From positions 1,736,001 to 1,800,000 of the forward strand of contig NZ_CP063845.1 of the NCBI RefSeq assembly GCF_021018745.1: a DNA stretch of 64,000 bases. Direction: 5' to 3'. The position numbers and the translations under genes were made by a program. Within the stretch, counting starts at the first letter, position 1. Each line of letters opens with the position of its first letter. This DNA comes from Gloeobacter morelensis MG652769 (GTDB lineage: Bacteria; Cyanobacteriota; Cyanobacteriia; Gloeobacterales; Gloeobacteraceae). The notes beneath the pieces are model-generated. The model was not told where the DNA came from, searched no databases, and saw only the letters and a list, made by a program, of their open reading frames with translations. Shown here piece after piece: positions 1 through 64,000 of this stretch.

Positions 1-161
1 GCGAGAAGATTCGGCAGGGCAAACAAGATCTTGACGATGCACAGGATTACTGCCGTGAACATGGCAAACACGCGCCTTATGTGGAGTTCGATTATGAGGG
101 TGGGCCTTCTCCTGAACAGGCAGGGCCGCCAGCTCCAAATCCAAAACAGTCCAATAAATAA
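1..161 (+). CDS. C-terminal fragment of an unknown protein (cut by window start)
   Basis: An open frame enters from the left edge (codons in frame from base 3) and ends at TAA 159-161, giving about 52 residues. The fragment is polar and ends in a Pro-rich tail (GPPAPNPKQSNK). The stop lies 3 nt before the ATG of the next small gene, so the three are probably one transcription unit. No family is recognised; the 5' part lies outside the window. Confidence 0.5.
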   Translation, partial: EKIRQGKQDLDDAQDYCREHGKHAPYVEFDYEGGPSPEQAGPPAPNPKQSNK

Positions 162-164
162 CCT

Positions 165-428
165 ATGGATCTAGATCTCATCAAGCCAGAATTCATTGGA
201 TGGGCTGTTGCTAACGGCGGTACAATTTCCGTCGCAACCCAGATAGCTAAAGCTCAAACGGGGCAACCCTGGAGCAAAACAGTAATAGCTTTCTCTGTCC
301 TGGTGATAATTTTGGCTTCAGGGTTTAGCGCCCTTCGTAGTCCTCTAGGAACGGTAGTCACCGTCAGTGGTTCTGCCCTTGTCGTAATTCTCCTCTGGCC
401 GCTCTACAAAAGAGTGCTGAGTCGCTGA
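165..428 (+). CDS. Small two-helix membrane protein, paralogue A
   Basis: This 87-residue protein has two predicted membrane segments (about residues 38-55 and 61-80) and a short basic C-terminus. It starts with the pattern KPEFIGWAVANG and shares the layout KPEF.GWA..NG...VATQ.A.AQ.G...K and the ending ILLWPLYKR with the next gene, so the two are tandem paralogues. No clear ribosome binding site is visible; the ATG lies 3 nt after the preceding stop, which suggests translational coupling. The family is not recognised and no function can be given. GC is lower than in most of the window. Confidence 0.7.
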   Translation: MDLDLIKPEFIGWAVANGGTISVATQIAKAQTGQPWSKTVIAFSVLVIILASGFSALRSPLGTVVTVSGSALVVILLWPLYKRVLSR

Positions 429-430
429 GA

Positions 431-694
431 ATGCATTCTGAATTGAAGCCGGAGTTTTTTGGCTGGGCCATTATCAATGGAGCCCTGATCGCAGTTGCGA
501 CTCAGCTGGCCTGGGCTCAAGCAGGCCTCAAGTGGTACAAATCGGTTGTCATTGTTGCTTTGCTTGTCGCACTACTGGCTGCAGGATGGAGCAGCTGGCT
601 GAATCCGAGAGGGACAGCGTTCTCCGTGGGGCTGTTTGTCTGTGCTATGGCTATTCTCTGGCCGCTGTACAGGCGATTTTCGACACGATGGTAA
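431..694 (+). CDS. Small two-helix membrane protein, paralogue B
   Basis: This 87-residue protein is the tandem paralogue of the preceding gene (KPEFFGWAIING, VATQLAWAQAG, ILWPLYRR) and has the same two hydrophobic segments. Its ATG lies 2 nt after the upstream TGA, so it is probably cotranslated. The conserved motif at the N-terminus and the conserved membrane-exit motif WPLY[KR]R suggest a defined small-protein family, perhaps holin-like or a small membrane subunit. That is only a guess. It is convergent with lysC. Confidence 0.7.
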   Translation: MHSELKPEFFGWAIINGALIAVATQLAWAQAGLKWYKSVVIVALLVALLAAGWSSWLNPRGTAFSVGLFVCAMAILWPLYRRFSTRW

Positions 695-777
695 CGAGCG
701 TCTCGCCGACGCTGGGAACCCCATCTGCCGGTCGATGGGTTTGCCAGGTGGGCTGGGTTGAATTCCCATTTGGTCCT

Positions 778-2583
778 TTAGCTACTACGGCCTTCCACCG
801 CGACTATCGCTGCGCTGCCCAGGCCGAAGGCCCGATGTACCGCCTTGAGAGAAGCTTCGCAGCGTGCGGCCTCCACGATACAGCTCACTTTGATGGTTGA
901 GGTGGAGATCATCTCGATGTTGGTGCCCAGGGCTGCAAGCGTCTCGAACATGTGGGCGGCCACCCCTGGGGTGCCGACGATGCCCGCTCCCACCAGGCTG
1001 AGTTTGGCCACCGATTCGCGCACGACCACCCCGCCACAGCCCGCGAAGCCCGAGCACAAAGAATCGAGGGCGCGTTGGGCCGAGCGAACGGCGGAGCGGC
1101 TGACCGTAAAGCCGATGTCGTTGGTGTCGGCCCCGCGCTGCGATTGGACGATCATATCGACGGCGATGCCTTCGTGGGCCAGACATTCGAAGATAGCCGC
1201 CGCCACCCCCGGCCGGTCGGGAATCTGCAAAATCGCCACCTGGGCCTGGTCAGGATCGAGAGCCACGCCGCGCACCGCCTGGACGGCCGGGCGGACGGCG
1301 CTCAGCACCGGCGGATCTTCGTAAACCGGCGCGCGCAGGCCGAACTGGCGGCAGAGCACCTCGCCCGCCTTTGCGGCCAGATCGCCTGCGATCACGCAGC
1401 TGAGGCTGATTTCGGAGGTCGAGATCATCTGGATGTTGATGCCCGCTTCGGCGAGGGCTTTGAACATCTGGGCCACCACCCCCGGACGACCGATGATCCC
1501 CGCGCCGCGGATACTCACTTTGGTAGGAGCCGAATCCACTACCACCGCACAGCCGCCCAGTTCGGCGGCGGCGGTATTACTGGCGGCGACGGCAGCCGGC
1601 AGATCCTGGCGCTGGACGGTATAGGCGATATCGTTGGTCGGTTCCGGGGAGTTGGGGTGGTGAATCGACTGGATGATCAGATCCACATCGATACCGGCTT
1701 TTGCCAGGTGAGCAAACAAAGCCGCCGCCACGCCGGGGCGGTCGGGCACGCGCAACAGGGCAATTTTGGCCTGGTGGTTGTCGATGTAGACCGCGTCCAC
1801 GGGCCGTTCGGTCTCTAAGTTGTCGATAGCCCGATCCACCGGCAACCGCGGCGAGAGCACGATCGTACCGGGGGCGTCGCTCCAGCTGGAGCGGACCACC
1901 AACGGCACCGCGTAGTTGCGGGCAATCTCGACGGCGCGCGGATGGAGCACCTGGGCACCCAGGCTCGCCAATTCCAGCATCTCCTCGCTGGTAATCTCAT
2001 CGAGCAAGGCGGCCTCTTTTACCAGGCGCGGATCGGTGGTGAGCACCCCCGGCACGTCGGTATAAATTTCGCAGCGGTTGGCCTTGAGCACGGCCGCGAG
2101 AGCCACGGCGCTGGTGTCAGACCCGCCCCGGCCCAGCGTCGTAATTTCCCAAAAGCGCGAGTGGCAAATGCCCTGAAAGCCGGCCACCACCAGCACGTAC
2201 CCGGCAGCGAGAAGCTCGTTGATGCGGCCTGTCTGTACCCTGCGGATGCGTGCCCGGGTGTGGTTGGGCTCGGTGACGACACCCACCTGGGCACCGGTCA
2301 GCGAAATCGCCTTGCAACCCAAGGCGTGCAGCGCCATGGTCAGTAGCGCCACGCTCTGCTGCTCGCCGGTGGTGAGCAGCATGTCCATCTCGCGCGGGTC
2401 CGGCTCGCTGTGCATCTCGCAGGCCATTTTGACCAGGGCGTCGGTGGTGTGGCCCATCGCCGAGACGACCACCACCAGTTCGTGGCCCTGGCGGTGGGTG
2501 CGGGCAATGCGCTCAGCGACCGCGCGCATCCGTTCGGCGCTGCCCACCGATGTGCCGCCGTACTTCTGAACGATGAGACCCAC
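778..2583 (-). CDS. lysC: Aspartate kinase with four ACT domains
   Basis: Aspartokinase phosphorylates L-aspartate, the first step towards lysine, threonine, methionine and diaminopimelate. The N-terminal kinase domain shows the KYGGTSVG signature at the start and GRGGSDTSAVALAA near residue 155. After about residue 270 there are four ACT domains as two pairs (VDAVYIDNHQAKIALL, KVSIRGAGIIGRPGV, QAQVAILQIPDRPGV, KLSLVGAGIVGTPGV). The 601-residue length and double ACT pair match the long cyanobacterial form, which is feedback regulated by amino acids. I chose the GTG at 2583 because it gives VGLIVQKYGGTSV, the usual start; another in-frame GTG at 2613 would add 10 residues. It is divergent from flv3. 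Confidence 0.93.
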   Translation of the reverse strand: MGLIVQKYGGTSVGSAERMRAVAERIARTHRQGHELVVVVSAMGHTTDALVKMACEMHSEPDPREMDMLLTTGEQQSVALLTMALHALGCKAISLTGAQVGVVTEPNHTRARIRRVQTGRINELLAAGYVLVVAGFQGICHSRFWEITTLGRGGSDTSAVALAAVLKANRCEIYTDVPGVLTTDPRLVKEAALLDEITSEEMLELASLGAQVLHPRAVEIARNYAVPLVVRSSWSDAPGTIVLSPRLPVDRAIDNLETERPVDAVYIDNHQAKIALLRVPDRPGVAAALFAHLAKAGIDVDLIIQSIHHPNSPEPTNDIAYTVQRQDLPAAVAASNTAAAELGGCAVVVDSAPTKVSIRGAGIIGRPGVVAQMFKALAEAGINIQMISTSEISLSCVIAGDLAAKAGEVLCRQFGLRAPVYEDPPVLSAVRPAVQAVRGVALDPDQAQVAILQIPDRPGVAAAIFECLAHEGIAVDMIVQSQRGADTNDIGFTVSRSAVRSAQRALDSLCSGFAGCGGVVVRESVAKLSLVGAGIVGTPGVAAHMFETLAALGTNIEMISTSTIKVSCIVEAARCEASLKAVHRAFGLGSAAIVAVEGRSS

Positions 2584-2727
2584 AGAAAAATTCGGTTGCC
2601 GACAGATCCCCACGAGTCTACCGGTACGGTACTCCAGGACACAAGGGATTCACGGGTCATCCTGGCAGGCGGGCTAGGCATCGATCGAAAATCGATCAAT
2701 ATTCGGGTTTACACTGAATAAGTAGAA

Positions 2728-4518
2728 ATGACCACGGACGGGAGCTTGGGAGGCGCGCAGGCGATGCAGCAGACGATCCAAAAACGGCTGACGGTTCAGT
2801 GCGGGGAGATTGCTCCCGAGACGGTGGCGATGCGCTGTCTCGACTGGGATCGCGATCGCTTCGACATCGAATTTGGGCTGCAAAACGGCACGACCTACAA
2901 CTCGTATCTGATCGAGGGCGCGCAGGTAGCGCTGGTGGATACCAGCCACGAAAAGTTTCGCTCTCTTTATTTGGATCTGCTCACAGGCCACATCGATCCG
3001 AAGCGGATCGACTATCTGGTGATCAGCCACACCGAACCTGACCACAGCGGTCTGGTGGCGGATGTGCTGGCGCTCGCGCCCCAGGCGACGGTGGTCGCTT
3101 CGCGCATGGCGCTGCAGTTTCTGGCGAACATGGTGCACCGCCGCTTTCCGCAGCGGGCGGTCAAAAGCGGCGACACCCTCGATCTGGGGGGCGGGCACGT
3201 GCTCGAATTCGTCTCCGCCCCGAATTTGCATTGGCCCGATACGATGTTCACGTTCGACCGGGGCACGGGGGTACTTTATACCTGCGACGCTTTTGGGATG
3301 CATTACTGCAACGATCGGATGTTTGACGACGATCTGGCTGCTATCGAGCCCGATTACCGCTTTTATTACGAGTGCTTGATGGCCCCCAACGCCCGCTCGG
3401 TGCTCACCGCCCTCAAACGGATGGAGCCTCTGGGGGAGGTTGTTGCGATTGCCACCGGCCACGGGCCGCTGCTCAAGTGGCACCTGGGCGAACTGGTCGA
3501 CCGCTACCGCCGCTGGAGCCAGGAGCAGAGTGAGTCGACCACCAGCGTCGCGGTTTTCTATATCTCGGACTACGGCTACAGCGACCGGCTCGCCCAGGCA
3601 ATCGCCCAGGGGATCACCAAGTCCCATGTCGCCGCCGAACTGGTGGACCTGCGCGCCACGCCCCTTGCTGAGCTCCAGGAAATCGTCCGTCAGAGCGCCG
3701 GGGTGGTCATCGGCACTCCCCCCACGGCGGGGTCGGCCGCCCAGGCGACCCAGGCGGCTTTGGGCGTGATTCTGGCCAACGTCAAAGAAAAGCAGGCTTT
3801 TGGTATCTACGAGGCCTGTGGCGGCTTCGACGAGCCCGCCTTTCCGCTGTCGAGCCGATTTACCGACCTGGGTCTGGTGCGGGCCTTTCCGCCCATCCGC
3901 ATCCCGGGGCGCGAAGGTGTGCAAGGACAAGGCGAAGCGTCGGGCACGCCTACCCCGGCTCTCTACAAACTGTGCGAAGAGTCGGGGACCGACCTGGCCC
4001 AGTGGCTCAGCCGCGATCGCACCGTGCAGCAGATGAAGGCGGTGGCGGTCGGCCTCGACAAGGCGATGGGTCGTCTGTCGGGCGGGTTGTACGTACTCAC
4101 CGCCGCCAAAGGTGAACTCAAAGGCGCCATGCTCGCCTCCTGGGTCAACCAGGCGAGCTTTGCGCCCCTGGGCGTCACGATCGCCGTCGCCAAGGACCGG
4201 GCTATCGAGGCGCTGATGCAGGTGGGCGACATGTTTGCGCTCAATGTGCTCGAAGAAGGTAAGTACGCGCCGCTGATGCGCCACTTCCTGAAGCGCTTTG
4301 CCCCGGGTGAAGATCGCTTCGTGGGTGTGGAAACGCTCACCGGCACAGGCGGTACACCAATCCTGGCCGATGCCCTCGCCTACATGGAATGCCGGGTCGC
4401 CAGCCGCATGGAGTGCTCCGATCACTGGCTGGTCTACGGCGTGGTTGAGGATGGCCGCGTCTCCAACCTGGAGGGACTGACCGCCGTTCACCACCGCAAA
4501 GTCGGCAACCACTATTGA
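2728..4518 (+). CDS. flv3: Flavodiiron protein, canonical (Flv3-type)
   Basis: Cyanobacterial flavodiiron proteins reduce O2 to water with electrons from photosystem I, protecting it under fluctuating light. The 596 residues hold a beta-lactamase-like diiron domain, a flavodoxin domain (starting near SVAVFYISDYGYS, about residue 273) and a C-terminal flavin reductase domain (LSGGLYVLTAAKGELKGAML). The diiron ligand motif HTEPDH (H101, E103, D105, H106) is intact, with later LHWPDT, CDAFG and GHGP giving the remaining ligands, so this is the canonical partner. Flv1-type flv1 follows 65 bp downstream; the proteins are known to act as a heteromer. ATG 2764, with GGAGG upstream and giving MQQTIQKRL, is a plausible alternative start. 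Confidence 0.92.
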   Translation: MTTDGSLGGAQAMQQTIQKRLTVQCGEIAPETVAMRCLDWDRDRFDIEFGLQNGTTYNSYLIEGAQVALVDTSHEKFRSLYLDLLTGHIDPKRIDYLVISHTEPDHSGLVADVLALAPQATVVASRMALQFLANMVHRRFPQRAVKSGDTLDLGGGHVLEFVSAPNLHWPDTMFTFDRGTGVLYTCDAFGMHYCNDRMFDDDLAAIEPDYRFYYECLMAPNARSVLTALKRMEPLGEVVAIATGHGPLLKWHLGELVDRYRRWSQEQSESTTSVAVFYISDYGYSDRLAQAIAQGITKSHVAAELVDLRATPLAELQEIVRQSAGVVIGTPPTAGSAAQATQAALGVILANVKEKQAFGIYEACGGFDEPAFPLSSRFTDLGLVRAFPPIRIPGREGVQGQGEASGTPTPALYKLCEESGTDLAQWLSRDRTVQQMKAVAVGLDKAMGRLSGGLYVLTAAKGELKGAMLASWVNQASFAPLGVTIAVAKDRAIEALMQVGDMFALNVLEEGKYAPLMRHFLKRFAPGEDRFVGVETLTGTGGTPILADALAYMECRVASRMECSDHWLVYGVVEDGRVSNLEGLTAVHHRKVGNHY

Positions 4519-4521
4519 CCG

Positions 4522-4568
4522 GGTGTCAGGATGGCCTGGCTGGCACCTGACACCTGGCACCTGACACT
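4522..4568. repeat. Inverted and tandem repeat in the flv3-flv1 spacer
   Basis: GGTGTCAGG (4522-4530) is inverted as CCTGACACC (4546-4554), giving a 9-bp stem. The right arm belongs to a 14-bp unit TGGCACCTGACAC[CT] present twice in tandem (4541-4554 and 4555-4568). Similar CCTGGCACCTGGCACCTG and GTCAGGTGTCAG strings occur near 63576 and 60028. It may be a partial attenuator or RNA-processing site between the two flv genes. Confidence 0.5.
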
Positions 4569-4583
4569 TTGAGGAGAAGCGCC

Positions 4584-6323
4584 ATGACCCCTGCCCAAAC
4601 GCCTGTGCGCGATATCCAGACGGTGTCGGTGGCCCCCGGCACCTGGGCGTTGCGCTCCCGCAGCTTCGTGCGGCTCAAATTTGAGGTCGAGTACGCCCGG
4701 CAGCGGGGCACCACCTCCAACGCCTTTGTGTTTCAGGGGCCAGATCGAACGCTGCTGCTCTCCCCGCCGGGCGAAACGTTCACTACCCTGTTTCTTGCGG
4801 AGTTGGAGCGGCTCATTCCCCTGGAGCAGATCCACGCGGTCGTCCTGGGCCATATCAATCCCAACCGCGCCAAAACCCTGATTGCCCTGCTGGCGCGCGC
4901 TCCCCACCTGGAGATCATCTGCTCCAACCCCGGGGCCGTCGCCCTCAAACCCTTACTCGAAAGTGAGGCGGTCGACCTAAAAACGCAAATCCGCATCGTT
5001 CGAGGCCAGGAAGTCCTGGAATTGGGCGGCGATCGCCGGTTGCAATGCATTCCCGCTCCCACCCCGCGCTGGCCCGACGGACTGTGCCTGTTTGATGAGA
5101 AGCACTCGGCACTTTACACCGACAAATTTTTTGCCGCCCACGTCGCGGAGGATGCCGTGTTTGACGAGAGCGGCACCGCCACAGGCGAGGACGCCCGCTA
5201 CTTTTATGATTGCCTGATGGCAAGCCAGGCCCGGCAGGTTGAAGCGGTGCTCGACCGGCTGGCCGAGTGGCCCGCCCGGGTAATCGCGCCGGTGCACGGA
5301 CCGCTGTTGCGGGCGGGCGGGCTGGATCTCATTTCCCATTACCGCCGCTGGAACCGCGCTCAGATTGAAAAGACGCTCACCGTCGCCTTGCTCTATGCCT
5401 CGGCCTACGGCTCCACCGCCACCCTCGCCCAGGCGCTTGCCCATGGGATCACCAAGGCCGGGGTAGGTGTAGAGACGATCAACTGCGAATTTGCCGCCCC
5501 GGAGGAGATCCGTGAGGTGGTCTCGCGCGCCGACGGCTTTGTGATCGGCTCGCCCACCCTGGGCGGTCACGCCCCCACCCAGATCCAGACGGCCCTGGGC
5601 ATTGTGCTTGCCACTGCTCCCAAATCGCAACTGACCGGGGTATTCGGCTCCTTCGGCTGGAGCGGCGAAGCGATCGACTTGCTGGAGAGCAAACTGCGCA
5701 ACGCTGGCTATTCTTTCGGATTCGAGACCATCCGCGTCAAGTTCAAACCAAACGCCGCCACCTTGCAGGAGTGCGAAGAGGCGGGCACCGATTTTGCCCA
5801 GGCGCTCAAGAAGACGCGCAAAGCCCGTCAGGGCCGCGCTCCCGCCGCCGCCACTCCCGTCGAGCAAGCCGCAGGCCGCATCGTCGGTTCGCTGTGCGTC
5901 GTCACAGCCCGGCGCGAAGATGTGAGCAGTGCGATGCTCGCCTCCTGGGTCTCCCAGGCCACCTTCAATCCGCCGGGGCTCACCGTGGCCGTCGCTAAAG
6001 AGCGGGCCATCGAGTCACTGCTGTACCCGGGTGACGCCTTCGTGCTCAATATTCTTGAAGAGGGGCAGCACCTGCCTTTGATGAAGCACTTTCTCAAACC
6101 CTTCGCTCCAGGACAGGACCGCTTTGCGGGGGTTGCCACGCGCGCGGCGGCCAACGGCTCGCCCATCCTCTCAGAAGCGCTCGCCTACCTCGAATGCCGG
6201 GTGGAGGGGCGCATGGACTGCGGCGATCACTGGCTGGTCTACTGCGTGGCCGAAGGGGGAGATGTGCTCAACCCGAACGGCAAGACGGCTGTGCACTTTC
6301 GCTCGACCGGTACGCACTACTGA
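4584..6323 (+). CDS. flv1: Flavodiiron protein, non-canonical (Flv1-type)
   Basis: It has the same three-domain plan as flv3: beta-lactamase-like domain, flavodoxin (TVALLYASAYGSTATLAQAL) and C-terminal flavin reductase (GRIVGSLCVVTARREDVSSAML). The diiron motif is degenerate: where flv3 has HTEPDH this protein reads GHINPNR, LHWPDT becomes PRWPDG and CDAFG becomes TDKFF. This is the pattern known for Flv1-type partners, which work only with a canonical subunit. I chose ATG 4584 because of the GAGGAG upstream; a longer frame from TTG 4569 has no support. The 3' end overlaps the convergent hydrolase by 7 bp. Confidence 0.9.
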   Translation: MTPAQTPVRDIQTVSVAPGTWALRSRSFVRLKFEVEYARQRGTTSNAFVFQGPDRTLLLSPPGETFTTLFLAELERLIPLEQIHAVVLGHINPNRAKTLIALLARAPHLEIICSNPGAVALKPLLESEAVDLKTQIRIVRGQEVLELGGDRRLQCIPAPTPRWPDGLCLFDEKHSALYTDKFFAAHVAEDAVFDESGTATGEDARYFYDCLMASQARQVEAVLDRLAEWPARVIAPVHGPLLRAGGLDLISHYRRWNRAQIEKTLTVALLYASAYGSTATLAQALAHGITKAGVGVETINCEFAAPEEIREVVSRADGFVIGSPTLGGHAPTQIQTALGIVLATAPKSQLTGVFGSFGWSGEAIDLLESKLRNAGYSFGFETIRVKFKPNAATLQECEEAGTDFAQALKKTRKARQGRAPAAATPVEQAAGRIVGSLCVVTARREDVSSAMLASWVSQATFNPPGLTVAVAKERAIESLLYPGDAFVLNILEEGQHLPLMKHFLKPFAPGQDRFAGVATRAAANGSPILSEALAYLECRVEGRMDCGDHWLVYCVAEGGDVLNPNGKTAVHFRSTGTHY

Positions 6324-7426
6324 CCCTGGGCGGGTGTGGAGGCCGATCCAAGGGGCAGCGGTGCACGGGGCGGATCGGGCGGACTTAAGTAGCGGGCCAA
6401 AAATCGGTAAATCTCCTGGCGCGACTCGCGGGCCAGGGTCGTATCGATTCGGTTGAAGGCATGGCCACCGGGGGCGTCGCGGTAGATTTTGGACTCGAAC
6501 TGTTTGCCCGCCGCCTTGAGGGCTTTGATCAGTGCTTCCACCTCCATGACGTTGACGTCCTCGTCGTTGGTCGTGGTGTGGATCATCAGCGGCGTCTTGA
6601 GCTTTTCGGCGTGGAAGACCGGCGAGCGGCGGCGGTACTCGGCCACATCTTCCTCGGGAGTTTTGCCGATGTGGTAGGAGGCCGAAAAAAGCTCCCGATA
6701 GTTTTGACTTTTGTAGCCAAGGCGCAGGATTACATCGCTGACCGGTACGCCTGCGTAGGCCACTTTGTAATCGCCCGGGTGAAAAAAAATATTCATCAAC
6801 GCGATCATGCCGCCGTGGCTCCAGCCGATGATCCCCACCCGCTCGGGGTCCAGGTTCGGGTAGTGTTCGAGCATCCAGCGCTTGCCCGCCAGCACGTCGT
6901 CATTTTCAAGCCCGCCGTAGTCGATAAGCTGCCAGAAATTGCGCCCGTAGCCGCGGCTACCTCGGTACTCCGGGGCAATCACTGCGTAGCCCTGTGCGAC
7001 CAGTTCGCGCACGATGTGGGCGTTTGCCGTGCCGAAGTCGCCGTGCACACCCCCATGTACGAAAACCACCAACGGCAGCTTCTGCTCGCCTGGACGGTTT
7101 TTGGGCAGGAAAGTATAAGCATTGATTATTACTGGATTGCGGGCACCCTGGCCGGCCGGATTGGGGATGACCCGAGGGGGCGGCCCGGTATAGGCGACTT
7201 TGTCGACATGGGCAATGTCGTCGAGCTTGCGGTACCACATCAGGTCGTCGACGCTCTTGGCCAGCGACTCCTCCATAAATCTCAGGCGCTCGTCAAGCGA
7301 GCGTATCTGCTGCTGAAGCGCCTCCGGTGTGTTGGCCGTTGCGGGTTTGGACTGGGCAAACGCGCTCGAAGCTCCGCCAAGAGCGATCAACAAAACCATG
7401 ACCGGCACCTTCCATCTTCGAATCAT
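6317..7426 (-). CDS. Secreted S9-family (prolyl oligopeptidase-like) hydrolase
   Basis: The 369-residue product begins with a signal peptide (MIRRWKVPVMVLLIALGG, cleavage near AFAQ), then a short coiled segment (LQQQIRSLDERLRFMEESL) and an alpha/beta hydrolase domain. The catalytic serine sits in GWSHGG, the acid is probably in HTTTNDEDV and the histidine in GGHAFNR, as in S9 peptidases and acylaminoacyl-peptidases. It is probably periplasmic, and its substrate cannot be told. I chose ATG 7426 because it starts the signal peptide and has GGGAAAGG upstream; the frame is open further upstream without support. It is convergent with flv1. Confidence 0.83.
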   Translation of the reverse strand: MIRRWKVPVMVLLIALGGASSAFAQSKPATANTPEALQQQIRSLDERLRFMEESLAKSVDDLMWYRKLDDIAHVDKVAYTGPPPRVIPNPAGQGARNPVIINAYTFLPKNRPGEQKLPLVVFVHGGVHGDFGTANAHIVRELVAQGYAVIAPEYRGSRGYGRNFWQLIDYGGLENDDVLAGKRWMLEHYPNLDPERVGIIGWSHGGMIALMNIFFHPGDYKVAYAGVPVSDVILRLGYKSQNYRELFSASYHIGKTPEEDVAEYRRRSPVFHAEKLKTPLMIHTTTNDEDVNVMEVEALIKALKAAGKQFESKIYRDAPGGHAFNRIDTTLARESRQEIYRFLARYLSPPDPPRAPLPLGSASTPAQGQ

Positions 7427-7772
7427 GCTCGAAACCTTTCCCGGCTTGCGACGATGCGCAGATTCTACCCAAACGGCGCACACGCGCACGGCTCTGCCTT
7501 TCGATTTCTTTGTTTACTACCACTAGTCCCAGCCGTTTCATTCCAATGCTGAAAGATTTGCCTAGTGCGCTTCTTCCAAGAATCCGCGCCTGTCACTGCG
7601 AAGTTTGTGTAATTCGGTCAAAATCAAGTGGGATGAGGGCAAGGTCAGAGGACAGCTACTGTTTTGTCCGGATTTATAGCTGCAAATCGAAGAAACGCAG
7701 AGTTGCATGGCTTTTCTGCCGAGGAATAACGATGTTCTCCGGCAGGACAAGGGTTTCGGCTCGCGCCCTGGC
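7427..7772. other. Intergenic, no gene recognised
   Basis: These 346 bp lie upstream of the S9 hydrolase and downstream of the Spy-like gene, both on the minus strand. Several short frames overlap here but none has a recognisable motif, good start signal or family. On the minus strand a TAGAAT box about 40 bp upstream of the hydrolase ATG could be a -10 element; no matching -35 was found. Confidence 0.4.
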
Positions 7773-8087
7773 TTACGGTGCTTCGACCAACAAGTCGGAG
7801 CGTTGCGATTCCAGTCGAGTGCGTTGTTCGGCGGTGAGCACGGCATTCACTTGCTGGTGGGTGTCCTTGGCTATCTGCCGAAGTTGTTGCAGCAGGGGCT
7901 TGCTGCTCTCGCGGCCGGCCTGAACGATTTGTTCGATGCGTGACTTTTGTTCGCCGGTGAGATCGAGTTGCTCCAATTCCCCCGCTTGCGGCCCGAACAG
8001 GGGCAAAAGCACCGGCACCGGTCCGGCCAGGGCGGCAGCAGCCCACAGCAGCATTCCCAGAACCAGCAAAGGCAAAACGTGTTTCAC
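7773..8087 (-). CDS. Spy/CpxP-like periplasmic LTxxQ protein
   Basis: The 104-residue protein starts with a hydrophobic signal peptide (VKHVLPLLVLGMLLW...LAG) followed by a helical, Gln/Arg-rich domain. The pattern LDLTGEQKSRIEQI and later NAVLTAEQRTRLE are two LTxxQ-type motifs, as in the Spy/CpxP family of periplasmic chaperones and stress sensors. I chose GTG 8087 because AGGAG lies 6 nt upstream and the protein then starts with the signal peptide; an upstream extension to 8195 looks non-coding. The two-component pair that follows is on the opposite strand, and a link with it is only suggested by position. Confidence 0.75.
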   Translation of the reverse strand: MKHVLPLLVLGMLLWAAAALAGPVPVLLPLFGPQAGELEQLDLTGEQKSRIEQIVQAGRESSKPLLQQLRQIAKDTHQQVNAVLTAEQRTRLESQRSDLLVEAP

Positions 8088-8300
8088 GGTTGTCTCCTGA
8101 ATAGTGCACAGCCCCTCGATCCTAAAAAGGGAGCCCCCTTCGTTCAGCTGGGCGCAAGTCGGGAATGCACCCTGGCCGCTGGTCGACCTATCCACCTTGA
8201 CGATGGTCCAGGGGACTGGGACCAGAGCTCGACCTGAGACCTGTGTCCAGGCGGGGGCCGGTTTTTCTACACTGGTACGAGTATTCGCAACCCGGCTGCC

Positions 8301-9614
8301 ATGGTCGCCTTTCGCCTGCCGTTGCCCGCGCTGATCCGCAGAGAACCGTTTTCGTTTTTGCTGTATCTGGAGTGGTTGCTGTTGGGGGTCGCCCTGGTAA
8401 GCGACATCTGGCCTCCGTTGCTGCCCGTCGAGCGGGCGTTCCCGTGGCTGAAGGTGGCGATTGTGGCCGTTTATGGGGCGATGGGGCTGCGCTTACCCAC
8501 GCGCGGCATCACCAAAGGCCTTTATATTGCCGTTTCTTTTGCGCTGATCCTGCTGGCGCTGGCAGCGGAGGGGGGCCAGCGGACGTTGATCCCGTTTTTG
8601 CTGCTGCTGCTGGTGATTCGCGGTTGTTTGATATTGCCCCTGGCGGGCCGGATTACCGTCGCCGCCCTGGCCTACGCCTTTTGCGTACTGAGCACTTATT
8701 GGCGGGTGCAGGATGTCGCATTTTTCGTGCGGCCCCTGCCGCCGGGCCTGCCCCCCGGCCGGTTGTTCGGCGCCGCCGGAGCGCTGGCCGGCGCACCCCC
8801 GCCGCCATCGGGGGCGATGCCTGAGAACATCCAGGCGGTGGTACTGCACCTGACGCTCAGTGCGGCTCTGGCCTTCGGGACCGCGCTGCTGTTTGTGCTG
8901 CTGCTGGTCAATGCGATGCTTGCCGAGTACGCCAATCGCCAGAAGCTCGCCCTCGCCAACCGGCAACTGCGCGCCTATGCCCAGCGCATCGAGGATCAAG
9001 CGACGCTCCAGGAGCGTAACCGGATCGCCCGCGACATCCATGACTCGCTCGGCCATTCGCTGACCGCCCTCAACATGCAGATGGAGATGGCCCTCGCCTG
9101 GATGCCCCTCGCACCGCAGCGCGCCCAGGGCTATCTGGCCGATGCCAAACGCCTGGGCACCGCCTCGCTGCAGGCGGTGCGCCAATCGGTCTCCGCCTTG
9201 CGCTCAGACCCGCTGCACAACCGGTCGCTGGCCCAAAGCCTAGGGGAGCTGGCCGGGACTTTCGAGCAAACGACCGGTATCGCACTCGATTGCCGGGTGG
9301 CACTGGATGCGGAGCCGACCCCGGAGGTGGGAGCGGCGATCTTTCGAATCGTCCAGGAAGGACTCACCAATATCTGCAAACACAGTGGGGCGAAGGCGGT
9401 GCTTCTGGAGGTTTTTTCGCGCAGCGATGGCGTGCACCTGCTATTGGCGGACGATGGGAGCGGCTTTGCCCCCGAAGAAAACCCGAGCGGCTTTGGCCTG
9501 GAGGGCATGCGCGAGCGCGCCCTCGCCTTGGGCGCGGATCTGGCCATCGAGAGTACCCCTGGGCGTGGCTGTCACATCCGCGCCCGTTTTCCGTTGCCGG
9601 AGCTTTGCCTGTGA
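8301..9614 (+). CDS. NarL-type sensor histidine kinase (HisKA_3)
   Basis: This 437-residue kinase has an N-terminal membrane region with about six hydrophobic segments (residues about 15-215) and no obvious extracellular sensor domain. A dimerisation/phosphoacceptor segment follows with ERNRIARDIHDSLGHSL, in which H is the likely phosphorylation site, and then an HATPase domain (EGLTNICKHSGA, LADDGSGF, GFGLEGMRERALALG). This is the HisKA_3/NarX-DesK-like architecture. The stop overlaps the response regulator GTG by 4 bp, so they form one coupled system. The signal is unknown; an intramembrane sensing mode is an inference from the lack of a loop domain. Confidence 0.9.
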   Translation: MVAFRLPLPALIRREPFSFLLYLEWLLLGVALVSDIWPPLLPVERAFPWLKVAIVAVYGAMGLRLPTRGITKGLYIAVSFALILLALAAEGGQRTLIPFLLLLLVIRGCLILPLAGRITVAALAYAFCVLSTYWRVQDVAFFVRPLPPGLPPGRLFGAAGALAGAPPPPSGAMPENIQAVVLHLTLSAALAFGTALLFVLLLVNAMLAEYANRQKLALANRQLRAYAQRIEDQATLQERNRIARDIHDSLGHSLTALNMQMEMALAWMPLAPQRAQGYLADAKRLGTASLQAVRQSVSALRSDPLHNRSLAQSLGELAGTFEQTTGIALDCRVALDAEPTPEVGAAIFRIVQEGLTNICKHSGAKAVLLEVFSRSDGVHLLLADDGSGFAPEENPSGFGLEGMRERALALGADLAIESTPGRGCHIRARFPLPELCL

Positions 9615-10276
9615 TTCGCGTGCTGGTGGTGGACGACCAGAGCATCGTCCGGGAGGGACTGCGCTCGCTGCTGGAAATGGCGGGGGGCTTCGAGGTGGTA
9701 GGTGGCGCCGAGCACGGCCGCGCCGCTCTGGCGGTAATCGAAGAGTTGGCTGCCTGTGGCCGCACACCCGATGTGGTCCTGATGGACGTGCGCATGCCGG
9801 TGATGGACGGAGTCGCAGCCACACGGCTGATCGCCGAGCGCTTCTGCGGGGTAAAAGTCCTAGTACTGACAACCTTCGACGACAGCGAATATATCTCTGA
9901 AGCCCTGCGCTGCGGCGCCCTGGGCTATCTGCTCAAGGACACCCCGGTGAGCGAATTGGCCGAGGCCATCCGCCTGGTGCACAAAGGCTACAATCCGCTC
10001 GGTCCCGGTATCTTGCAAAAAGTGTTCGCCACTATCCCGGCTGCTGCCCCGGTGCGCTCCCCACCGCCGCCCGCTGCCCTGACGGCCCTGACTCCCCGCG
10101 AGCGGGAAGTCCTGGGACTGATCGCCCGGGGAGCGAGCAACGCCGAGATTGCCAGGGCGCTCTACATCTCAGAAGGAACGGTCAAGTTCCACATCACCAA
10201 GATCCTCAGCCAGCTCGGGGTGCGCGACCGCACCCAGGCGGCGATCCTGGCCAACGCCTTTACCGAGTGGCTTTAA
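9611..10276 (+). CDS. NarL/FixJ-type response regulator
   Basis: The 221-residue regulator has a receiver domain starting IRVLVVDDQSIVREGL, with the phosphoacceptor Asp in VVLMDVRMPVMDG, Thr in VLVLTTFDD and Lys in YLLKDTPVSELAEAI. An Ala/Pro linker leads to a LuxR-type HTH (LTPREREVLGLIARG, NAEIARALYISEGTVKFHI). I chose GTG 9611, which overlaps the kinase stop (GTGA). It is probably the DNA-binding output of the upstream kinase; target genes cannot be seen. Confidence 0.93.
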   Translation: MIRVLVVDDQSIVREGLRSLLEMAGGFEVVGGAEHGRAALAVIEELAACGRTPDVVLMDVRMPVMDGVAATRLIAERFCGVKVLVLTTFDDSEYISEALRCGALGYLLKDTPVSELAEAIRLVHKGYNPLGPGILQKVFATIPAAAPVRSPPPPAALTALTPREREVLGLIARGASNAEIARALYISEGTVKFHITKILSQLGVRDRTQAAILANAFTEWL

Positions 10277-10384
10277 AGGCTCCCTCCTGCAAAGGACAGG
10301 TACAGACCTGCGCATCTGACTTGGGAGGGAAGCGTCCGCCCTACCGGCTGTGCGATGTTCATGACAATCGAGTAGGGCCACACC

Positions 10385-10753
10385 ATGGAAAGCCAGAAGG
10401 ACACCACCAAAGTCGATCTCACCTCCGCCTACGAACAAGCCCAGGAACTGGCCCAACCGGCCGAGGCACCTGCCGCAACCGCCGAGCCCACGCCGCAAGC
10501 CGGTATCCTGGCGACGGACGAGGGTCTCACCGAGCAGGGCAAACTGGTGCAGAGCATGGTTGCCGGTGAGGCCGAGCAACCCGACAATCTCGGCGAAGGC
10601 CAGTCCAGCGATCTAGCCCCCGAGGCCGAAGCTGCCGAGGAGCCCGACGAAGTCGATTCACCCCTAGAGCGCTTCGGCGGGCCGAATGCCGACGAAGAGA
10701 TTCTCAATGAACCTGTCTTTGAAGAACCGCGGGAGGAGACCTCGGCGGGTTAA
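10385..10753 (+). CDS. Acidic, low-complexity hypothetical protein
   Basis: The 122-residue protein is rich in Glu, Ala, Pro and Asp, has no hydrophobic core, signal peptide or known motif, and is probably disordered and cytosolic. ATG 10385 lies about 110 bp after the response regulator with no good Shine-Dalgarno. Composition resembles the Glu/Ala-rich protein at 23072-23650, but the two cannot be aligned with confidence. No function is assigned. Confidence 0.55.
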   Translation: MESQKDTTKVDLTSAYEQAQELAQPAEAPAATAEPTPQAGILATDEGLTEQGKLVQSMVAGEAEQPDNLGEGQSSDLAPEAEAAEEPDEVDSPLERFGGPNADEEILNEPVFEEPREETSAG

Positions 10754-10826
10754 GCCCTCTCGCGGGGGCGGTATCCGCAGCGGGCAATATGGGACAATCG
10801 GTCGCAGTCTCCTGCCGAAACCGGCG

Positions 10827-11387
10827 ATGCCAGTTTTTGACTTTGGTCCCTTTCCTGCGCTTAAAACCGAGCGGTTGCTACTGCGTGAGGTGGTGCCGGG
10901 GGACGCGCAGGCCATCTTTGCCCTGCGCAGCGATTATGAGGTGACCCGCTACAACATCGGCAGAGCGTACACGGGCCTGGAGCAAGCGCGCAGCTTGATC
11001 GAAGACATCGCCGCCGGTTATGCCACCGGCAGTGAATTGCGCTGGGGAATCACTCTCGTCGGGCAGGAACGGGTGATCGGTATGGCCGGTTTCAATTACT
11101 GGTCTTCGAGGGACCGGCGCGCTTCGATCGGTTTTGATCTGGCGCGGGAATTCTGGGGGAAAGGGATCATGGCGGAGGCGCTGCAGGCAATCTTGCGGTT
11201 CGGTTTTGAATCGATGGCCCTCAACCGCATCGAAGCCGACACCAGCGCCGCCAACGCCGCCTCGATCCGGCTGTTGTCCCGGCTCGGTTTTCGCCTCGAA
11301 GGCTGCCAGCGCGAACAGTACTTCGAAGCAGGCCGCTTCCACGATCTGTTGATTTTTGCCCTGCTGTGCCGGGAGTTTGGCGCCTGA
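10827..11387 (+). CDS. GNAT-family N-acetyltransferase (RimJ/RimL-like)
   Basis: The 186-residue protein has the RimJ/RimL-type acetyltransferase layout: ALKTERLLLREVVPGDAQAIF at the start, GFDLAREFWGKGIMAEAL as the acetyl-CoA-binding A motif, and NRIEADTSAANAASIRLLSRLGF as the B motif. Such enzymes acetylate N-termini or small amines with acetyl-CoA. I chose ATG 10827 (MPVFDFGPFP), since upstream residues are Arg-rich and overlap the preceding gene. The next gene starts 2 nt after the stop. Confidence 0.88.
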   Translation: MPVFDFGPFPALKTERLLLREVVPGDAQAIFALRSDYEVTRYNIGRAYTGLEQARSLIEDIAAGYATGSELRWGITLVGQERVIGMAGFNYWSSRDRRASIGFDLAREFWGKGIMAEALQAILRFGFESMALNRIEADTSAANAASIRLLSRLGFRLEGCQREQYFEAGRFHDLLIFALLCREFGA

Positions 11388-11389
11388 GC

Positions 11390-12430
11390 ATGGAGCGTAT
11401 CCGGGGAGTCTGGCTGGCAAACGTCGGTAGCCGCGTGCTGCACTCGCGCGAAGCAATTGCCCGGGCGATGGACCTGCTTGCCCAAACCGGCTTCAACGCG
11501 GTCTTTCCTGTGGTCTGGAACAAAGGTTTCACGCTTTACCCGAGTCGGATCATGCTGGAACTGTTCGGCATCGAGATCGATCCGCTCTACGCCGAAGCGC
11601 AGCGCGACCCGCTTGCGGAAGTCATCGAAGAAGCAAGGCGGGCGGGCATCCGCATGGTGATCCCCTGGTTCGAGTACGGCTTTGCCAGTTCGCCGCGGGC
11701 CGACGGCGGCCACCTTTTGCTCACCCGGCCCGCGTGGACGGCCCGGGTGAGCGGCGGAGCGCCGCTGGTCAAAAACGGTCTGGTCTGGATGAATGCCTTC
11801 GACCCCGAAGTGCAGAATTTTGTGCTCAGCCTGATGCTGGAGGTGGCGGCGAACTACCAGATCGCGGGAGTACAGGGGGACGACCGGCTGCCGGCCCTAC
11901 CGGTAGAAGGAGGCTACGATCCGTACACGATCGGGCTGTTTCGCGAGGCCACCGGCAGTGATCCTCCCGGGTGGGCGAGTGAACCGGGTTGGGTGCAATG
12001 GCGCGCAGACAGGCTCACCGAATTTCTAGGAAGCCTATACACACAGATCAAATCTGTCCGGCCGGACTTGTTGCTTTCCCTGGCTCCGAGCGTCTACCCC
12101 TTCAGCTTGAACCACTACCTGCAGGATGTGGCCGAGTGGGCGCGGCGGGGTTGGTTCGACCTGCTCCATCCCCAGGTCTACCGCGAAAACTTCGGCAAGT
12201 ACCGGCGGGAGATCGACAGGCTCAAACGGGATTTTCCGCCCGAGGTGGCCGGTCGGATCGCACCCGGAATCGCCTTCAAGGCCAACGGTGTCGAAATCGG
12301 CGTCGAAGACCTGCGCAGGCGCATTGCCCTCAACCGCGAGCGGGGATTGGGGGGGGAAGTGTTTTTTTACTTCGACGGATTGCGGACGAACGATGGGCGA
12401 ATGGCCCAGGCTTTTCGAGACTGGATGTGA
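11390..12430 (+). CDS. Glycoside-hydrolase-like protein (GH10-like, DUF187 type)
   Basis: The 346-residue protein begins RIRGVWLANVGSRVLHSR and continues with LLAQTGFNAVFPVVWNKG and AGIRMVIPWFEYGF, the typical start of the family-10-like glycosyl hydrolase group (DUF187/FenI-like TIM barrels). Later motifs GVQGDDRLPALP, LLSLAPSVYPF and WFDLLHPQVYR fit that fold. No signal peptide is visible, so it is likely cytoplasmic or exported by another route. The ATG is 2 nt after the acetyltransferase stop, so they are probably cotranscribed. The substrate is unknown. Confidence 0.8.
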   Translation: MERIRGVWLANVGSRVLHSREAIARAMDLLAQTGFNAVFPVVWNKGFTLYPSRIMLELFGIEIDPLYAEAQRDPLAEVIEEARRAGIRMVIPWFEYGFASSPRADGGHLLLTRPAWTARVSGGAPLVKNGLVWMNAFDPEVQNFVLSLMLEVAANYQIAGVQGDDRLPALPVEGGYDPYTIGLFREATGSDPPGWASEPGWVQWRADRLTEFLGSLYTQIKSVRPDLLLSLAPSVYPFSLNHYLQDVAEWARRGWFDLLHPQVYRENFGKYRREIDRLKRDFPPEVAGRIAPGIAFKANGVEIGVEDLRRRIALNRERGLGGEVFFYFDGLRTNDGRMAQAFRDWM

Positions 12431-12562
12431 GAATTCGTAAGCATCTGCAAGTTCTTCGGACAGTCCCGCGAGCTTGAGCGCACCTTTGCTTGCACAACCT
12501 GCACACATGCCCCGGCGGCGAACTTTACAGTGGGTTTGTTCTGGTAATCGGGTATCGACAGG

Positions 12563-14101
12563 ATGGCGGCTATGGGCAAAAGGTGGGTCGCGTTCGGCTT
12601 GGGCCTGGCAGGCTCGCTCGCGGCGGCAGCGGTGGCGCAGCAGGTCCATTTGACGGCTTCGGAGCAGTCTTTGCGGCGGGCAAGGGCGGTACTCGATGCG
12701 GGGATCGAAGCGCTGGGCGGGCCGCAGGTCCTGGAGAAGAGCCGCCGCATCACCCTCAAGGAAGTGGGCCACAGCCTGAACGCCTACCAGAGCCCGAATC
12801 CGGAACCCCCTTACAGCAAAACCGCTTACGAAGAGGTGACCCTTATCGACTACGAGGGTGGCCGATTGTTCAACGAACAAAAGTCGGCTTTTCCCGGAAT
12901 TGTCGTCTGGAACCGGACGATCATCGACGGCCAGAATGGCTACAACCTGGACATGCGGGCCAAAACGGCGGTGGCGATTGCCGACCCGTCGATTGCCGCC
13001 AACCGCGCCATCGTGCGCAAATTGCCCCATTTGCTTTTGCGAGAAGCCCGCAACCGCGTCGATACCTTGCGCTGGGTCGGAGAAGACGACTTTGGGGGCC
13101 AAAAACAGCAGGTGATCACCTACGCCCGCGACGACGGCCGCCAGCTTGCCCTCTACTTCGATGCCCAGACCCGTTTGCTCACCAAGAGCGATTTTCTGTA
13201 TACCGACCCGGCGGTGGGCGACTCGCGCTCCGAATTCGTCTATCCGGGCTACCGGGAGGTAGAAGGCGTCAAAGTGCCCACCGGCCGTTCCTTCTATAAC
13301 GCCGGCGAGCCGATTCAAACGACCGAGTACACCCAGGTGCAATTCGGTCAGGCGGTGAGCGATGCCCAGGTGGCGCTCCCGGCGGGCTTCAAAAAAGCCC
13401 CCGCCCCACCCCCCGGCGCTGAGAAGCTCACCCAACTCGGCGACGGCGTCTATCTTCTCGAGAACCCGGCCCTCAACTACAACACCTTGTTCGTCGCTTT
13501 CGAGGAGTACGTCCTGGTGGTGGACGCCCCCGAACCCTTGCCCTACTCCGCCCACGCAAGCAACGTCATCGAGCGGATCAAAAAGACCGTTCCGGGCAAA
13601 CCGGTCAAATATCTGGTGCTCACCCACCACCACGCCGACCACGCCGGGGGCGTGCGCAGCTATATTGCCGAAGGCACCACGGTGGTCACCACCCCGGGTA
13701 ACCGGGGGGCGATCGAAAAGCTGATGGCCGGCCGCTACACTATTGCACCGGATGAGTTTGCCAGGAAGCCCCAACCGCTCAAACTCGAAACGATCGAAGG
13801 CAAAAAGCGGGTATTTCAAGACGGCAAGCGCATCGTCGAATTTTACGATATCGGTCCCAACCCCCATGCCCAGGAAATGGTCGTAGCCTGGCTACCCAAA
13901 GAAAAAATTCTCTTTCAGGCCGATCTCATCAACATCAATGCCAACGGGATCGTGCCTCCTGCCCAGGAGGCGACCGTCAGCTTTGCCCAGAAGCTGGCAC
14001 AATTGGGGATCGGCCCGGAGCGCATCGCCTGTGTGCACGGGCGCATGATCTCCGCGCAGGAACTGCGCGCTTCGCTAGCCCAGGCGCGTGACGCCGGTTG
14101 A
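12563..14101 (+). CDS. Secreted metallo-beta-lactamase-fold hydrolase
   Basis: The 512-residue protein starts with a signal peptide (KRWVAFGLGLAGSLAAAAVAQ). The first ~270 residues form a domain with no recognised motif. A metallo-beta-lactamase domain follows with the zinc motif THHHADHAGGV, plus later NPHAQEMVVAWLP and the closing CVHGRMI. Similar two-part proteins are annotated as MBL-fold hydrolases of unknown substrate. ATG 12572 is an alternative start 9 bp downstream. A perfect hairpin at 14140-14169 lies just after it. Confidence 0.87.
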   Translation: MAAMGKRWVAFGLGLAGSLAAAAVAQQVHLTASEQSLRRARAVLDAGIEALGGPQVLEKSRRITLKEVGHSLNAYQSPNPEPPYSKTAYEEVTLIDYEGGRLFNEQKSAFPGIVVWNRTIIDGQNGYNLDMRAKTAVAIADPSIAANRAIVRKLPHLLLREARNRVDTLRWVGEDDFGGQKQQVITYARDDGRQLALYFDAQTRLLTKSDFLYTDPAVGDSRSEFVYPGYREVEGVKVPTGRSFYNAGEPIQTTEYTQVQFGQAVSDAQVALPAGFKKAPAPPPGAEKLTQLGDGVYLLENPALNYNTLFVAFEEYVLVVDAPEPLPYSAHASNVIERIKKTVPGKPVKYLVLTHHHADHAGGVRSYIAEGTTVVTTPGNRGAIEKLMAGRYTIAPDEFARKPQPLKLETIEGKKRVFQDGKRIVEFYDIGPNPHAQEMVVAWLPKEKILFQADLININANGIVPPAQEATVSFAQKLAQLGIGPERIACVHGRMISAQELRASLAQARDAG

Positions 14102-14139
14102 AGGCCGCCCCAGGTGAGTGCTTGAGCTTGCAGGCAGTC

Positions 14140-14169
14140 GGAGCGCAGGCTTAGAAAAGCCTGCGCTCC
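14140..14169. terminator. Perfect 13-bp hairpin between convergent genes
   Basis: GGAGCGCAGGCTT (14140-14152) is followed by the tetraloop AGAA and the exact complement AAGCCTGCGCTCC (14157-14169). It lies between the convergent MBL protein and the coiled-coil gene and probably ends both transcripts. There is no long T-run on either strand. Confidence 0.65.
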
Positions 14170-14187
14170 CTGCGCGCTGCTCCGCCA

Positions 14188-14580
14188 TCAAGATCCCTGC
14201 TCCTCGCCGAACAATCGGCGCAGAATATGCCCCTGCGCTCTATAGAGATCCTCAATGCGTTCTTGATGGCGCTGCAGTTGTTCTTGCTGGGTGGAGATCT
14301 GACTCTGCTGGGTGAGCATTTGGTCCTGTTGGGCAAGCATCTGCTGTTGCATGTTTTGCATAACCGGCAGGATTTCGCCAAGGATGTTGGCCATCCGCTC
14401 AACGGCCGAGTCGGTACCAGCCAAATGCTGCAGCGTTTGGGTAAGCTGCTGGTTGAGCACCACTTGACCGGTGCGCAATTCGGTAATGAGGCCGAGTTGA
14501 TTGCCGAACTGTTGGACCAAAGCTTCTAAAACGCGCTCGATCCGCTCGATTCGATCGGGAGGTTGGCCGTTGGTAATCAT
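14188..14580 (-). CDS. Gln-rich coiled-coil hypothetical protein
   Basis: The 130-residue protein is a nearly continuous predicted coiled coil with a Gln/Met-rich middle (MQNMQQQMLAQQDQMLTQQ and TQQEQLQRHQERIEDLYR). It has no signal peptide or membrane segment. It resembles short cyanobacterial coiled-coil proteins of unknown role and may oligomerise. It lies 41 bp downstream of the dipeptidase stop on the same strand... in the order of transcription it follows that gene. Confidence 0.65.
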   Translation of the reverse strand: MITNGQPPDRIERIERVLEALVQQFGNQLGLITELRTGQVVLNQQLTQTLQHLAGTDSAVERMANILGEILPVMQNMQQQMLAQQDQMLTQQSQISTQQEQLQRHQERIEDLYRAQGHILRRLFGEEQGS

Positions 14581-14621
14581 GGGTTGTCCGGGTTAGAAGT
14601 GCACGGCGATACTCTATTCAA

Positions 14622-15275
14622 TCACTGCTGAATCTTTAACTGTGCTTGCCCGTAAATCGCCGTCGGCTGCTGCTGGTAGAACGCCCAGAGTTGATCGCCG
14701 TAGGAAAAATGCCACCACTCCTCGGGGTGTTGCTGGAAGCCCGCACTTGCCATTGCTGTAAGCAGCAGAGTGCGGCAGCGGTAGAAGCGCTTCCCGGTCT
14801 CTGTCTGATCTTTAGAATAGTGAGCTGGAAAGGAACGCTCGGAGATCTCGTCGATTTCGCCACCCATGGCAACTGGTTTTCCAGACGCAGAGGCCAGAGT
14901 CAGATCCACCGCAGCTCCGGTGCTGTGGGGTGGGGGAGTGGCCGGATCGAGGCTCGGTTCGGCCCAGAAGCGGTGCACTTGCTCGTTGAACGCCAAGCGC
15001 TGCTTGGAGGTCAATCTTTCCACGTTCAACCCGGAGCGGGCCACCAGATCGGCGAAAGTCCAGTCGACCATAAACTGCTGCACAGCGATGGGCCGGTAAG
15101 CGTCGAATACTATCAAGCGCAAGTCCGAATCGCCGACTTGAAGCCTACGTTGCGCCTCCAGCAGGCGCTGCACCACGCCCGAGCGCAGGAAAAACGGTGA
15201 AATCCGGCCGTAGGGAGCACCGAGGGCGACGTAGGGGTGAGGCTCGAAGCGCAGCAGAGCGGGCGGCAACTCCAC
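14622..15275 (-). CDS. D-alanyl-D-alanine dipeptidase (VanX/DdpX family)
   Basis: VanX-family zinc enzymes cleave D-Ala-D-Ala released from cell-wall precursors. The protein shows the family zinc-site pattern HSTGAAVD, the later EEWWHFSYGD with the catalytic Glu and third ligand, and FDAYRP upstream. The GTG at 15275 gives 217 residues, but the frame runs upstream without a stop and encodes PIVESGEPLVELP, which resembles the usual N-terminus. No ATG, GTG or TTG is present there. A CTG at 15326, overlapping the upstream panC-cmk stop as CTGA, is a possible start giving 234 residues. Confidence 0.85.
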   Translation of the reverse strand: MELPPALLRFEPHPYVALGAPYGRISPFFLRSGVVQRLLEAQRRLQVGDSDLRLIVFDAYRPIAVQQFMVDWTFADLVARSGLNVERLTSKQRLAFNEQVHRFWAEPSLDPATPPPHSTGAAVDLTLASASGKPVAMGGEIDEISERSFPAHYSKDQTETGKRFYRCRTLLLTAMASAGFQQHPEEWWHFSYGDQLWAFYQQQPTAIYGQAQLKIQQ

Positions 15276-15322
15276 CAGCGGCTCGCCGGATTCGACAATC
15301 GGTACTAGCCGGTACGCCCGAT

Positions 15323-16870
15323 TCAGACGCCGCCTCCCACTTTGTCGCGGTAGAGGGCAAGCAACCGGTCGAGGGTGTCCTGGACGGTGAAGGTGTCGGT
15401 GTTGACCTCGATGGCGTCGTCTGCCTTGCGCAAGGGGGCGTAGGCGCGGCTCATATCCTGGTTGTCGCGGCTGCGGATCTGCTCTTTGAGCACTGCGATA
15501 TCGGGTATTGGCAAACCTTTGGCCTTTAAGTCCTCTGCTCGGCGCAGCGCCCGCTCCTCGACGGAGGCGGTCAGATAAATTTTTAGCTCCGCCCGGGGAA
15601 AGACGTGGGTGCCGATGTCGCGGCCGTCAAGAATGACACCCCCCGCTTCGCCGATGCGGCGCTGCTGGGCAACCAGTTCGCTGCGCACCCCCGGATGGGA
15701 TGAAACGGCACTCACCTGCAGCGACACCGCCTCGTCGCGCACCGCCCGGGTCACTTCTTCGCCGTCTACCCACACCCGCGTGGGAAAGGCACTCTGGTAG
15801 CCGGGGGCAAGCCGGATGCGCACGGCGCGGGTCAGTGCGCTGAGCCGCTCACCGTCGAGGGGATCGATTCGCTCCTGCATGGCCCTCCAGGTGACCGCCC
15901 GGTACATCGCCCCCGTATCGATATAGAGAAACCCGAGCCGCTGGGCCAGACGGCGGGCGAGGGTGGATTTGCCCGCCCCGGCAGGTCCGTCGATGGCGAT
16001 GATCGGCCGGCGCTCGTGGTGCTGGCCGAGCACGACATTGTCGATCAGACGCGTGGAGCCGACCCGCACCGCCGCCGCCACCAGCACCGGTCCTGAAGCG
16101 TCCTGATGGGGGGTGAGCCGTTCGGGATCCACCGCCGCCACATATTCGACTTCCAGGCCCGATTCGCTTGCAAGCACGGTGCGCACGGCGCGCTCCAGCT
16201 CGCTCGCCCGCCGCTCGCCCCCTGCCCACAGATGGGCCGCTTTATCGAGGGCGCGGGGTAGGGCAAGGGCGGTGCTGCGCTGCTCGGGATTCAAGTAGAC
16301 ATTGCGGGAACTCAGGGCAAGGCCGTCCGGGTCGCGCACGGTCGGGCAGATGACGATGCGACCGCCGATATTGAGGTCGCGGCAGACGGACTGGATCACC
16401 GCCACCTGCTGGGCGTCTTTCTGGCCGAAGTAAGCGCGTACCGGCTGCACCAGGTTCATCACCTTGGCTACGACGGTAGCCACACCGCTGAAGTGGCCTG
16501 GACGCGCAAGTCCGCACATCGCTTCGGTGAGGGCCGGGTCCGGTACCACTTTGGTGCCAAAACCCGGCGGGTAGAGTTCGGACTGCGGCGGTACAAAGAC
16601 GAGATCCACCCCTTCGTGGCGGCAGAGTTCGAGATCGTCTGCCAGCGGGCGCGGGTAGCGGCTCAGGTCTTCGTTCGGGCTGAACTGGGCGGGATTGACA
16701 AAGATGCTGACCACCAGCACGGTGTTCTCGCGGCGAGCGCGGGCGAGCAGGCTGCGGTGGCCTTCATGCAGCGCCCCCATCGTCATCACCAGTCCCATCT
16801 CCACACCGGCGACCGGGGCGCGCGCCCGCCGGAACGCTTCGAGCCTGGCCACGGTTTCGACGACTTTCAC
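15323..16870 (-). CDS. panC-cmk: Bifunctional pantothenate synthetase / cytidylate kinase
   Basis: The 515-residue protein fuses two enzymes, a known cyanobacterial arrangement. Residues about 1-275 are PanC (pantoate plus beta-alanine to pantothenate): MGALHEGHRSLL, VVSIFVNPAQFSPNEDLSRYPR, RPGHFSGVATVVAKV, YFGQKDAQQ. Residues about 285-515 are Cmk (CMP/dCMP kinase): the P-loop IDGPAGAGKSTLARRLA, YIDTGAMYRAVTW and ILDGRDIGTHVFP. I chose GTG 16870 (VKVVETVARLEAF), with a G-rich stretch about 5 nt upstream; the frame further upstream overlaps thiG. It lies 34 bp after thiG in the same direction. Confidence 0.93.
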   Translation of the reverse strand: MKVVETVARLEAFRRARAPVAGVEMGLVMTMGALHEGHRSLLARARRENTVLVVSIFVNPAQFSPNEDLSRYPRPLADDLELCRHEGVDLVFVPPQSELYPPGFGTKVVPDPALTEAMCGLARPGHFSGVATVVAKVMNLVQPVRAYFGQKDAQQVAVIQSVCRDLNIGGRIVICPTVRDPDGLALSSRNVYLNPEQRSTALALPRALDKAAHLWAGGERRASELERAVRTVLASESGLEVEYVAAVDPERLTPHQDASGPVLVAAAVRVGSTRLIDNVVLGQHHERRPIIAIDGPAGAGKSTLARRLAQRLGFLYIDTGAMYRAVTWRAMQERIDPLDGERLSALTRAVRIRLAPGYQSAFPTRVWVDGEEVTRAVRDEAVSLQVSAVSSHPGVRSELVAQQRRIGEAGGVILDGRDIGTHVFPRAELKIYLTASVEERALRRAEDLKAKGLPIPDIAVLKEQIRSRDNQDMSRAYAPLRKADDAIEVNTDTFTVQDTLDRLLALYRDKVGGGV

Positions 16871-16904
16871 AGCGTTCCCCCCCGACCCGACGGCATCCGT
16901 AAGC

Positions 16905-17729
16905 TCAACTGCCGACAGCGCTCCCCACCAGTCCTGTAAGCGGCGAACTGGCGCTGGCGTAGGTTTTGACCGGGATGGCCCCCGCCTGGTGGGCCATCCG
17001 GCCCGCCTCGGTGGCCAGGCCCATCGCGCGGCCCATGGCAATTGGATCTTCAGCTTGGGCGATGGCGGTATTGATGAGCAGCGCCGCCGCTCCCATCTCC
17101 ATTGCCCGGCAAGCCTCCGAAGGAGTGCGGATGCCCGCGTCCACCACCACCGGCACCGGCGATTCGGCAATAATAAGCGCAATGGCCGCCGCGTTCTGGA
17201 GGCCCTGGCCGGAGCCGATGGGAGAGCCTAACGGCATGACCGTGGCGCAGCCCATCTCCCAGAGGCGCCGGGCCAGATGAAAATCGGCGTTGATGTAGGG
17301 CAGCACCGTAAAGCCCGCTTTGATGAGCGTCTCCGCCGCCTGCAGGGTGCCGAGGGGGTCGGGCAGCAGGTACTTGGTCTCGGGGATCACTTCGAGCTTC
17401 ACCCAGTTGTTGTCCTCCTGGCCCAGGATTTTTGCCATCTCGCGGCCGAAATGGGCGTAGCGCACCGCTTCTTCGGCGCTCTTCGCTCCGGCGGTGTTGG
17501 GCAGCATCCAGAGTTTTTGCCAGTCGAGTTCCTGGCCGAGGCCGCCGTGGCCCGGTACACCCTCCTGCACCCGCCGCACAGCGACGGTGACAATTTCGCT
17601 TCCAGAAGCGGCGACGGCGGCGCGCATCGCCTCGAAGGAGCGATATTTGCCGGTGCCGGTCATCAGCCGCGAGCGGAAGGAGCGATGGGCAATCTGCAGC
17701 GCAGCGGGCGGCGATTGGGTCTCGATCAC
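16905..17729 (-). CDS. thiG: Thiazole synthase
   Basis: ThiG makes the thiazole phosphate part of thiamine from deoxyxylulose 5-phosphate, ThiS-thiocarboxylate and dehydroglycine. The 274 residues show SRLMTGTGKY, ETVAVRR-like EIVTVAVRRV, LPNTAGA, KLEVIPETKYLLPD, GCATVMPLGSPIGSGQGL and VVVDAGIRTPSEACRAMEMG, as expected. The ATG overlaps the upstream HTH-protein stop by 4 bp, so expression is coupled to that gene. No TPP riboswitch core was noticed upstream of this group. Confidence 0.95.
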   Translation of the reverse strand: MIETQSPPAALQIAHRSFRSRLMTGTGKYRSFEAMRAAVAASGSEIVTVAVRRVQEGVPGHGGLGQELDWQKLWMLPNTAGAKSAEEAVRYAHFGREMAKILGQEDNNWVKLEVIPETKYLLPDPLGTLQAAETLIKAGFTVLPYINADFHLARRLWEMGCATVMPLGSPIGSGQGLQNAAAIALIIAESPVPVVVDAGIRTPSEACRAMEMGAAALLINTAIAQAEDPIAMGRAMGLATEAGRMAHQAGAIPVKTYASASSPLTGLVGSAVGS

Positions 17730-19096
17730 AGCAGATCCTCCGTGTCGGGGTGATACTGGTCGTCCCCGTTGACCGGTACCTCTTCTCCCTGTACCAGCGA
17801 ATAGACCTGCTTGCCGACCAACAGACGGGTGATCCCCTTGCGCAGCAGGTAGAGGCGCGTCGAGAGAATCAAGTGCGCGGGCAGGCGCAGCGGGCGGTGG
17901 TAGTGGCTCGAATAGCGCCGCGCCACCCGCTGGTTTTCGAAGATTGGAAGTGTAATTTCCTCGCGCTCGCCGTCGGGGATGGTGCCGATGTTGAAATCGC
18001 GCAAAGGCCGAGTCATCAGTTCAGAGGCGCGGTCCACCACCACCCAGCAGGTGCGCGGAAATTCGGCTTCTGCAAACGGCAACACCTCGATAGGCAGCGA
18101 CGACTCAGCAGAGAGGGTTTCCGGCTCCAGGGGCAAGCCGTCTTCATCCTCTTCTTCGTCAAAATCGTCCTCTTCGTCGAATTCTTCGCCCGCGAAGCGC
18201 CCCGCGGACTGGGCAAATTCTGCCTCCAGTTCGGCAAACTGGGACGGCACCGCGGCAGCAGGTTCACTCGCCGCCATCCGAGCCGGATCGGAGCGCTTGA
18301 GGATGCGGCTACGCACCGGGGGAGGATCTGCCGACTCGCCCTCCGGGCGAGCCGGGGGGGGCAGCACCTCGGGGGCAGCGGGCTCAAACTCCGCAATGGC
18401 AGGTAGAACCACCTCAACCGGCGGTTCTGGCGCTGGAGCTACAATCGGGGGGCTCTCGGGCACCGGCTCCGGTTCTGCGGAAACAGCAGCGGCCCGGCGG
18501 CGGCGGCGGCGAGGCGGCTCCGCAGTAGGAGCTGATTCTACAGCACCAGGCACCTCAAAAGTAGGAGCCGGTTCCACCTCGTCAGATACTTCAGAAACTG
18601 GAACGGTTTCTGAAGTATCTGAAATCTCAAAAACCGGGGCCGGCACGGGTTCTTCCAGAGCCTGGGAAGCCGCAATCGGTTCGGGCTCGACGGCCTGGGG
18701 CGGTAACTCAGCGATGGACTCCAGCTCCTGCGGCTTCGGAAGAACCGTCGAAGCGGGGGTTTCAAGATCTACCCCGTCGGCCAATTCGCCGTCAACCACA
18801 ACCATAGGTTGCGGCGGTATAGACGGTTCCTCCGGCAAGGCGGCAGGCGGGACGGCGGGCAATTCCTCCTGCACCACCTCAGCAGGGGCGCTCGCTTCGG
18901 ATGGGCCACGAGCAGCGCGGCGCATAGCGCTCAAGCCTGTATACTCCTGCTCGCCCAGCTCGCTTTTGAGCAGGCGGCTGATGGTACTGACACTGACCCC
19001 AAATTGCTCGGCAAGCCGGGTGGTCGAGGTGTGGGTTTCGCGGTAAAGCCGCGCAATGTCCTGCTTTTCTTGATGGCTTAGTTTGGCTCGGGCCAT
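17726..19096 (-). CDS. HTH protein with a long disordered Pro/Ala/Glu-rich middle
   Basis: The 456-residue protein starts with a Hin/transposase-like helix-turn-helix (KLSHQEKQDIARLYRE, then LAEQFGVSVSTISRLLKSEL, about residues 5-45). Residues about 60-330 are low-complexity Pro/Ala/Glu/Val, including two RRRRR stretches and an acidic DEEDDFDEEEDEDG segment. The C-terminal ~110 residues are ordered (RTCWVVVDRASELMTRPL, HYHRPLRLPAHLILSTR). It may be a regulator or DNA-associated protein, not a transposase. I chose ATG 19096 because it begins MARAKLSHQEKQ. It overlaps thiG by 4 bp. A perfect 17-bp inverted repeat lies inside the disordered region. Confidence 0.75.
   Translation of the reverse strand: MARAKLSHQEKQDIARLYRETHTSTTRLAEQFGVSVSTISRLLKSELGEQEYTGLSAMRRAARGPSEASAPAEVVQEELPAVPPAALPEEPSIPPQPMVVVDGELADGVDLETPASTVLPKPQELESIAELPPQAVEPEPIAASQALEEPVPAPVFEISDTSETVPVSEVSDEVEPAPTFEVPGAVESAPTAEPPRRRRRRAAAVSAEPEPVPESPPIVAPAPEPPVEVVLPAIAEFEPAAPEVLPPPARPEGESADPPPVRSRILKRSDPARMAASEPAAAVPSQFAELEAEFAQSAGRFAGEEFDEEDDFDEEEDEDGLPLEPETLSAESSLPIEVLPFAEAEFPRTCWVVVDRASELMTRPLRDFNIGTIPDGEREEITLPIFENQRVARRYSSHYHRPLRLPAHLILSTRLYLLRKGITRLLVGKQVYSLVQGEEVPVNGDDQYHPDTEDLL
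18582..18622. repeat. Perfect 17-bp inverted repeat inside the HTH-protein gene
   Basis: TCAGATACTTCAGAAAC (18582-18598) and its exact complement GTTTCTGAAGTATCTGA (18606-18622) flank a 7-nt loop. It lies in the region coding for the SDTSETVPVSEVSDE stretch. The stem would be strong in mRNA or as a cruciform. Confidence 0.8.
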
Positions 19097-19185
19097 GGCG
19101 GATACTTGCCTGGGGTGATTGCTGATCAACCTCACTATCATAGCGACAAGCTCGAAACCTGAGCCTGGAGGCCACTTGCCTTAAG

Positions 19186-20217
19186 ATGAAGCAGACAGAA
19201 GGCATCGGGATCATGGAAAACACCCAGGCCAAGGACACGCGCAAGACCCGCAGCCTGTTGGGGATGCGGGGGGCGGACACCAGCGCGCAGCGCCCACTGT
19301 GGCAGATCCGGCTGCAGTTGATGAAGCCCGTCACCTGGATTCCCTTGATGTGGGGGGTGCTTTGCGGCACCGCCTCCGCGGGCATGTTCAACTGGGCGGG
19401 TTACTTCCAGTGGAACGGCACCTATGTACTGGCCGGCGTCGCCTGCATGGTACTGAGCGGACCGCTTTTGGCCGGTTATACCCAGACGCTCAACGACTAT
19501 TACGACCGCGCGCTCGACGCCATCAACGAGCCCTACCGGCCCATTCCCTCAGGAGCGATCACGATCGGCCAGGTGATGGCCCAGATATTCAGCCTGTTGG
19601 GGCTGGGGCTGGCCCTGGCGGTGGGTCTCGATCTGTGGGCGGCGGCCGAGTTCGGTGCGCGGCACACGCCTTGGGTGCTCACGGGGCTGACGCTCTTTGG
19701 CGCTTTTGTTGCCTATATCTACTCAGCACCGCCTCTCAAACTCAAGCAGAACGGCTGGCTGGGTAACTATGCCCTGGGAGCAAGCTACATCGCTCTGCCC
19801 TGGTGCGCAGGCCACGCCCTGTTCGGCACCCTCAGCCCAACGATCGTCGTGCTCACACTCTTCTATTCGTTCTCCGGCCTCGGGATCGCCATCGTCAACG
19901 ACTTCAAGAGCATCGAGGGCGACCGCAAACTGGGTTTGCGCTCGCTGCCGGTGATCTTCGGCGTCAATCGGGCCGCCTGGATCTGCGTACTGATGATCGA
20001 TGTGTTTCAAATCGGCGTGCTAGGTTATTTGCTCTATTTGCAAAGTTGGCTCTATGCGGCCGTTCTGGCGGCACTGATCGTACCGCAGATTGTTTTTCAG
20101 CGGCGATTTCTGGCGGACCCGGTGGCCAACGATGTGCGCTACCAGGCAAGTTCCCAACCGTTTCTGGTCTTTGGGATGCTGGTGACGGGCCTGGCGCTCG
20201 GTTGGGGGAGACTCTAG
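19186..20217 (+). CDS. chlG: Chlorophyll synthase
   Basis: ChlG attaches phytyl or geranylgeranyl diphosphate to chlorophyllide, the last step of chlorophyll a synthesis, in the membrane. The 343 residues show the UbiA-type diphosphate-binding motif NDYYDRALDAINEPYRPIPSG (N103-D111) and the second motif NDFKSIEGDRKLG, with seven to nine membrane segments. The N-terminus contains QLMKPVTWIPLMWG, as in ChlG/BchG. ATG 19213 is an alternative start with GAAGG upstream. The MlaE-type permease starts 3 nt after the stop, so the two are cotranscribed. Confidence 0.95.
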   Translation: MKQTEGIGIMENTQAKDTRKTRSLLGMRGADTSAQRPLWQIRLQLMKPVTWIPLMWGVLCGTASAGMFNWAGYFQWNGTYVLAGVACMVLSGPLLAGYTQTLNDYYDRALDAINEPYRPIPSGAITIGQVMAQIFSLLGLGLALAVGLDLWAAAEFGARHTPWVLTGLTLFGAFVAYIYSAPPLKLKQNGWLGNYALGASYIALPWCAGHALFGTLSPTIVVLTLFYSFSGLGIAIVNDFKSIEGDRKLGLRSLPVIFGVNRAAWICVLMIDVFQIGVLGYLLYLQSWLYAAVLAALIVPQIVFQRRFLADPVANDVRYQASSQPFLVFGMLVTGLALGWGRL

Positions 20218-20220
20218 CCC

Positions 20221-20988
20221 ATGGAATGGATCCAGAGGCTGATCTCGGCCGGTCTGCTTGCCGGACAGGTTTTTGTCCATCTGCTGCGCGGGCGCATTCA
20301 CTGGCGCAATACGGTCGATCAACTCTCAGTGGTCGGTACCGAATCGGTGCTGGTGGCCGTGATCACAGCCATCACGATCGGCATGGTCTTCACGATCCAG
20401 GTGGCGCGCGAATTTATTTCTTTCGGCGCCTCCTCCGCGATCGGCGGTGTGCTTGCAATTGCCCTCACCCGCGAACTGGCCCCGGTGCTCACTGCTGTGA
20501 TCATCGCCGGGCGGGTGGGTTCGGCTTTTGCCGCCGAGGTGGGTACAATGCGCGTCACCGAGCAAATCGACGCGCTGGAGGTACTGCGCACCGACCCGAT
20601 CGACTATCTGGTCACCCCGCGGGTGATCGCCTGCGCGGTGATGCTGCCGGTGCTCACGATCGTGGCGGACGTCACAGGATTGGCGGGTGGACTTTTCATC
20701 ACCACCCAGCTTTATGGCATCTCAGCTACCCTCTACCTCGATTCGGCCCGCAATTTGCTGGAGAGTTGGGATGTCATCAGCGGCCTGATCAAGGCGGGTA
20801 TCTTCGGGGTGCTCATCGCCATGATCGGCTCCAACTGGGGACTGACCACCACCGGCGGCGCCCGGGGGGTGGGCCGTTCCACCACCCAGTCGGTGGTGAC
20901 GGCCCTCCTGACGATTTTTATCGTCAATTTTGTCCTCTCGGCCTTGATGTTTCGGGGAGCGGGCGAGGCCCTGCAAAGGGGTTTCTAG
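20221..20988 (+). CDS. MlaE/Ycf63-type ABC lipid transporter permease
   Basis: The 255-residue membrane protein belongs to the MlaE/TGD1 permease family, which moves phospholipids between membranes together with an ATPase and an MCE-domain protein. Visible family features are ALTRELAPVLTAVIIAGRVGSAFAAEVGTM, VTEQIDALEVLRTDPI and LTTTGGARGVGRSTTQSVV. No ATPase or MCE partner is in the window, so they must be encoded elsewhere. The TAG stop shares a base with the GTG of the regulator that follows (TAGTG). Confidence 0.92.
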   Translation: MEWIQRLISAGLLAGQVFVHLLRGRIHWRNTVDQLSVVGTESVLVAVITAITIGMVFTIQVAREFISFGASSAIGGVLAIALTRELAPVLTAVIIAGRVGSAFAAEVGTMRVTEQIDALEVLRTDPIDYLVTPRVIACAVMLPVLTIVADVTGLAGGLFITTQLYGISATLYLDSARNLLESWDVISGLIKAGIFGVLIAMIGSNWGLTTTGGARGVGRSTTQSVVTALLTIFIVNFVLSALMFRGAGEALQRGF

Positions 20989-21659
20989 TGCACCTGCTTT
21001 TGGTCGAGGATGAAGCGGAGCTGGCCGATCCCCTAGCTGCGATGCTGAAGCGCGAAGGCCATGTGGTCGAAACCAGCTACGACGGAGATCACGCCTGGAA
21101 TTTGCTGTCAAATCATAGCTACGACCTTGTCATTCTCGACTGGATGCTGCCTGGTCACTCGGGGCTGGATTTGTGCCGCCGACTACGCGCCAGGGGGCAC
21201 TCGGTACCGGTGTTGATGCTCACCGCCCGCGACACCATCGACAACAAACTTGCTGGTTTTGAGGCCGGCGCAGACGATTATTTGGTCAAACCCTTCGAAC
21301 TGCGTGAGTTGCTTGCCCGGGTGCGCGCCTTGTTGCGCCGTCCTCCCGAGCGACAGACCGACGAGTTGCGCCTGGGGGATCTGGTGCTCAATGTCAGTAA
21401 CAAGCTTGCCCGCCGCGCCGGTCGTCCCATCGATCTGTCGGCCAAAGAGTACCAGTTGCTCGAATACTTCATGCGCCATCCCGGCCAGTTGCTCACCCAC
21501 GAGCAGATCCTGGAGCACGTTTGGGACTCGGGGGCCGAACCGAACAGCAACGTGGTGGCAGCCCAGGTCAAACTGCTGCGCCGCAAAATCGACAAAGACG
21601 CCGACACTGCCCTGATTCATACAGTCTATGGGCAGGGTTACCGCTTCGGGATGCCGTAA
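20988..21659 (+). CDS. OmpR/PhoB-type response regulator
   Basis: The 223-residue protein has a receiver domain starting HLLLVEDEAELADPLA, phosphoacceptor Asp in LVILDWMLPG, Thr in MLTARD and Lys in DDYLVKPFELREL. A winged-helix DNA-binding domain follows (DLSAKEYQLLEYFMRHPGQLLTHEQILEHVW, HTVYGQGYRFG). GTG 20988 overlaps the permease stop by one base. No histidine kinase gene is adjacent, so it is an orphan in this window, tied by position to chlG and the permease. Confidence 0.92.
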   Translation: MHLLLVEDEAELADPLAAMLKREGHVVETSYDGDHAWNLLSNHSYDLVILDWMLPGHSGLDLCRRLRARGHSVPVLMLTARDTIDNKLAGFEAGADDYLVKPFELRELLARVRALLRRPPERQTDELRLGDLVLNVSNKLARRAGRPIDLSAKEYQLLEYFMRHPGQLLTHEQILEHVWDSGAEPNSNVVAAQVKLLRRKIDKDADTALIHTVYGQGYRFGMP

Positions 21660-21676
21660 GCGCTCAAGACTGCCCA

Positions 21677-22756
21677 TCAAAACACAAAAGTGAGAAAAGC
21701 CACTAGAGCCATCGAATAAATAATGGCAATGCCGTAACCGGTCACCAGCAGTGAACATTTGACGAGCGTCTTCAGCCATCCCTGCCGGTAGACCGTCATC
21801 ATCGCGACGAACAGATAGAGAAGATGGGCAGCGGGTGTCCAGGGTAACAGCAGATTGCTGTTCACCAGCGTCGCCAGGCCCAACGTCAGAAAAATAAAGG
21901 CATGGAAGTGGAGCGAAAAGATGAGATGCTCGGCGTAGTAGCGCCCGTTGCGCCAGTAGAAGACTTTTAGAAGTAGAGCGAACACAGGCAACAGGGTAAA
22001 TACCGCGATCGGGAGATTGTCCTCAACGTCGCGAATCAGCCTGTCCCGTCCACCGGGAGCTCGGTAGTCTTCAACTTTGGCACGAATTTGTTTGACTAGA
22101 TAGCGATCGAGGTCCGGGTTTCCAGTATCAACCTCGACATCCTCGGGCTTGATGTCTAGCGGCAGGCTGCCGTCGTCGCCCATGCGAACATTGACGCCTT
22201 TTTGATCGGCACCGGGGGGGTCAAGCTTTGGATTTGGCGGTTTGAGCGCGTTGTCGGTTTTCCGAGTGGCTTTGGAATTATCCAGAACCTTTGCAGGGGT
22301 GTCGGCCCCTGCGTCCGTCTGCACTGTGCCATCATTTGGGTTGTCGAAAAGGGTGTTGCTGAAAAACCCTAAAATCACAAAATAAAGAACGCTCACAAAC
22401 AAATACATGCGCAGGGGAGCGATGTAGCGTGCCCTACGGCCTGCGATGTACTCGTTCGTCAAAAAACCGGGCTTGAACAAGAGCGGCAGAACGCTTTTGG
22501 GAAATTTGAGATCGACGGTGAAATAGTCGTTGATAAAATCAGCGACCAACTTCCGGGTCGAGACTCGGTACGTCTCGTTGGGTTGCCCGCAGTGGATGCA
22601 GTAGTTGCCGGGGGTCAGTTCGCCGCAGTTGAGGCAGACGGGCGAGCGGCGGGCGGCGCGAGCCTGTTCGCGCTTTTGGGCGCGCGTGGGTTTGGCTGGC
22701 ACGGGAGAGTCGGCAGGCAGCGGCTTGGGTGCTCTCGCATCGGCTTCGGCCATCAT
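21677..22756 (-). CDS. DUF3667-type membrane protein with zinc ribbon
   Basis: The ~359-residue protein begins with a basic, Ala/Pro-rich segment, then CLNCGELTPGNYCIHCGQ, a four-Cys zinc ribbon, followed by LVADFINDYFTVDLKFPKS and PGFLTNEYIAGRRARYI, the signature of DUF3667. A membrane segment (RMYLFVSVLYFVILGFF), a polar loop of ~120 residues and four more C-terminal membrane segments follow. The function is unknown. I chose ATG 22756 (MM-AEADAR); the frame is also open to ATG 22804, which has GAAGGA far upstream. It is convergent with the response regulator. Confidence 0.8.
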   Translation of the reverse strand: MMAEADARAPKPLPADSPVPAKPTRAQKREQARAARRSPVCLNCGELTPGNYCIHCGQPNETYRVSTRKLVADFINDYFTVDLKFPKSVLPLLFKPGFLTNEYIAGRRARYIAPLRMYLFVSVLYFVILGFFSNTLFDNPNDGTVQTDAGADTPAKVLDNSKATRKTDNALKPPNPKLDPPGADQKGVNVRMGDDGSLPLDIKPEDVEVDTGNPDLDRYLVKQIRAKVEDYRAPGGRDRLIRDVEDNLPIAVFTLLPVFALLLKVFYWRNGRYYAEHLIFSLHFHAFIFLTLGLATLVNSNLLLPWTPAAHLLYLFVAMMTVYRQGWLKTLVKCSLLVTGYGIAIIYSMALVAFLTFVF

Positions 22757-23071
22757 CCGTACCGTCTGGTGATTGAAAAAACGGACATCCCGTTCACCGC
22801 ACATGCTAGCAACGAATGTTCCTTCTCAGAATGTACCTGCTCACCCTCCCTCCACAAGCTACCCTGGCATGTTGCAAAAAACCCGCCGGCAGAGCGGCGG
22901 GTAAGGAGCATTGCAGTTGTCAATCCACGATCGCAAAGCAAGGAATGCAGGTGCCGGCTCAACAAAAAAACGTCTGGCGCACATCACCACAGGTTGCAGT
23001 AAAGACAGGGATCCAAAAAATCGTTCGGTGCATCGACACCACCACCGGTACCTGACTCTCAACTGACTTCG
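22757..23071. other. Intergenic with terminator, no gene recognised
   Basis: About 315 bp between two minus-strand genes. It contains the rho-independent terminator of the upstream Glu/Ala-rich gene (separate entry). The remaining sequence has only short frames with no recognisable motif. Confidence 0.5.
22876..22901 (-). terminator. Rho-independent terminator after the Glu/Ala-rich gene
   Basis: Read on the minus strand, CCCGCCG/CGGCGGG pair around a 6-nt loop (plus-strand arms 22882-22888 and 22895-22901) and are followed by a run of six T (plus-strand A 22876-22881). Confidence 0.8.
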
Positions 23072-23650
23072 CTACGCTGTGGCCTGCTCCGTGCGTGTTT
23101 CATCGGCAACGGCATCCACGACGGAGGCCGTTTGCTCGACCGCCTGCTCGCCGGGCACAGGCTCTTCAGCAGTATCCTGGGCGGTCTCAGTCGGCTCGAC
23201 GAAAGCTTCCTCTTCGGAAGTCCCTTCCAGCGGGTTCTCAGAAACAGCCTCCGCAGCAGCAACCTCGAAATCCTCTGCAACGGGCTCTTCAACCACGGCA
23301 GTCTGCTCTTCGGCGACTTCCACCTCAACCATTTCTTCAGCGGCGGCGGGCTCAAAAACGCTCCCCACTTCGGCGGCCGTCTCCTCCATGTCGGTGGTCG
23401 GTGCCTCCGACGAAGTCGGCTCCTCCGCAAACTCCTCAGCAACGATGGCTTCCTCTTCCACCGGCTCGGCTGCTGTCGCTGCCTCCAGATGCGGCTTCTC
23501 GGCGGTCGCTTCTTGATCATCGAGCACTTGCTCGACAACCGGCTGCGCTTCTGAAGTGGCCTCGACGCCCTCGATAACGACGGCCGATTTTTCCTCAGCT
23601 TCGAACGGCGCCTCCGTCGACGGAGGCGCAGTATTCATATTCTCATCCAT
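23072..23650 (-). CDS. Glu/Ala/Val-rich acidic hypothetical protein
   Basis: The 192-residue protein is extremely acidic and built of degenerate Glu-Ala-Val-Thr repeats (VEEEAIVAEEFAEEP, AEEMVEVEVAEEQTAVVEEP), with no signal peptide, hydrophobic core or known domain. It is probably fully disordered. I chose ATG 23650 because GGAG lies 8 nt upstream; the frame continuing to 23761 is unlikely coding. It has its own terminator at 22876-22901 and is monocistronic. Confidence 0.65.
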   Translation of the reverse strand: MDENMNTAPPSTEAPFEAEEKSAVVIEGVEATSEAQPVVEQVLDDQEATAEKPHLEAATAAEPVEEEAIVAEEFAEEPTSSEAPTTDMEETAAEVGSVFEPAAAEEMVEVEVAEEQTAVVEEPVAEDFEVAAAEAVSENPLEGTSEEEAFVEPTETAQDTAEEPVPGEQAVEQTASVVDAVADETRTEQATA

Positions 23651-24198
23651 CAATGGTCTCCTTGCCCGGCGATCCCGGGGAGGTGGTTGCAAGACATTTG
23701 TAGCTGGCGCCCAGGCATGTCGCCACGACTTGTAACATTCCTTTGTCATTGTGTTCCACACGACAATTTCGGGGATCTTGCTGAGGGGAATTTACCAACG
23801 ACCGACACAGTCACCTCGCAATGCAGCTGGGATCACCTTCTCACAGGCATTCTCGAACTTGAACCGTTTTAGGGTGGTGCATTTTTCTTTTTGCGATCCC
23901 CGTTCAGCAATTTTGCAAGAGTTCACAGTGCAGAATTTAATCGGCCAGAAATGGTTGCAATGCGCGCACAATAAATTTCCAAATAAGATATACTATACTA
24001 AGTCTAGCGATTTAGAGTGTTTATTCCAATTTGTCTTTTTTATTTTGAATGGAGTGCAGGTTGTGGTTTGCCGTCTGAAACCGGGGTAGGCGCGAAGGTC
24101 ATTGGGGAGGTACCACCCACAAACCAGCGAGGCGGGGACCGGTTACAGCTGTAGAAGCGGTCTTGCTATTGTGATAGCTGAGCGTTCTGGTTACATCG
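23651..24198. other. Intergenic upstream of htpG; AT-rich stretch
   Basis: A 548-bp spacer between divergent genes. It becomes AT-rich at 23930-24055, where two overlapping TATACT boxes (23988-23993 and 23993-23998) could be -10 elements; no well-spaced -35 was found. A 112-codon frame (23751-24089) crosses it but has no start signal or recognisable motif. No CIRCE-type inverted repeat was seen. Confidence 0.45.
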
Positions 24199-26043
24199 AT
24201 GCAAGAGAGAGGCAGTATCACCGTCCACACCGAGAATATCTTCCCGATCATCAAGCGCTGGCTGTACTCCGACAAGGACATTTTCCTGCGGGAGCTGATC
24301 TCCAACGCCGCCGACGCGATCAGCAAGCTCAAGATGCTTGGCTACTCCGGGGAATTTCAAAGCAGCGGCGAAGAATTCGAGATCCGCGTCACCCTTGACA
24401 AAGAGGCCAAAATCCTGAGTGTGACCGACAACGGCCTCGGCATGACCGCTGAGGAAGTCAAAAAGTACATCAACCAGGTGGCGTTTTCGAGCGCCGAAGA
24501 ATTCCTGCAAAAGTATCAGGGCGATGACGTCAAGCAGCAGATCATTGGCCACTTCGGGCTGGGCTTCTACTCGGCGTTCATGGTGGCAGGCAAAGTCGAG
24601 ATCGACACGCTTTCCTATAAAGGCGGCGCTGAGGCGGTGCTGTGGAGTTGCGACGGCACTACCGCCTTTGAACTCACCTCCTCGGAGCGCACCGAGCGGG
24701 GCACGACTGTCCGCCTCTTTATCGACGCAGAGAACGAAGAGTTTCTCGATGAAGTGAATATCCGGCAACTCATCCGCAATTACTGCGACTTTCTGCCGGT
24801 ACCCATCAAATTTAACGGCGAGGTGGCCAACCGCCAGAAGCCGCTTTGGACCCAATCGCCAGGCAGTCTCAAAGACGAGGATTACAAGGAATTCTACAGC
24901 TACTTGTATCCCCTCAACGACGAGCCGCTCTTCTGGATCCACCTGAATACCGACTATCCTTTCAACCTGCAGGGCATTCTCTATTTCCCGCGCCTGCGCT
25001 CCGACATCGATTGGACTAAGGGACAGATTCGCCTTTTTTGCAACCAGGTGTTCGTGAGCAATAACGTCGAGGAAATTATTCCCCAGTTTCTAACACCATT
25101 GCAGGGAGCGGTCGACAGCCCCGACATTCCGCTCAACGTCTCGCGGTCGTTCCTGCAGAACGACCGCACCGTACGCCGCATCGCCGATTACATCACCAAA
25201 AAAGTCGGCGACCGCCTCAAAGAACTGCACCGCGACGACTACGAACGCTACGTGCAGTGCTGGAAAGACATCAACATGTTCATTAAGTACGGTGTAATGA
25301 ACTCCGACAAATTCTACGAGCAGGTCAAGGACATCTTGATCTTCCCGGTAGCCCTGGGCGAGAGCTACACCACCCTCAAAGACTACCTGGAGCGCAACAA
25401 AGAAAAGACCGGGGGCAAGGTTTACTATGCCAGCGACACCGGCGCTCAAGCTCCTTATATCGAGTTGCTCAAGAGCCAGGATATCGAGGTGCTGTTGCTC
25501 GATGCCTACATCGATACCCACTTCGTCTCGTTTTTGGAGCGGCACAACAGCGAGGCGCGCTTCGCCCGGGTCGACTCGGACCTGGACGAAAACGTCCTGA
25601 GCAAAGATAAGGCCGCCGAACTGGTGGATCCGGCCACCAACAAGACCCGCAGCGAGCAATTGGTGGAGTTGTTTCAGCAGAAGCTCAGCCAGGCAAAGCT
25701 CAAAGTGCGCGCCGAGGCGCTCAAGAGCGAAGCGACGCCGGCGGTGTTGTTACTTCCGGAATCGCTTCGGCGCCTTAAGGAGATGACTGCCCTGGTACAG
25801 CAAAAACCGATGGAGTTTCTCGATGATCACACCCTGGTGCTCAACACCAGCAATCCCCTCATCCAGAACGTCCAGCGCCTTGCGGACACCGGCCGCGACG
25901 ATGCGTTGGTGACGCTCGTTTGCCAGCACGTCTACGATCTGGCCCTGCTGTCGCAGAAGAGCTTCGACGCGGAGTCGATGGGCCAGTTCATCCAGCGATC
26001 CAACGACGTGCTGACCCGCCTGTCGAACCGGGCGGTGGACTAA
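24199..26043 (+). CDS. htpG: Hsp90-family chaperone HtpG
   Basis: HtpG is a dimeric ATP-dependent cytosolic chaperone. The 614-residue protein shows the GHKL ATPase motifs LRELISNAADAISKL, TDNGLGMTAEEVKKYI, IGHFGLGFYSAFMVA and the GTTVRLF segment, then the middle domain (DIPLNVSRSFLQNDRTVRRI) and a dimerisation domain. Family size agrees. ATG 24199 gives MQERGSITVHTENIFPII, a usual start. A GC-rich hairpin follows at 26056-26089. Confidence 0.95.
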   Translation: MQERGSITVHTENIFPIIKRWLYSDKDIFLRELISNAADAISKLKMLGYSGEFQSSGEEFEIRVTLDKEAKILSVTDNGLGMTAEEVKKYINQVAFSSAEEFLQKYQGDDVKQQIIGHFGLGFYSAFMVAGKVEIDTLSYKGGAEAVLWSCDGTTAFELTSSERTERGTTVRLFIDAENEEFLDEVNIRQLIRNYCDFLPVPIKFNGEVANRQKPLWTQSPGSLKDEDYKEFYSYLYPLNDEPLFWIHLNTDYPFNLQGILYFPRLRSDIDWTKGQIRLFCNQVFVSNNVEEIIPQFLTPLQGAVDSPDIPLNVSRSFLQNDRTVRRIADYITKKVGDRLKELHRDDYERYVQCWKDINMFIKYGVMNSDKFYEQVKDILIFPVALGESYTTLKDYLERNKEKTGGKVYYASDTGAQAPYIELLKSQDIEVLLLDAYIDTHFVSFLERHNSEARFARVDSDLDENVLSKDKAAELVDPATNKTRSEQLVELFQQKLSQAKLKVRAEALKSEATPAVLLLPESLRRLKEMTALVQQKPMEFLDDHTLVLNTSNPLIQNVQRLADTGRDDALVTLVCQHVYDLALLSQKSFDAESMGQFIQRSNDVLTRLSNRAVD

Positions 26044-26055
26044 GGCACCGCCTCT

Positions 26056-26089
26056 GCGGCCGGGACACCCGTACTCACCTCCCGGCCGC
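26056..26089. terminator. Hairpin after htpG
   Basis: GCGGCCGGGA (26056-26065) pairs perfectly with TCCCGGCCGC (26080-26089) around a 14-nt loop, 12 bp after the htpG stop. There is no T-run, so its role as a terminator is likely but not certain. Confidence 0.5.
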
Positions 26090-26140
26090 ACTCCCCAATA
26101 TTAATTAGTAAATTTATAGCAAATTTCTGTCAATCCAGAG

Positions 26141-26164
26141 GATATCTGCCCCAGGGTAGATATC
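26141..26164. promoter_or_regulatory. Inverted repeat upstream of the TonB-family gene
   Basis: GATATCT (26141-26147) and AGATATC (26158-26164) form an inverted repeat with 10 nt between the arms, about 90 bp before the ATG at 26253 and next to an AT-rich stretch. It could be an operator or a leader hairpin; no regulator is identified. Confidence 0.35.
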
Positions 26165-26252
26165 TGAAGATCACCCTGCAGGAGAGGCTGATGCAATAGG
26201 GTGTGCCCGGCTTCGTTCCGGGAAAGTCCGGCTTTTTAGCAGTAAGCTGACT

Positions 26253-27041
26253 ATGGATTCCAATACAGAACCGTTTACGCCGTTTGAGACCACCTCAGGA
26301 ACTACAAGCGGCTGGATTATGGTGCTGAGTGTTGTCGGATCGGCGGTGCTGCACGGGGGGGTAATGCTCCTGAGCCTGCCGGCGCCCAAGGCTCCCGAGC
26401 CGCCGCCTGTCCAGAAAATGGTGATGGTGCAGACAGCATCTCCCAAGCCGCCCGAAATTAAGCAGCCCGATCCCCCCAAGCCGAAGCCCAAGCCGCCCGA
26501 GCCGGTGAAAACGAAGCCCAAATCCAAGTCCGTGGCAAAGCAAAGCGCGCCGCAAAAAGCCAAAGCCTCACGCCCGATCCTGAGCACCAAGGCCCCGGTC
26601 CAATCCGACACCTCCGTTTCGGAGAACATGCTGGCCGGTTCGCGCGGCACCGGCTACGGCACCGAAAAGGGCGACGATTTCGGCAGCACCTCGCCGGTGG
26701 GGGTGGACGGCGGCACCGGCGGTACCGATGCGGTCGAAGCGCCGCCACCCCCGCCGCCGCCCCCGGCGCCGCTGATCAACGCCCGGCCGAAGGGGAACGT
26801 CCAGCCTGACTATCCGGAAATTGCCCAGCAAAATAACTGGGAAGGCCGGGTAATCGTCAAAGCCTACGTCAATCCCGACGGCACGGTGGCCGAGGTGCAG
26901 GTGGCCAAATCCTCAGGCCACGTGGAACTGGACAACGCGGCATTGGAGGCGGTCAAACGCACCACCTTCGAGCCTGCCCGCCGGGGCGAGGAAGCAGTTT
27001 CCGCCTGGGTGCGTGTACCGATCACTTTTGCGTTGCAATAA
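26253..27041 (+). CDS. TonB-family energy-transducing protein
   Basis: The 262-residue protein has an N-terminal membrane anchor (IMVLSVVGSAVLHGGVMLL, about residues 27-47), a long Pro/Lys-rich periplasmic linker with PKPKPKPPEPVKTKPK, a Gly-rich middle, a polyproline stretch, and a C-terminal TonB domain (NVQPDYPEIAQQNNWEGRV, VQVAKSSGHVELDNAALEAVKRTTFEPA). TonB carries proton-motive energy from ExbB-ExbD to outer-membrane receptors. No exbB, exbD or receptor gene is adjacent. Start ATG 26253. Confidence 0.9.
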   Translation: MDSNTEPFTPFETTSGTTSGWIMVLSVVGSAVLHGGVMLLSLPAPKAPEPPPVQKMVMVQTASPKPPEIKQPDPPKPKPKPPEPVKTKPKSKSVAKQSAPQKAKASRPILSTKAPVQSDTSVSENMLAGSRGTGYGTEKGDDFGSTSPVGVDGGTGGTDAVEAPPPPPPPPAPLINARPKGNVQPDYPEIAQQNNWEGRVIVKAYVNPDGTVAEVQVAKSSGHVELDNAALEAVKRTTFEPARRGEEAVSAWVRVPITFALQ

Positions 27042-27080
27042 TTAAGAGGTTCCGGTTCATCCAAGGAGTATTCGCCGGAT

Positions 27081-27992
27081 TCAGCGACCATTGCCGGCGT
27101 AGCTTCGCCACAGCTTCACCAGGAGTTCCAAAGCCGGAGAAATGCTTCCTGGGCGCCTGACAAAGCCGGATTCGACGCGCGGGGTGGCTTTATTCAACTC
27201 ACGGTAGGCTACACCGCGAATTCGCCGCTCCCGGGCGCAGGCAGGAGCAATCGTTACCCCTGCACCGGAGGAAACCAGCGCAAGACAGAAATTCAGATCG
27301 CTGGTTCGGTGCTGAACGTTGGGGACAAATCCCGCTTCAGAGCAGAGGCGATAGGTGATATCGAAACAGGCGGGAGCCACCTCACGGGGAAAAAAGATAA
27401 ATACTTCTAAAGCCAAGTCACCCAGCGCGATTTTGCGGCGGCCAGCCAGGGGGTGAACCGAGGGGAGTGCAGCGAGGAAAGATTCTTCCATCACCTTCTC
27501 AAAGGCCAGATTCGGATCGCCAACGGGCGGATGCAGAAAGCCCGCGTCGATGCGGCCCCGACGCACGGCCTCCTCCTGCTCCGGCGCGGTGAGTTGGTGA
27601 GTAATGAGCCGGATGTCCGGGTGATGAGCAGCGAATTGTTGAACAATCTCCGGTAGGCCGTGGAAAGCTGCACAGGGCTCAAAGCCGATGGTGAGCACGT
27701 CCATCGACTGGTGGACGGTGTTGCGGGCGATTTCCAAGGCTCGCTCGTGCTGTTCGAGCGTCCGTTTTGCCTGTTCTAGAAACACTTGGCCGACCGGCGT
27801 CAACTGCACCTGCCGCTGGGTGCGGCGAAAAAGCGGGGCTCCCAGTTGTCGCTCAAGCAGCTGAATCTGCCGCGAGAGTGACGGTTGGGCGATCTGCAGA
27901 CGGAGGGCGGCCTGACCGAAGTGCAACTCTTCGGCAAGGGCAACGAAGTAGCGCAATTGGCGAAATTCGATGTCGCGCGCGTTCTTTTCCAC
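27081..27992 (-). CDS. LysR-family transcriptional regulator
   Basis: The 303-residue regulator has an N-terminal winged HTH (IEFRQLRYFVALAEELHFGQAALRLQIAQPSLSRQIQLLE) and a substrate-binding domain starting near LTIGFEPCAAFHGL. I chose GTG 27992 because it places the HTH at the usual distance; the frame is open to 28070. It is divergent from the NAD(P)-binding gene with a ~200-bp spacer, the standard LysR layout, so it probably controls that gene and possibly the aldehyde dehydrogenase. The ligand is unknown. Confidence 0.88.
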   Translation of the reverse strand: MEKNARDIEFRQLRYFVALAEELHFGQAALRLQIAQPSLSRQIQLLERQLGAPLFRRTQRQVQLTPVGQVFLEQAKRTLEQHERALEIARNTVHQSMDVLTIGFEPCAAFHGLPEIVQQFAAHHPDIRLITHQLTAPEQEEAVRRGRIDAGFLHPPVGDPNLAFEKVMEESFLAALPSVHPLAGRRKIALGDLALEVFIFFPREVAPACFDITYRLCSEAGFVPNVQHRTSDLNFCLALVSSGAGVTIAPACARERRIRGVAYRELNKATPRVESGFVRRPGSISPALELLVKLWRSYAGNGR

Positions 27993-28197
27993 GACCAAAC
28001 GACGTCGGCTAGTGCCTTTCCAGATTAAAGCGCTTTTCAGTTGGCCGGGCAGCCGTTTTTGCTCTGACACCTGCTTTAGACGAATCTGGACGGCGGCAGC
28101 AGCTATAGCGGGAAGCTATCAATGTGCGTGGTTGTCTATTGGACACTGTCGCCGCATCCCTGATAACGTTGCTTTCGCAAGCAGGAGTGAACACACT

Positions 28198-28830
28198 ATG
28201 CAAATCGGGATTGTCGGTGCCGGAAGCGTCGGTAGCGCCCTGGGAAAACTCTGGGCTGCCACTGGGCACCGGATTATGTTTAGCTACTCGCGCGACCCGC
28301 TCAAGCTTGAGGCCGTCGCCCGGGCGGCCGGGCCGAACGCCGCCACCGGCACCCCCCGCGAAGCCGTTGAATTTGGCGAGGTGGTGGTGCTTGCGGTTCC
28401 CTGGGGTGCAGCGGCAGACGCGCTTGCTCGGATGGGATCGCTTGCGGGTAAGTTGCTGTGCAGCACCGTCAATGCCCTGAAGCCCGATTTCAGCGGCCTG
28501 GACATCGGAACGACCACCTCCGCCGCCGAGTGGATCGCCGGGCGGGCTGTCGGGGCTACCGTCGTCGAGGCACTGCCGCTCAACGCCGAGATCCTCCACG
28601 CTCCCTCGCCGCTTTTTGGCGAGGTAACGCCCTCGATGTTCTACTGCGGCGACGACACAAAAGCGAAGGCAGTCGTCGCCGGACTCATGACTGAGGCCGG
28701 GATGGAACCGGTGGATGCCGGAGCGCTGGTGCGGGCCCGACTGGTGGAGCCGGCCGGGCTACTGGTGGCGCAATTGGGCTACGGGCTGGGGGTGGGGCCG
28801 AACGTCGCCTTGAAGGTGCTGCGGCGCTAA
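28198..28830 (+). CDS. NAD(P)-binding protein, F420-dependent NADP reductase-like
   Basis: The 210-residue protein starts with the Rossmann motif MQIGIVGAGSVGSALGKLW and contains SYSRDP, VVVLAVPWGA and a C-terminal helical part, as in the NADPH-dependent F420 reductase / coenzyme-F420:NADP oxidoreductase-like family. In bacteria without F420 such proteins usually have unknown NADP-dependent roles. ATG 28198 has GGAG 11 nt upstream. It is followed 35 bp later by an aldehyde dehydrogenase in the same direction, suggesting a small LysR-controlled redox operon. Confidence 0.82.
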   Translation: MQIGIVGAGSVGSALGKLWAATGHRIMFSYSRDPLKLEAVARAAGPNAATGTPREAVEFGEVVVLAVPWGAAADALARMGSLAGKLLCSTVNALKPDFSGLDIGTTTSAAEWIAGRAVGATVVEALPLNAEILHAPSPLFGEVTPSMFYCGDDTKAKAVVAGLMTEAGMEPVDAGALVRARLVEPAGLLVAQLGYGLGVGPNVALKVLRR

Positions 28831-28865
28831 GTGTCGTCCTTGCGTTTCACAACTAGGAGATTGGC

Positions 28866-30389
28866 ATGCAAATTTGCCAGAATACGTCCCCCGGCCACGG
28901 GCCGGTGGGGGAAGTTTCCGCTGTCCGCCCGTCCTTCGCCATCGACCGAACCGAGCTTTATATCGACGGTGAATGGCGCCCTGCCGGCGGCGGCAAAACG
29001 TTCGCGGTCATCGACCCGACTACTGAGGAAGCAATAGCCCGGATCGCCGAGGGCACGGTGGAGGATGTCGAACTGGGGGTCAACGCCGCCTACCGGGCCT
29101 TCGAGTCCGCTTCCTGGGGCGGATTGAGCGGGCACGAGCGCGGCAAGATCCTCTGGCGGGTGGGGGACTTGTTTCTCAAGTACGGCGAAGAACTCGCGTA
29201 CTTGCAGGCTAAGGAAATGGGACGGCTTTTGCGCGACTCGATGGGTGTGGACGTCCCCCACCTGGCCAATATGTTTCACTACTACGCCGGGTGGGCCAGC
29301 AAAATCGAGGGGGCTGTCAAACAAACCACCAAGGGCCTGCACACTTACACGCTGCGCGAACCGCTGGGGGTGGTGGCGGCGATTACTCCCTTCAACTTTC
29401 CACTGATCCTGAGCATCAGCAAGTTCGCCCCGGCGCTCGCGGCGGGCAACACCATCGTCCACAAACCCGCCTCCGCCACCCCGCTTTCGGCCCTCAAAGT
29501 CGCCCAATTGATGGCAGAAGCGGGGGTGCCGCCGGGGGTATTCAACGTCGTACCCGGTCCGGGCGGCACGGTGGGCCATGCCCTGACCACCCACCCGCTG
29601 GTCGAAAAAGTGGCGATCACCGGCTCCACCGCGAGCGGAATCCGGGTGGTCTCGGATTCTGCCCCGACGCTCAAACATCTGACGATGGAACTGGGAGGCA
29701 AATCGGCGAATATCATTTTTGCCGACGCCGATCTCGAGCGCGCCACCCAGACCGCCTACGACGGCATGTTTTACAACAAAGGCGAAATTTGCTACGCCGG
29801 CAGCCGCATGCTCGTAGAGCGCCCGGTCTACGAGGAAGTGGTGGAACGGGTGCGCTCGCGGGCCGAGGCCACCCGGCCCGGAGATCCCCTCGACCCCGCA
29901 AGCGACATGGGCCCGATCGCCAACCAGGGCGAGTACACCAAAGTACTGCGCTATATGGAAACCGGCAAACAGGAGGGGGCGCGCCTGGTGGCGGGCGGCA
30001 AGGCTTACGACATCGGCACCGGCAAGGGCTTCTTCGTGGAACCCACCGTCTTTGCCGACACGACCGATGCGATGACCATCGTGCGCGAAGAAACCTTTGG
30101 TCCAATCCTCTCGGTGATGCCCTTCGACACTTTTGATGCGGCGATTGCGCTGGCCAACGGCAACCAGTACGGCCTCGCCGCCGGTGTGCACACCCGCGAC
30201 CTCAAAAAAGCGCACCGCGCCGCCGCACGGCTGAAGGCGGGCACCGTCTGGGTGAACACCTACGGCCATTTTGATCCGGCGGGGCCTTTCGGCGGCTACA
30301 AGATGTCGGGCTACGGGCGCGAGCAGGGCTGGGAAGCCCTCGAATTCTATTTGCAGACCAAAACCGTCTGGGTAGATCTCACAGACTGA
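28866..30389 (+). CDS. NAD(P)-dependent aldehyde dehydrogenase
   Basis: The 507-residue enzyme oxidises an aldehyde to the acid with NAD(P)+. Family motifs are PFNFPLILSISKFAPALAAGN, the cofactor segment ITGSTASG, the catalytic Glu in MELGGKSANI and the catalytic Cys in NKGEICYAGSR, plus the late EETFGPILSV. The substrate cannot be read from sequence. It may be cotranscribed with the preceding NAD(P)-binding protein. Confidence 0.93.
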   Translation: MQICQNTSPGHGPVGEVSAVRPSFAIDRTELYIDGEWRPAGGGKTFAVIDPTTEEAIARIAEGTVEDVELGVNAAYRAFESASWGGLSGHERGKILWRVGDLFLKYGEELAYLQAKEMGRLLRDSMGVDVPHLANMFHYYAGWASKIEGAVKQTTKGLHTYTLREPLGVVAAITPFNFPLILSISKFAPALAAGNTIVHKPASATPLSALKVAQLMAEAGVPPGVFNVVPGPGGTVGHALTTHPLVEKVAITGSTASGIRVVSDSAPTLKHLTMELGGKSANIIFADADLERATQTAYDGMFYNKGEICYAGSRMLVERPVYEEVVERVRSRAEATRPGDPLDPASDMGPIANQGEYTKVLRYMETGKQEGARLVAGGKAYDIGTGKGFFVEPTVFADTTDAMTIVREETFGPILSVMPFDTFDAAIALANGNQYGLAAGVHTRDLKKAHRAAARLKAGTVWVNTYGHFDPAGPFGGYKMSGYGREQGWEALEFYLQTKTVWVDLTD

Positions 30390-30430
30390 CGATTGCGGTT
30401 AAGTTGGCACTGCCGGTATCACCAGCCCGC

Positions 30431-31264
30431 ATGAAACTCAGCGACCTCACCGCCATCGGCCGCCCGGTGGACCTCTCCTACCCGACCAACCGGGCAATCG
30501 CCCTGCTCGCGGCGGTCACGACATTCGGGGGCAGCGTTTTTCAGTTGTTTATGGGCGCGCCGTGGTTGCAGAGTGGGCTTTGGGGCCTTACTGCGGGGAT
30601 TGCGGTGTTTTTGGCCTGGGCCATCGCCCGGGAGCTGGACCCGGATAAGGATCTGGCGGCGTTCGTGGCGGCGGGGCTGGCGATGGTTGGGGTCGCTCTG
30701 TGGGGGCTTCCCAATCTGGCGGTCTTGTTCTGGCTGCTGTTGGTGGTGCGGGTGGTCAACCGGTCCACGGGGCTATCGGTGCAATGGAGCGATTCGCTTG
30801 CGGTGCTGGCGTTGGGAAGCTGGCTGGCCTTTCAGGGCAATTGGGCCTACGCCGCCCTCACGGCGGTGGCGCTGTGGCTCGATAGTCAGCTGATGCCGGC
30901 CAATCGGGGGCAGGTCGCTTTCGCAGCAGTTGGTGCGGCGCTGACGCTGCTCGCGCTGGTCTTTGGTGAAGCGGCCCCGAACGCAGGGATTTCCCTGGCG
31001 GCCGGAGCTGTGGCGATGGGGCTGGCGGCGGTATTTTTGCCGGTCCTGGTAGGTTCGAGCCGACTGGTGAGCGTCGGGGACGAAGACGGCGAAACGCTCG
31101 TGCCGATTCGGGTGCAGGCTGCTCAGGCTCTGGCTCTGGCTGCCGGGATCGAGATTGCCCTGTGGAGCGGAGTGGCGGGGCTTACGGCTGTGGCACCCTT
31201 CTGGGCAGCCGTGCTCGGGACGGCGGCGTACCGCTGGTTGCACGCCTTTGCCTCCGGTCGATAA
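30431..31264 (+). CDS. Hypothetical multi-pass membrane protein
   Basis: The 277-residue protein has about eight hydrophobic segments over its whole length and no recognised family motif. I chose ATG 30431 (MKLSDLTAIGRPVDLSY), since the frame upstream to 30404 begins at a TTG without support. The next gene starts about 20 bp after the stop, so they may be cotranscribed. No function is assigned. Confidence 0.7.
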   Translation: MKLSDLTAIGRPVDLSYPTNRAIALLAAVTTFGGSVFQLFMGAPWLQSGLWGLTAGIAVFLAWAIARELDPDKDLAAFVAAGLAMVGVALWGLPNLAVLFWLLLVVRVVNRSTGLSVQWSDSLAVLALGSWLAFQGNWAYAALTAVALWLDSQLMPANRGQVAFAAVGAALTLLALVFGEAAPNAGISLAAGAVAMGLAAVFLPVLVGSSRLVSVGDEDGETLVPIRVQAAQALALAAGIEIALWSGVAGLTAVAPFWAAVLGTAAYRWLHAFASGR

Positions 31265-31285
31265 AGCCGGTTGGGGATAGTGACG

Positions 31286-31846
31286 ATGATGCGAAGCGAA
31301 AAACAGAAGATGCTTGCCGGGGAACTCTACCGCGCCAGCGCGCCCGAACTGGTGGCGCTCAGGGTCCGCGCGCGCGGGTTGGTGGACCTCTACAACGCCA
31401 CTGCTGCCACCCAAGGGGAGCAGCGGCGGCTATTGCTGAGTGAACTGTTCGGTTCGCTCGGCCAATCTGTCGAAATCGAGTCCCCTTTTTTTTGTGACTA
31501 CGGTAGCCAGATCCATGTGGGAGAAGGTTTTTACCTGAACACCGGCTGTGTGATCCTCGACTGCGCTGCGGTCACCATCGGTGCGCACGTGCTGATCGCC
31601 CCGGGGGTGCACATCTACACCGCCACCCACCCAACCGATCCCGCCGTACGCCGTTCGGGCCTTGAGCTGGCCCTGCCGGTCACCATTGGCGACAATGTCT
31701 GGATCGGGGGCGGGGCTATCGTCTGTCCGGGGGTGACCATCGGCGAGAACACTACCATCGGCGCGGGCAGCGTCGTGGTCAAAAGCATTCCCGCCAACGT
31801 GATTGCCGCCGGCAATCCCTGCCGGGTGCTGCGACCGGTACCCTGA
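31286..31846 (+). CDS. maa: Sugar O-acetyltransferase (maltose/galactoside type)
   Basis: The 186-residue enzyme transfers acetyl from acetyl-CoA to sugar hydroxyls. It has the Maa N-terminal domain (EKQKMLAGELYRASAPEL) and a left-handed beta-helix of hexapeptide repeats with the catalytic loop HIYTATHPTDPAVR and the end ITIGDNVWIGG-like TIGDNVWIGGGAIVCPGVTIG and SIPANVIAAGNPCRV. ATG 31286 or 31289 is the start. The exact sugar is unknown. Confidence 0.88.
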   Translation: MMRSEKQKMLAGELYRASAPELVALRVRARGLVDLYNATAATQGEQRRLLLSELFGSLGQSVEIESPFFCDYGSQIHVGEGFYLNTGCVILDCAAVTIGAHVLIAPGVHIYTATHPTDPAVRRSGLELALPVTIGDNVWIGGGAIVCPGVTIGENTTIGAGSVVVKSIPANVIAAGNPCRVLRPVP

Positions 31847-31936
31847 GCGCTTTGCAGGTCCATCACAACAGCCGCTCGGCTCAAAGCCTTTGAGCGATGA
31901 CCAGAACTGGTACTTCTGATGAAATGTATTTAGTCG

Positions 31937-33067
31937 CTACGGTGCCGCTGTGAAAAATACATCCCATGCCCATCGAGCAGCTTGAGGGTCGTCATCGACA
32001 GATACACGGGCGCGATAGCGAAACACGTTGCCATTGCTATCTCTTAGTTTCGAGCTTCTGTAATTCAAGGATATGGCTCGAACATTCTTGCTGTTCAGAG
32101 GGGTAAGTTCCTCGCTCTGGGATATACCGTCGTGATTGCTATCCAGCCACAGCCTGAGCTGGCTGTAAATCGAGTCACGACTGTCGATCAAGCCGTCAAC
32201 ATTCCCTCCCCTTAGCTCATCATCATATTCTGCCAGTGCTGAAAAACCATTTGGGCGGGCTGAAGGGGACTGTTCTGTGTAATTTCCAAAAAGCTCAGTA
32301 CCATTGTCAATCAAACCATTGCCATTGCGGTCCAGTACCAAGAATGCATCATCGGTATTTGGTGTAGTCCATGCGGTTTGGATCGGTATGCCATCACCGT
32401 TGAAGTCAAAGGAAACTCCTCCAGGAGTATCCGTCAGAGAATATCCATCCCCCCGTGTGTCGATGATGATAGGGCACGGAAAGCACGACTCTGAAGAAGG
32501 TGCAGATGATGAGCTCAAAGGACCTGTTAGAACATTCAGAGTAGGACAACAGGAGGGGCCAGAGCACGAGCCTCCACCACTTTGGGGGACGATATTGAGT
32601 ATGCTAGTTGAAATATCCAGGGGCACAGGCCCCGCCTTGCCGGAGACCGTACCCTGTGCGGTACCACCGGACACAAGATAGAAGTCACTGCCGTCATCAT
32701 TGAATAAATTAATAATACTAAATGAAATCGATGCAATGTCAGTAGTATTGGATATCCCAGCGGGCATGCTGCTACTGCCAACTGTTATCGTGTTGGGAGA
32801 AGGTGTCCTTTTAGATAGCTCGCTGCCGTCGTAGTTATAGCTGACGCTTAGTGAATTTATCACCTCTGTTCCAACTGCAGGAAAAGCCCTCACAGTGATT
32901 GTTATTCCCTGAGAAGGGTCTGCTATTGGACGATTTCCAGTCGGCTCAAAAACAATGGTAGTCGCCTGCGCACCGTGAGTACAGAGTGAGATTAGTACCC
33001 CAGCTGATGCGAGAGCAACAAGGGGTGATCTCCGCACCAAAGAACCGGGGTTCAAAGACGTAGGCAT
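31937..33067 (-). CDS. Secreted protein with EF-hand-like calcium motifs
   Basis: The 376-residue protein starts with a signal peptide (RRSPLVALASAGVLISLCTHGAQA). The N-terminal ~170 residues look like a beta-rich domain, followed by a Cys-rich linker (SGGGSCSGPSCC...CFPC). The C-terminal half carries DxDxDG-like loops: DTRGDGYSLTD, DFNGDGIPI, DRNGNGLIDNGTELFG and DSNHDGISQSEEL, probably calcium binding. I chose ATG 33067 because AGGAG lies 8 nt upstream and the signal peptide then starts correctly. GC is clearly lower than in the neighbours, suggesting transfer. Confidence 0.75.
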   Translation of the reverse strand: MPTSLNPGSLVRRSPLVALASAGVLISLCTHGAQATTIVFEPTGNRPIADPSQGITITVRAFPAVGTEVINSLSVSYNYDGSELSKRTPSPNTITVGSSSMPAGISNTTDIASISFSIINLFNDDGSDFYLVSGGTAQGTVSGKAGPVPLDISTSILNIVPQSGGGSCSGPSCCPTLNVLTGPLSSSSAPSSESCFPCPIIIDTRGDGYSLTDTPGGVSFDFNGDGIPIQTAWTTPNTDDAFLVLDRNGNGLIDNGTELFGNYTEQSPSARPNGFSALAEYDDELRGGNVDGLIDSRDSIYSQLRLWLDSNHDGISQSEELTPLNSKNVRAISLNYRSSKLRDSNGNVFRYRARVSVDDDPQAARWAWDVFFTAAP

Positions 33068-33214
33068 TGCAGTATCTCCTGTCATCTCATAGTAAAGCCT
33101 GTCGAGAGAAGTCTGTAACTTTTGAATCCGCATAACCTGTCCTCCAAACACAGCGATACATTCAATGTGTATTCAACTACTGCTTAATAAGCGCTACAAA
33201 CTCTGCTGCAATGG

Positions 33215-33931
33215 TCAAGGCTTTGCACACGTAATTTGTTTAATTGAAGCGGCAGCCATAGCTCGAACATGTGCGTCAGTATCGTTTAATGCTTTTCGTA
33301 GTGCAGGAACAGCAGAGTTGGATTTGGAACAAAATCTGCCTAGGGCAAAAGCAGCATTGTTGCGAACATGAGAACTGCTATCTCTCAAAGCCAAAACAAG
33401 TGCGTCTACAATCGGCTGCGATGGGTTGATAACCATCCCTAACGCATACGCGGCGTTTAGTCTCACATTTGAATCCGAATGCTTGAGAGCCTGTATCAGA
33501 GGTTCGGCTGCATTATCAGGAAGCTTTCCAATTACCCCAAGAGTAATTGCGGCTTCCAAGACCACACCGTCGTCAGAATCTGTTAATAGTGGAATCAGCG
33601 CAGGAACGGCCGCTTTGATCGGAGGCTTGATTAGACCTAAAGCTTGCGATGCTCTTGCGCGGGCTCCTGAATTTTCGCTCCTCAGGCTTTCGATGAGTTG
33701 GGGCACAGCCTGGTAGCCAATGTCCGCCAGTTCCTGCCTGGCTCTCACGATTTTCTCGAAATTCTCATTGCCGATATTGGGAAGACCCAAATCCCGAATC
33801 AAGTCACTGATACGTTCATCCTGGGTTGTTTGAGCTGCAGCACCTATCTCCAGCACGGGGGGCAGCGTAAGCAACAGGAGGACAACAAGCTTCGAGAACC
33901 GCACTTTGCTCTTGATTGCTCTATTCATCAT
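33215..33931 (-). CDS. Secreted HEAT-repeat protein
   Basis: The ~238-residue protein has an N-terminal signal peptide (KLVVLLLLTLPPVLEIGAAAQ) followed by five or more HEAT/PBS-lyase-type repeats (ARARASQALGLI, VVLEAAITLGVIG, VRLNAAYALGMV, VRNNAAFALGRF, VRAMAAASIKQI). Such repeats bind partner proteins. Start is ATG 33931 or 33928; the frame upstream to 34057 is not supported. GC is low, as in the adjacent EF-hand gene, and both face the same way. Confidence 0.78.
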   Translation of the reverse strand: MMNRAIKSKVRFSKLVVLLLLTLPPVLEIGAAAQTTQDERISDLIRDLGLPNIGNENFEKIVRARQELADIGYQAVPQLIESLRSENSGARARASQALGLIKPPIKAAVPALIPLLTDSDDGVVLEAAITLGVIGKLPDNAAEPLIQALKHSDSNVRLNAAYALGMVINPSQPIVDALVLALRDSSSHVRNNAAFALGRFCSKSNSAVPALRKALNDTDAHVRAMAAASIKQITCAKP

Positions 33932-34730
33932 TATTTCAGATCCACACAAACTGCACAGTGAAATTCCAAGTCTTTGAAGCGGCGCAAAGCAAAGTGTTTG
34001 CAGATACTTTTTTGACAAAACTCCGAGATGAAAACGCCAACTTGAACAGGTGAACATCTTCTATTCCTAAGTTGTATTGCAGGAACTTGCTGATGTAGAA
34101 TTGACAGGATTCACCGAAGCTTAGCTTGCTGTACATTGCTCCAAGCTAATGGGCAGCAGGGGCTTCAGGGTCGCTGTTTGTGAACTGCGATTAAGCTATC
34201 AGATTAATTCCCAAAATACAGTACTTTCAGCTAAGTATCCATGGGAATGAACCATGGACGCCTGTACCACCTCAGCGCTCCGACCGACCACGCACGGGCA
34301 GCAATCGTTCCCTGCGGATGCTTTCTTGTGTCCTGCTCCCCTGGAAGACCACCCACGACCACTTACGGCCGTGGCGCTGAGCCAGTGGCTTCGAGCGGGT
34401 CAAAACGGTTGTGTGCCGCAAAGCCCGTCGGGCATCCGGTCGAGAGGCTGGGCCTGCGGCGGGGTCAAGGAAGTCAAAGGCAAGCAACACCACCCATCAG
34501 AAGCACCGTGGGTACTCACCCGAGTCGAGCAGATCTGCGTCTCCCGGCTGCTTCTCAGGATGCTGTTCGACTGGCACTGTGGTCGGATCGAAGCTGCCCC
34601 ACTGCTGCTTGCCCAGGGCGTGTCCACCCGACTGTAGAAGGCCCCCTGAACGGATTGTGAAAGGTCGTGGGAGTGGGCGCAAGACTTCGTGTAGCGACCT
34701 GGGGGTACTCGCTGCCTTGGAGAACCCCCT
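33932..34730. other. Long intergenic stretch, no gene recognised
   Basis: Nearly 800 bp. The part up to about 34240 is AT-rich and probably holds the HEAT-gene promoter. From 34240 to 34730 the GC is high again and several frames of 100-150 codons overlap on both strands, but none has a recognisable motif, coherent hydrophobic pattern or start signal. It may be a decayed gene or an RNA; neither can be supported from the sequence. Confidence 0.4.
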
Positions 34731-35864
34731 TCAGTGACAGGCTTTGCGCTCGACCGAAGCGCGCCGGGCGATCGCTTCGGCAAGCTGCTCTTTTTTTTGG
34801 GGATGGTCAGCTGCTCTGGCCACAGCCCCCAGGGCCCGCTCGTAGGCCACAGCAAAAGCGCGCTTGCCGGCTACTTTGAGATGCGGCTGGACTCCTATTC
34901 CTTCCCAGTTGGTCTTGGTAATCGGGTTGACGGCCCGCCCCCAGGGAACGAAAAGCGCGAAGTCGGCGTTGAGCACTTCCAGACCGCCGGGATTGGCTGC
35001 GCCGCGGGTCACAGCACCCACCACCGTCGCTCGCTTGAGCGCCTGCAGGGCGTAGGCGAATTCTTCGCTGGCTGAGAAGGTATACGTACTTGTCAGGACA
35101 AAGACGGGTTTGGCTGCGCCGTAGCGCTCGGGAACCACAGTGGTCCAGGTGGTGGCCATCTGGCAGATCTTGTCCGCTTTGCGCCGCACGATCGGGCTAT
35201 CCCAGCGGATGTCGAAGGTGTTGACAGGAAGCGGGCCACCTTCGACCAGATAGCTCACCACCGACGCCACCGCCCGCGAATCTCCACCGCCGCTGTCTCG
35301 CAGGTCGATAATCAAAGCGTCGGTGCGGGCCAAAAAGGTCATCGCGGCCGCCAGCACCGGTGAAGTGCGTTCAGCTTCAAGAAAATAATCGATTTTGAGG
35401 TATCCCACATTGCCGTCGAGCCGCTCGGCCGCAGCAATGCCATAGTTCTCAAAAGCAAGCACATCCAGGGCTGGAGTGTTGTGTGGAGCGGATTGTCCAG
35501 CAAAACCACCGCGCTCAAATACGAGGGCGACGTGTTTGTCTTGTGCAACCGCCTGCAAATCGTCGGTCAGTTGCCTGGCAAAGTCCGCTCCCTGCGTCAA
35601 TCGATCGTACTTGCCGCGTTGCCGGTTTTCTTCGATGTGCGTTGCCATCCTCCGGCCCATAGCGGGTGAATAATACCCTGCTTCGAGGGCCTTCGCGGCA
35701 GTTACGACCAGCGCCAGGCGCGCAGCGCCGTCAAGGACAGCAGCAGATTGCTGAGAGGCGGGTTTAGAGGAAGCCGGTGGAACCCCCAAAGCAGGCTCAC
35801 AAAGCTGCCCGGCAACCACCCCAAAAAAGAGACATACTGTCATCAGACAGCAGCGCATCCACAA
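34731..35864 (-). CDS. Secreted S41-family peptidase
   Basis: The 377-residue protein has a signal peptide (CCLMTVCLFFGVVAGQ), an N-terminal helical domain (ALEAGYYSPAMGRRMATHIEE), and the S41/tail-specific-protease core: GNVGYLKIDYFLEAE, DALIIDLRDSGGGDSRAVA and the catalytic Ser motif TSTYTFSASEEFAYALQALKRATVVG. It resembles interphotoreceptor-retinoid-binding-like S41 peptidases without a PDZ domain. The substrate is unknown. Confidence 0.88.
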   Translation of the reverse strand: MWMRCCLMTVCLFFGVVAGQLCEPALGVPPASSKPASQQSAAVLDGAARLALVVTAAKALEAGYYSPAMGRRMATHIEENRQRGKYDRLTQGADFARQLTDDLQAVAQDKHVALVFERGGFAGQSAPHNTPALDVLAFENYGIAAAERLDGNVGYLKIDYFLEAERTSPVLAAAMTFLARTDALIIDLRDSGGGDSRAVASVVSYLVEGGPLPVNTFDIRWDSPIVRRKADKICQMATTWTTVVPERYGAAKPVFVLTSTYTFSASEEFAYALQALKRATVVGAVTRGAANPGGLEVLNADFALFVPWGRAVNPITKTNWEGIGVQPHLKVAGKRAFAVAYERALGAVARAADHPQKKEQLAEAIARRASVERKACH

Positions 35865-35948
35865 ACCCGGCTAGATAGGACAGCAGATTCTAACCTAACT
35901 ATCAAGCCCAGCACCCTCCTCAGCTGGTTGCTGGGAAGGACTGCGAAC

Positions 35949-36632
35949 CTATGGTTTTTTCAGAAGGTCGGGAAACTGCCTGTCAAGCTGGGCCAGCTTC
36001 GGCAGATCGTGAAAGACCACGTAGGGATGGGCAGGGTTGAGCTTGATGAAGTCCTGGTGGTAGGACTCGGCGGGATAGAACTTTTGCAGGGGTGCCAGTT
36101 GGGTGACGATCGGTTCTGGGAAGACCCGCGCTTTGTCGAGCTGTTCTATGTAAGTTTGGGCGACGCGCTTCTGTTCGCCATCGGTAAAGAAGATGGCGGA
36201 GCGGTACTGGGGGCCTTGATCCGGCCCCTGCCGGTTCAGCTGGGTCGGGTCGTGGGCCACCTGAAAGAACACCTTTAACAATTGGCCATAGGTGATTTTG
36301 GATGGGTCGTAGGTGATGATCACCGCTTCGGCGTGACCCGACCGGCCGGAACCCACCGCTTCGTAGTTGGCGGTGGAGGCGTCACCCCCGGCATAGCCGG
36401 AGACCACATCCTCGACGCCTTTGAGGTGCTCGAAGACCGCCTCGACCCCCCAAAAGCATCCCCCGGCAAACACCGCAGTCTGTTTGCCGGCGGTGCTGGT
36501 CAGGGCCACATCTGTGAGCGGATCGGGGGTCGTGGCGGAAGAAGCGCTGCAGGCAAGCGTACCGGCGCTCAGCGCTACAATCGGCAGGGCGCGGGCCAGA
36601 AAGCGGACGAAGGCAAAATCGCGTAGTGGCAT
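35949..36632 (-). CDS. msrA: Peptide methionine sulfoxide reductase A, exported
   Basis: MsrA repairs methionine-S-sulfoxide. The 227-residue protein has the catalytic GGCFWGVEAVFE, then SGYAGG, EAVGSGRSGHAEAVIITYDP, FFQVAHDPTQLNRQGPDQGPQYRSAIF and a C-terminal YPAESYHQDF. The N-terminus is a hydrophobic export signal ending in LACSASS, possibly a lipoprotein site although the -3 residue is Thr. I chose ATG 36632; ATG 36659 upstream in frame would add 9 residues. It probably acts in the periplasm. Confidence 0.93.
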   Translation of the reverse strand: MPLRDFAFVRFLARALPIVALSAGTLACSASSATTPDPLTDVALTSTAGKQTAVFAGGCFWGVEAVFEHLKGVEDVVSGYAGGDASTANYEAVGSGRSGHAEAVIITYDPSKITYGQLLKVFFQVAHDPTQLNRQGPDQGPQYRSAIFFTDGEQKRVAQTYIEQLDKARVFPEPIVTQLAPLQKFYPAESYHQDFIKLNPAHPYVVFHDLPKLAQLDRQFPDLLKKP

Positions 36633-36820
36633 GGTGTTGCAAAATCCTTTGGAAACCATCTGAACTGGGATACGAAGCCGCCCCTCTATCAGATTGGATC
36701 GCTGCGCTCCGATTGTCACATTTTTTGCCGGCACCTGCCCGGCTGGCCGCGCGCGTGCGTTTGAGGCGACGCATCTCCCTACAACGATATAGAAAAGCTC
36801 CTTCCGGGGGCTGACTTGGC

Positions 36821-36952
36821 ATGAACGCCCGCTCGCAACAATGGATGCTTGAGGCCCACCGGCCGAGATTTCAGCCCGTGGAGCTTGCACCGTCTTTGGC
36901 GGCAAATCCGTTCAACGGCGGGCTCGAATCCTTCATAAACGCGCTTGAATAG
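36821..36952 (+). CDS. Possible 43-aa protein upstream of the Lys-rich gene
   Basis: ATG 36821 opens a 43-codon frame (MNARSQQWMLEAHRPRFQPV...) whose stop TAG at 36950-36952 overlaps the AGGAG ribosome binding site of the next gene. Codon choice resembles genes here, but no ribosome binding site or family supports it. It may instead be leader sequence. Confidence 0.25.
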   Translation: MNARSQQWMLEAHRPRFQPVELAPSLAANPFNGGLESFINALE

Positions 36953-36963
36953 GAGCATTTTCA

Positions 36964-37404
36964 ATGTCGAACAAGTTGGACAAGTTGGACACAACGCTGA
37001 ACGCTTTTCGCGAAAAAATCGCCAATTTTGCTGTGGGCAATGCGGTTCGCAACATCGAGGCCTGGCGCAAGGATCTGCTTGAAGCTGGTCCCGAGTTTGA
37101 AGAGATCGCGGGAGATCTAGAAAAGCTCGAAGGCTTGCTCAAGGAAGAGCCGGTCGAAGGCAAGTCGGTCGGCAAACTCCTCGGCAAATTGAGCAAAGGA
37201 GTCAAAAAAGCGGCCAAGGGCATTGAATCCGGCCTCGGCGACAAACTCGAAGAGCTCAGTCAATTGATGGACAAGGCAGCTAAGGAAGACATCGAGGACG
37301 GCGGCAAAGCCGAAAAATCCGACCGCGATCACGGCAAGAAAGCCGACGCCAAAGCCGGCGATGAAGACAAAACCAGCACCAAAAAGACTGGCTCCAAGAA
37401 GTAA
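36964..37404 (+). CDS. Lys-rich helical hypothetical protein
   Basis: The 146-residue protein is helical and charged, with repeated LEKLEG and KLLGKLSKGVKKAAKG segments and a Lys/Asp-rich disordered tail (KAEKSDRDHGKKADAKAGD). It has no signal peptide. AGGAG lies 8 nt upstream of ATG 36964. It may be a stress-type or nucleic-acid-associated protein, but no family is recognised. An inverted repeat at 37427-37460 follows. Confidence 0.7.
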   Translation: MSNKLDKLDTTLNAFREKIANFAVGNAVRNIEAWRKDLLEAGPEFEEIAGDLEKLEGLLKEEPVEGKSVGKLLGKLSKGVKKAAKGIESGLGDKLEELSQLMDKAAKEDIEDGGKAEKSDRDHGKKADAKAGDEDKTSTKKTGSKK

Positions 37405-37426
37405 CCTGCTCCACTCAAAGGTTGAT

Positions 37427-37460
37427 CGGGCGGCTGCAGGGATCTCCGTGTAGCCGCCCG
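37427..37460. terminator. Hairpin between Lys-rich gene and nth
   Basis: CGGGCGGCT (37427-37435) pairs perfectly with AGCCGCCCG (37452-37460) around a 16-nt loop, between two convergent genes. There is no T-run. Confidence 0.5.
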
Positions 37461-37496
37461 GTGTGTTTGCCGCAACCGAGCAGCTACCGACCGGCT

Positions 37497-38180
37497 TCAG
37501 CGTTTGCGAGCCGTCGGCTCCTGGCCGTAGACGCACCAGGGGCGGACCGGGCAACGGCTGCACAGGGGCGGAGCGCCGCTCAGGCAAACTGCCCTACCGT
37601 GCTGCAAAAACAGTCGGTTGCTCCCGGCCCACAGATCGCGCGGCATCAAAATTTTGAGCGCTTTTTCGGTCTGTTCGGGGGTCTTCGTTGTCACCCACCC
37701 CAGACGGTTGGCAATTTTGTGCAGGTGGGTATCGACACAGATGGCTTCGCGGTTGAAAGCATAGATGAGTACGCAGTTGGCCGTCTTGCGGCCGATCCCG
37801 GGTAGAGCAAGCAGCGCGTCAATGTCGTCGGGAATCCGGCCGCCGTATTTTTCAAGCAGAATCTTGGCCATGGCCACCAGGCGCGGCGCTTTGGCCTCCC
37901 GATACTCGCTGCCGGCAAGCAGTCCGAGCAGGGCTTGCTCGTCTGCCACTGCCAGCGAAGCGACGTCCGGGTAATGCGCAAGGACGCGGCGCGAAACCGC
38001 GGCCGTCTGCTCCTCGCGGGTGCGCTGGGAGATCACCGTCGAGACCAGCACCCGGTAGGGCTCACCCAATTCGACCGCCCCCCGGCCACGGTAAGTGGCC
38101 GCCAGGATCTCCATGACCGTGCGCATCTGCTCGGGGGTTACTTTCGCTTCGGTTTTCATCGCCTTGTCGCCATCGATCAT
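37497..38180 (-). CDS. nth: Endonuclease III (DNA glycosylase/AP lyase)
   Basis: Nth removes oxidised pyrimidines and nicks abasic sites. The protein shows VLVSTVISQRT, the helix-hairpin-helix with catalytic Lys (LPGIGRKTANCVL) and the catalytic Asp in CVDTHLHKIANRLG. Four C-terminal Cys form the iron-sulfur site, but the spacing is C-x7-C-x2-C-x5-C instead of the usual C-x6-C-x2-C-x5-C. ATG 38159 is an alternative start giving MKTEAKVTPEQM; neither start has a strong ribosome binding site. Confidence 0.93.
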   Translation of the reverse strand: MIDGDKAMKTEAKVTPEQMRTVMEILAATYRGRGAVELGEPYRVLVSTVISQRTREEQTAAVSRRVLAHYPDVASLAVADEQALLGLLAGSEYREAKAPRLVAMAKILLEKYGGRIPDDIDALLALPGIGRKTANCVLIYAFNREAICVDTHLHKIANRLGWVTTKTPEQTEKALKILMPRDLWAGSNRLFLQHGRAVCLSGAPPLCSRCPVRPWCVYGQEPTARKR

Positions 38181-38249
38181 TTCCAGGCTAAAGCGCAGTT
38201 GCGACGCAGCCTATCTCCCCGGCGAGGGAAGAAAAATATGGCCTGAATA

Positions 38250-38272
38250 AATTAATATTGAATAGTTTAATT
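38250..38272. promoter_or_regulatory. Candidate operator before the MarR-type gene
   Basis: AATTAA (38250-38255) and TTAATT (38267-38272) form an inverted repeat across AT-rich sequence directly before the regulator start. The inner TTAATATTGAA resembles TTTAATATCAAA just after the same gene (38751-38762), before the pirin gene. Both could be bound by the encoded MarR-type protein. Confidence 0.4.
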
Positions 38273-38276
38273 GGCA

Positions 38277-38750
38277 ATGGCGATGGGGACAAAGTATCGG
38301 GGAACCCGGGAGGAAGTCCGGGCACTGGACGCCTATATCAAGCTCATGCGCGCCAGCGACGCGGTGAGCGGCCGCATCCACACGCACCTTGCCGGTGCGA
38401 AGCTTACCGTCAGCCAGTTCGGCGTCCTCGAAGCGCTCTTGCACCTGGGGCCGCTTTGCCAGAGTGCCCTGGCAGAAAAATTGCTCAAAAGCGGCGGCAA
38501 CATGACCCTGGTGATCGACAACCTCGAAAAGCGGGGTCTAGTCGCAAGGGTCCGTTCCGTCTCCGACCGCCGGTACATTACGGTGCACCTCACCGAGGCC
38601 GGGCAGGCATTGGTCAAGCAACTGATCAAACCCCACGTCCAGGGAGTGGTTGCGGCGATGGACGCCCTCACCCCCGACGAACAAGAGGCCCTCGGCGCCC
38701 TGTGCCGCAAACTCGGCACGGCCCAGAAGGCGCTGCTAGTCAATAAGTAA
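38277..38750 (+). CDS. MarR-family transcriptional regulator
   Basis: The 157-residue protein has the MarR winged HTH: SQFGVLEALLHLGPLCQSALAEKLLKSGGNMTLVIDNLEKRGLVAR, with the wing RVRSVSDRRYITVHLTEAG. Related regulators control quinone and electrophile stress genes such as azoreductases and dioxygenase-like genes (the MhqR/QsrR type). It is followed by pirin and azoreductase genes in the same direction, so it probably represses this group. Start is ATG 38277 or 38283. Confidence 0.9.
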   Translation: MAMGTKYRGTREEVRALDAYIKLMRASDAVSGRIHTHLAGAKLTVSQFGVLEALLHLGPLCQSALAEKLLKSGGNMTLVIDNLEKRGLVARVRSVSDRRYITVHLTEAGQALVKQLIKPHVQGVVAAMDALTPDEQEALGALCRKLGTAQKALLVNK

Positions 38751-38831
38751 TTTAATATCAAAGCATTTAGTGTATTATTGTACTAGGACGAATTGAAGTC
38801 GGTGCCGTTGCCGGCGGTCCGGGAGATGGGC

Positions 38832-39530
38832 ATGATCACATTGCGAGCGAGCGAGAAGCGCGGCCATGCCGAGCACGGCTGGCTGGATAGCCGCCATACT
38901 TTTTCTTTTGCCGACTACTACGACCCGAAGCACATGGGCTTTCGGTCCCTGCGGGTGATCAACGAGGACCGGGTGGCACCCGGGTCTGGCTTCGGCACCC
39001 ATTCCCACCGCGACATGGAGATCATCACCTACGTGCTCGAAGGTGCCCTGGAGCACAAAGACAGCCTGGGCAACGGCTCGGTGATGCGCCCTGGCGACGT
39101 GCAGCGCATGAGTGCCGGGACCGGGGTAGCCCACAGCGAGTTCAACCACAGCAAGGGCGAAGCGGTCCATTTTCTGCAAATCTGGATCTTGCCTTCCGAG
39201 CGGGGAGTGGCCCCCGGTTACGAGCAACGCCACTTCGACGCAGCCAGTAAGCAGGGCCGACTGGTGCCGGTGGTGGCGGGCGACGGCCGCGAAGGGGCAC
39301 TGGCAGTCCACCAGAACATGGCGCTCTACGCCGGATTGCTAGGCGCAGGTGAGCGCACAGAGCACGCCCTTGCCCCGGGTCGCCACGCCTGGGTGCAGGT
39401 GGCCCGCGGTGCAGTCACCCTGAACGGCAAAACCCTGAGCGCGGGCGACGGCGCGGCGGTCACGGGCGAATCGCTCATTGAACTAGTAGGGGTCGAATCG
39501 TCCGAAGTCCTGCTGTTCGATCTGGCGTAA
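38832..39530 (+). CDS. Pirin-family cupin protein (quercetinase-like)
   Basis: The 232-residue protein has the pirin N-terminal cupin with the metal-binding pattern [19 protein letters not shown] and later [15 protein letters not shown] (His and Glu ligands), plus a C-terminal second cupin. Pirins such as YhhW are metal cupins, some with quercetin dioxygenase activity. I chose ATG 38832 because GGGAG lies 6 nt upstream. It lies between the MarR regulator and azoreductase. Confidence 0.9.
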
Positions 39531-39540
39531 CCGACAAGAT

Positions 39541-39570
39541 CCGGTGCCGGCAATCCCATCCCGGCACCGG
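39541..39570. terminator. Perfect hairpin between pirin and azoreductase genes
   Basis: CCGGTGCCGG (39541-39550) pairs with CCGGCACCGG (39561-39570) around a 10-nt loop, 10 bp after the pirin stop. There is no T-run; it may be a partial terminator or an RNA-stabilising structure within the operon. Confidence 0.45.
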
Positions 39571-39617
39571 GCATCTCATAACTTTGGCCCTGAACATACC
39601 TGCAAAAGGAGCAACCC

Positions 39618-40244
39618 ATGACCCAGCGATTGCTGCACATCGACGCAAGCCCGCGTGGCGAGCGTTCCGTCTCGCGCCGCCTCACAGGCGAGTTCGTGGC
39701 CGCCTGGAAAGCGAGCCATCCGGACGGCGAGATGACCTACCGCGACCTCGGCCGCGAGCCGGTGCCCCACGTCAACGAAGCCTGGATTGCCGGTGCCTTT
39801 ACCCCCCCCGACCAGCACACCCCGGAGTCAAAGACGGCTATCGAAATTTCAGATCGGCTGATCGATGAATTTGTGGCCGCCGACTGCTATGTGCTCGGGG
39901 CGCCCATGTACAACTTCAACGTGCCTTCTACCCTCAAAGCCTATATTGACCAGATTGTCCGCGTCGGCCGCACGTTTACTGTCGACGGCGACGGCAACTA
40001 CCAGGGTCTGGTGAGCGGCAAGAAGCTGCTCGTCGTCACCAGCCGCGGAGGCAACTACCGCCCCGGCAGCCCCGCCCAACCCTACGACATGCAAGAACCG
40101 TTCTTACGTCTCATCTTCGGGTTTATCGGCATCACCGACGTGAGCTTTATTCACGCCGACTCGCTCCAATTCGGCGATGAGGCCCGCGATCAGTCCCTTG
40201 CCGAAGCCAGGGCCAAAATCGCTGAGGTGGCTCCGTCCTGGTAA
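39618..40244 (+). CDS. azoR: FMN-dependent NADH-azoreductase / quinone reductase
   Basis: The 208-residue flavodoxin-like enzyme reduces azo dyes and quinones by two electrons with NADH. Motifs are HIDASPRGERSVSRRLTGEF (FMN phosphate loop), VLGAPMYNFNVPSTLKAYIDQ and VVTSRGGNY. GGAG lies 6 nt upstream of the ATG. It is the last gene of the MarR-pirin-azoR group, consistent with a quinone or electrophile detoxification role. Confidence 0.93.
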   Translation: MTQRLLHIDASPRGERSVSRRLTGEFVAAWKASHPDGEMTYRDLGREPVPHVNEAWIAGAFTPPDQHTPESKTAIEISDRLIDEFVAADCYVLGAPMYNFNVPSTLKAYIDQIVRVGRTFTVDGDGNYQGLVSGKKLLVVTSRGGNYRPGSPAQPYDMQEPFLRLIFGFIGITDVSFIHADSLQFGDEARDQSLAEARAKIAEVAPSW

Positions 40245-40543
40245 TCGTTGTGCTGGAGTATGCCATGCTATTGCTCCAGCGCATTCTTGTCACACTGTGC
40301 AGTACATCTTTTCATCCTGCCCCGGATAGATTTTCCCGTCGGAAGAAACAGATATAACCGCTCCTATAGGGATTGGTCGTAGCAGACAAAGTCCAAAGTG
40401 TTTCCCCAAGGCGTTTCAGCTTACAGCGGCCCGAAAGTCAAGCGCAAAGCTTTGAATTTTGTCTTTCTTCTGCTCGATGCCCATGGCATGCTATCCCTAA
40501 GTTGAGTGTGGCCGACCCTTCATCGACAGGCAGGGACAGGGCG

Positions 40544-42436
40544 ATGGCAGAAGCAATGAACCGACGGGAAAGCGGGTACCGCAGGTGCGGTGCTCGCCGT
40601 TACCGCTTTGTAGGGTTTGCAGCGTTGCTTGCGGCGTTGCTTGCCGCCTGTGGGGGCACTGAGCGATCCGAGTTGCAGCCGCTGGCGGTCGAGCCGAACG
40701 GGACGAGCGTTTACGTGCAATCGATCGAGGCCAAGGGCGATCTCATTACCCTCGGCGTGCTTGCGATCAACGGCAGAAACGAGCCTGTCAAGCTCTCCGA
40801 AACGAACGACCCGGCGATGCTGCAGGACGAGTCGGGCAGCCAGTACTTCGCAGCCAAAGAGGACGTGGAAGTGCCGCCCCATACTGCCGCTGTGCTCAAA
40901 ATTCCTTTTGCCGGACCATTGGGCCGCGGCAGCGACAACCTGACGGTGCGCTTCAACCCCAGGTACGGCAACCGCTTCAACCGTCCGCAATTGACAGTCC
41001 AGGGTCTTCCCGGCAAGCAGGGTACGCTCATCGACTTTGCCACTCCTGTCAACCGCGAGGGTCCGCTGGAGCTTTCAGCGCACCACGCCAACGGCCTGAC
41101 CCTGGCGCTGGGAGGCATTCGCTTTACCGATCGCGACACGCGCGTCGCTTTTGAAGCGATTAACGGCAACGATCGCGAGATCTCCCTGTCCCGGCGCAGC
41201 GATTTACCCTATCTCGAAGACGGCCGCGCCAACCGCTACTATCTGGTGCCCCCGGCGAGCAATCCCCAGCTTCTAGTCTCAGGCAAGCAGAAGCTGGCGG
41301 GCGTGCTGCACTTTGCCGGCCGGGTACCCCAGGAGGTGGGACCGCTGACGCTGCACATCAACGAACGCTTCGGTAATCCCGACTGGAAAGAAGCGCGCGA
41401 TCCGCAGCTGCAGATAGCCGGCATCGCTGCGGCCCAGACCAGCGAAGTCGCTGTCCCCGCCGAGGGGAGCAAACCTGCCCCGGTAGCCTTTAGCGCACCG
41501 AAACTACCGGAAATCCAGCCGGTCTCGCTGCAGGTCAACCATCCAAACGGCACCGTGCTGCGGGTGAGCAGCGTCGCCTTTGCTCCCGACGCGGTAGTGC
41601 TCGACATGGCGGTGACCAATGGTCTGAAAGAACCGATTCAACTGAGTGGGGCTGGGGACATGCTGCTCACCGACGATCTGGGCAACCCTTACTTGCCTAC
41701 TCCACCTCCCGACAACCAGGCGCTCAACGTCGCCCCGGGCGCCACGCTCAAGGGCCGCTTCACCTTTCTGGGGCGAATTGCCCCGGGCGCTTCCAGGCTC
41801 ACCCTCACCACCAACAGCGTCTACGGCAACGACAACTGGAAGCTTGCCACCAAACCCAAGATGATCGTCGCAGGCATCCCCACGGGTCAGCCGCAGACTG
41901 TGGCGAGCGCCCCGCCGGCCAGTGCTCCGCAATCTGCCGCACCTCCCGTACCTGGGACCGACAATGCAGCGGCACCGTCTACTCCCGCCGAGAGCGTGCC
42001 GCAGGCGGCCGCTCCTGCTGCGCCGACACCCCCCCAGCCCCCGGCCGGCGGCGACGCGATCGAGGTCAATTTACAGACCAACCACCCGAACGGCTCGGTG
42101 ATGCGCCTCAGCAAAGTGACTTACAACGAAGACAACATTGCCCTGGAGATGACCGTCACCAACGGCCACGACGAACAGATTCAGCTCAACTACAGAGACG
42201 ACATGCTGGTGACAGACGATCTGGGCAACCGCTACAACCCGGCCCCACCCCCCAACAATCCGAAAGTGACCGTCAACCCCGGCGCTACGATCAAAGGCCA
42301 GTTCGTCTTCATCGGCCGCATCGCTCCGGGGGCGCGCAACATCACCCTCACCACCAACAGTGTTCTAGGCAGCGACTGGAAGCGCTCCGACCGGCCCAAG
42401 ATGATCCTCTCGGGCATTCCCGTGGGAGGTCTGTAA
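40544..42436 (+). CDS. Lipoprotein with four ~115-residue repeats
   Basis: The 630-residue protein starts with a lipoprotein signal ending LLAACGG. Four tandem copies of a ~115-residue beta-rich domain follow, each with a pattern like NHPNGTVLR..SV.F, a central VTNG..EPIQL, TDDLGN.Y, a Pro-rich turn, GRIAPGA..LTLTTNSVYG and the end P.M.[VL][AS]GIP. Repeats 3 and 4 are nearly identical in motifs; repeats 1 and 2 are diverged. A Pro/Ala-rich linker separates repeats 3 and 4. I chose ATG 40544, though ATG 40556 is possible. The OmpA-type gene starts 2 nt after the stop. The family is not recognised. Confidence 0.75.
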   Translation: MAEAMNRRESGYRRCGARRYRFVGFAALLAALLAACGGTERSELQPLAVEPNGTSVYVQSIEAKGDLITLGVLAINGRNEPVKLSETNDPAMLQDESGSQYFAAKEDVEVPPHTAAVLKIPFAGPLGRGSDNLTVRFNPRYGNRFNRPQLTVQGLPGKQGTLIDFATPVNREGPLELSAHHANGLTLALGGIRFTDRDTRVAFEAINGNDREISLSRRSDLPYLEDGRANRYYLVPPASNPQLLVSGKQKLAGVLHFAGRVPQEVGPLTLHINERFGNPDWKEARDPQLQIAGIAAAQTSEVAVPAEGSKPAPVAFSAPKLPEIQPVSLQVNHPNGTVLRVSSVAFAPDAVVLDMAVTNGLKEPIQLSGAGDMLLTDDLGNPYLPTPPPDNQALNVAPGATLKGRFTFLGRIAPGASRLTLTTNSVYGNDNWKLATKPKMIVAGIPTGQPQTVASAPPASAPQSAAPPVPGTDNAAAPSTPAESVPQAAAPAAPTPPQPPAGGDAIEVNLQTNHPNGSVMRLSKVTYNEDNIALEMTVTNGHDEQIQLNYRDDMLVTDDLGNRYNPAPPPNNPKVTVNPGATIKGQFVFIGRIAPGARNITLTTNSVLGSDWKRSDRPKMILSGIPVGGL

Positions 42437-42438
42437 AC

Positions 42439-43122
42439 ATGCACGCTGCCTTTTTGCTGCGAGCAAGCGCTGCGTCCCTGGTGCTGCTGTTGGTGGCCTG
42501 CGGCGACCGTTCCGCTCCAACCACCGCCGCGCGGCCAGGAGAACCGGCCGTCTCCACCCAGTCCATCGGCCGTGCGCTGGTTGCCCTCGACCCGAGCGAA
42601 GTGGCCCTCGTTCCTCCGACGGGCTCCGAGACCGCCGCGGACAGTGCCGGCGGTTCCGCCACCCGCAGCACCCAGATCGCAGCCTCCGAAACCCAGGTGG
42701 TCAACCAGATCCTCTCCGACTTCAACGCCCAGCGCACCGCCTCGGGGATTGTCGTCACCCTGCCGGAGGATATTCTCTTTGATTTTGACAAAGCCGATTT
42801 GCGGCCGAGCGCCCAGGCAGCACTCCAGAAGCTGGCCCAGGTGATCAATTTCTACAAAGATGCCCCGATCGCGATTTCGGGACACACCGACAGCAGGGGG
42901 GCCGACAGCTACAATCAGGGCCTGTCCGAGCGGCGGGCCGCAGCGGTGCGCTCGTACCTTGCGAACAATTTCAAGATCCCGACGGGTCGCCTCACAGCCC
43001 AGGGCCTGGGCGAGAGCAAGCCCGTTGCCCCCAACACCAAACCCGACGGCGCCGACGACCCGGCCGGCCGCCAGAAAAATCGCCGGGTCGAAATCTTGAT
43101 CAAAAACCGGGCGGGGCAGTGA
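42439..43122 (+). CDS. OmpA-family lipoprotein (peptidoglycan-binding)
   Basis: The 227-residue protein starts with a lipoprotein signal (LVLLLVACGDRS) and ends with an OmpA/MotB domain: VVTLPEDILFDFDKADLRPSA, ISGHTDSRGADSYNQGLSERRAAAVRSYL and GLGESKPVAPN, ending RRVEILIK. The domain binds diaminopimelate in peptidoglycan. The start lies 2 nt after the repeat-lipoprotein stop, so the two are translated together and probably work together at the outer membrane. A strong hairpin follows. Confidence 0.92.
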   Translation: MHAAFLLRASAASLVLLLVACGDRSAPTTAARPGEPAVSTQSIGRALVALDPSEVALVPPTGSETAADSAGGSATRSTQIAASETQVVNQILSDFNAQRTASGIVVTLPEDILFDFDKADLRPSAQAALQKLAQVINFYKDAPIAISGHTDSRGADSYNQGLSERRAAAVRSYLANNFKIPTGRLTAQGLGESKPVAPNTKPDGADDPAGRQKNRRVEILIKNRAGQ

Positions 43123-43152
43123 AAAAAGCCCGCAGCTGTTGCTGCGGGCTTT
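43122..43152. terminator. Bidirectional rho-independent terminator
   Basis: AAAGCCCGCAGC (43125-43136) and GCTGCGGGCTTT (43141-43152) form a perfect 12-bp stem with a TGTT loop. Six A precede it on the plus strand, so on the minus strand it is a textbook terminator for rpsB-tsf; it also ends the lipoprotein operon. Confidence 0.88.
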
Positions 43153-43170
43153 GTGGAAGTTGAAGCCGGG

Positions 43171-43830
43171 TTAAGCACCGCCGGTCTGAGCGGCCACTTC
43201 CTCAGCGAAGTTCTTCTCTTCTTTTTCGAGGCCCTCGCCCAGCACGAAGCGCGCGAAGCGGCGCACCTTGATATTTTCGCCAATCTTGGCGATCTTCTGG
43301 GTGATCAGTTCGCCGACGCTGATCGACTGGTCCTTGATAAAAGGCTGCTCCAAGAGCGCCCGCTCTTTGAAGAGCTTGTCGACCCGGCCCTGGGCAATCT
43401 GGGCGCGGATCTTCTCGGGTTTGCTGAGCAAGTCCTCGCGCTGGACCTCGATGGCCAGTTCGCGGTCTTTGATTTCTTGATCGACATCGTCGACCGAGAC
43501 GAACTCGACATTCGGGCTGGCGGCAATCTGCATAGCGATGTCGCGCACCAGTTGCTGGAACTCCTCGCCCTTGGCGACAAAATCGGTCTGGCAGTTGACC
43601 TCCACCAGTACGCCGATGCGACCGCCGGTATGAATGTAAGAACCGACCAGTCCCTCGGTTGCGACTTTGTCCTTGACCTTGCCGGCCTTCATGATGCCCT
43701 TCTTGCGCAACAGCTCGATCGCTTTTTCGAGATCGCCGTCGGCTTCAGCCAGCGCTTTTTTGCAGTCGAGTACGCCGACCTGGGTCTTCTCGCGCAGTTG
43801 CATGACCATTTGGGATGTGATTTCAGCCAT
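43171..43830 (-). CDS. tsf: Elongation factor Ts
   Basis: EF-Ts exchanges GDP for GTP on EF-Tu. The 219-residue protein has the signature LREKTQVGVLDCKKALAEADGD at the N-terminus, followed by KAIELLRKKG and GRIGVLVEVNCQTDFVA. Length matches the short cyanobacterial form. It lies 17 bp after rpsB in the same direction, the common rpsB-tsf operon. Confidence 0.97.
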   Translation of the reverse strand: MAEITSQMVMQLREKTQVGVLDCKKALAEADGDLEKAIELLRKKGIMKAGKVKDKVATEGLVGSYIHTGGRIGVLVEVNCQTDFVAKGEEFQQLVRDIAMQIAASPNVEFVSVDDVDQEIKDRELAIEVQREDLLSKPEKIRAQIAQGRVDKLFKERALLEQPFIKDQSISVGELITQKIAKIGENIKVRRFARFVLGEGLEKEEKNFAEEVAAQTGGA

Positions 43831-43847
43831 GGTGTTTGCCTCGCCAG

Positions 43848-44678
43848 TTATTCTTCTTCGTCGTCGAACGAGTAGAGCACTTCGCCTTTATCTTCCGATT
43901 CCGCCTCGGCGGGAGCGGGCACCGCCACCGCCGCCGCCGCCACTGCCACAGGGGCGGCGGCCGGCACCGGCTCCTCCTCGGAGAAATCTTCGAGCTGCCC
44001 GTGGCGACCTTCGTAGATGGCATCCGCCAACTTGCCCACAATGAGCCGGATCGAACGGATGGCGTCGTCGTTGGCCGGGATGCCCACGTCGGTGAGATCC
44101 GGGTCGCAATTGGTATCGAGAAGCGAGACGATCGGAATGTTGAGCCGGCGCGCTTCCATGACGGCGTTCTGCTCGCGGCGCTGATCGACCACCAGCAGAA
44201 TATCGGGCTTGCGGCGCATGTTCTTGAGGCCGCCCAGGTACTTGGTGAGCCGCTCCAGTTTCTTGCGCGTCACCGACGCTTCTTTTTTGGGCAGCAGATC
44301 GAGGGTGCCGTTGGCCTCCATAGTTTCGAGTTCTTTGAGCTGATCGACCGAGGTGCGGATCGTATCCCAGTTGGTGAGCATGCCGCCCAACCAGCGCTGG
44401 TTGACCCAGAACATCCCGCAGCGCTTGGCCTCCTGGGCGATGACGGGAGCCGCCTGGCGCTTGGTGCCCACGAAGAGAATTTTCTTGCCCTGGTCCGAAG
44501 CTTCGCGCAGATAGCTGTAGGCCTCGTCGAGCAGGTGGGCGGTCTGGGTGAGATCGATGATGTGAATGCCGTTGCGGTCGGTGAAGATATAGCGCCGCAT
44601 CTTTGGGTTCCAGCGGCGGGTTTGGTGTCCAAAATGGACACCGGCTTCCAGCATTTGCGGCAGCGAGACAACGCTCAT
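43848..44678 (-). CDS. rpsB: 30S ribosomal protein S2
   Basis: S2 binds the 30S head. The 276-residue protein shows [39 protein letters not shown] and [15 protein letters not shown], as usual, followed by an Ala/Val/Pro-rich C-terminal extension ending in acidic residues. I chose ATG 44678 because GGAG lies upstream. The leader contains a short inverted repeat (arms CACCC 44730-44734 and GGGTG 44743-44747), possibly a regulatory leader. Confidence 0.97.
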
Positions 44679-44849
44679 GTTTTTCTCCAATCGGGTTAAG
44701 CTTCCACCCCGAAGACACGCCCGAAGGCGCACCCGAATTTCAGGGTGTGCAGTGTAGTTAGCCAACCCAGTCTATCGGATAAGCGCCGCGCCCCGCCAGG
44801 GCGGCTCCCGCCGGGGCGATACTGGAAAGTGTTGCTGCCGGGCCGTTCT

Positions 44850-45782
44850 ATGCGCGTCGTCTACTTCGGCACCGCCGAATTTGCCGTTCCGACTCTCGAA
44901 GCGCTCCTCGCCGCCCCCGACATCGAGGTGGTCGCCGCCGTCAGCCAACCCGACCGCCCCCAGGGCCGCGGCAACAAGCTTACCCCCCCGCCGGTCAAAG
45001 CGATTGCCCAGAGCCGGGGTATCCCGGTATTTCAACCCGAACGGCTGCGCAAAGACCTGGAGGTTCTGGCCCATCTCGAAGCGATCCAGGCCGACTTTTT
45101 TGTGGTGGCGGCCTACGGCCAGATTCTGCCGCAGCGCGTACTCGATATGCCCGGGCGCGGTTGCATCAACGTGCACGGATCGCTGCTTCCCAAGTACCGG
45201 GGGGCCGCCCCGGTGCAGTGGGCCGTCTACCACGGCGAAAGCGAGACCGGCATCACCACCATGCTCATGGAGGCGGGCCTCGACACCGGTCCGATGCTCA
45301 AAAAAATCGCCGTGCCCATCGACGAGGACGCCACCGGCGAACAACTATTGGCCCAACTGGCCCACCTCGGTGCCGGGCTGCTGCTGGAGACGCTGCGCGC
45401 ATTCGACCGCATCACCCCCGAACCCCAGGACGACAGCCTCAGTTCCTACGCCCCCCTCATCGACAAAGGCGAGTACCTCGTCGATTGGGGCCAGTCCGCC
45501 CGCCAGATCCGAAACCAGATCCGGGCGTTTTATCCGTACACCCACACGTTCCACCGCGGCAGCCGCCTGCGGCTGCTCGCCGCTGAATTGACAAGCACTG
45601 GTTTAGAACAATTTCAGCCTTCCGCAATCATTCAGGTCATCAAATCCAGGGGATTCGAGGTCGCGACGGGCGACGGCGCGCTGTTGCTCACCAGGGTGCA
45701 GCCGGCCGGCGGCAAGGAGCAACCGGCCTGGGACTACGCCAATGGATGCCGCCTGATGCCTGGGGAGAGCTTGGGCCTCTAG
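44850..45782 (+). CDS. fmt: Methionyl-tRNA formyltransferase
   Basis: Fmt formylates Met-tRNAfMet with 10-formyl-tetrahydrofolate. The 310-residue enzyme shows [26 protein letters not shown], the catalytic [20 protein letters not shown] and [18 protein letters not shown] with the essential Asp. A smaller C-terminal domain follows. I chose ATG 44850 (MRVVYFGT). It is divergent from rpsB. Confidence 0.95.
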
Positions 45783-45876
45783 AGGTGGTGCACTCGCAAG
45801 GTGCCATGTCTTTGGCTGCTGCTGGCGCGTGCAAACAAGCCTGCTACACTGCTCAGTGTGTATCCCAGAGCACGCC

Positions 45877-46740
45877 ATGCCGCTGCTGAAAAATATCTTG
45901 CTTGCGATTGAAGAGTCCCCGGCGCCGGTGCAGATGCTCAAGGCGCTATTGGAGCTTCCCGGCAGCCGCGGGGCGCGGATTACCGCTTTGCACGTGGCCA
46001 AAAACGCCCCCTCCGCCCAGAAGCACGGCGACGATCTGGCCCGAGGGCGGCGGTTGCTCGAAAAGGCGGTGGCCGAGCTGGCCCTGGGCGCCGAGTACGA
46101 AGTGCGCACGATCTTGCGCACGGGCGATCCGAAGGACGTGGTCTGCCTGGTGGCCGAGGAAGTGGACTCTTCGCTGCTGCTCATGGGTTCGCGCGGCCTT
46201 AATAGTCTGGTAGCGATTCTCAAAAACTCGGTGAGCCAGTACGTCTTCCAGCGGGCTTCCTGTCCGATGCTGCTATTGCGCGACGGCTACTACGCCAACC
46301 GGATCAACCGCGTCGCTGTAGCCATTAGCGACACGATGGCCTCCAAGTACGCCCTGCAGACGGCTATCGAGCTGGTGCGCCAGGTGGATGGCGGCGAATT
46401 GTTGCTCATCCGCGTGCGCACCCGGCCGCTCGATCCGCGCGAAGCGGGCAAACTCGTCCAACCTGAAGAAGAAAGCCTGCTGCTGGCCACCGCCGCCGGG
46501 GTCGCCCGCCAGCAGGGGGTCGCCTGCCGTTCGATCTACGGCGTCGGCAGCCCCGGAGCCGAAATTTGCCGTCTGGCCGAAGACAACGGCGCCGACTTGC
46601 TGGTGCTGGGCTGCCAGGACCGCCGCCCGACCATCGCCAAGAACCTGCCCGATCTCGACCGGCTGCTGGGCAACTCGGTCTCCGATTACGTGCGCACCAA
46701 CGCGAACTGCCCGGTGCTGTTGCAAAAGACCGCCGAGTAG
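45877..46740 (+). CDS. Universal stress protein with two Usp domains
   Basis: The 287-residue protein has two Usp domains in tandem: LLKNILLAIEESPAPVQML ... LLMGSRGLNSLVAILKNSVSQYVF in the first, and INRVAVAISDTMASKYALQ ... LLVLGCQDRRPTI and RLLGNSVSDYVRTNANCPVLL in the second. The nucleotide-binding G-x2-G-x9-G(S/T) motif is nearly complete in the first domain (the last Gly is Asn) and degenerate in the second. It is probably cytosolic and may bind ATP weakly. Start is ATG 45877. Confidence 0.88.
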   Translation: MPLLKNILLAIEESPAPVQMLKALLELPGSRGARITALHVAKNAPSAQKHGDDLARGRRLLEKAVAELALGAEYEVRTILRTGDPKDVVCLVAEEVDSSLLLMGSRGLNSLVAILKNSVSQYVFQRASCPMLLLRDGYYANRINRVAVAISDTMASKYALQTAIELVRQVDGGELLLIRVRTRPLDPREAGKLVQPEEESLLLATAAGVARQQGVACRSIYGVGSPGAEICRLAEDNGADLLVLGCQDRRPTIAKNLPDLDRLLGNSVSDYVRTNANCPVLLQKTAE

Positions 46741-46750
46741 ATTCACCCGC

Positions 46751-46767
46751 GCCGCGACCGCCGCGGC
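46751..46767. terminator. GC-rich hairpin after the Usp gene
   Basis: GCCGCG (46751-46756) pairs with CGCGGC (46762-46767) around a 5-nt loop, 10 bp after the Usp stop. Short stem and no T-run, so the role is uncertain. A TATGAT box follows at about 46774. Confidence 0.35.
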
Positions 46768-46810
46768 AAGCGCCTATGATCAGAAATAGGCCCCACTTCG
46801 TTGCCTTTTG

Positions 46811-48106
46811 ATGGACTCGCTGGCAGTACAGCTCGGCCTGGTCTTTTTACTGATTGCAGTCAACGCCTTTTTTGCCGCGGCGGAGATCGCCTTGGTGTCG
46901 ATCAACCGGGCACGGCTGCAGGTGCTCATCGACGCGGGCAACCGCCGCGCCCGCCTAGTCGAGAAGCTCAGCGACGACAGTACCCGCTTTTTGGCCACCA
47001 TCCAGGTGGGGGTGACCTTTGCGAGTTTTTTCACCTCTGCCACCGCCGCAGTACAGCTGTCTGCGCCGCTTGCCGCCCTGCTGGTGCCACAGGTCGGCCC
47101 CTGGGGCGAACAGCTTGCCTTTTTTGTGGTGACGGCGGCGGTTTCGCTGCTGAGCTTGATTCTGGGCGAGCTTGTCCCCAAGCGCATCGCCTTGGGGTCG
47201 GCGGAGCAAGTGGCCCTCGCCGTCGCCTATCCGATCGACTGGTTGGCTCGGGTCAGCTCGCCGCTGGTGCGCTCACTGAGCGGGGTAACGGATCTCATCG
47301 TGCGCCTGAGCGGCCAGAACAAGCTGCCGTCGGAGGTGGGCATCACCCTCGCTGAGATCAAAAGCACCATCGACCTGGCGGAGGAGTCGGGAACGGTGGG
47401 CGAGCAGGAGCGGCGCATCATCTACGGCGCGGTGGCGCTCAACACCCGGCCGGTGCGCACGCTGATGGTGCCGCGCGTGCAACTGGTGAGCATTTCGGCA
47501 AACGCCAGCATCCCGGAGGCGCGTTCGATTGCCGCCCAGTCGGGCCACACCCGTCTGCCGGTCTACATCGAGACTATCGATACGATCATCGGCATCTTGC
47601 ACGCCAAGGATCTGCTCGCCCTCAACCCGGAGCAGGAGGCGACCCTCGCCGTGCGCGAAATCGCCCGACCAGTGCAGTTCGTGCCCGACAGCAAGCTCGC
47701 AGGCGGTCTGCTGCGGGAGATGCAGTTGCAGCGCACCCATCTGGTGGTAGTGGTAGATGAGTACGGCGGCACAGCCGGGGTGGTCACCCTCGAAGATTTG
47801 CTCGAAGAAATCGTGGGCGAAATCCGCGACGAATACGACGCCGAGGAAGAAACGGAGTATGAGCGTCTTGCGGACGGCTCGGGATTATTTCTGGCGCGCA
47901 CCAGCATCGCCACGGTCAACAACGTCCTTGACTACGAACTGCCGCGCGACAGCGCCCTCACCCTGCGCGGTCTGATGGAAGCGGCGCTGGAACGCGCCCC
48001 CAGGGAAGGCGAGCGCATCGAAGTCGACCGCTTCGAGCTGGAACTATTGCCCGACGGCCAGCGCATCGCCGTGCGCGCCCTACCGGAACCCGAGGAAGAA
48101 GAATAA
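46811..48106 (+). CDS. CNNM/CorC-type membrane protein with CBS domains
   Basis: The 431-residue protein has an N-terminal CNNM (DUF21) membrane domain with NAFFAAAEIALVSINRARL and LILGELVPKRIAL, a pair of CBS domains (about residues 200-330, including TLMVPRVQLV, RLPVYIETIDTIIGILHAKDLL and VVVDEYGGTAGVVTLEDLLEEIVGEI) and a C-terminal CorC/HlyC transporter-associated domain. Such proteins are linked to magnesium or cobalt efflux and are often misnamed haemolysins. ATG 46811 is the start. Confidence 0.93.
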   Translation: MDSLAVQLGLVFLLIAVNAFFAAAEIALVSINRARLQVLIDAGNRRARLVEKLSDDSTRFLATIQVGVTFASFFTSATAAVQLSAPLAALLVPQVGPWGEQLAFFVVTAAVSLLSLILGELVPKRIALGSAEQVALAVAYPIDWLARVSSPLVRSLSGVTDLIVRLSGQNKLPSEVGITLAEIKSTIDLAEESGTVGEQERRIIYGAVALNTRPVRTLMVPRVQLVSISANASIPEARSIAAQSGHTRLPVYIETIDTIIGILHAKDLLALNPEQEATLAVREIARPVQFVPDSKLAGGLLREMQLQRTHLVVVVDEYGGTAGVVTLEDLLEEIVGEIRDEYDAEEETEYERLADGSGLFLARTSIATVNNVLDYELPRDSALTLRGLMEAALERAPREGERIEVDRFELELLPDGQRIAVRALPEPEEEE

Positions 48107-48151
48107 TCACCCCGATTGCTGCCATCCCAACCGGCAACCGGAGCGTACATT

Positions 48152-48946
48152 ATGAAGATTATCCAAACTCTAAACGAACTGCTACGGAGCGATGTCATGG
48201 ACTGGACAGATGCGATTCGACTGCTGCACCCGATTTTAGCGGTGACTGCCGTCTTTCCCCTGCTGGGTGTCGTCTGCTACTTTGCCTGGCAGACGCGCCA
48301 GCGCCGGTTGCAACTGGCCGAGGGGGAAAAGAGCAAAATTCCTGCCACCAGCGGTCCAGAACACGTCAATATCGCCCGCTGGCTGGCCGGCGGCGTGGTG
48401 GTCCTTGCCCTACTTGGGATCGGTCGGCCGCTGTTTGGCAAAGCGCTCACAGACCAACTCTGGAGCGTCAATCCCCTGCTCTTTACCTTCATCCTCAGCA
48501 CTTTTGCCGTCACCGTGGCGGCCTTCGTGCTGCTCTACCGGGTGCGCGATCGCCTGCAGTCGGTCGTTTTCGCCGGGATCACGGCGGTGGGCATCCTCGT
48601 ACTCGGCTTTCAGGACGGCATCTTTCGGCGCGACGACATGTGGTACGCGTCGCACTTCTACCTCGGCATCACCGCGACCCTGCTGATGATCTTTTCGCTG
48701 GTCATTGTTCAGAATATCTATCAGGATCGTACCGGCCGCTGGCGCCAGGCCCACATCGTGCTCAACAGTATTGCCCTGCTGTTATTTGTCGGTCAGGGAA
48801 TCACCGGTGCGCGCGATCTACTGGAAATTCCCCTGGGCTGGCAGGAACCCTACGTCTACAAGTGCGACTTCGACAGACGCACCTGTGCGAGCCCGCCCGT
48901 CCAATCGCTGCGTGAATCCGAGGGGGCGCTTGCGGCAGGGCGTTGA
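48152..48946 (+). CDS. DUF4079-type membrane protein
   Basis: The 264-residue protein has about six membrane segments with a pattern seen in the DUF4079 family of cyanobacteria and plastids (LLHPILAVTAVFPLLGVVCYFAW, HFYLGITATLLMIFSLVIV, RQAHIVLNSIALLLFVGQGITGARDLLEIP). Conserved His near helix ends suggest cofactor binding, possibly haem, but this is an inference. GGAG lies upstream of ATG 48152. The Cys-containing tail (YKCDFDRRTC) is notable. Confidence 0.8.
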   Translation: MKIIQTLNELLRSDVMDWTDAIRLLHPILAVTAVFPLLGVVCYFAWQTRQRRLQLAEGEKSKIPATSGPEHVNIARWLAGGVVVLALLGIGRPLFGKALTDQLWSVNPLLFTFILSTFAVTVAAFVLLYRVRDRLQSVVFAGITAVGILVLGFQDGIFRRDDMWYASHFYLGITATLLMIFSLVIVQNIYQDRTGRWRQAHIVLNSIALLLFVGQGITGARDLLEIPLGWQEPYVYKCDFDRRTCASPPVQSLRESEGALAAGR

Positions 48947-49001
48947 TGGCCGAGGCCGCTCTGTTAAACTGAGGCCGGCCCGACGATACCCTTCGATTGC
49001 G

Positions 49002-49274
49002 ATGCAAAGACTGGACCCGGACGATCTGCAGATCATCGGCCGCGATCAAACGACAGCGATATTCTGGAAAGCCGCCGAGCTTTATAACAATCCCGGCGAT
49101 GCGATCGGCACCTTGAGCTTTGACGCCGCAGCCGGTCCGCTTGCTTCCCTGGTCCAGTACCAGAGGGCCGAGTACACGGCTGGCTCGATTTTCGAATCGC
49201 TCGAACCGGGGCAGGTCGTGCAATTGATGGAAGGGTATTTCGTTCTTGACGATGAAGATTTTCCGCTGTCCTGA
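49002..49274 (+). CDS. Small hypothetical protein
   Basis: The 90-residue protein (starting MQRLDPDDLQIIGRDQTTAIFWKAA in two parts) is slightly acidic, has no membrane segment or signal peptide, and ends DDEDFPLS. ATG 49002 is chosen as the first Met in good context. A second small gene follows about 80 bp later. No family is recognised; both may be conserved among cyanobacteria. Confidence 0.6.
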   Translation: MQRLDPDDLQIIGRDQTTAIFWKAAELYNNPGDAIGTLSFDAAAGPLASLVQYQRAEYTAGSIFESLEPGQVVQLMEGYFVLDDEDFPLS

Positions 49275-49353
49275 ATTTTGCGCCTTCAGGAGGAAGGAAC
49301 CGGAGAATAGGATTTTTACAATAAGACTTCTGCAAGCATTCTACGGATAAGCT

Positions 49354-49632
49354 ATGAGCAACGAAATGCACGCCGATCGCATCGAAGGTATGCCCGAACC
49401 GGCCTATAGTGAACTCGACCGCTGCGGCGAAGTCGACGTGCTGGAGGCGGCCATTACCCTCAAGCGCAAGCTCAAAATGGTGCTCAAAGGTTCCAACGAG
49501 CACTTTATTGTGATGCCAATCGATCTTGAGACCCGCGATGGCACCGAGTTTTTGCACTACGAGGCGGATCTGGAGCGCCGCTCAGTAGATATCAACACGA
49601 TCGCCACCGTCGAGGTCTTCGAGGTGGAGTAG
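49354..49632 (+). CDS. Small hypothetical protein
   Basis: The 92-residue acidic protein has a predicted beta-rich middle (KRKLKMVLKGSNEHFIVMPID) and ends with IATVEVFEVE. It contains no signal or membrane segment. It is convergent with secA, with 3 bp between stops. The function is unknown. Confidence 0.65.
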   Translation: MSNEMHADRIEGMPEPAYSELDRCGEVDVLEAAITLKRKLKMVLKGSNEHFIVMPIDLETRDGTEFLHYEADLERRSVDINTIATVEVFEVE

Positions 49633-49635
49633 CCC

Positions 49636-52494
49636 CTAAACATACTCGCTGTCGACGTAGTCCGGATCGATGGGCGGGTTGTACTGGGGCTGGAAGTGGT
49701 ACAGCGCGAAGACGACGTTGCGGCGCACCTCGACGAGCATCTGCAAAAACAGCTCATAGCCCTCGTTTTTGTACTCGATGAGCGGATCTTTCTGGCCGTA
49801 GCCCCGCAGGCCAATCATCTCGCGCAGGCTGTCCATCTGCTGCAGGTGCTCGCGCCAGAGGGTGTCGATCTGGTTGAGGATAAAGTAGCGCTCGGCTTCG
49901 CGCATCAGATCGGGCTGGATGGCGTTGATGTATTCTTCACGCGTCTCGTAGGCGAGCAGAGCCTGGCTTTTGAGATCTTCCTGCAGTTCGACCGCCGAGA
50001 ATTCACCCAACTTGGCCGCATCGAGCTGGTTTTCGAGCAGCGGTATCAGCTGCTGCATGTCCTGGATGAGAGCGGGCAGATCCCACTCTTCGGGGGGACG
50101 TTCGGCATTGATGTGGGCGCGGACAATCTCATCGACGGTCTGGTCGATGTATTCGCGCACGACGGCGCTCAGATCCTGGCCTTCGAGCGCCCGGCGACGC
50201 TCGGCGTAGATTGCCTTGCGCTGGTTGTTCATGACCTCGTCGTACTCGAAGACCTGCTTGCGCTGGTCGTAGTAGAAGGTCTCCACCTTGCGCTGGGCGT
50301 TCTCCAGGCTTTTGGTGAGCAGGCCCGATTCGATGGGCATGTCTTCTTCGACTTTAAATGCTTCCATCAGGCCCGCCACCCGCTCGCCGCCGAAGATGCG
50401 CAGGAGGTTGTCGCCCAGCGAGAGGAAAAAGCGCGTCGAGCCGGGGTCACCCTGGCGGCCGGAACGGCCGCGCAACTGGTTATCCACCCGGCGCGATTCG
50501 TGGCGCTCGGTGCCGATGACGTGCAGACCGCCTAGTTTGACGACTTCGTCGTGCTCGCGGTCGGTGACGACCTGATATTCTTTGTAGATGGCGCGGTAGA
50601 CCTCGCGCAGCCGCTGGATGACCGGGTCGTCGGTAGGGCCTTTCTCCGAGGCAATGGCGATCAACTCTTCCACCTGCAAAGCTGGTTGCGAATCGGCCCC
50701 CAGCATCTCGACGGCATAATCGACGGCCGCTTTGAGTTGTTGTTTGGTGGGCGCGCTCAACTCACAGGGGAAAATCTCCGCCTTCGGCAGGGATTTTTTC
50801 TTGCTGGTCGCCGCAAAACCGGCGCCGCGGCTGTTGCCGTTGTTGAGCAAACGCATCATCGGCGAGAAGGCATCCTCATCGTCGATCACAAGGGCCGGAA
50901 AGAGCACCTCCTTGAGCTTGAGGCGCGCCATGTATTCGGGATTGCCCCCGAGCAAAATGTCGGTACCGCGACCGGCCATGTTGGTGGCGATTGTCACCCC
51001 GCCTTTGCGACCGGCCTGGGCGACGATTTCTGATTCGCGCTCGACGTTCTCGGGCTTGGCATTGAGCAGGTTATGGGCGACGCCCTTTTCTTTGAGCAGA
51101 GCTGAGAGCACTTCCGATTTTTCGACCGAGGTAGTGCCCACCAGCACCGGGCGCCCGATCTTGTTCATCTCGGCAATCTCAGCAGCCACCGACTGCCACT
51201 TGCCGTTTTCGGTCTTGTAGACCTGGTCGGCCATATCCGTGCGGACCACTTTGCGGTTGGTGGGGATGGCGGTGACTTCAAGGCCATAGATCTTGCCGAA
51301 TTCGGCCTCTTCGGTAACGGCGGTGCCGGTCATGCCCGCCAGTTTCGGGTAGAGCAAGAAAAAGTTCTGGTAGGTGATCGAGGCCATCGTCTGGGTCTCG
51401 TTCTGGATGGTCACCATTTCTTTGGCCTCTACGGCCTGGTGCAGCCCCTCCGACCAGCGCCTGCCCGGCATGACACGGCCGGTAAATTCGTCGACGATCA
51501 CCACCTCGTCGTTGCGGACAATATACTGCACGTCCTTGTTAAACAGCTCCTTGGCCTTGACGGCGTTGAAGACAAAGTGCGCCCACGGATCGCGGGGGCT
51601 GAACAGGTCTTCGGTGCCCAGCATCTGCTCGGCGGCGATGAAGCCTTCGTCGGTGAGGGTGACGTTGCGCTGCTTTTCGTCCACTTCGTAGTGGGTGGTG
51701 CGCTCCAGAGCCATCGCCACCTCGTTGGCGCGCATGTACTTTTCTGCGGGCTTGGCCACCATCCCCGAGATGATGAGCGGCGTGCGCGCTTCGTCAACCA
51801 GGATTGAATCGACTTCGTCGATGATGCAGTAGTTAAAGGAGCGCTGCACCAACTCACCGCGGTTGGTGGCCATGTTGTCGCGCAGGTAGTCGAAGCCCAG
51901 TTCGGAGTTGGTGCCGTAGGTGATGTCGGCGGCGTAGTTCTGGGCGCGCTCGCTCGGGGTCATGCTCTGCTGGATGAGCCCGACGCTGAGCCCCAAAAAG
52001 CGGTGCACCTGCCCCATCCACTCCGAGTCGCGGCGGGCAAGGTAGTCATTCACTGTGACGACGTGCACACCCCGGCCGGTGAGCGCGTTGAGGTAGGCGG
52101 GCAGGGTGGACACCAGCGTCTTGCCTTCGCCGGTCTTCATCTCGGCAATCTGACCTTCGTGGAGCACCAGGCCCCCAATCAACTGCACGTCGTAGTGGCG
52201 CAGGCCAATCACCCGCTTGGCCGCCTCGCGCACGACAGCGAACGCTTCGCTGATCACCCCGTCGAGGGCCGCATCGATCCGGCGGCGGCGCTCGCGGATC
52301 TCAAGCGCGTCGAGGTCCACACCCTGAAGCTGGTCGGCAACGCGCTTTTGAAACCCGGCGGTCTTGGCGCGCAGTTGGTCGTCGCTCAAGGCAGCCATCT
52401 CGGCTTCGAGGGCATTCATCTCCGCCACCCTCGGCTGATACTTTTTGACCTTGCGCTCCTGCGGGTCGCCGAAGAGTTTGTTCCACCAAGCCAT
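49636..52494 (-). CDS. secA: Preprotein translocase ATPase SecA
   Basis: SecA drives proteins through SecYEG with ATP. The 952-residue protein has Walker A ([11 protein letters not shown]), Walker B ([14 protein letters not shown]), [12 protein letters not shown], the NBD2 motifs ([36 protein letters not shown]) and the helical wing/scaffold. The C-terminus ends [11 protein letters not shown] without the zinc/SecB-binding Cys motif, as usual for cyanobacteria. I chose ATG 52494 ([11 protein letters not shown]); the frame stays open upstream into mobile-element debris by chance. Confidence 0.97.
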
Positions 52495-52826
52495 ACTGTC
52501 TACCAGATTCCGGATATCACCGATCTTACCCCAACGGCACCGCCTGCCCTGGGTGACGATGACGCCCCAAGTGGCCGAGCAAGCTCTGCTCGATCCCACG
52601 GCGAAAACCTCCAGGCGCTGCCGAACCACACTGACCCAGCGGCGGTGCGCGAAGCGAGTCGCTACAAAAGCGTTTTCAGACTTTGTCGCCTGAACACTTC
52701 CGCCCCCGGACCGTTTGGACCCGGCACCAGCTTCGGATTGTGGAGCCTCAAGACCACCACCGTCGCCTCGGGCACCGTCACCCTTTCTTTGCCCACCGGC
52801 GAATCGACGGCACAGGAAACGGCCGC
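52495..52826. other. Spacer between secA and the IS3 remnant
   Basis: About 330 bp that must hold the secA promoter. The IS3-remnant reading frame continues into it on the minus strand after the homology ends (through [19 protein letters not shown], stop at 52662-52664), which suggests fusion with debris of another element. No gene is recognised. Confidence 0.4.
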
Positions 52827-53114
52827 ATTGAAAACCTCCGGCACCCCGAAAGCAAATGCCGCTTCCAACGCCTCCATGCACAAGTGAGTATCCATCGTGT
52901 TCGACAACCGCCAAGACAGGACGAACCGGCTGTGCCAGTCCATCACTGCCACCAGGTACAGAAAGCCCTTTGGCATCGGAATGTACGTGATATCGGCGCG
53001 CCACACCTGATGGGAACGCACCCCAGAGACACCGCGCAGCAGATAGGGCTACACCTGGCTGCCTTGCGCTTTTCGGCTGGTGTTCGGCTTTTGGTAAATG
53101 GCTTCTATGCTCAT
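52827..53114 (-). pseudogene. IS3-family transposase (OrfB) remnant
   Basis: Read on the minus strand from ATG 53114, the frame gives [18 protein letters not shown], then an in-frame TAG at 53049-53051 where a Tyr is expected (before PYLLRGV), and then [20 protein letters not shown] and [20 protein letters not shown], the start of the IS3-type integrase core with the first catalytic Asp. Homology stops at FGVPEVFN (52827), before the second Asp and the Glu. The gene is truncated and stopped, so it is dead. The ISKra4-like element abuts its start. Confidence 0.85.
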
Positions 53115-53120
53115 CAACTC

Positions 53121-54302
53121 GGGTGCATCTCAGTTTTTGAGTGAGTACAAATACTCAGCTTAAGAGCAAGCCATTCAAGTAGGCGGCACGGTGGGCCAGG
53201 ACCTGCGGCACATTCTCCACTTTCCACTGGGCGCCCGATAGCTTCAGCCGGCGGTCTATCTGTTTGACCGCCGACTCCACCGCCCCGGAGCCTACCGAAC
53301 ACACCTGTTCCGCTTGCAGATAGTCGTAGTTGACGATCCGGGATTGGTGCTTGCGTAAGTACTGACACAACCGGGTCACTGGCGCTACCTCCCACCCATC
53401 GAATTGGGCAATGGCCGCCTCCACTTCTCCCCGCCACAGGTGGGCTTCTGCCCGGTGCAGACGACTGTACGACCCTTCCACTTTGTACAGATTCTCCTTG
53501 AGATGATACCAGTCGAGAATTTCCCGCCGCCTCTCGGGCGTGGCGATGCGGGACACGATGTTCCAGATACCATCATGTCCATCACCCAGGCAGGTCAGCG
53601 GTGCTGCCAGACCCTGGCGGTTGACCCAGCCCACCAGGCTGTCATTGTCGCGATACATCGCGGCGGTGGCGACTCCCTGCAACCGCACGGCTTTGTAGTC
53701 GCGCCACTCGCACGGTTGGCCTGGCTGGGTCCGCAAGCGCACCTTCCCCCCGTCAACGGACAATTCCTGGACCGCCTCAGGCGCGCTCGCGACTGGCAGA
53801 GCGAAGCGTTGCCGATGGACGAGGCGTTGCTGAGTGGCATGACTGACACGCAGACCGCTCAAGGTCTCGATGTCTTGCTCGGCATGCTGGTAGGAAACAT
53901 TGGCACTCACCAGCAAGCAGTACTTTTCCATCCGTGGACTCAATCGAGCGTTGGGTTTGACTTTCAGGATTTGCGCTTGTTTTTGGGTGATTTGGAGGGT
54001 GCCGACACAGGTGGTGAGTCGGCGGGCATAGCCAGCAACTGTGCCTGTAACTGTCTGGACAAAAAAAGGGCCATTTGGGGTCCGACCGCTGCGAGCAGGT
54101 GTTCTCGGACGGCCAATTCGATGCCTTCGAGGCTGGTCAACTGCTCGGGCGGGGTGTTCTGGTAGAGGATCTCGGCAGCGGCTCGCAGATGTTCGTGCAA
54201 AGCCTGCTGCTGTTGTGCGGTGAGGTCCATGGTGGTCAGACAAGTGGCGGCTGCTCTATTCTCACCCACCAACCTTCAGGCTCAAAAAACTGAGATGCAC
54301 CC
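53121..54302. mobile_element. ISKra4-like insertion sequence
   Basis: The element of about 1182 bp is bounded by near-perfect terminal inverted repeats: GGGTGCATCTCAGTTTTTGAG at 53121-53141 and its complement at 54281-54302 with one extra T. It carries one transposase, on the minus strand. No target duplication is visible, and the flanks belong to different sequences (IS3 remnant on the left, truncated DUF6745-like gene on the right), so the region rearranged after insertion or the element inserted at an older junction. Confidence 0.85.
53155..54230 (-). CDS. ISKra4-family transposase, probably made by -1 frameshift
   Basis: The reading is split. An upstream frame (54230-53964, 88 residues, MDLTAQQQQALHEHLRAAAE) ends in PSKSPKNKRKS. 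The downstream frame (-1) continues from about 53985 with TLQITQKQAQILKVKPNARL, PRMEKYCLLVSANVSYQHAEQD, LSVDGGKVRLRTQPGQP, WRDYKAVRL, TCLGDGHDGIWNI, ILDWYHLKENLY and SVGSGAVESAVKQIDRR. The frames overlap at CCCAAAAAC (plus-strand 53979-53987), a plausible slippery site. The core looks intact, with likely DDE residues in SVDGG, GDGHDG and GAVES. A real frameshift mutation is the alternative. Confidence 0.8.
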
Positions 54303-54462
54303 CCTGTGGCGCTTGCCTGCCCAACGCTTCGTAGATTGCCAAAACCGTCGCCGCCCTGAAAGGGTCCACGGGCTCTGTGGAGTAAATGATGCTGCGCTGT
54401 TTTTGGTAGTATGCGGGGATTGCCGCCTCCTGGGCGGCTGTCAGATCCTCAATCTTGGACAC
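54303..54462 (-). pseudogene. Truncated N-terminus of a DUF6745-like protein
   Basis: From a GTG at 54462 the minus strand encodes VSKIEDLTAAQEAAIPAYY, then YSTEPVDPFRAATVLAIYEAL, which matches the typical start of DUF6745-type cyanobacterial proteins (LTxEQEAxIPxYREKW... STExxDRxKA). The frame is cut after about 53 codons exactly at the end of the insertion element. The rest of the gene is not on the other side. Confidence 0.55.
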
Positions 54463-54464
54463 AG

Positions 54465-54587
54465 GTCGGCATCGAACGCTCCGGAATGTACCTGGAGTGC
54501 CCCTCATCGCAGACCAAGGTGATCGCTGGTGACATCATTCACCTGGAAGGTCCGCAAGCCGCCCTCGAAAGCTTCACTCGCCAATAG
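54465..54587 (+). pseudogene. Remnant of a TrkA-C (RCK_C)-like domain
   Basis: On the plus strand the frame VGIERSGMYLECPSSQTKV, IAGDIIHLEGPQAALESF ends at TAG 54585-54587. This resembles the end of an RCK_C domain (G..R.G....P...T.[IL].AGD.[IL]...G....[LI]..F), as found at the C-terminus of potassium channels and cation transporters. No N-terminal part lies upstream, so it is probably a fragment of a lost gene. Confidence 0.45.
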
Positions 54588-54699
54588 CCCTTGGAGGACA
54601 GCCTCACAGGGCACCGTGATTCCTTGTCAAGCAGGATAAATGCGGTTCGCCAAAAAATGTGCCGATTAGGGCCGGGGCGAAATCGGTCGGGCGCACATA

Positions 54700-54729
54700 T
54701 GGACAAGCGACCCAATTATTGTGTACAAT
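54700..54729 (+). promoter_or_regulatory. Candidate ssb promoter
   Basis: TGGACA (54700-54705) and TACAAT (54724-54729) are spaced 18 bp, a sigma-70-like promoter. Transcription would begin near 54736, just before the ssb ATG at 54755. Confidence 0.5.
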
Positions 54730-54730
54730 G

Positions 54731-54748
54731 GTCCCATCCAGGTGGGAC
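54731..54748 (+). promoter_or_regulatory. Hairpin overlapping the ssb leader
   Basis: GTCCCA (54731-54736) pairs with TGGGAC (54743-54748) around a 6-nt loop, 6 nt before the ATG. Depending on the transcription start it would mask the ribosome binding region of a very short leader or act as a DNA palindrome for a regulator. Confidence 0.35.
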
Positions 54749-54754
54749 ACACCC

Positions 54755-55111
54755 ATGGCATTGCTCAATCAGGTCCATCTTGTCGGCCGGGCCGGCCGCG
54801 ATCCCGAAGTGCGCTATTTCGAGTCCGGCAACGTGCTTTGCACTGTGACCCTGGCGGTCAACCGCATCCGGCGCAAGGGCGAACAAGAGGACCAGCCCGA
54901 CTGGTTCGATCTCGAAATCTGGGGCAAGACCGCCGAGATTGCCGGTGAGTACGTGCGCAAGGGTTCGCTTATCGGTATTAGCGGTGCCCTCGCCTTCAAC
55001 CGCTGGAGCGACCGCACCACCCAGCAGGCGCGCGAGCGGCCCGTGATCAAAGTCGACCAGCTCGAACTGTTGGGTCGCGCCGCTCGTCCGGACGAACCTG
55101 AATCTTTCTAA
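54755..55111 (+). CDS. ssb: Single-stranded DNA-binding protein, short-tailed
   Basis: The 118-residue protein has an OB fold typical of SSB: LNQVHLVGRAGRDPEVRYFESGNVLCTVTLAVNR, WFDLEIWGKTAEIAGEYVRKGSLIGISGAL and KVDQLELLGR. The usual Gly/Gln linker and D-D-D-I-P-F tip are missing; the protein ends PDEPESF. Start is ATG 54755. A second SSB-type gene, which has the DDDIPF tip, follows 16 bp later, so the two are cotranscribed and may divide DNA coating and partner recruitment. Confidence 0.9.
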   Translation: MALLNQVHLVGRAGRDPEVRYFESGNVLCTVTLAVNRIRRKGEQEDQPDWFDLEIWGKTAEIAGEYVRKGSLIGISGALAFNRWSDRTTQQARERPVIKVDQLELLGRAARPDEPESF

Positions 55112-55127
55112 AATACGAGGCCATCCC

Positions 55128-55595
55128 ATGAATACGATTGCGCTTCTGGGCACGCTGCACTCCGCCCCGCAACTGCGCCACACCCAGGACGGCCTGGCCC
55201 AGGCCTCGGTGGTGCTGAGTTTTACGACCCTCAAAGCCGACGAAGCCGATTACACCGTCCGGGTCGTCCTCTTCGCCGCCGCCGCCGAGGAATTTCATGC
55301 CAACTTCCACCAGGGAGACGCGGTGATCGTCGAGGGCCGCCTGCACAGCGAATCGCGCACCCGCGAGGACGGCACCAAGGAGCGCCACGTCGAGGTGATC
55401 GCCCGGCGCGTTCACGCTGTGGCCATTCCCGCTGCCCCAGCCACTCCGGCTCCAGCCCCAGTCCCGCCGGCAACAACCAAACAGCGCCCCCCAGCTGCCG
55501 AACGCAAAACCGCCGCCCCGACGGCTCGCCGTCCTGCGCCTTCGGCTCGGTCCCCCGTAGCCGCCGCCGTCGCCGACGACGACATCCCTTTCTAA
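55128..55595 (+). CDS. SSB-like protein with acidic DDDIPF tail
   Basis: The 155-residue protein has an N-terminal diverged OB fold (NTIALLGTLHSAPQLRHTQDG, VRVVLFAAAAEEFHANFHQGDAVIVEGRLH), a Pro/Ala-rich disordered linker of about 50 residues and the acidic tip DDDIPF. In SSB proteins this tip recruits repair and replication enzymes. It lies 16 bp after the short-tailed ssb. The OB part is shorter than usual, so it may bind DNA weakly or form mixed oligomers with its neighbour. Confidence 0.85.
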   Translation: MNTIALLGTLHSAPQLRHTQDGLAQASVVLSFTTLKADEADYTVRVVLFAAAAEEFHANFHQGDAVIVEGRLHSESRTREDGTKERHVEVIARRVHAVAIPAAPATPAPAPVPPATTKQRPPAAERKTAAPTARRPAPSARSPVAAAVADDDIPF

Positions 55596-55735
55596 AACCT
55601 GCCAACCCAGCCCTTCGACCTGCCGGAGCAAGCTCTATCCCCCGATAACTTGCTCCATTTTTTGTCAAAAGACTTGAGTCGCTACGCATAAATCTGATAG
55701 AGTCATTTCACGTTCGCAAGGCGAAATCCGATCCC

Positions 55736-55912
55736 ATGGAAAGACAACCCGTCCGCATCGAGTTGTTCTTGCACCTGCTCATCACCGGCGGTTTGCTGAT
55801 CACTGGATTATTGGTTGCCCGTCAGGTGAAGTTGCTGACCCTGCCCGGAGTGGCAGCAGCCGAAACAGTGGTCTACGACTTGCCCGAGGTGGTGGTCCGG
55901 CCAGGCCGCTAA
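55736..55912 (+). CDS. 58-aa single-span membrane protein
   Basis: ATG 55736 opens a 58-codon frame (MERQPVRIELFLHLLITGG, LLITGLLVARQVKLLTLPG, ending DLPEVVVRPGR). One membrane segment covers about residues 10-27, followed by a short outer tail. Codon use is GC-rich as in true genes. A perfect hairpin follows the stop at 55940-55969, supporting a real transcription unit. No family is recognised. Confidence 0.55.
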   Translation: MERQPVRIELFLHLLITGGLLITGLLVARQVKLLTLPGVAAAETVVYDLPEVVVRPGR

Positions 55913-56209
55913 CCTTCTTCAAGCGACTTCGATGGCTATAAGCCCCGGGAGCAAAAGCCCCCGGGGCTTGTATTCGAGCAGCGCCGCCGCAACCTGTTGC
56001 ACCTGGTCGAGCGCCCGAAAGCAGCCGATGGCAGCTACTCACAAATAGAAATACGTAATCTTTTACAGTTTAATGATTATTATTTCACGTTCGTTTCATA
56101 TTCTTTCCTTAACACCCCGAGAATACGCTGTGGAAGCGTGCAGTGCTGTTTCGGCCCGTCTGATGTCAGGTCAGGCAGCGCTGCTTGCAGGCAAAATAAG
56201 GAGATACAA
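55913..56209. other. Intergenic, AT-rich promoter region
   Basis: Besides the hairpin at 55940-55969, the spacer has an AT-rich stretch at 56040-56110 that probably holds the promoter of the following secreted-protein gene. A plus-strand frame continuing upstream from that gene through this region is not supported. Confidence 0.4.
55940..55969 (+). terminator. Hairpin after the 58-aa gene
   Basis: AAGCCCCGGG (55940-55949) pairs perfectly with CCCGGGGCTT (55960-55969) around a 10-nt loop, 27 bp after the stop. The following T-content is low. Confidence 0.6.
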
Positions 56210-56807
56210 ATGCGAATTCTGCAGAACTTACGCATCCAGCGCTTGGCTGGAGCCCTGACGGTAGCGGCGGCGTTGGGACTGGCTACCCCGGCCCTTGCTG
56301 CTCCGACCGAGGCGCTGATTGGCGGCACCACCTCGGTGCAGTTGAGCAGCGACTTTTTGGGCGCCCTGACCAGCCTGGGTGTACAGGCGGGCACCCTGCG
56401 CGACGCGACGCTTAGTGAACAGGGCGTCGCGTCGTTTGCGGTCATCGGCGGCGCCATTGACCTCGGCACGATCAAAGCCGAGATTATTCACCGGGGTGGA
56501 CTGTCGCTCAGCGCCGGTGGCACGGTGGTCGAACTCAGCGACTTTTCGATCTCGACGCTGGGTACCCAACCGGTGTTGACAGGGCTGGTGACTGTCAACG
56601 ACGAACTAGTCGGCCGGGTGCGGCTGTTTAACCTCGGGTTGACCTCTGCACCTGCCGTCTCTGAGCAAATCGTCACCCATCAGAGATGTCCGCGTGAATT
56701 TGACCGCCGATGCCGCCGAGGCGCTCAACGGGGCTTTCGGGATCTCTGACTTCCAGGGCGGCTTCAACGTCGGCACCGCCCGCGTGCGCACCGCTGTGCC
56801 CGAATAA
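56210..56807 (+). pseudogene. Secreted protein, frameshifted near the C-terminus
   Basis: ATG 56210 (AGGAG upstream) opens a signal peptide (LAGALTVAAALGLATPALA) and a domain running to about 56680 (TLSEQGVASFAVIGGAIDLG, VELSDFSISTLGTQPV). That frame ends at 56749 in non-typical sequence. In the +1 frame from about 56680 the text continues sensibly as IRDVRVNLTADAAEALNGAF and GFNVGTARVRTAVPE, with TAA at 56805-56807 and a textbook terminator next. One indel near 56670-56690 explains this. It may be a true mutation or a sequencing error. The family is not named. Confidence 0.65.
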
Positions 56808-56824
56808 CCATCTAGATGGTGAGC

Positions 56825-56856
56825 GGCGCCGGAAGGTTCGTTCCGGCGCCTTTTTT
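56825..56856 (+). terminator. Rho-independent terminator
   Basis: GGCGCCGGAA (56825-56834) and TTCCGGCGCC (56841-56850) form a perfect 10-bp stem with a GGTTCG loop, followed by six T (56851-56856). It lies 18 bp after the corrected stop of the frameshifted gene. Confidence 0.9.
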
Positions 56857-56983
56857 GCCGTTGAGCACAGCTGCGACCTTGCGTCGCCATTTGCAGCAGG
56901 AAGCTGCGTCCGGAAGTTGGACAATGGGGAGGCGATACGCGAGACAGCTCTTGAGTCCATTTCAAACGGAGGCTTTGAAGAAG

Positions 56984-57931
56984 ATGACGGTTCCCGTTTC
57001 CAGTACTGCCACCGACGCCTGGCCGGCTTTGCCTTTTGCGCAGTGGCAGGACACTTACGCAACGCTGCATCTTTGGACCCAGATCGTGGGCAAGATCCGT
57101 CTGGCGCTCTCGCCCCGGCTCAATCACTGGTGGCAGTCCACCCTGTACGTCACGCCGCGGGGGTTGACTACCGCGTCGATTCCTTACGGGACGTTCACTT
57201 TTGAGATCGCTTTTGACTTTCTCGATCACCGTCTGCGCATCGACACCAGCGACGGTATCCACAGAACGATCCCGCTTGCCCCCCGCTCCGTGGCCGATTT
57301 TTATGCGGAGTTGCTGGAGACGCTCAAGGCCATGGGCATCGAAGTGCGCATCTGGACGATGCCCCAGGAGGTGGCCGAACCGATTCCCTTCGAGGCGGAT
57401 CGCCAGCACGCAGCCTACGATCCGCAGTCCGCCCGGTGCTTCTGGCGCATTCTGGTGCAGGCCGATCGGGTCATGAACGCTTTTCGCTCGCGATTTATCG
57501 GCAAGTCCAGCCCTGTGCATTTTTTCTGGGGCAGCTTCGATCTGGCGGTGACCCGCTTCTCCGGACGCCGTGCCCCCCAGCACCCGGGCGGGGTGCCGAA
57601 CATGGCCGATTGGGTCACCCGGGAGGCCTATTCGCACGAAGTGAGCAGCTGTGGCTTCTGGCCCGGCAACGCCTCGGTGGAGGCGGTGTTTTATACCTAC
57701 GCCTACCCAAAGCCGGACGGGTTCGAGCAGTATTCGGTGCAACCGGAAGCCGCCTTTTACAGCGCCCAGATGGGCGAATTTCTCCTGCCCTACGCAGCGG
57801 TGCGCCAGGCGGACGACCCGGAAGGGATGCTTCTGGCTTTCTTGCAGAGCACCTACGAGGCTGCCGCCGATCTGGCCCAGTGGGATCGCCGCGAACTGGA
57901 GCGCCTGCCGGTGGCGCAATCAGCACGCTAG
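56984..57931 (+). CDS. DUF5996-family protein
   Basis: The 315-residue protein has WPALPFAQWQDTYATLHLWTQIVGKIRLAL near the N-terminus and later HHFFWGSFDLAVTRFSGR-like HFFWGSFDLAVTRFSGRRAP, EVSSCGFWPGN and FLLPYAAVRQ, the pattern of DUF5996. Such proteins have no established function. I chose ATG 56984 because GGAG lies upstream; a longer frame from 56816 runs through the preceding terminator. It overlaps the convergent glycosylase by 4 bp. Confidence 0.85.
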   Translation: MTVPVSSTATDAWPALPFAQWQDTYATLHLWTQIVGKIRLALSPRLNHWWQSTLYVTPRGLTTASIPYGTFTFEIAFDFLDHRLRIDTSDGIHRTIPLAPRSVADFYAELLETLKAMGIEVRIWTMPQEVAEPIPFEADRQHAAYDPQSARCFWRILVQADRVMNAFRSRFIGKSSPVHFFWGSFDLAVTRFSGRRAPQHPGGVPNMADWVTREAYSHEVSSCGFWPGNASVEAVFYTYAYPKPDGFEQYSVQPEAAFYSAQMGEFLLPYAAVRQADDPEGMLLAFLQSTYEAAADLAQWDRRELERLPVAQSAR

Positions 57932-58572
57932 AGACCGGGAGAGAGCGGTGCTTCAGAGAGTACCGCTTCCACCGACCGGGACACCCAGGGGTTATCCCGC
58001 ACAGCGAAGCGCCAGGGCAAGTCCTTGCCGCGGGTGAGCCCGATGCGCACCGTGTTGAGCACCTGCTCCTCGGGCACCGGCTCGCCCGCCTCCAGCCAGA
58101 ATTCCGCTCGCGGCAGGGGGCTCGCCTCCCAGGCGAAATCAATCGCCAGGGCCTCCACCAGGCGGGCCGGACCGTTGGTCAGATCCCGCGCGCCCCGGCG
58201 CAACTGCCGCATGCGCTCCTGGCCGCTGGTGGGCTCCAGGGCGCGGATAAGCACGCAGGCCGGTTCGCCCAGCGCGTCGCAGGTGATGTTGAGGAGCCAA
58301 TGCCGGTAGGCGCGGTGCAGATAGAGCACTCCGGGCGGTCCCGAGAGCAGCGCCCAGATGCGTTCGTCGCGCCGCACGAGATGACAGGAAGGATCGCGCA
58401 GGCCGCCGTAGGCTTCGGCCTCAACGATCCGGCCGCTCAGGCGCTCGCCTGCCAGGACGCGCACTACCGCGCACCCGATCAACCGCCGTGCTACCGCTAG
58501 AGGGGAAAGATTAAAAAAATCTACATTCAGTGTTTCCACGCTGTTTTCGTGGTAAGGGTGATGTACTCGCAT
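57928..58572 (-). CDS. 3-methyladenine DNA glycosylase (AAG/MPG family)
   Basis: The 214-residue protein fits the AAG fold: LARRLIGCAVVRVLAGERLSG, the active-site GRIVEAEAYGGLRDPSCHLVR, then GVLYLHRAYRHWLLNITCD and LTNGPARLVEAL. AAG removes alkylated and deaminated purines. The usual YxxYGMxxxxN segment is changed (LHRAYRHWLLN), so the product site may differ slightly. Start ATG 58572. Confidence 0.88.
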   Translation of the reverse strand: MRVHHPYHENSVETLNVDFFNLSPLAVARRLIGCAVVRVLAGERLSGRIVEAEAYGGLRDPSCHLVRRDERIWALLSGPPGVLYLHRAYRHWLLNITCDALGEPACVLIRALEPTSGQERMRQLRRGARDLTNGPARLVEALAIDFAWEASPLPRAEFWLEAGEPVPEEQVLNTVRIGLTRGKDLPWRFAVRDNPWVSRSVEAVLSEAPLSPGL

Positions 58573-58586
58573 GCGAAAGGGCCGCC

Positions 58587-59153
58587 ATGATACCCTCGCC
58601 CAGCCAAGACAGGCAACTCCAGCAATTTATCCGCAAAAACAACGACCTGATCGTCAAGTGGTACCAGAACGACCACTTGAGCTGGGCGGTGATCGCAGCG
58701 CGGCTCAACCAGTGCCACAGAGGCGGCGGGATCACCGCCTCGATGCTCCAGCAGGCCCTGCCCTACCTGACCCGTTCGCGGCGGGTGCCGGCCCTCGAAG
58801 TGGTGGCCGAAGATCTCGACAGTTCGCACCGCGGCACGCTGGCAGCCCTCGAAGTGCGCCTGCAAAAACAAGAAGATCTCATTCGCTTCCAGAGCGGCCG
58901 GGTACAGGAGGCGGCCCTGCGCTGGGCGCGCCTTGAGGAACTGGTCAACCAACTGGTACCGCTGGTGGCCGAGGCGCGCAGTTCTGCAGAGCGCCTGCCG
59001 CGCAACAGCCCGGTGGCCGACCGGGTGCGCGCGAGCCTGGCCCAACTGGCGAGCGTGCTGGACAGCAGTGCCCGGGATGTGCCCGACGAGCGCGAACTTG
59101 AGGCGCTCGCCATCGCCATCGCCGGACTTGAGGAACTTCCCTTCGACGCGTAA
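58587..59153 (+). CDS. Hypothetical helical protein
   Basis: The 188-residue protein starts MIPSPSQDRQLQQFIRKNND, has a possible HTH-like part (DHLSWAVIAARLNQCHRGGG), then a long helical, Glu/Arg-rich region with coiled-coil character and an acidic end. No signal peptide. ATG 58587 is chosen as the first Met past the divergent glycosylase start. The family is not recognised; it could be a small regulator. Confidence 0.65.
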   Translation: MIPSPSQDRQLQQFIRKNNDLIVKWYQNDHLSWAVIAARLNQCHRGGGITASMLQQALPYLTRSRRVPALEVVAEDLDSSHRGTLAALEVRLQKQEDLIRFQSGRVQEAALRWARLEELVNQLVPLVAEARSSAERLPRNSPVADRVRASLAQLASVLDSSARDVPDERELEALAIAIAGLEELPFDA

Positions 59154-59194
59154 GTCTTTTTGACCAAAGTCGAGGCGCGTGTCACGCTGAGGCC

Positions 59195-60022
59195 ATGGAG
59201 CGATCGTCGGCGCGACAACGTTTTATCCAGGTGCTGCAGCAGCCCGAGGTGCAAATAGACCTGGCGGAAGCAGCGCTCTATATTGCCCTGGAAGCCTATC
59301 CCGGCCTCGACGTCGAGGAGTACCTCAACGCCCTCGATACGATGGCCGAGGAGGTGCGCGAGCGCATCGAGGGCGAGCGCTATCCGCTGCGCATGCTGCA
59401 GGGCATCAACCGCTATCTCTACGACGATCTGGGCTTTCGGGGCAACGAAGAAGAGTACTACGATCCGCGCAACAGCTTTCTCAACGAGGTGCTCGATCGC
59501 CGCACGGGGATTCCGATTACCCTGGCGCTGGTCTATCTGGAGATTGCCCGGCGGGTGGACTTTCCGATGGTGGGGGTCAGCATGCCGGGGCACTTTTTGA
59601 TCCGTCCCGACCGCTCCGATATGGAGATCCACATCGATGCTTTTCATCGGGGTGAAATTCTCTTTCGCGAGGATTGTGCGGAGCGCCTGGAACGTATTTA
59701 CGGCCGACGCTTAGAGTTGCATCCGGCTTTTTTCGAGGCGGTGGGCGCCCGGCGCTTTCTAGCCCGGATGCTCACGAACCTCAAATTTGCCTACTGGATG
59801 CGCTCCGACTGGCAGGCGGCCCTTGGCGCTGTCGAGCGGCTTCTGGCCGTTTTCCCGAACACGCCCGCCGAGTGGCGGGACCGGGGGATTTTGCACTACC
59901 GGCTCGGGCACCCCGCCGCGGCGCGCCTGGATCTCGAAAACTACCTCAAAAGCGCCCCCGAGGCCGAGGATGCCGCCCGCATTCGGGAACTGCTCGCCGA
60001 ACTGCAAAAGCAGGAACGCTGA
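59195..60022 (+). CDS. SirB1-like transglutaminase-fold protein with TPR tail
   Basis: The 275-residue protein has a SirB1 N-terminal transglutaminase-like domain: DLAEAALYIALEAYPGLDV, NRYLYDDLGFRGNEEEYYDPRNSFLNEVLDRRTGIPITLALVYLEI split over the first 120 residues, and VGVSMPGHFLIR. A TPR-like tail (FAYWMRSDWQAALGAVERLL, WRDRGILHYRLG) follows. Catalytic Cys is absent from the visible motif. The role is unknown. Confidence 0.85.
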   Translation: MERSSARQRFIQVLQQPEVQIDLAEAALYIALEAYPGLDVEEYLNALDTMAEEVRERIEGERYPLRMLQGINRYLYDDLGFRGNEEEYYDPRNSFLNEVLDRRTGIPITLALVYLEIARRVDFPMVGVSMPGHFLIRPDRSDMEIHIDAFHRGEILFREDCAERLERIYGRRLELHPAFFEAVGARRFLARMLTNLKFAYWMRSDWQAALGAVERLLAVFPNTPAEWRDRGILHYRLGHPAAARLDLENYLKSAPEAEDAARIRELLAELQKQER

Positions 60023-60120
60023 ACAGGGGTCAGGTGTCAGCGATGAAAACCGCCGCCCGTCCGGTTTTCGAGCGATTCTCTGTATTTGTCTAATTGATTG
60101 AAAAGCGCTTTTGTCGGGTA

Positions 60121-60146
60121 TCGAAGCCGGGCGCGCCCGGCTTCGA
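60121..60146. repeat. Perfect 26-bp palindrome between convergent genes
   Basis: TCGAAGCCGGGCG and its exact complement meet with no loop, giving a 26-bp palindrome between two convergent genes. It may form a bidirectional terminator with a minimal loop, or a protein site. Confidence 0.7.
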
Positions 60147-60154
60147 CCCCGATG

Positions 60155-61543
60155 TCAAGGCAGCACCCGGAAGGAGCGGGCGCTGGTAGCCGAACCGGTG
60201 GGAGTGACCACCTTGATCCGGCCGGTCTGGGCTCCCGGCGGCACCACCGCCTGGAGGCGGGTATCGGAGAGAACCGCAAAACCGGCCGTTACGCCATCGA
60301 ACTCGACTGCCGTGGTGGCGTTGAAGCCGGTACCCGAGATGGTCACCTCGGTACCCACAGCTCCCGCAGTGGGAGTGAATCTGCGGATGGCGGGTGTGCC
60401 CAGCTGGGTCGTATTCAGCAGTACCGAGAGGGTGTTGCTGTTGTTGTTGGCAACCACCAGATCCGGCTTGCCGTCGGCGTTTAGATCGGCCGCTGCAATA
60501 TCGTTTGGAAAATCACCGACGCCAAAGCTCTGGGGGGTGCCGATGCCGGTACCGGTGTTGAGCAGTACTTCAGCTTGATCGCTCTGGCCTTTGGCCAGGG
60601 CCGCGTCCAGGTCGCCGTCGCTGTCGAAGTCAGCAAGCGCCCCGGCTTCCGCGCCGGAGGTCGCAGCCGCAGCACCGGGGCTAAAAGTGCCGCTGCCCGA
60701 ATTTCTGAGCACCTGCAGGCCGCTTTGACGAACAAGCAACAGATCGAGGTCGCCGTCGTTGTTGAGATCCCCGATCAGCAGATCTTTTGGTAAGTCACCA
60801 GAGGCCAGACGAGCGGTGATGCCGAAGTCCGAACCGCCGTTGTTGCGCAGAATGAGTACCCTGTCCTGCCCGCTTATCGCCGCAGCGATGTCGCGGTCAC
60901 CGTCGCCGTCGAAGTCGCCGTTGACGATCGCGGTCGGGAAGGCTCCGTACGCAAAAAACGGCGTGTCGCTCAGAGTGAACGCCCCGGTACCGTTGTTGGT
61001 CAGTACCTGCAGACCGCCCGCGTCGTAGCTGACCCCCACCACCAGATCAAGGTCGCCGTCGCCGTCGAGGTCGCCCGCGCTCGCCGCATAGGGGAATGCG
61101 TAGGTAATACCCAAGGAGGAGCGCGGGCCGGGCACGAAGGTACCGTTGCCGTTGTTCAGGAGCACCACAATCGGCTCGTCTTCAAAGGTGGTGCAGAGGA
61201 TGTCGAGGTCGCCGTCGCCGTCAAAATCGCCCACGGTGACGGTGAGCGGGCTGTTGCCAACCGGCGCGGACACCGCCGGGGCAAAGCGGCCATTGGCGTT
61301 GTTGAATGCGATCGAGACGGTGTTGCTGCCAAAGTTGGCGCTCACCACATCAATGTCACCGTCGCCGTCAAGATCGCCCGTGGCGACGCTGGCGGGATCT
61401 TGCCCCACCGGTACTGACACCGCCGCAGCAAAGCTCACCTGAGCCTGCGCCGCGCCGCCGGTTAAAGCCAGAGTGCAGGCTAGGCCCAGGACCACAAGGA
61501 CTGACCTTTGCAACGGCTGTTTCGCCAAGTTCAAAAAGCGCAT
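60155..61543 (-). CDS. Secreted FG-GAP/VCBS-repeat protein with IPT domain
   Basis: The 462-residue protein has a signal peptide (SVLVVLGLACTLALTGGAAQAQ), then about seven FG-GAP/VCBS-type repeats with calcium-like loops (DLDGDGDIDVV, DFDGDGDLDIL, DLDGDGDLDLV, DFDGDGDRDIA, DLNNDGDLDLL, DFDSDGDLDAA, DLNADGKPDLV), forming a probable beta-propeller. The C-terminal ~85 residues are an IPT/TIG domain (IRRFTPTAGAVGTEVTISG). It is likely extracellular or outer-membrane associated. The start is ATG 61543; GTG 61549 is also possible. Confidence 0.9.
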   Translation of the reverse strand: MRFLNLAKQPLQRSVLVVLGLACTLALTGGAAQAQVSFAAAVSVPVGQDPASVATGDLDGDGDIDVVSANFGSNTVSIAFNNANGRFAPAVSAPVGNSPLTVTVGDFDGDGDLDILCTTFEDEPIVVLLNNGNGTFVPGPRSSLGITYAFPYAASAGDLDGDGDLDLVVGVSYDAGGLQVLTNNGTGAFTLSDTPFFAYGAFPTAIVNGDFDGDGDRDIAAAISGQDRVLILRNNGGSDFGITARLASGDLPKDLLIGDLNNDGDLDLLLVRQSGLQVLRNSGSGTFSPGAAAATSGAEAGALADFDSDGDLDAALAKGQSDQAEVLLNTGTGIGTPQSFGVGDFPNDIAAADLNADGKPDLVVANNNSNTLSVLLNTTQLGTPAIRRFTPTAGAVGTEVTISGTGFNATTAVEFDGVTAGFAVLSDTRLQAVVPPGAQTGRIKVVTPTGSATSARSFRVLP

Positions 61544-61662
61544 TGCCACACCCGGAATACTGCTAACAGGTATACACTCCGAAGTTCGGCGTCGCCGGTA
61601 GGCCAGACGACTAGTAGCAAAAAATATTGAAAAGTTCCAAACGGGCGAAGTCGCACCCGCAC

Positions 61663-62301
61663 CTACTCGATCGGCCCCGACCCGCGGACGAGCTGCAGCA
61701 CGCCGTCGGCGATAAACTGCACGGCGATGGCGAGAATCAAAAAGCCGAGCACGCGGTTGAGGGCACCGACACCGGTCTTGCCGAGCGCTTTGATCAGAGG
61801 TTCGCCCACCACCAGGCTGAGATAGACGACGGCACTCAAGAGCGCAATGCCCACCAGACAGCCGATGTAGTCAAAGACGTCCGTCGCTTTCGCCGCCAGG
61901 CCAATCACCACCCCGATCGCCCCCGGCCCGCTCAGCATCGGCACCGCCATCGGCGTGAAAGAAATGTCCTCCTTGTCGACGGCCTCCTCATTTTCCGGAG
62001 GGGTGAGCCGGGGCCGGGCCGTCACCATCTCCCAGGCCGTGTGACCGACCAGCAACCCCCCCGCCACCTTGAGCACCGCCAGGGAGATGCCAAAAAACGA
62101 CAGGATCACCTTACCTGCGATCGCAAAGAGCGCCAGCACCCAGAGCACGTTGATCGCCGTCATGCGGGCTTGCTGCAGCCGATAGCCCGTGCTGTCGCCC
62201 GCCGTCAGGCTGTAGAAGACCGGTATCGCCCCCACCGGGTTGGCGATCGGCAATAGGGCCAGGAACGTTCCGATCGTATAGGAGAGCAGACTCTGCATCA
62301 T
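61663..62301 (-). CDS. MarC-family membrane protein
   Basis: The 212-residue protein has six membrane segments and MarC features: FLALLPIANPVGAIPVFYSL at the N-terminus, AGGLLVGHTAWEMV, and TPMAVPMLSGPGAIGVVI. The MarC family, once tied to multiple antibiotic resistance, has no proven substrate. Start MMQSLLSY. Confidence 0.93.
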   Translation of the reverse strand: MMQSLLSYTIGTFLALLPIANPVGAIPVFYSLTAGDSTGYRLQQARMTAINVLWVLALFAIAGKVILSFFGISLAVLKVAGGLLVGHTAWEMVTARPRLTPPENEEAVDKEDISFTPMAVPMLSGPGAIGVVIGLAAKATDVFDYIGCLVGIALLSAVVYLSLVVGEPLIKALGKTGVGALNRVLGFLILAIAVQFIADGVLQLVRGSGPIE

Positions 62302-62514
62302 CGCACGGCACCCCAGCTAGGCCCGATTCTTTGTCCGCAAGACCCGAGCGCTCAAGCTGATTATACGAACCCGCTCCAACCCCGGTCCAGGAACAAAGAG
62401 CACCGCCCTCTTCTGCGCCCGGGTTCGACAGCACCGCCGAGCAATTCAACCGCCGCGAAAAGAGGTGCAAGTTCCACGCCGGTTCATAGAGCGCGCCGGG
62501 CGTTTCCGGGGCCA
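62302..62514. other. Intergenic, no gene recognised
   Basis: About 210 bp between two minus-strand genes, GC-rich. No RNA, hairpin with T-run or convincing small frame was seen. Confidence 0.35.
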
Positions 62515-63267
62515 TCAAGCATCCGGATCGATCCCCCGGCTGAGTAGACGCCGCCGGAGTGCCTCCAGCTGCGCCTCCGCTTGTTGACGGGCCGACATTT
62601 CCTGGAGAGCCTGTTGCCGGGCCGCTGCAGCCTGCTGCTGGGCCGCTGCAGCCTGTTGCCGGGCCTCTACGGCCCGCTCCTCCGGGGTCAGATAACGCTC
62701 ACCTGCCTGGTCGTACCAGTACAACCATTCGCGCTCGATGCCCTGGTACACCCCCCGCCCGCAACCGATGGCCAGACCGATCTCGGCCAGCCACACCGGA
62801 TTGCCAGGCATCGGAACGTATTCTCCTTGCTCCAGGCGGTAGACTTCGAGGCTTTCTTTGACCCGCCGCAAAGCGTTGTAGATCACGTAGTAGCGCACTC
62901 CCAGGGCGGCGTAGTCCAGCTTCTTCTGGCGGTATTCGTTGCGCCGCTTGCGCGAAACCACTTCCAGGGTCAAAATCGGGACTACCTTCTCTTCCCAGAG
63001 CACATAGCTTCTGCGCAGGTTCTCGTCTTTGATCCGTGGTACTCCCAGGGCCAGTAGGCCATCGGGGACGATCGGCTCGTCGTCGGGGTCGAAGTAAAAA
63101 CCCATGTCCGTTCCCCAAAACCAATCCTGCCTATCGGCCCAAATCGTCGACAAGAGCAATTTCAGCAGACCGGGAATCAGGTCCTGAAGTTCATTGTCCA
63201 CGGGGGTGTCGTCCGAATCGGGCAACTCGTCGGCGGTGGGCAGTCGGGAAGGCGGTCGGTCCACCAT
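62515..63267 (-). CDS. Uma2-type (DUF820) putative endonuclease with coiled tail
   Basis: The 250-residue protein has the PD-(D/E)XK-like Uma2 core: MGFYFDPDDEPIVPDGLLALG, then WEEKVVPILTLEVVSRKRRNEYRQKKLDYAALGVRYYVIY with Asp, Glu and Lys in the expected order. A Gln/Ala-rich coiled tail of short repeats (ARQQAAAAQQQAAAARQQ) follows. Uma2 proteins are very common in cyanobacteria with an unknown role. I chose ATG 63267 (MVDRPPSRLP). Confidence 0.85.
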   Translation of the reverse strand: MVDRPPSRLPTADELPDSDDTPVDNELQDLIPGLLKLLLSTIWADRQDWFWGTDMGFYFDPDDEPIVPDGLLALGVPRIKDENLRRSYVLWEEKVVPILTLEVVSRKRRNEYRQKKLDYAALGVRYYVIYNALRRVKESLEVYRLEQGEYVPMPGNPVWLAEIGLAIGCGRGVYQGIEREWLYWYDQAGERYLTPEERAVEARQQAAAAQQQAAAARQQALQEMSARQQAEAQLEALRRRLLSRGIDPDA

Positions 63268-63597
63268 GGCAAAACCTCGCGATGAACCTAGCCTAGCCTC
63301 TCGTACAATCCCCAACTGCCAGTGTCGGCACCGGGTCTGGCCGCCGAAACAACTACAGTCAATCTACTGGAGAACTGTGTCACTTTGTGTCATCGTCAAG
63401 CTCTACGCCATTCGAACGACAAAATGCCAGATTTGTCAATATAGTTACTACAACACCACTCGCAATCGGGAATTGCAGTTATTCTTCCATGGCCATTCCG
63501 GCATTGCGCAAACTCAGCTTTTAGCTGTACAAATACGGTCTGCCGGTCCAAACGCAGACAAAAAACGTCTTCACCCTGGCACCTGGCACCTGCCGCT
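63268..63597. other. Intergenic, AT-richer, no gene recognised
   Basis: About 330 bp between two minus-strand genes. It contains a GGCACCTG tandem near 63578-63593 similar to that in the flv3-flv1 spacer. Otherwise no RNA or gene is recognised. Confidence 0.4.
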
Positions 63598-64000
63598 CTA
63601 TTCTTGCTGCTGGGAGGGCAGCGGGGTGCTGGGGGTGCGGTAGGCTTCCGTAAGCTCGCGCGGGGCGCGGCGGAAGCCGCCCAAAAGCCAGTTCTGCAGG
63701 TCATCGACGTAGGTGAAGACCACCGGGATAATCACCAGCGTGAGCAGCGTCGAGGTGATCAGACCGCCGACCACGGCCACGGCCATGGGGGAGCGCACCT
63801 CGGAGCCCGCACCGATGCCCAGGGCGATGGGCATCATGCCCGCGATCATGGCGATCGTGGTCATCAAGATGGGCCGCATGCGCGCTTCACCGGCGCTCAT
63901 CAGCGCCTCCAAGCGGGGGCGGCCCTCCTGCATAGCCATCAGGCAGTACTCGACCAGCAAGATGGCATTCTTGGTGACCAGACCCATCAGCATGATGATG
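63598..64000 (-). CDS. C-terminus of an RND efflux pump permease (AcrB-like), cut by window end
   Basis: The frame enters from the right edge and shows the last transmembrane part of RND pumps: IIMLMGLVTKNAILLVEY, EARMRPILMTTIAMIAGMMPIALG, RSPMAVAVVGGLITSTLLTLVIIPVVF, then a tail ending PLPSQQQE. RND pumps expel drugs, metals or other compounds by proton exchange. The rest of the gene lies outside the window; the substrate class cannot be told. Confidence 0.9.
   Translation of the reverse strand, partial: IIMLMGLVTKNAILLVEYCLMAMQEGRPRLEALMSAGEARMRPILMTTIAMIAGMMPIALGIGAGSEVRSPMAVAVVGGLITSTLLTLVIIPVVFTYVDDLQNWLLGGFRRAPRELTEAYRTPSTPLPSQQQE

Follow-up and report, generated by a model that had tools for sequence, protein, structure and literature searches.

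A pair of adjacent lipoprotein genes in Gloeobacter morelensis MG652769, one encoding four tandem repeats and the other an OmpA domain, recurs in other cyanobacteria, and its OmpA half is a close relative of the C-terminal extension of the photosystem I subunit PsaB. The pair was found in a 64,000-nucleotide stretch of the genome (referred to as the window). We hypothesized that the two genes encode co-operating, membrane-anchored periplasmic proteins that tether a membrane to peptidoglycan, and that the OmpA half was copied onto PsaB; we give this reading about an even chance. Cyanobacteria are described as using SLH porins for outer-membrane tethering, and the pair would represent a two-gene envelope module that recurs among them and can be tested. 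A possible origin of the unusual PsaB tail of Gloeobacter also emerges: photosystem I may have captured a lipoprotein domain.

The four-repeat lipoprotein gene, P0001 (630 amino acids), is located at 40544..42436 on the plus strand and its orthologues in two other Gloeobacter genomes share 92% (G001) and 81% (G002) identity. The OmpA-domain lipoprotein gene, P0002 (227 amino acids, 42439..43122), follows on the same strand after 2 nt, as the sequence-only reading had noted. Both open reading frames match the lipobox pattern, with the cysteine at codon 36 in P0001 (Cys36, LAAC-GGT, 40649..40651) and at codon 21 in P0002 (Cys21, LVAC-GDR, 42499..42501). Downstream of P0002, ahead of the convergent tsf gene, is a 12-bp hairpin (43125..43152, plus strand). 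Its folding energy of -24.4 kcal/mol (z -5.43) was matched by none of 200 shuffles. Since a consensus terminator scan left this hairpin out, the shared terminator that had been claimed is retained as a strong hairpin 3′ of P0002 that probably, but not by consensus, acts as one. The gene order in the window is MarR, pirin, a flavodoxin-type gene, the pair and tsf.

Other features of the window include two adjoining flavodiiron-type genes with ODP and flavin reductase domains (2728-4515 and 4569-6320, plus strand), a pantoate ligase-cytidylate kinase fusion (15323-17182, minus strand), and a SecA open reading frame (49636-53004, minus strand) with about 57 residues more than 2ipc between amino acids 699 and 777. 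The start of the latter is probably over-extended because Pfam homology begins only at amino acid 175.

The repeats of P0001 are R1 (amino acids 43-159, 40670..41020), R2 (173-298, 41060..41437), R3 (325-449, 41516..41890) and R4 (506-630, 42059..42433), all read on the plus strand. An Ala/Pro-rich linker of 56 amino acids, recognized by eye, separates R3 from R4 (41891..42058). That there are four tandem repeats held in all six pairwise comparisons, which beat their shuffles; the repeat lengths are 117-126 amino acids. With 200 shuffles and slightly wider provisional boundaries, the z values ranged from 8.9 for R1 and R2, the weakest pair, to 55.9 for R3 and R4, the strongest, which share 59% identity. 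The AlphaFold2 model of R4, built on an alignment of the four P0001 repeats and nine single-domain relatives, includes only strands (pLDDT 93.2, pTM 0.86), in agreement with the beta-rich character previously read from the sequence. The model of R1-R2 was weaker (pLDDT 80.6, pTM 0.60) and showed two strand-rich domains joined by an uncertain linker. It contributes little because the transglutaminases and RbmA that headed its Foldseek list all had TM-scores below 0.33.

The family is also unrecognized by Pfam, as had been supposed: the best score, to DUF5643, was 29.9 bits against a cut-off of 34, and DUF4352 was likewise under its gathering score (18.2 versus 25.9 bits). Searches of PDB sequences with P0001 and with A2 returned weak matches only. 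The best Foldseek matches of R4 were YjhA (3cfu, E 7.8e-4), 4eae, 5bxg, YcdA (4r4g), 4les and MPT63 (1lmi), sandwiches of mostly unknown function. The VIA-align Z values were 10.4 for 3fbq, 9.2 for 4r4g and 8.1 for 1lmi, with PCuAC domains (9.1) and arrestin (8.3) close behind. The P0001 repeat is thus predicted, from the model, to be a beta-sandwich akin to the DUF4352/MPT63 folds, and copper chaperones and arrestins score alike. A match of the repeat to a known domain with a different role would have refuted the sequence-only reading; the predicted sandwich instead resembles folds to which no role is assigned.

PCuAC copper chaperones hold copper through conserved His and Met residues. A copper-chaperone role for the repeat was considered and rejected, as none of the His, Met or Cys residues is invariant across the 16 domains aligned. 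Weak matches to P0001 in G012 (L005) and G001 (L006, with five stops) are probably matches to the linker.

One of the structural matches of R4 leads to a different proposal. YxkC is part of an integrative model with DacA (9a4z; Foldseek E 0.01, Z 7.0), and P0001 could by analogy be an adaptor, held at the wall by its OmpA partner, that recruits a peptidoglycan carboxypeptidase or hydrolase. The YxkC match is weak and unrelated sandwiches reach a similar Z, no murein hydrolase or carboxypeptidase was recognized by eye in the 1.5-kb flanks, and no paper dealing with both YxkC and DacA was found in the literature searched; we regard this role as improbable. According to the tether model, the four linker-joined beta-sandwich domains would rather be a stalk or adaptor for P0002 itself.

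The OmpA-type nature of the second protein, also claimed from the sequence, was substantiated by Pfam (PF00691; 86.2 bits against a cut-off of 27.2, E 2.1e-24), which places the domain at amino acids 113-204 (42775..43050, plus strand). The T-D-x14-R motif is present in 31 of the 33 OmpA domains examined, including those of P0002, the pair members and the PsaB tails. We take the Asp and Arg of this motif, 15 residues apart, to be the peptidoglycan-contacting residues. P0002 is therefore probably a peptidoglycan-binding lipoprotein, and it would grip the wall non-covalently through its C-terminal domain. For E. coli, a passage of PMC10628300 describes non-covalent association of OmpA and Pal with peptidoglycan.

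A profile of the repeat found matches in 13 of 388 cyanobacterial genomes. The three Gloeobacter genomes (G000, that of the window, G001 and G002) have four copies each, and the other ten have single-domain genes, at eleven loci. An OmpA gene is located directly downstream at five of them (G165, G185, G210, G213 C89 and G287). At another, in G188 (L061, 1276-2295, minus strand), the first part of the repeat and the C-terminal half of the OmpA domain share one open reading frame, perhaps owing to a deletion across a former pair or to an assembly error. At the remaining five (G049, G072, G192, G213 C442 and G364) no OmpA neighbour was in view when 1.5-kb flanks were judged by eye. A scan of named genomes produced nine repeat loci, three of them genes already counted and six new. 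The pair is present in Phormidium sp. LEGE 05292, Microcoleus vaginatus and an Oscillatoriales MAG, and no OmpA partner was detected by profile within the DNA examined (up to 4 kb; L074-L076) in Tolypothrix and two Scytonema. Extending the family searches to 42 genomes around G210 and 36 around G165 brought no new genome.

The 17 loci outside Gloeobacter thus comprise eight intact pairs, one fused remnant (L061) and eight without an adjoining OmpA gene. In the eight pairs the repeat gene is always upstream and on the same strand; the spacing goes from a 4-nt overlap to a 111-nt gap and is below 15 nt in seven. The co-occurrence that the sequence-only reading had named as a check was found: at roughly half of the loci (8 of 17) the OmpA gene is directly downstream and the gene order is kept. 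These results support P0001 and P0002 being a two-gene unit. The loci without an adjoining OmpA gene (8/17) indicate that the repeat domain can occur alone. Together with the solo OmpA protein of G003, a relative that has no repeat protein, they could also mean that the two genes adjoin for historical reasons alone and that their products act independently. Such an explanation has to accommodate an order and strand kept at eight loci, with gaps under 15 nt in seven; the chance of this adjacency is about 4e-22, assuming three such genes per 5000 in each genome and ignoring kinship. We consider it highly improbable. Repeat and OmpA subfamily co-occur in nine genomes (13 and 21 of 388, respectively; Fisher's test, p 3.7e-10), a value not counted as evidence because pair members and PsaB tails had served to build the OmpA profile and kinship is ignored.

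The membrane anchors of the pairs outside Gloeobacter vary. The repeat partners of G165, G185, G210 and G213 start with a hydrophobic segment and lack a lipobox. Those of L079-L081 have a Cys-bearing signal recognized by eye, which the lipobox pattern did not accept, and the N-terminus of the G287 protein lies beyond the contig end. Six of the eight OmpA partners look lipoprotein-like, a judgement made in one case by eye, and two do not; the cysteine of the G165 OmpA protein was likewise recognized by eye and not accepted by the pattern.

Several loci deserve mention separately. A DapB-like gene (diaminopimelate synthesis) is found upstream of the pair in G185, and a second single-domain gene of G213 (L066, 1501-1875) includes an in-frame TAG and has no OmpA neighbour in view. 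In five marine picocyanobacteria (G071, G240, G319, G348 and G381; L103-L107) another lipoprotein gene directly precedes an OmpA gene. These lipoproteins had no Pfam match over the cut-off and a profile-profile probability of 1.6% with the repeat, and one of the five matched the repeat profile with an E value of 6.9e-5 in a set of only a few open reading frames. The five genomes, as well as G371 (L098), whose upstream gene could be read only in part, were left out of the pair count. The protein of L108 (G232) is, by eye, of the OprF type.

The only other OmpA domain found in G000 is the C-terminal extension of PsaB, and the same is true of G001 and G002. At E ≤ 0.001, Pfam recognized two OmpA domains in each of these genomes (lipoprotein and PsaB), one each in G003, G005 and G006, and none in G004, G007, G008 and G009. 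The PsaB with the C-terminal OmpA domain has 875 amino acids and is encoded outside the window (L026 3310-5937, minus strand; G000:C1:2890312-2892936). The top PDB match of P0002 is PsaB of the Gloeobacter photosystem I (7f4v, E 3.9e-41), and P0002 and the PsaB tail share 55% identity over 131 amino acids, including a segment that precedes the OmpA core. Among the three genomes, identity is 96-99% for the tail and 99.6-99.7% for the PsaB core. The tail itself is not new: Inoue et al. reportedly described it in 2004, together with its resemblance to a peptidoglycan-binding motif. What the present analysis adds is its link to the lipoprotein pair. In the literature searched, nothing tied the PsaB tail to the P0002 lipoprotein or described the pair, which does not imply that either is unpublished, and no paper joined Gloeobacter PsaB with peptidoglycan in substance, an absence that does not extend to everything in print.

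Three trees of OmpA domains were compared. In the 33-row tree (34 rows were prepared and G017 gave no domain), the PsaB tails join the Gloeobacter lipoproteins with support of 94/95, and the wider clade with the pair proteins is not resolved. The 26-row tree, from which seven distant rows were dropped, five flagged as long, gave 97/92 for the sisterhood and placed it within a clade of 14 rows (98/95) made up of the PsaB tails and the OmpA proteins of pairs. The 39-row tree consists of the earlier rows, five loci omitted by the motif filter and G017. In it the PsaB tails and the three Gloeobacter lipoproteins form sister groups (99/96) within a 13-row clade (86/87) that leaves G287 outside; a clade including G287 was not rejected (p-AU 0.21). 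The row named G015_L015 in the 33- and 26-row trees and in the motif count comes from G028. The sequences thus support the sisterhood of PsaB tails and Gloeobacter lipoproteins well, and a wider clade with the pair OmpA proteins moderately. In raw identity, the P0002 domain shares 57-59% with some of the pair OmpA proteins from other cyanobacteria, more than the 55% that it shares with the PsaB tail.

PsaB is the likely recipient of the domain, because the lipoprotein group extends more widely and PsaB occurs without the domain elsewhere in the genomes seen. In G003 the protein terminates with no OmpA domain, in G007 and G008 it ends short, in G005 it is cut by the contig end, and in G006 and G009 it was assessed from the match and frame length only. 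A class search gave only the three Gloeobacter proteins as OmpA-subfamily matches in 876-codon frames. G004 belongs to a different genus of the family; its PsaB ends in about 45 Pro/Ala-rich residues and has no OmpA domain (L034 1104-3383, minus strand). This tail could be either a linker that came first or what was left when the domain was lost.

The pair is found in G000, G001 and G002, and G003 lacks both it and the PsaB OmpA tail. In G003 the genes immediately after tsf are pirin and MarR (identified by eye), and this locus therefore lacks both the flavodoxin-type gene and the pair. Pirin adjoins the pair in G002, and a different gene is found there in G001. As all three genomes with pair and tail belong to one genus, their co-occurrence may reflect one event. 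Fusion of a copied OmpA half to the periplasmic C-terminus of PsaB would have occurred in this Gloeobacter lineage, and photosystem I would thereby carry the same kind of putative wall-binding domain, which may hold it in place.

The location in the outer membrane or at the surface that had been proposed from the sequence was not sustained. Both lipoproteins could be anchored in the outer membrane with the OmpA domain holding the wall, as in Pal; Pal and YiaD likewise combine a lipoprotein with an OmpA domain (although the scores are under their cut-offs), and P0001 and P0002 have Gly at position +2 of the lipobox Cys. In E. coli this residue would permit outer-membrane sorting. Nevertheless, a search for LolA alone, with E. 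coli among the positive controls, found none over the cut-off (best E 0.03), four repeat partners have hydrophobic anchors instead of a lipobox, and the sister domain sits on the periplasmic side of photosystem I. In addition, PMC10628300 confines Pal and Lol to Gracilicutes and names SLH-type OmpM as the tether of Terrabacteria, including cyanobacteria. The negative LolA search and this distribution make the outer-membrane site less favoured, and we judge such a tether rather unlikely. The plasma membrane would be the likelier membrane to be tethered by the pair.

Gloeobacter has no thylakoids; photosynthesis takes place in the plasma membrane, where PsaB is located. It could be that the wall itself positions photosystem I in this genus, PsaB having taken over the peptidoglycan-binding half of the tether, and that the lipoprotein pair works on the same wall sites; we find this extended version unlikely. 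In the plasma membrane of G. violaceus, photosynthetically active green patches are separate from orange fractions, as stated in a 2013 article (PMC3826073) citing Rexroth 2011. That the tether helps to hold such patches is speculation. If wall binding by the PsaB tail is real, it would give a physical way into the question of how photosynthetic complexes are kept in patches without thylakoids. The cryo-EM model of PsaB ends at residue 727, with loop 717-727 facing the periplasm, and neither "peptidoglycan" nor "extension" appears as a word in the main text (PMC9000952). Being outside this model, the OmpA domain may be mobile, unbound or lost.

The two proteins resemble several known systems in part. 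Sandwiches of the DUF4352/DUF5643/MPT63 type (YjhA 3cfu, YcdA 4r4g, MPT63 1lmi) are among the best fold matches and best sub-threshold Pfam matches of the repeat, but sequence identity is 11-16% and P0001 has four tandem copies coupled to an OmpA gene. Pal and YiaD are, like P0002, lipoproteins with a C-terminal OmpA domain. However, P0002 does not reach the NCBIfam equivalog cut-off of either Pal (TIGR02802, 67.6 versus 125.35 bits) or YiaD (NF053611, 137.7 versus 175 bits) and is partnered with a beta-sandwich protein. The OmpM-type SLH porin tethers of cyanobacteria presumably share with the pair the job of linking membrane and wall; Pfam found no SLH domain at E 1 in P0001 or P0002, whereas G000 has SLH domains elsewhere (11 matches). 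As a component of the known cyanobacterial tether, these weigh against the tether reading of the pair. The PsaB extension of 7f4v is of the same OmpA subfamily as P0002 and sister to it in the tree, but it is fused to a photosystem core subunit while the P0002 domain is found behind a lipoprotein signal.
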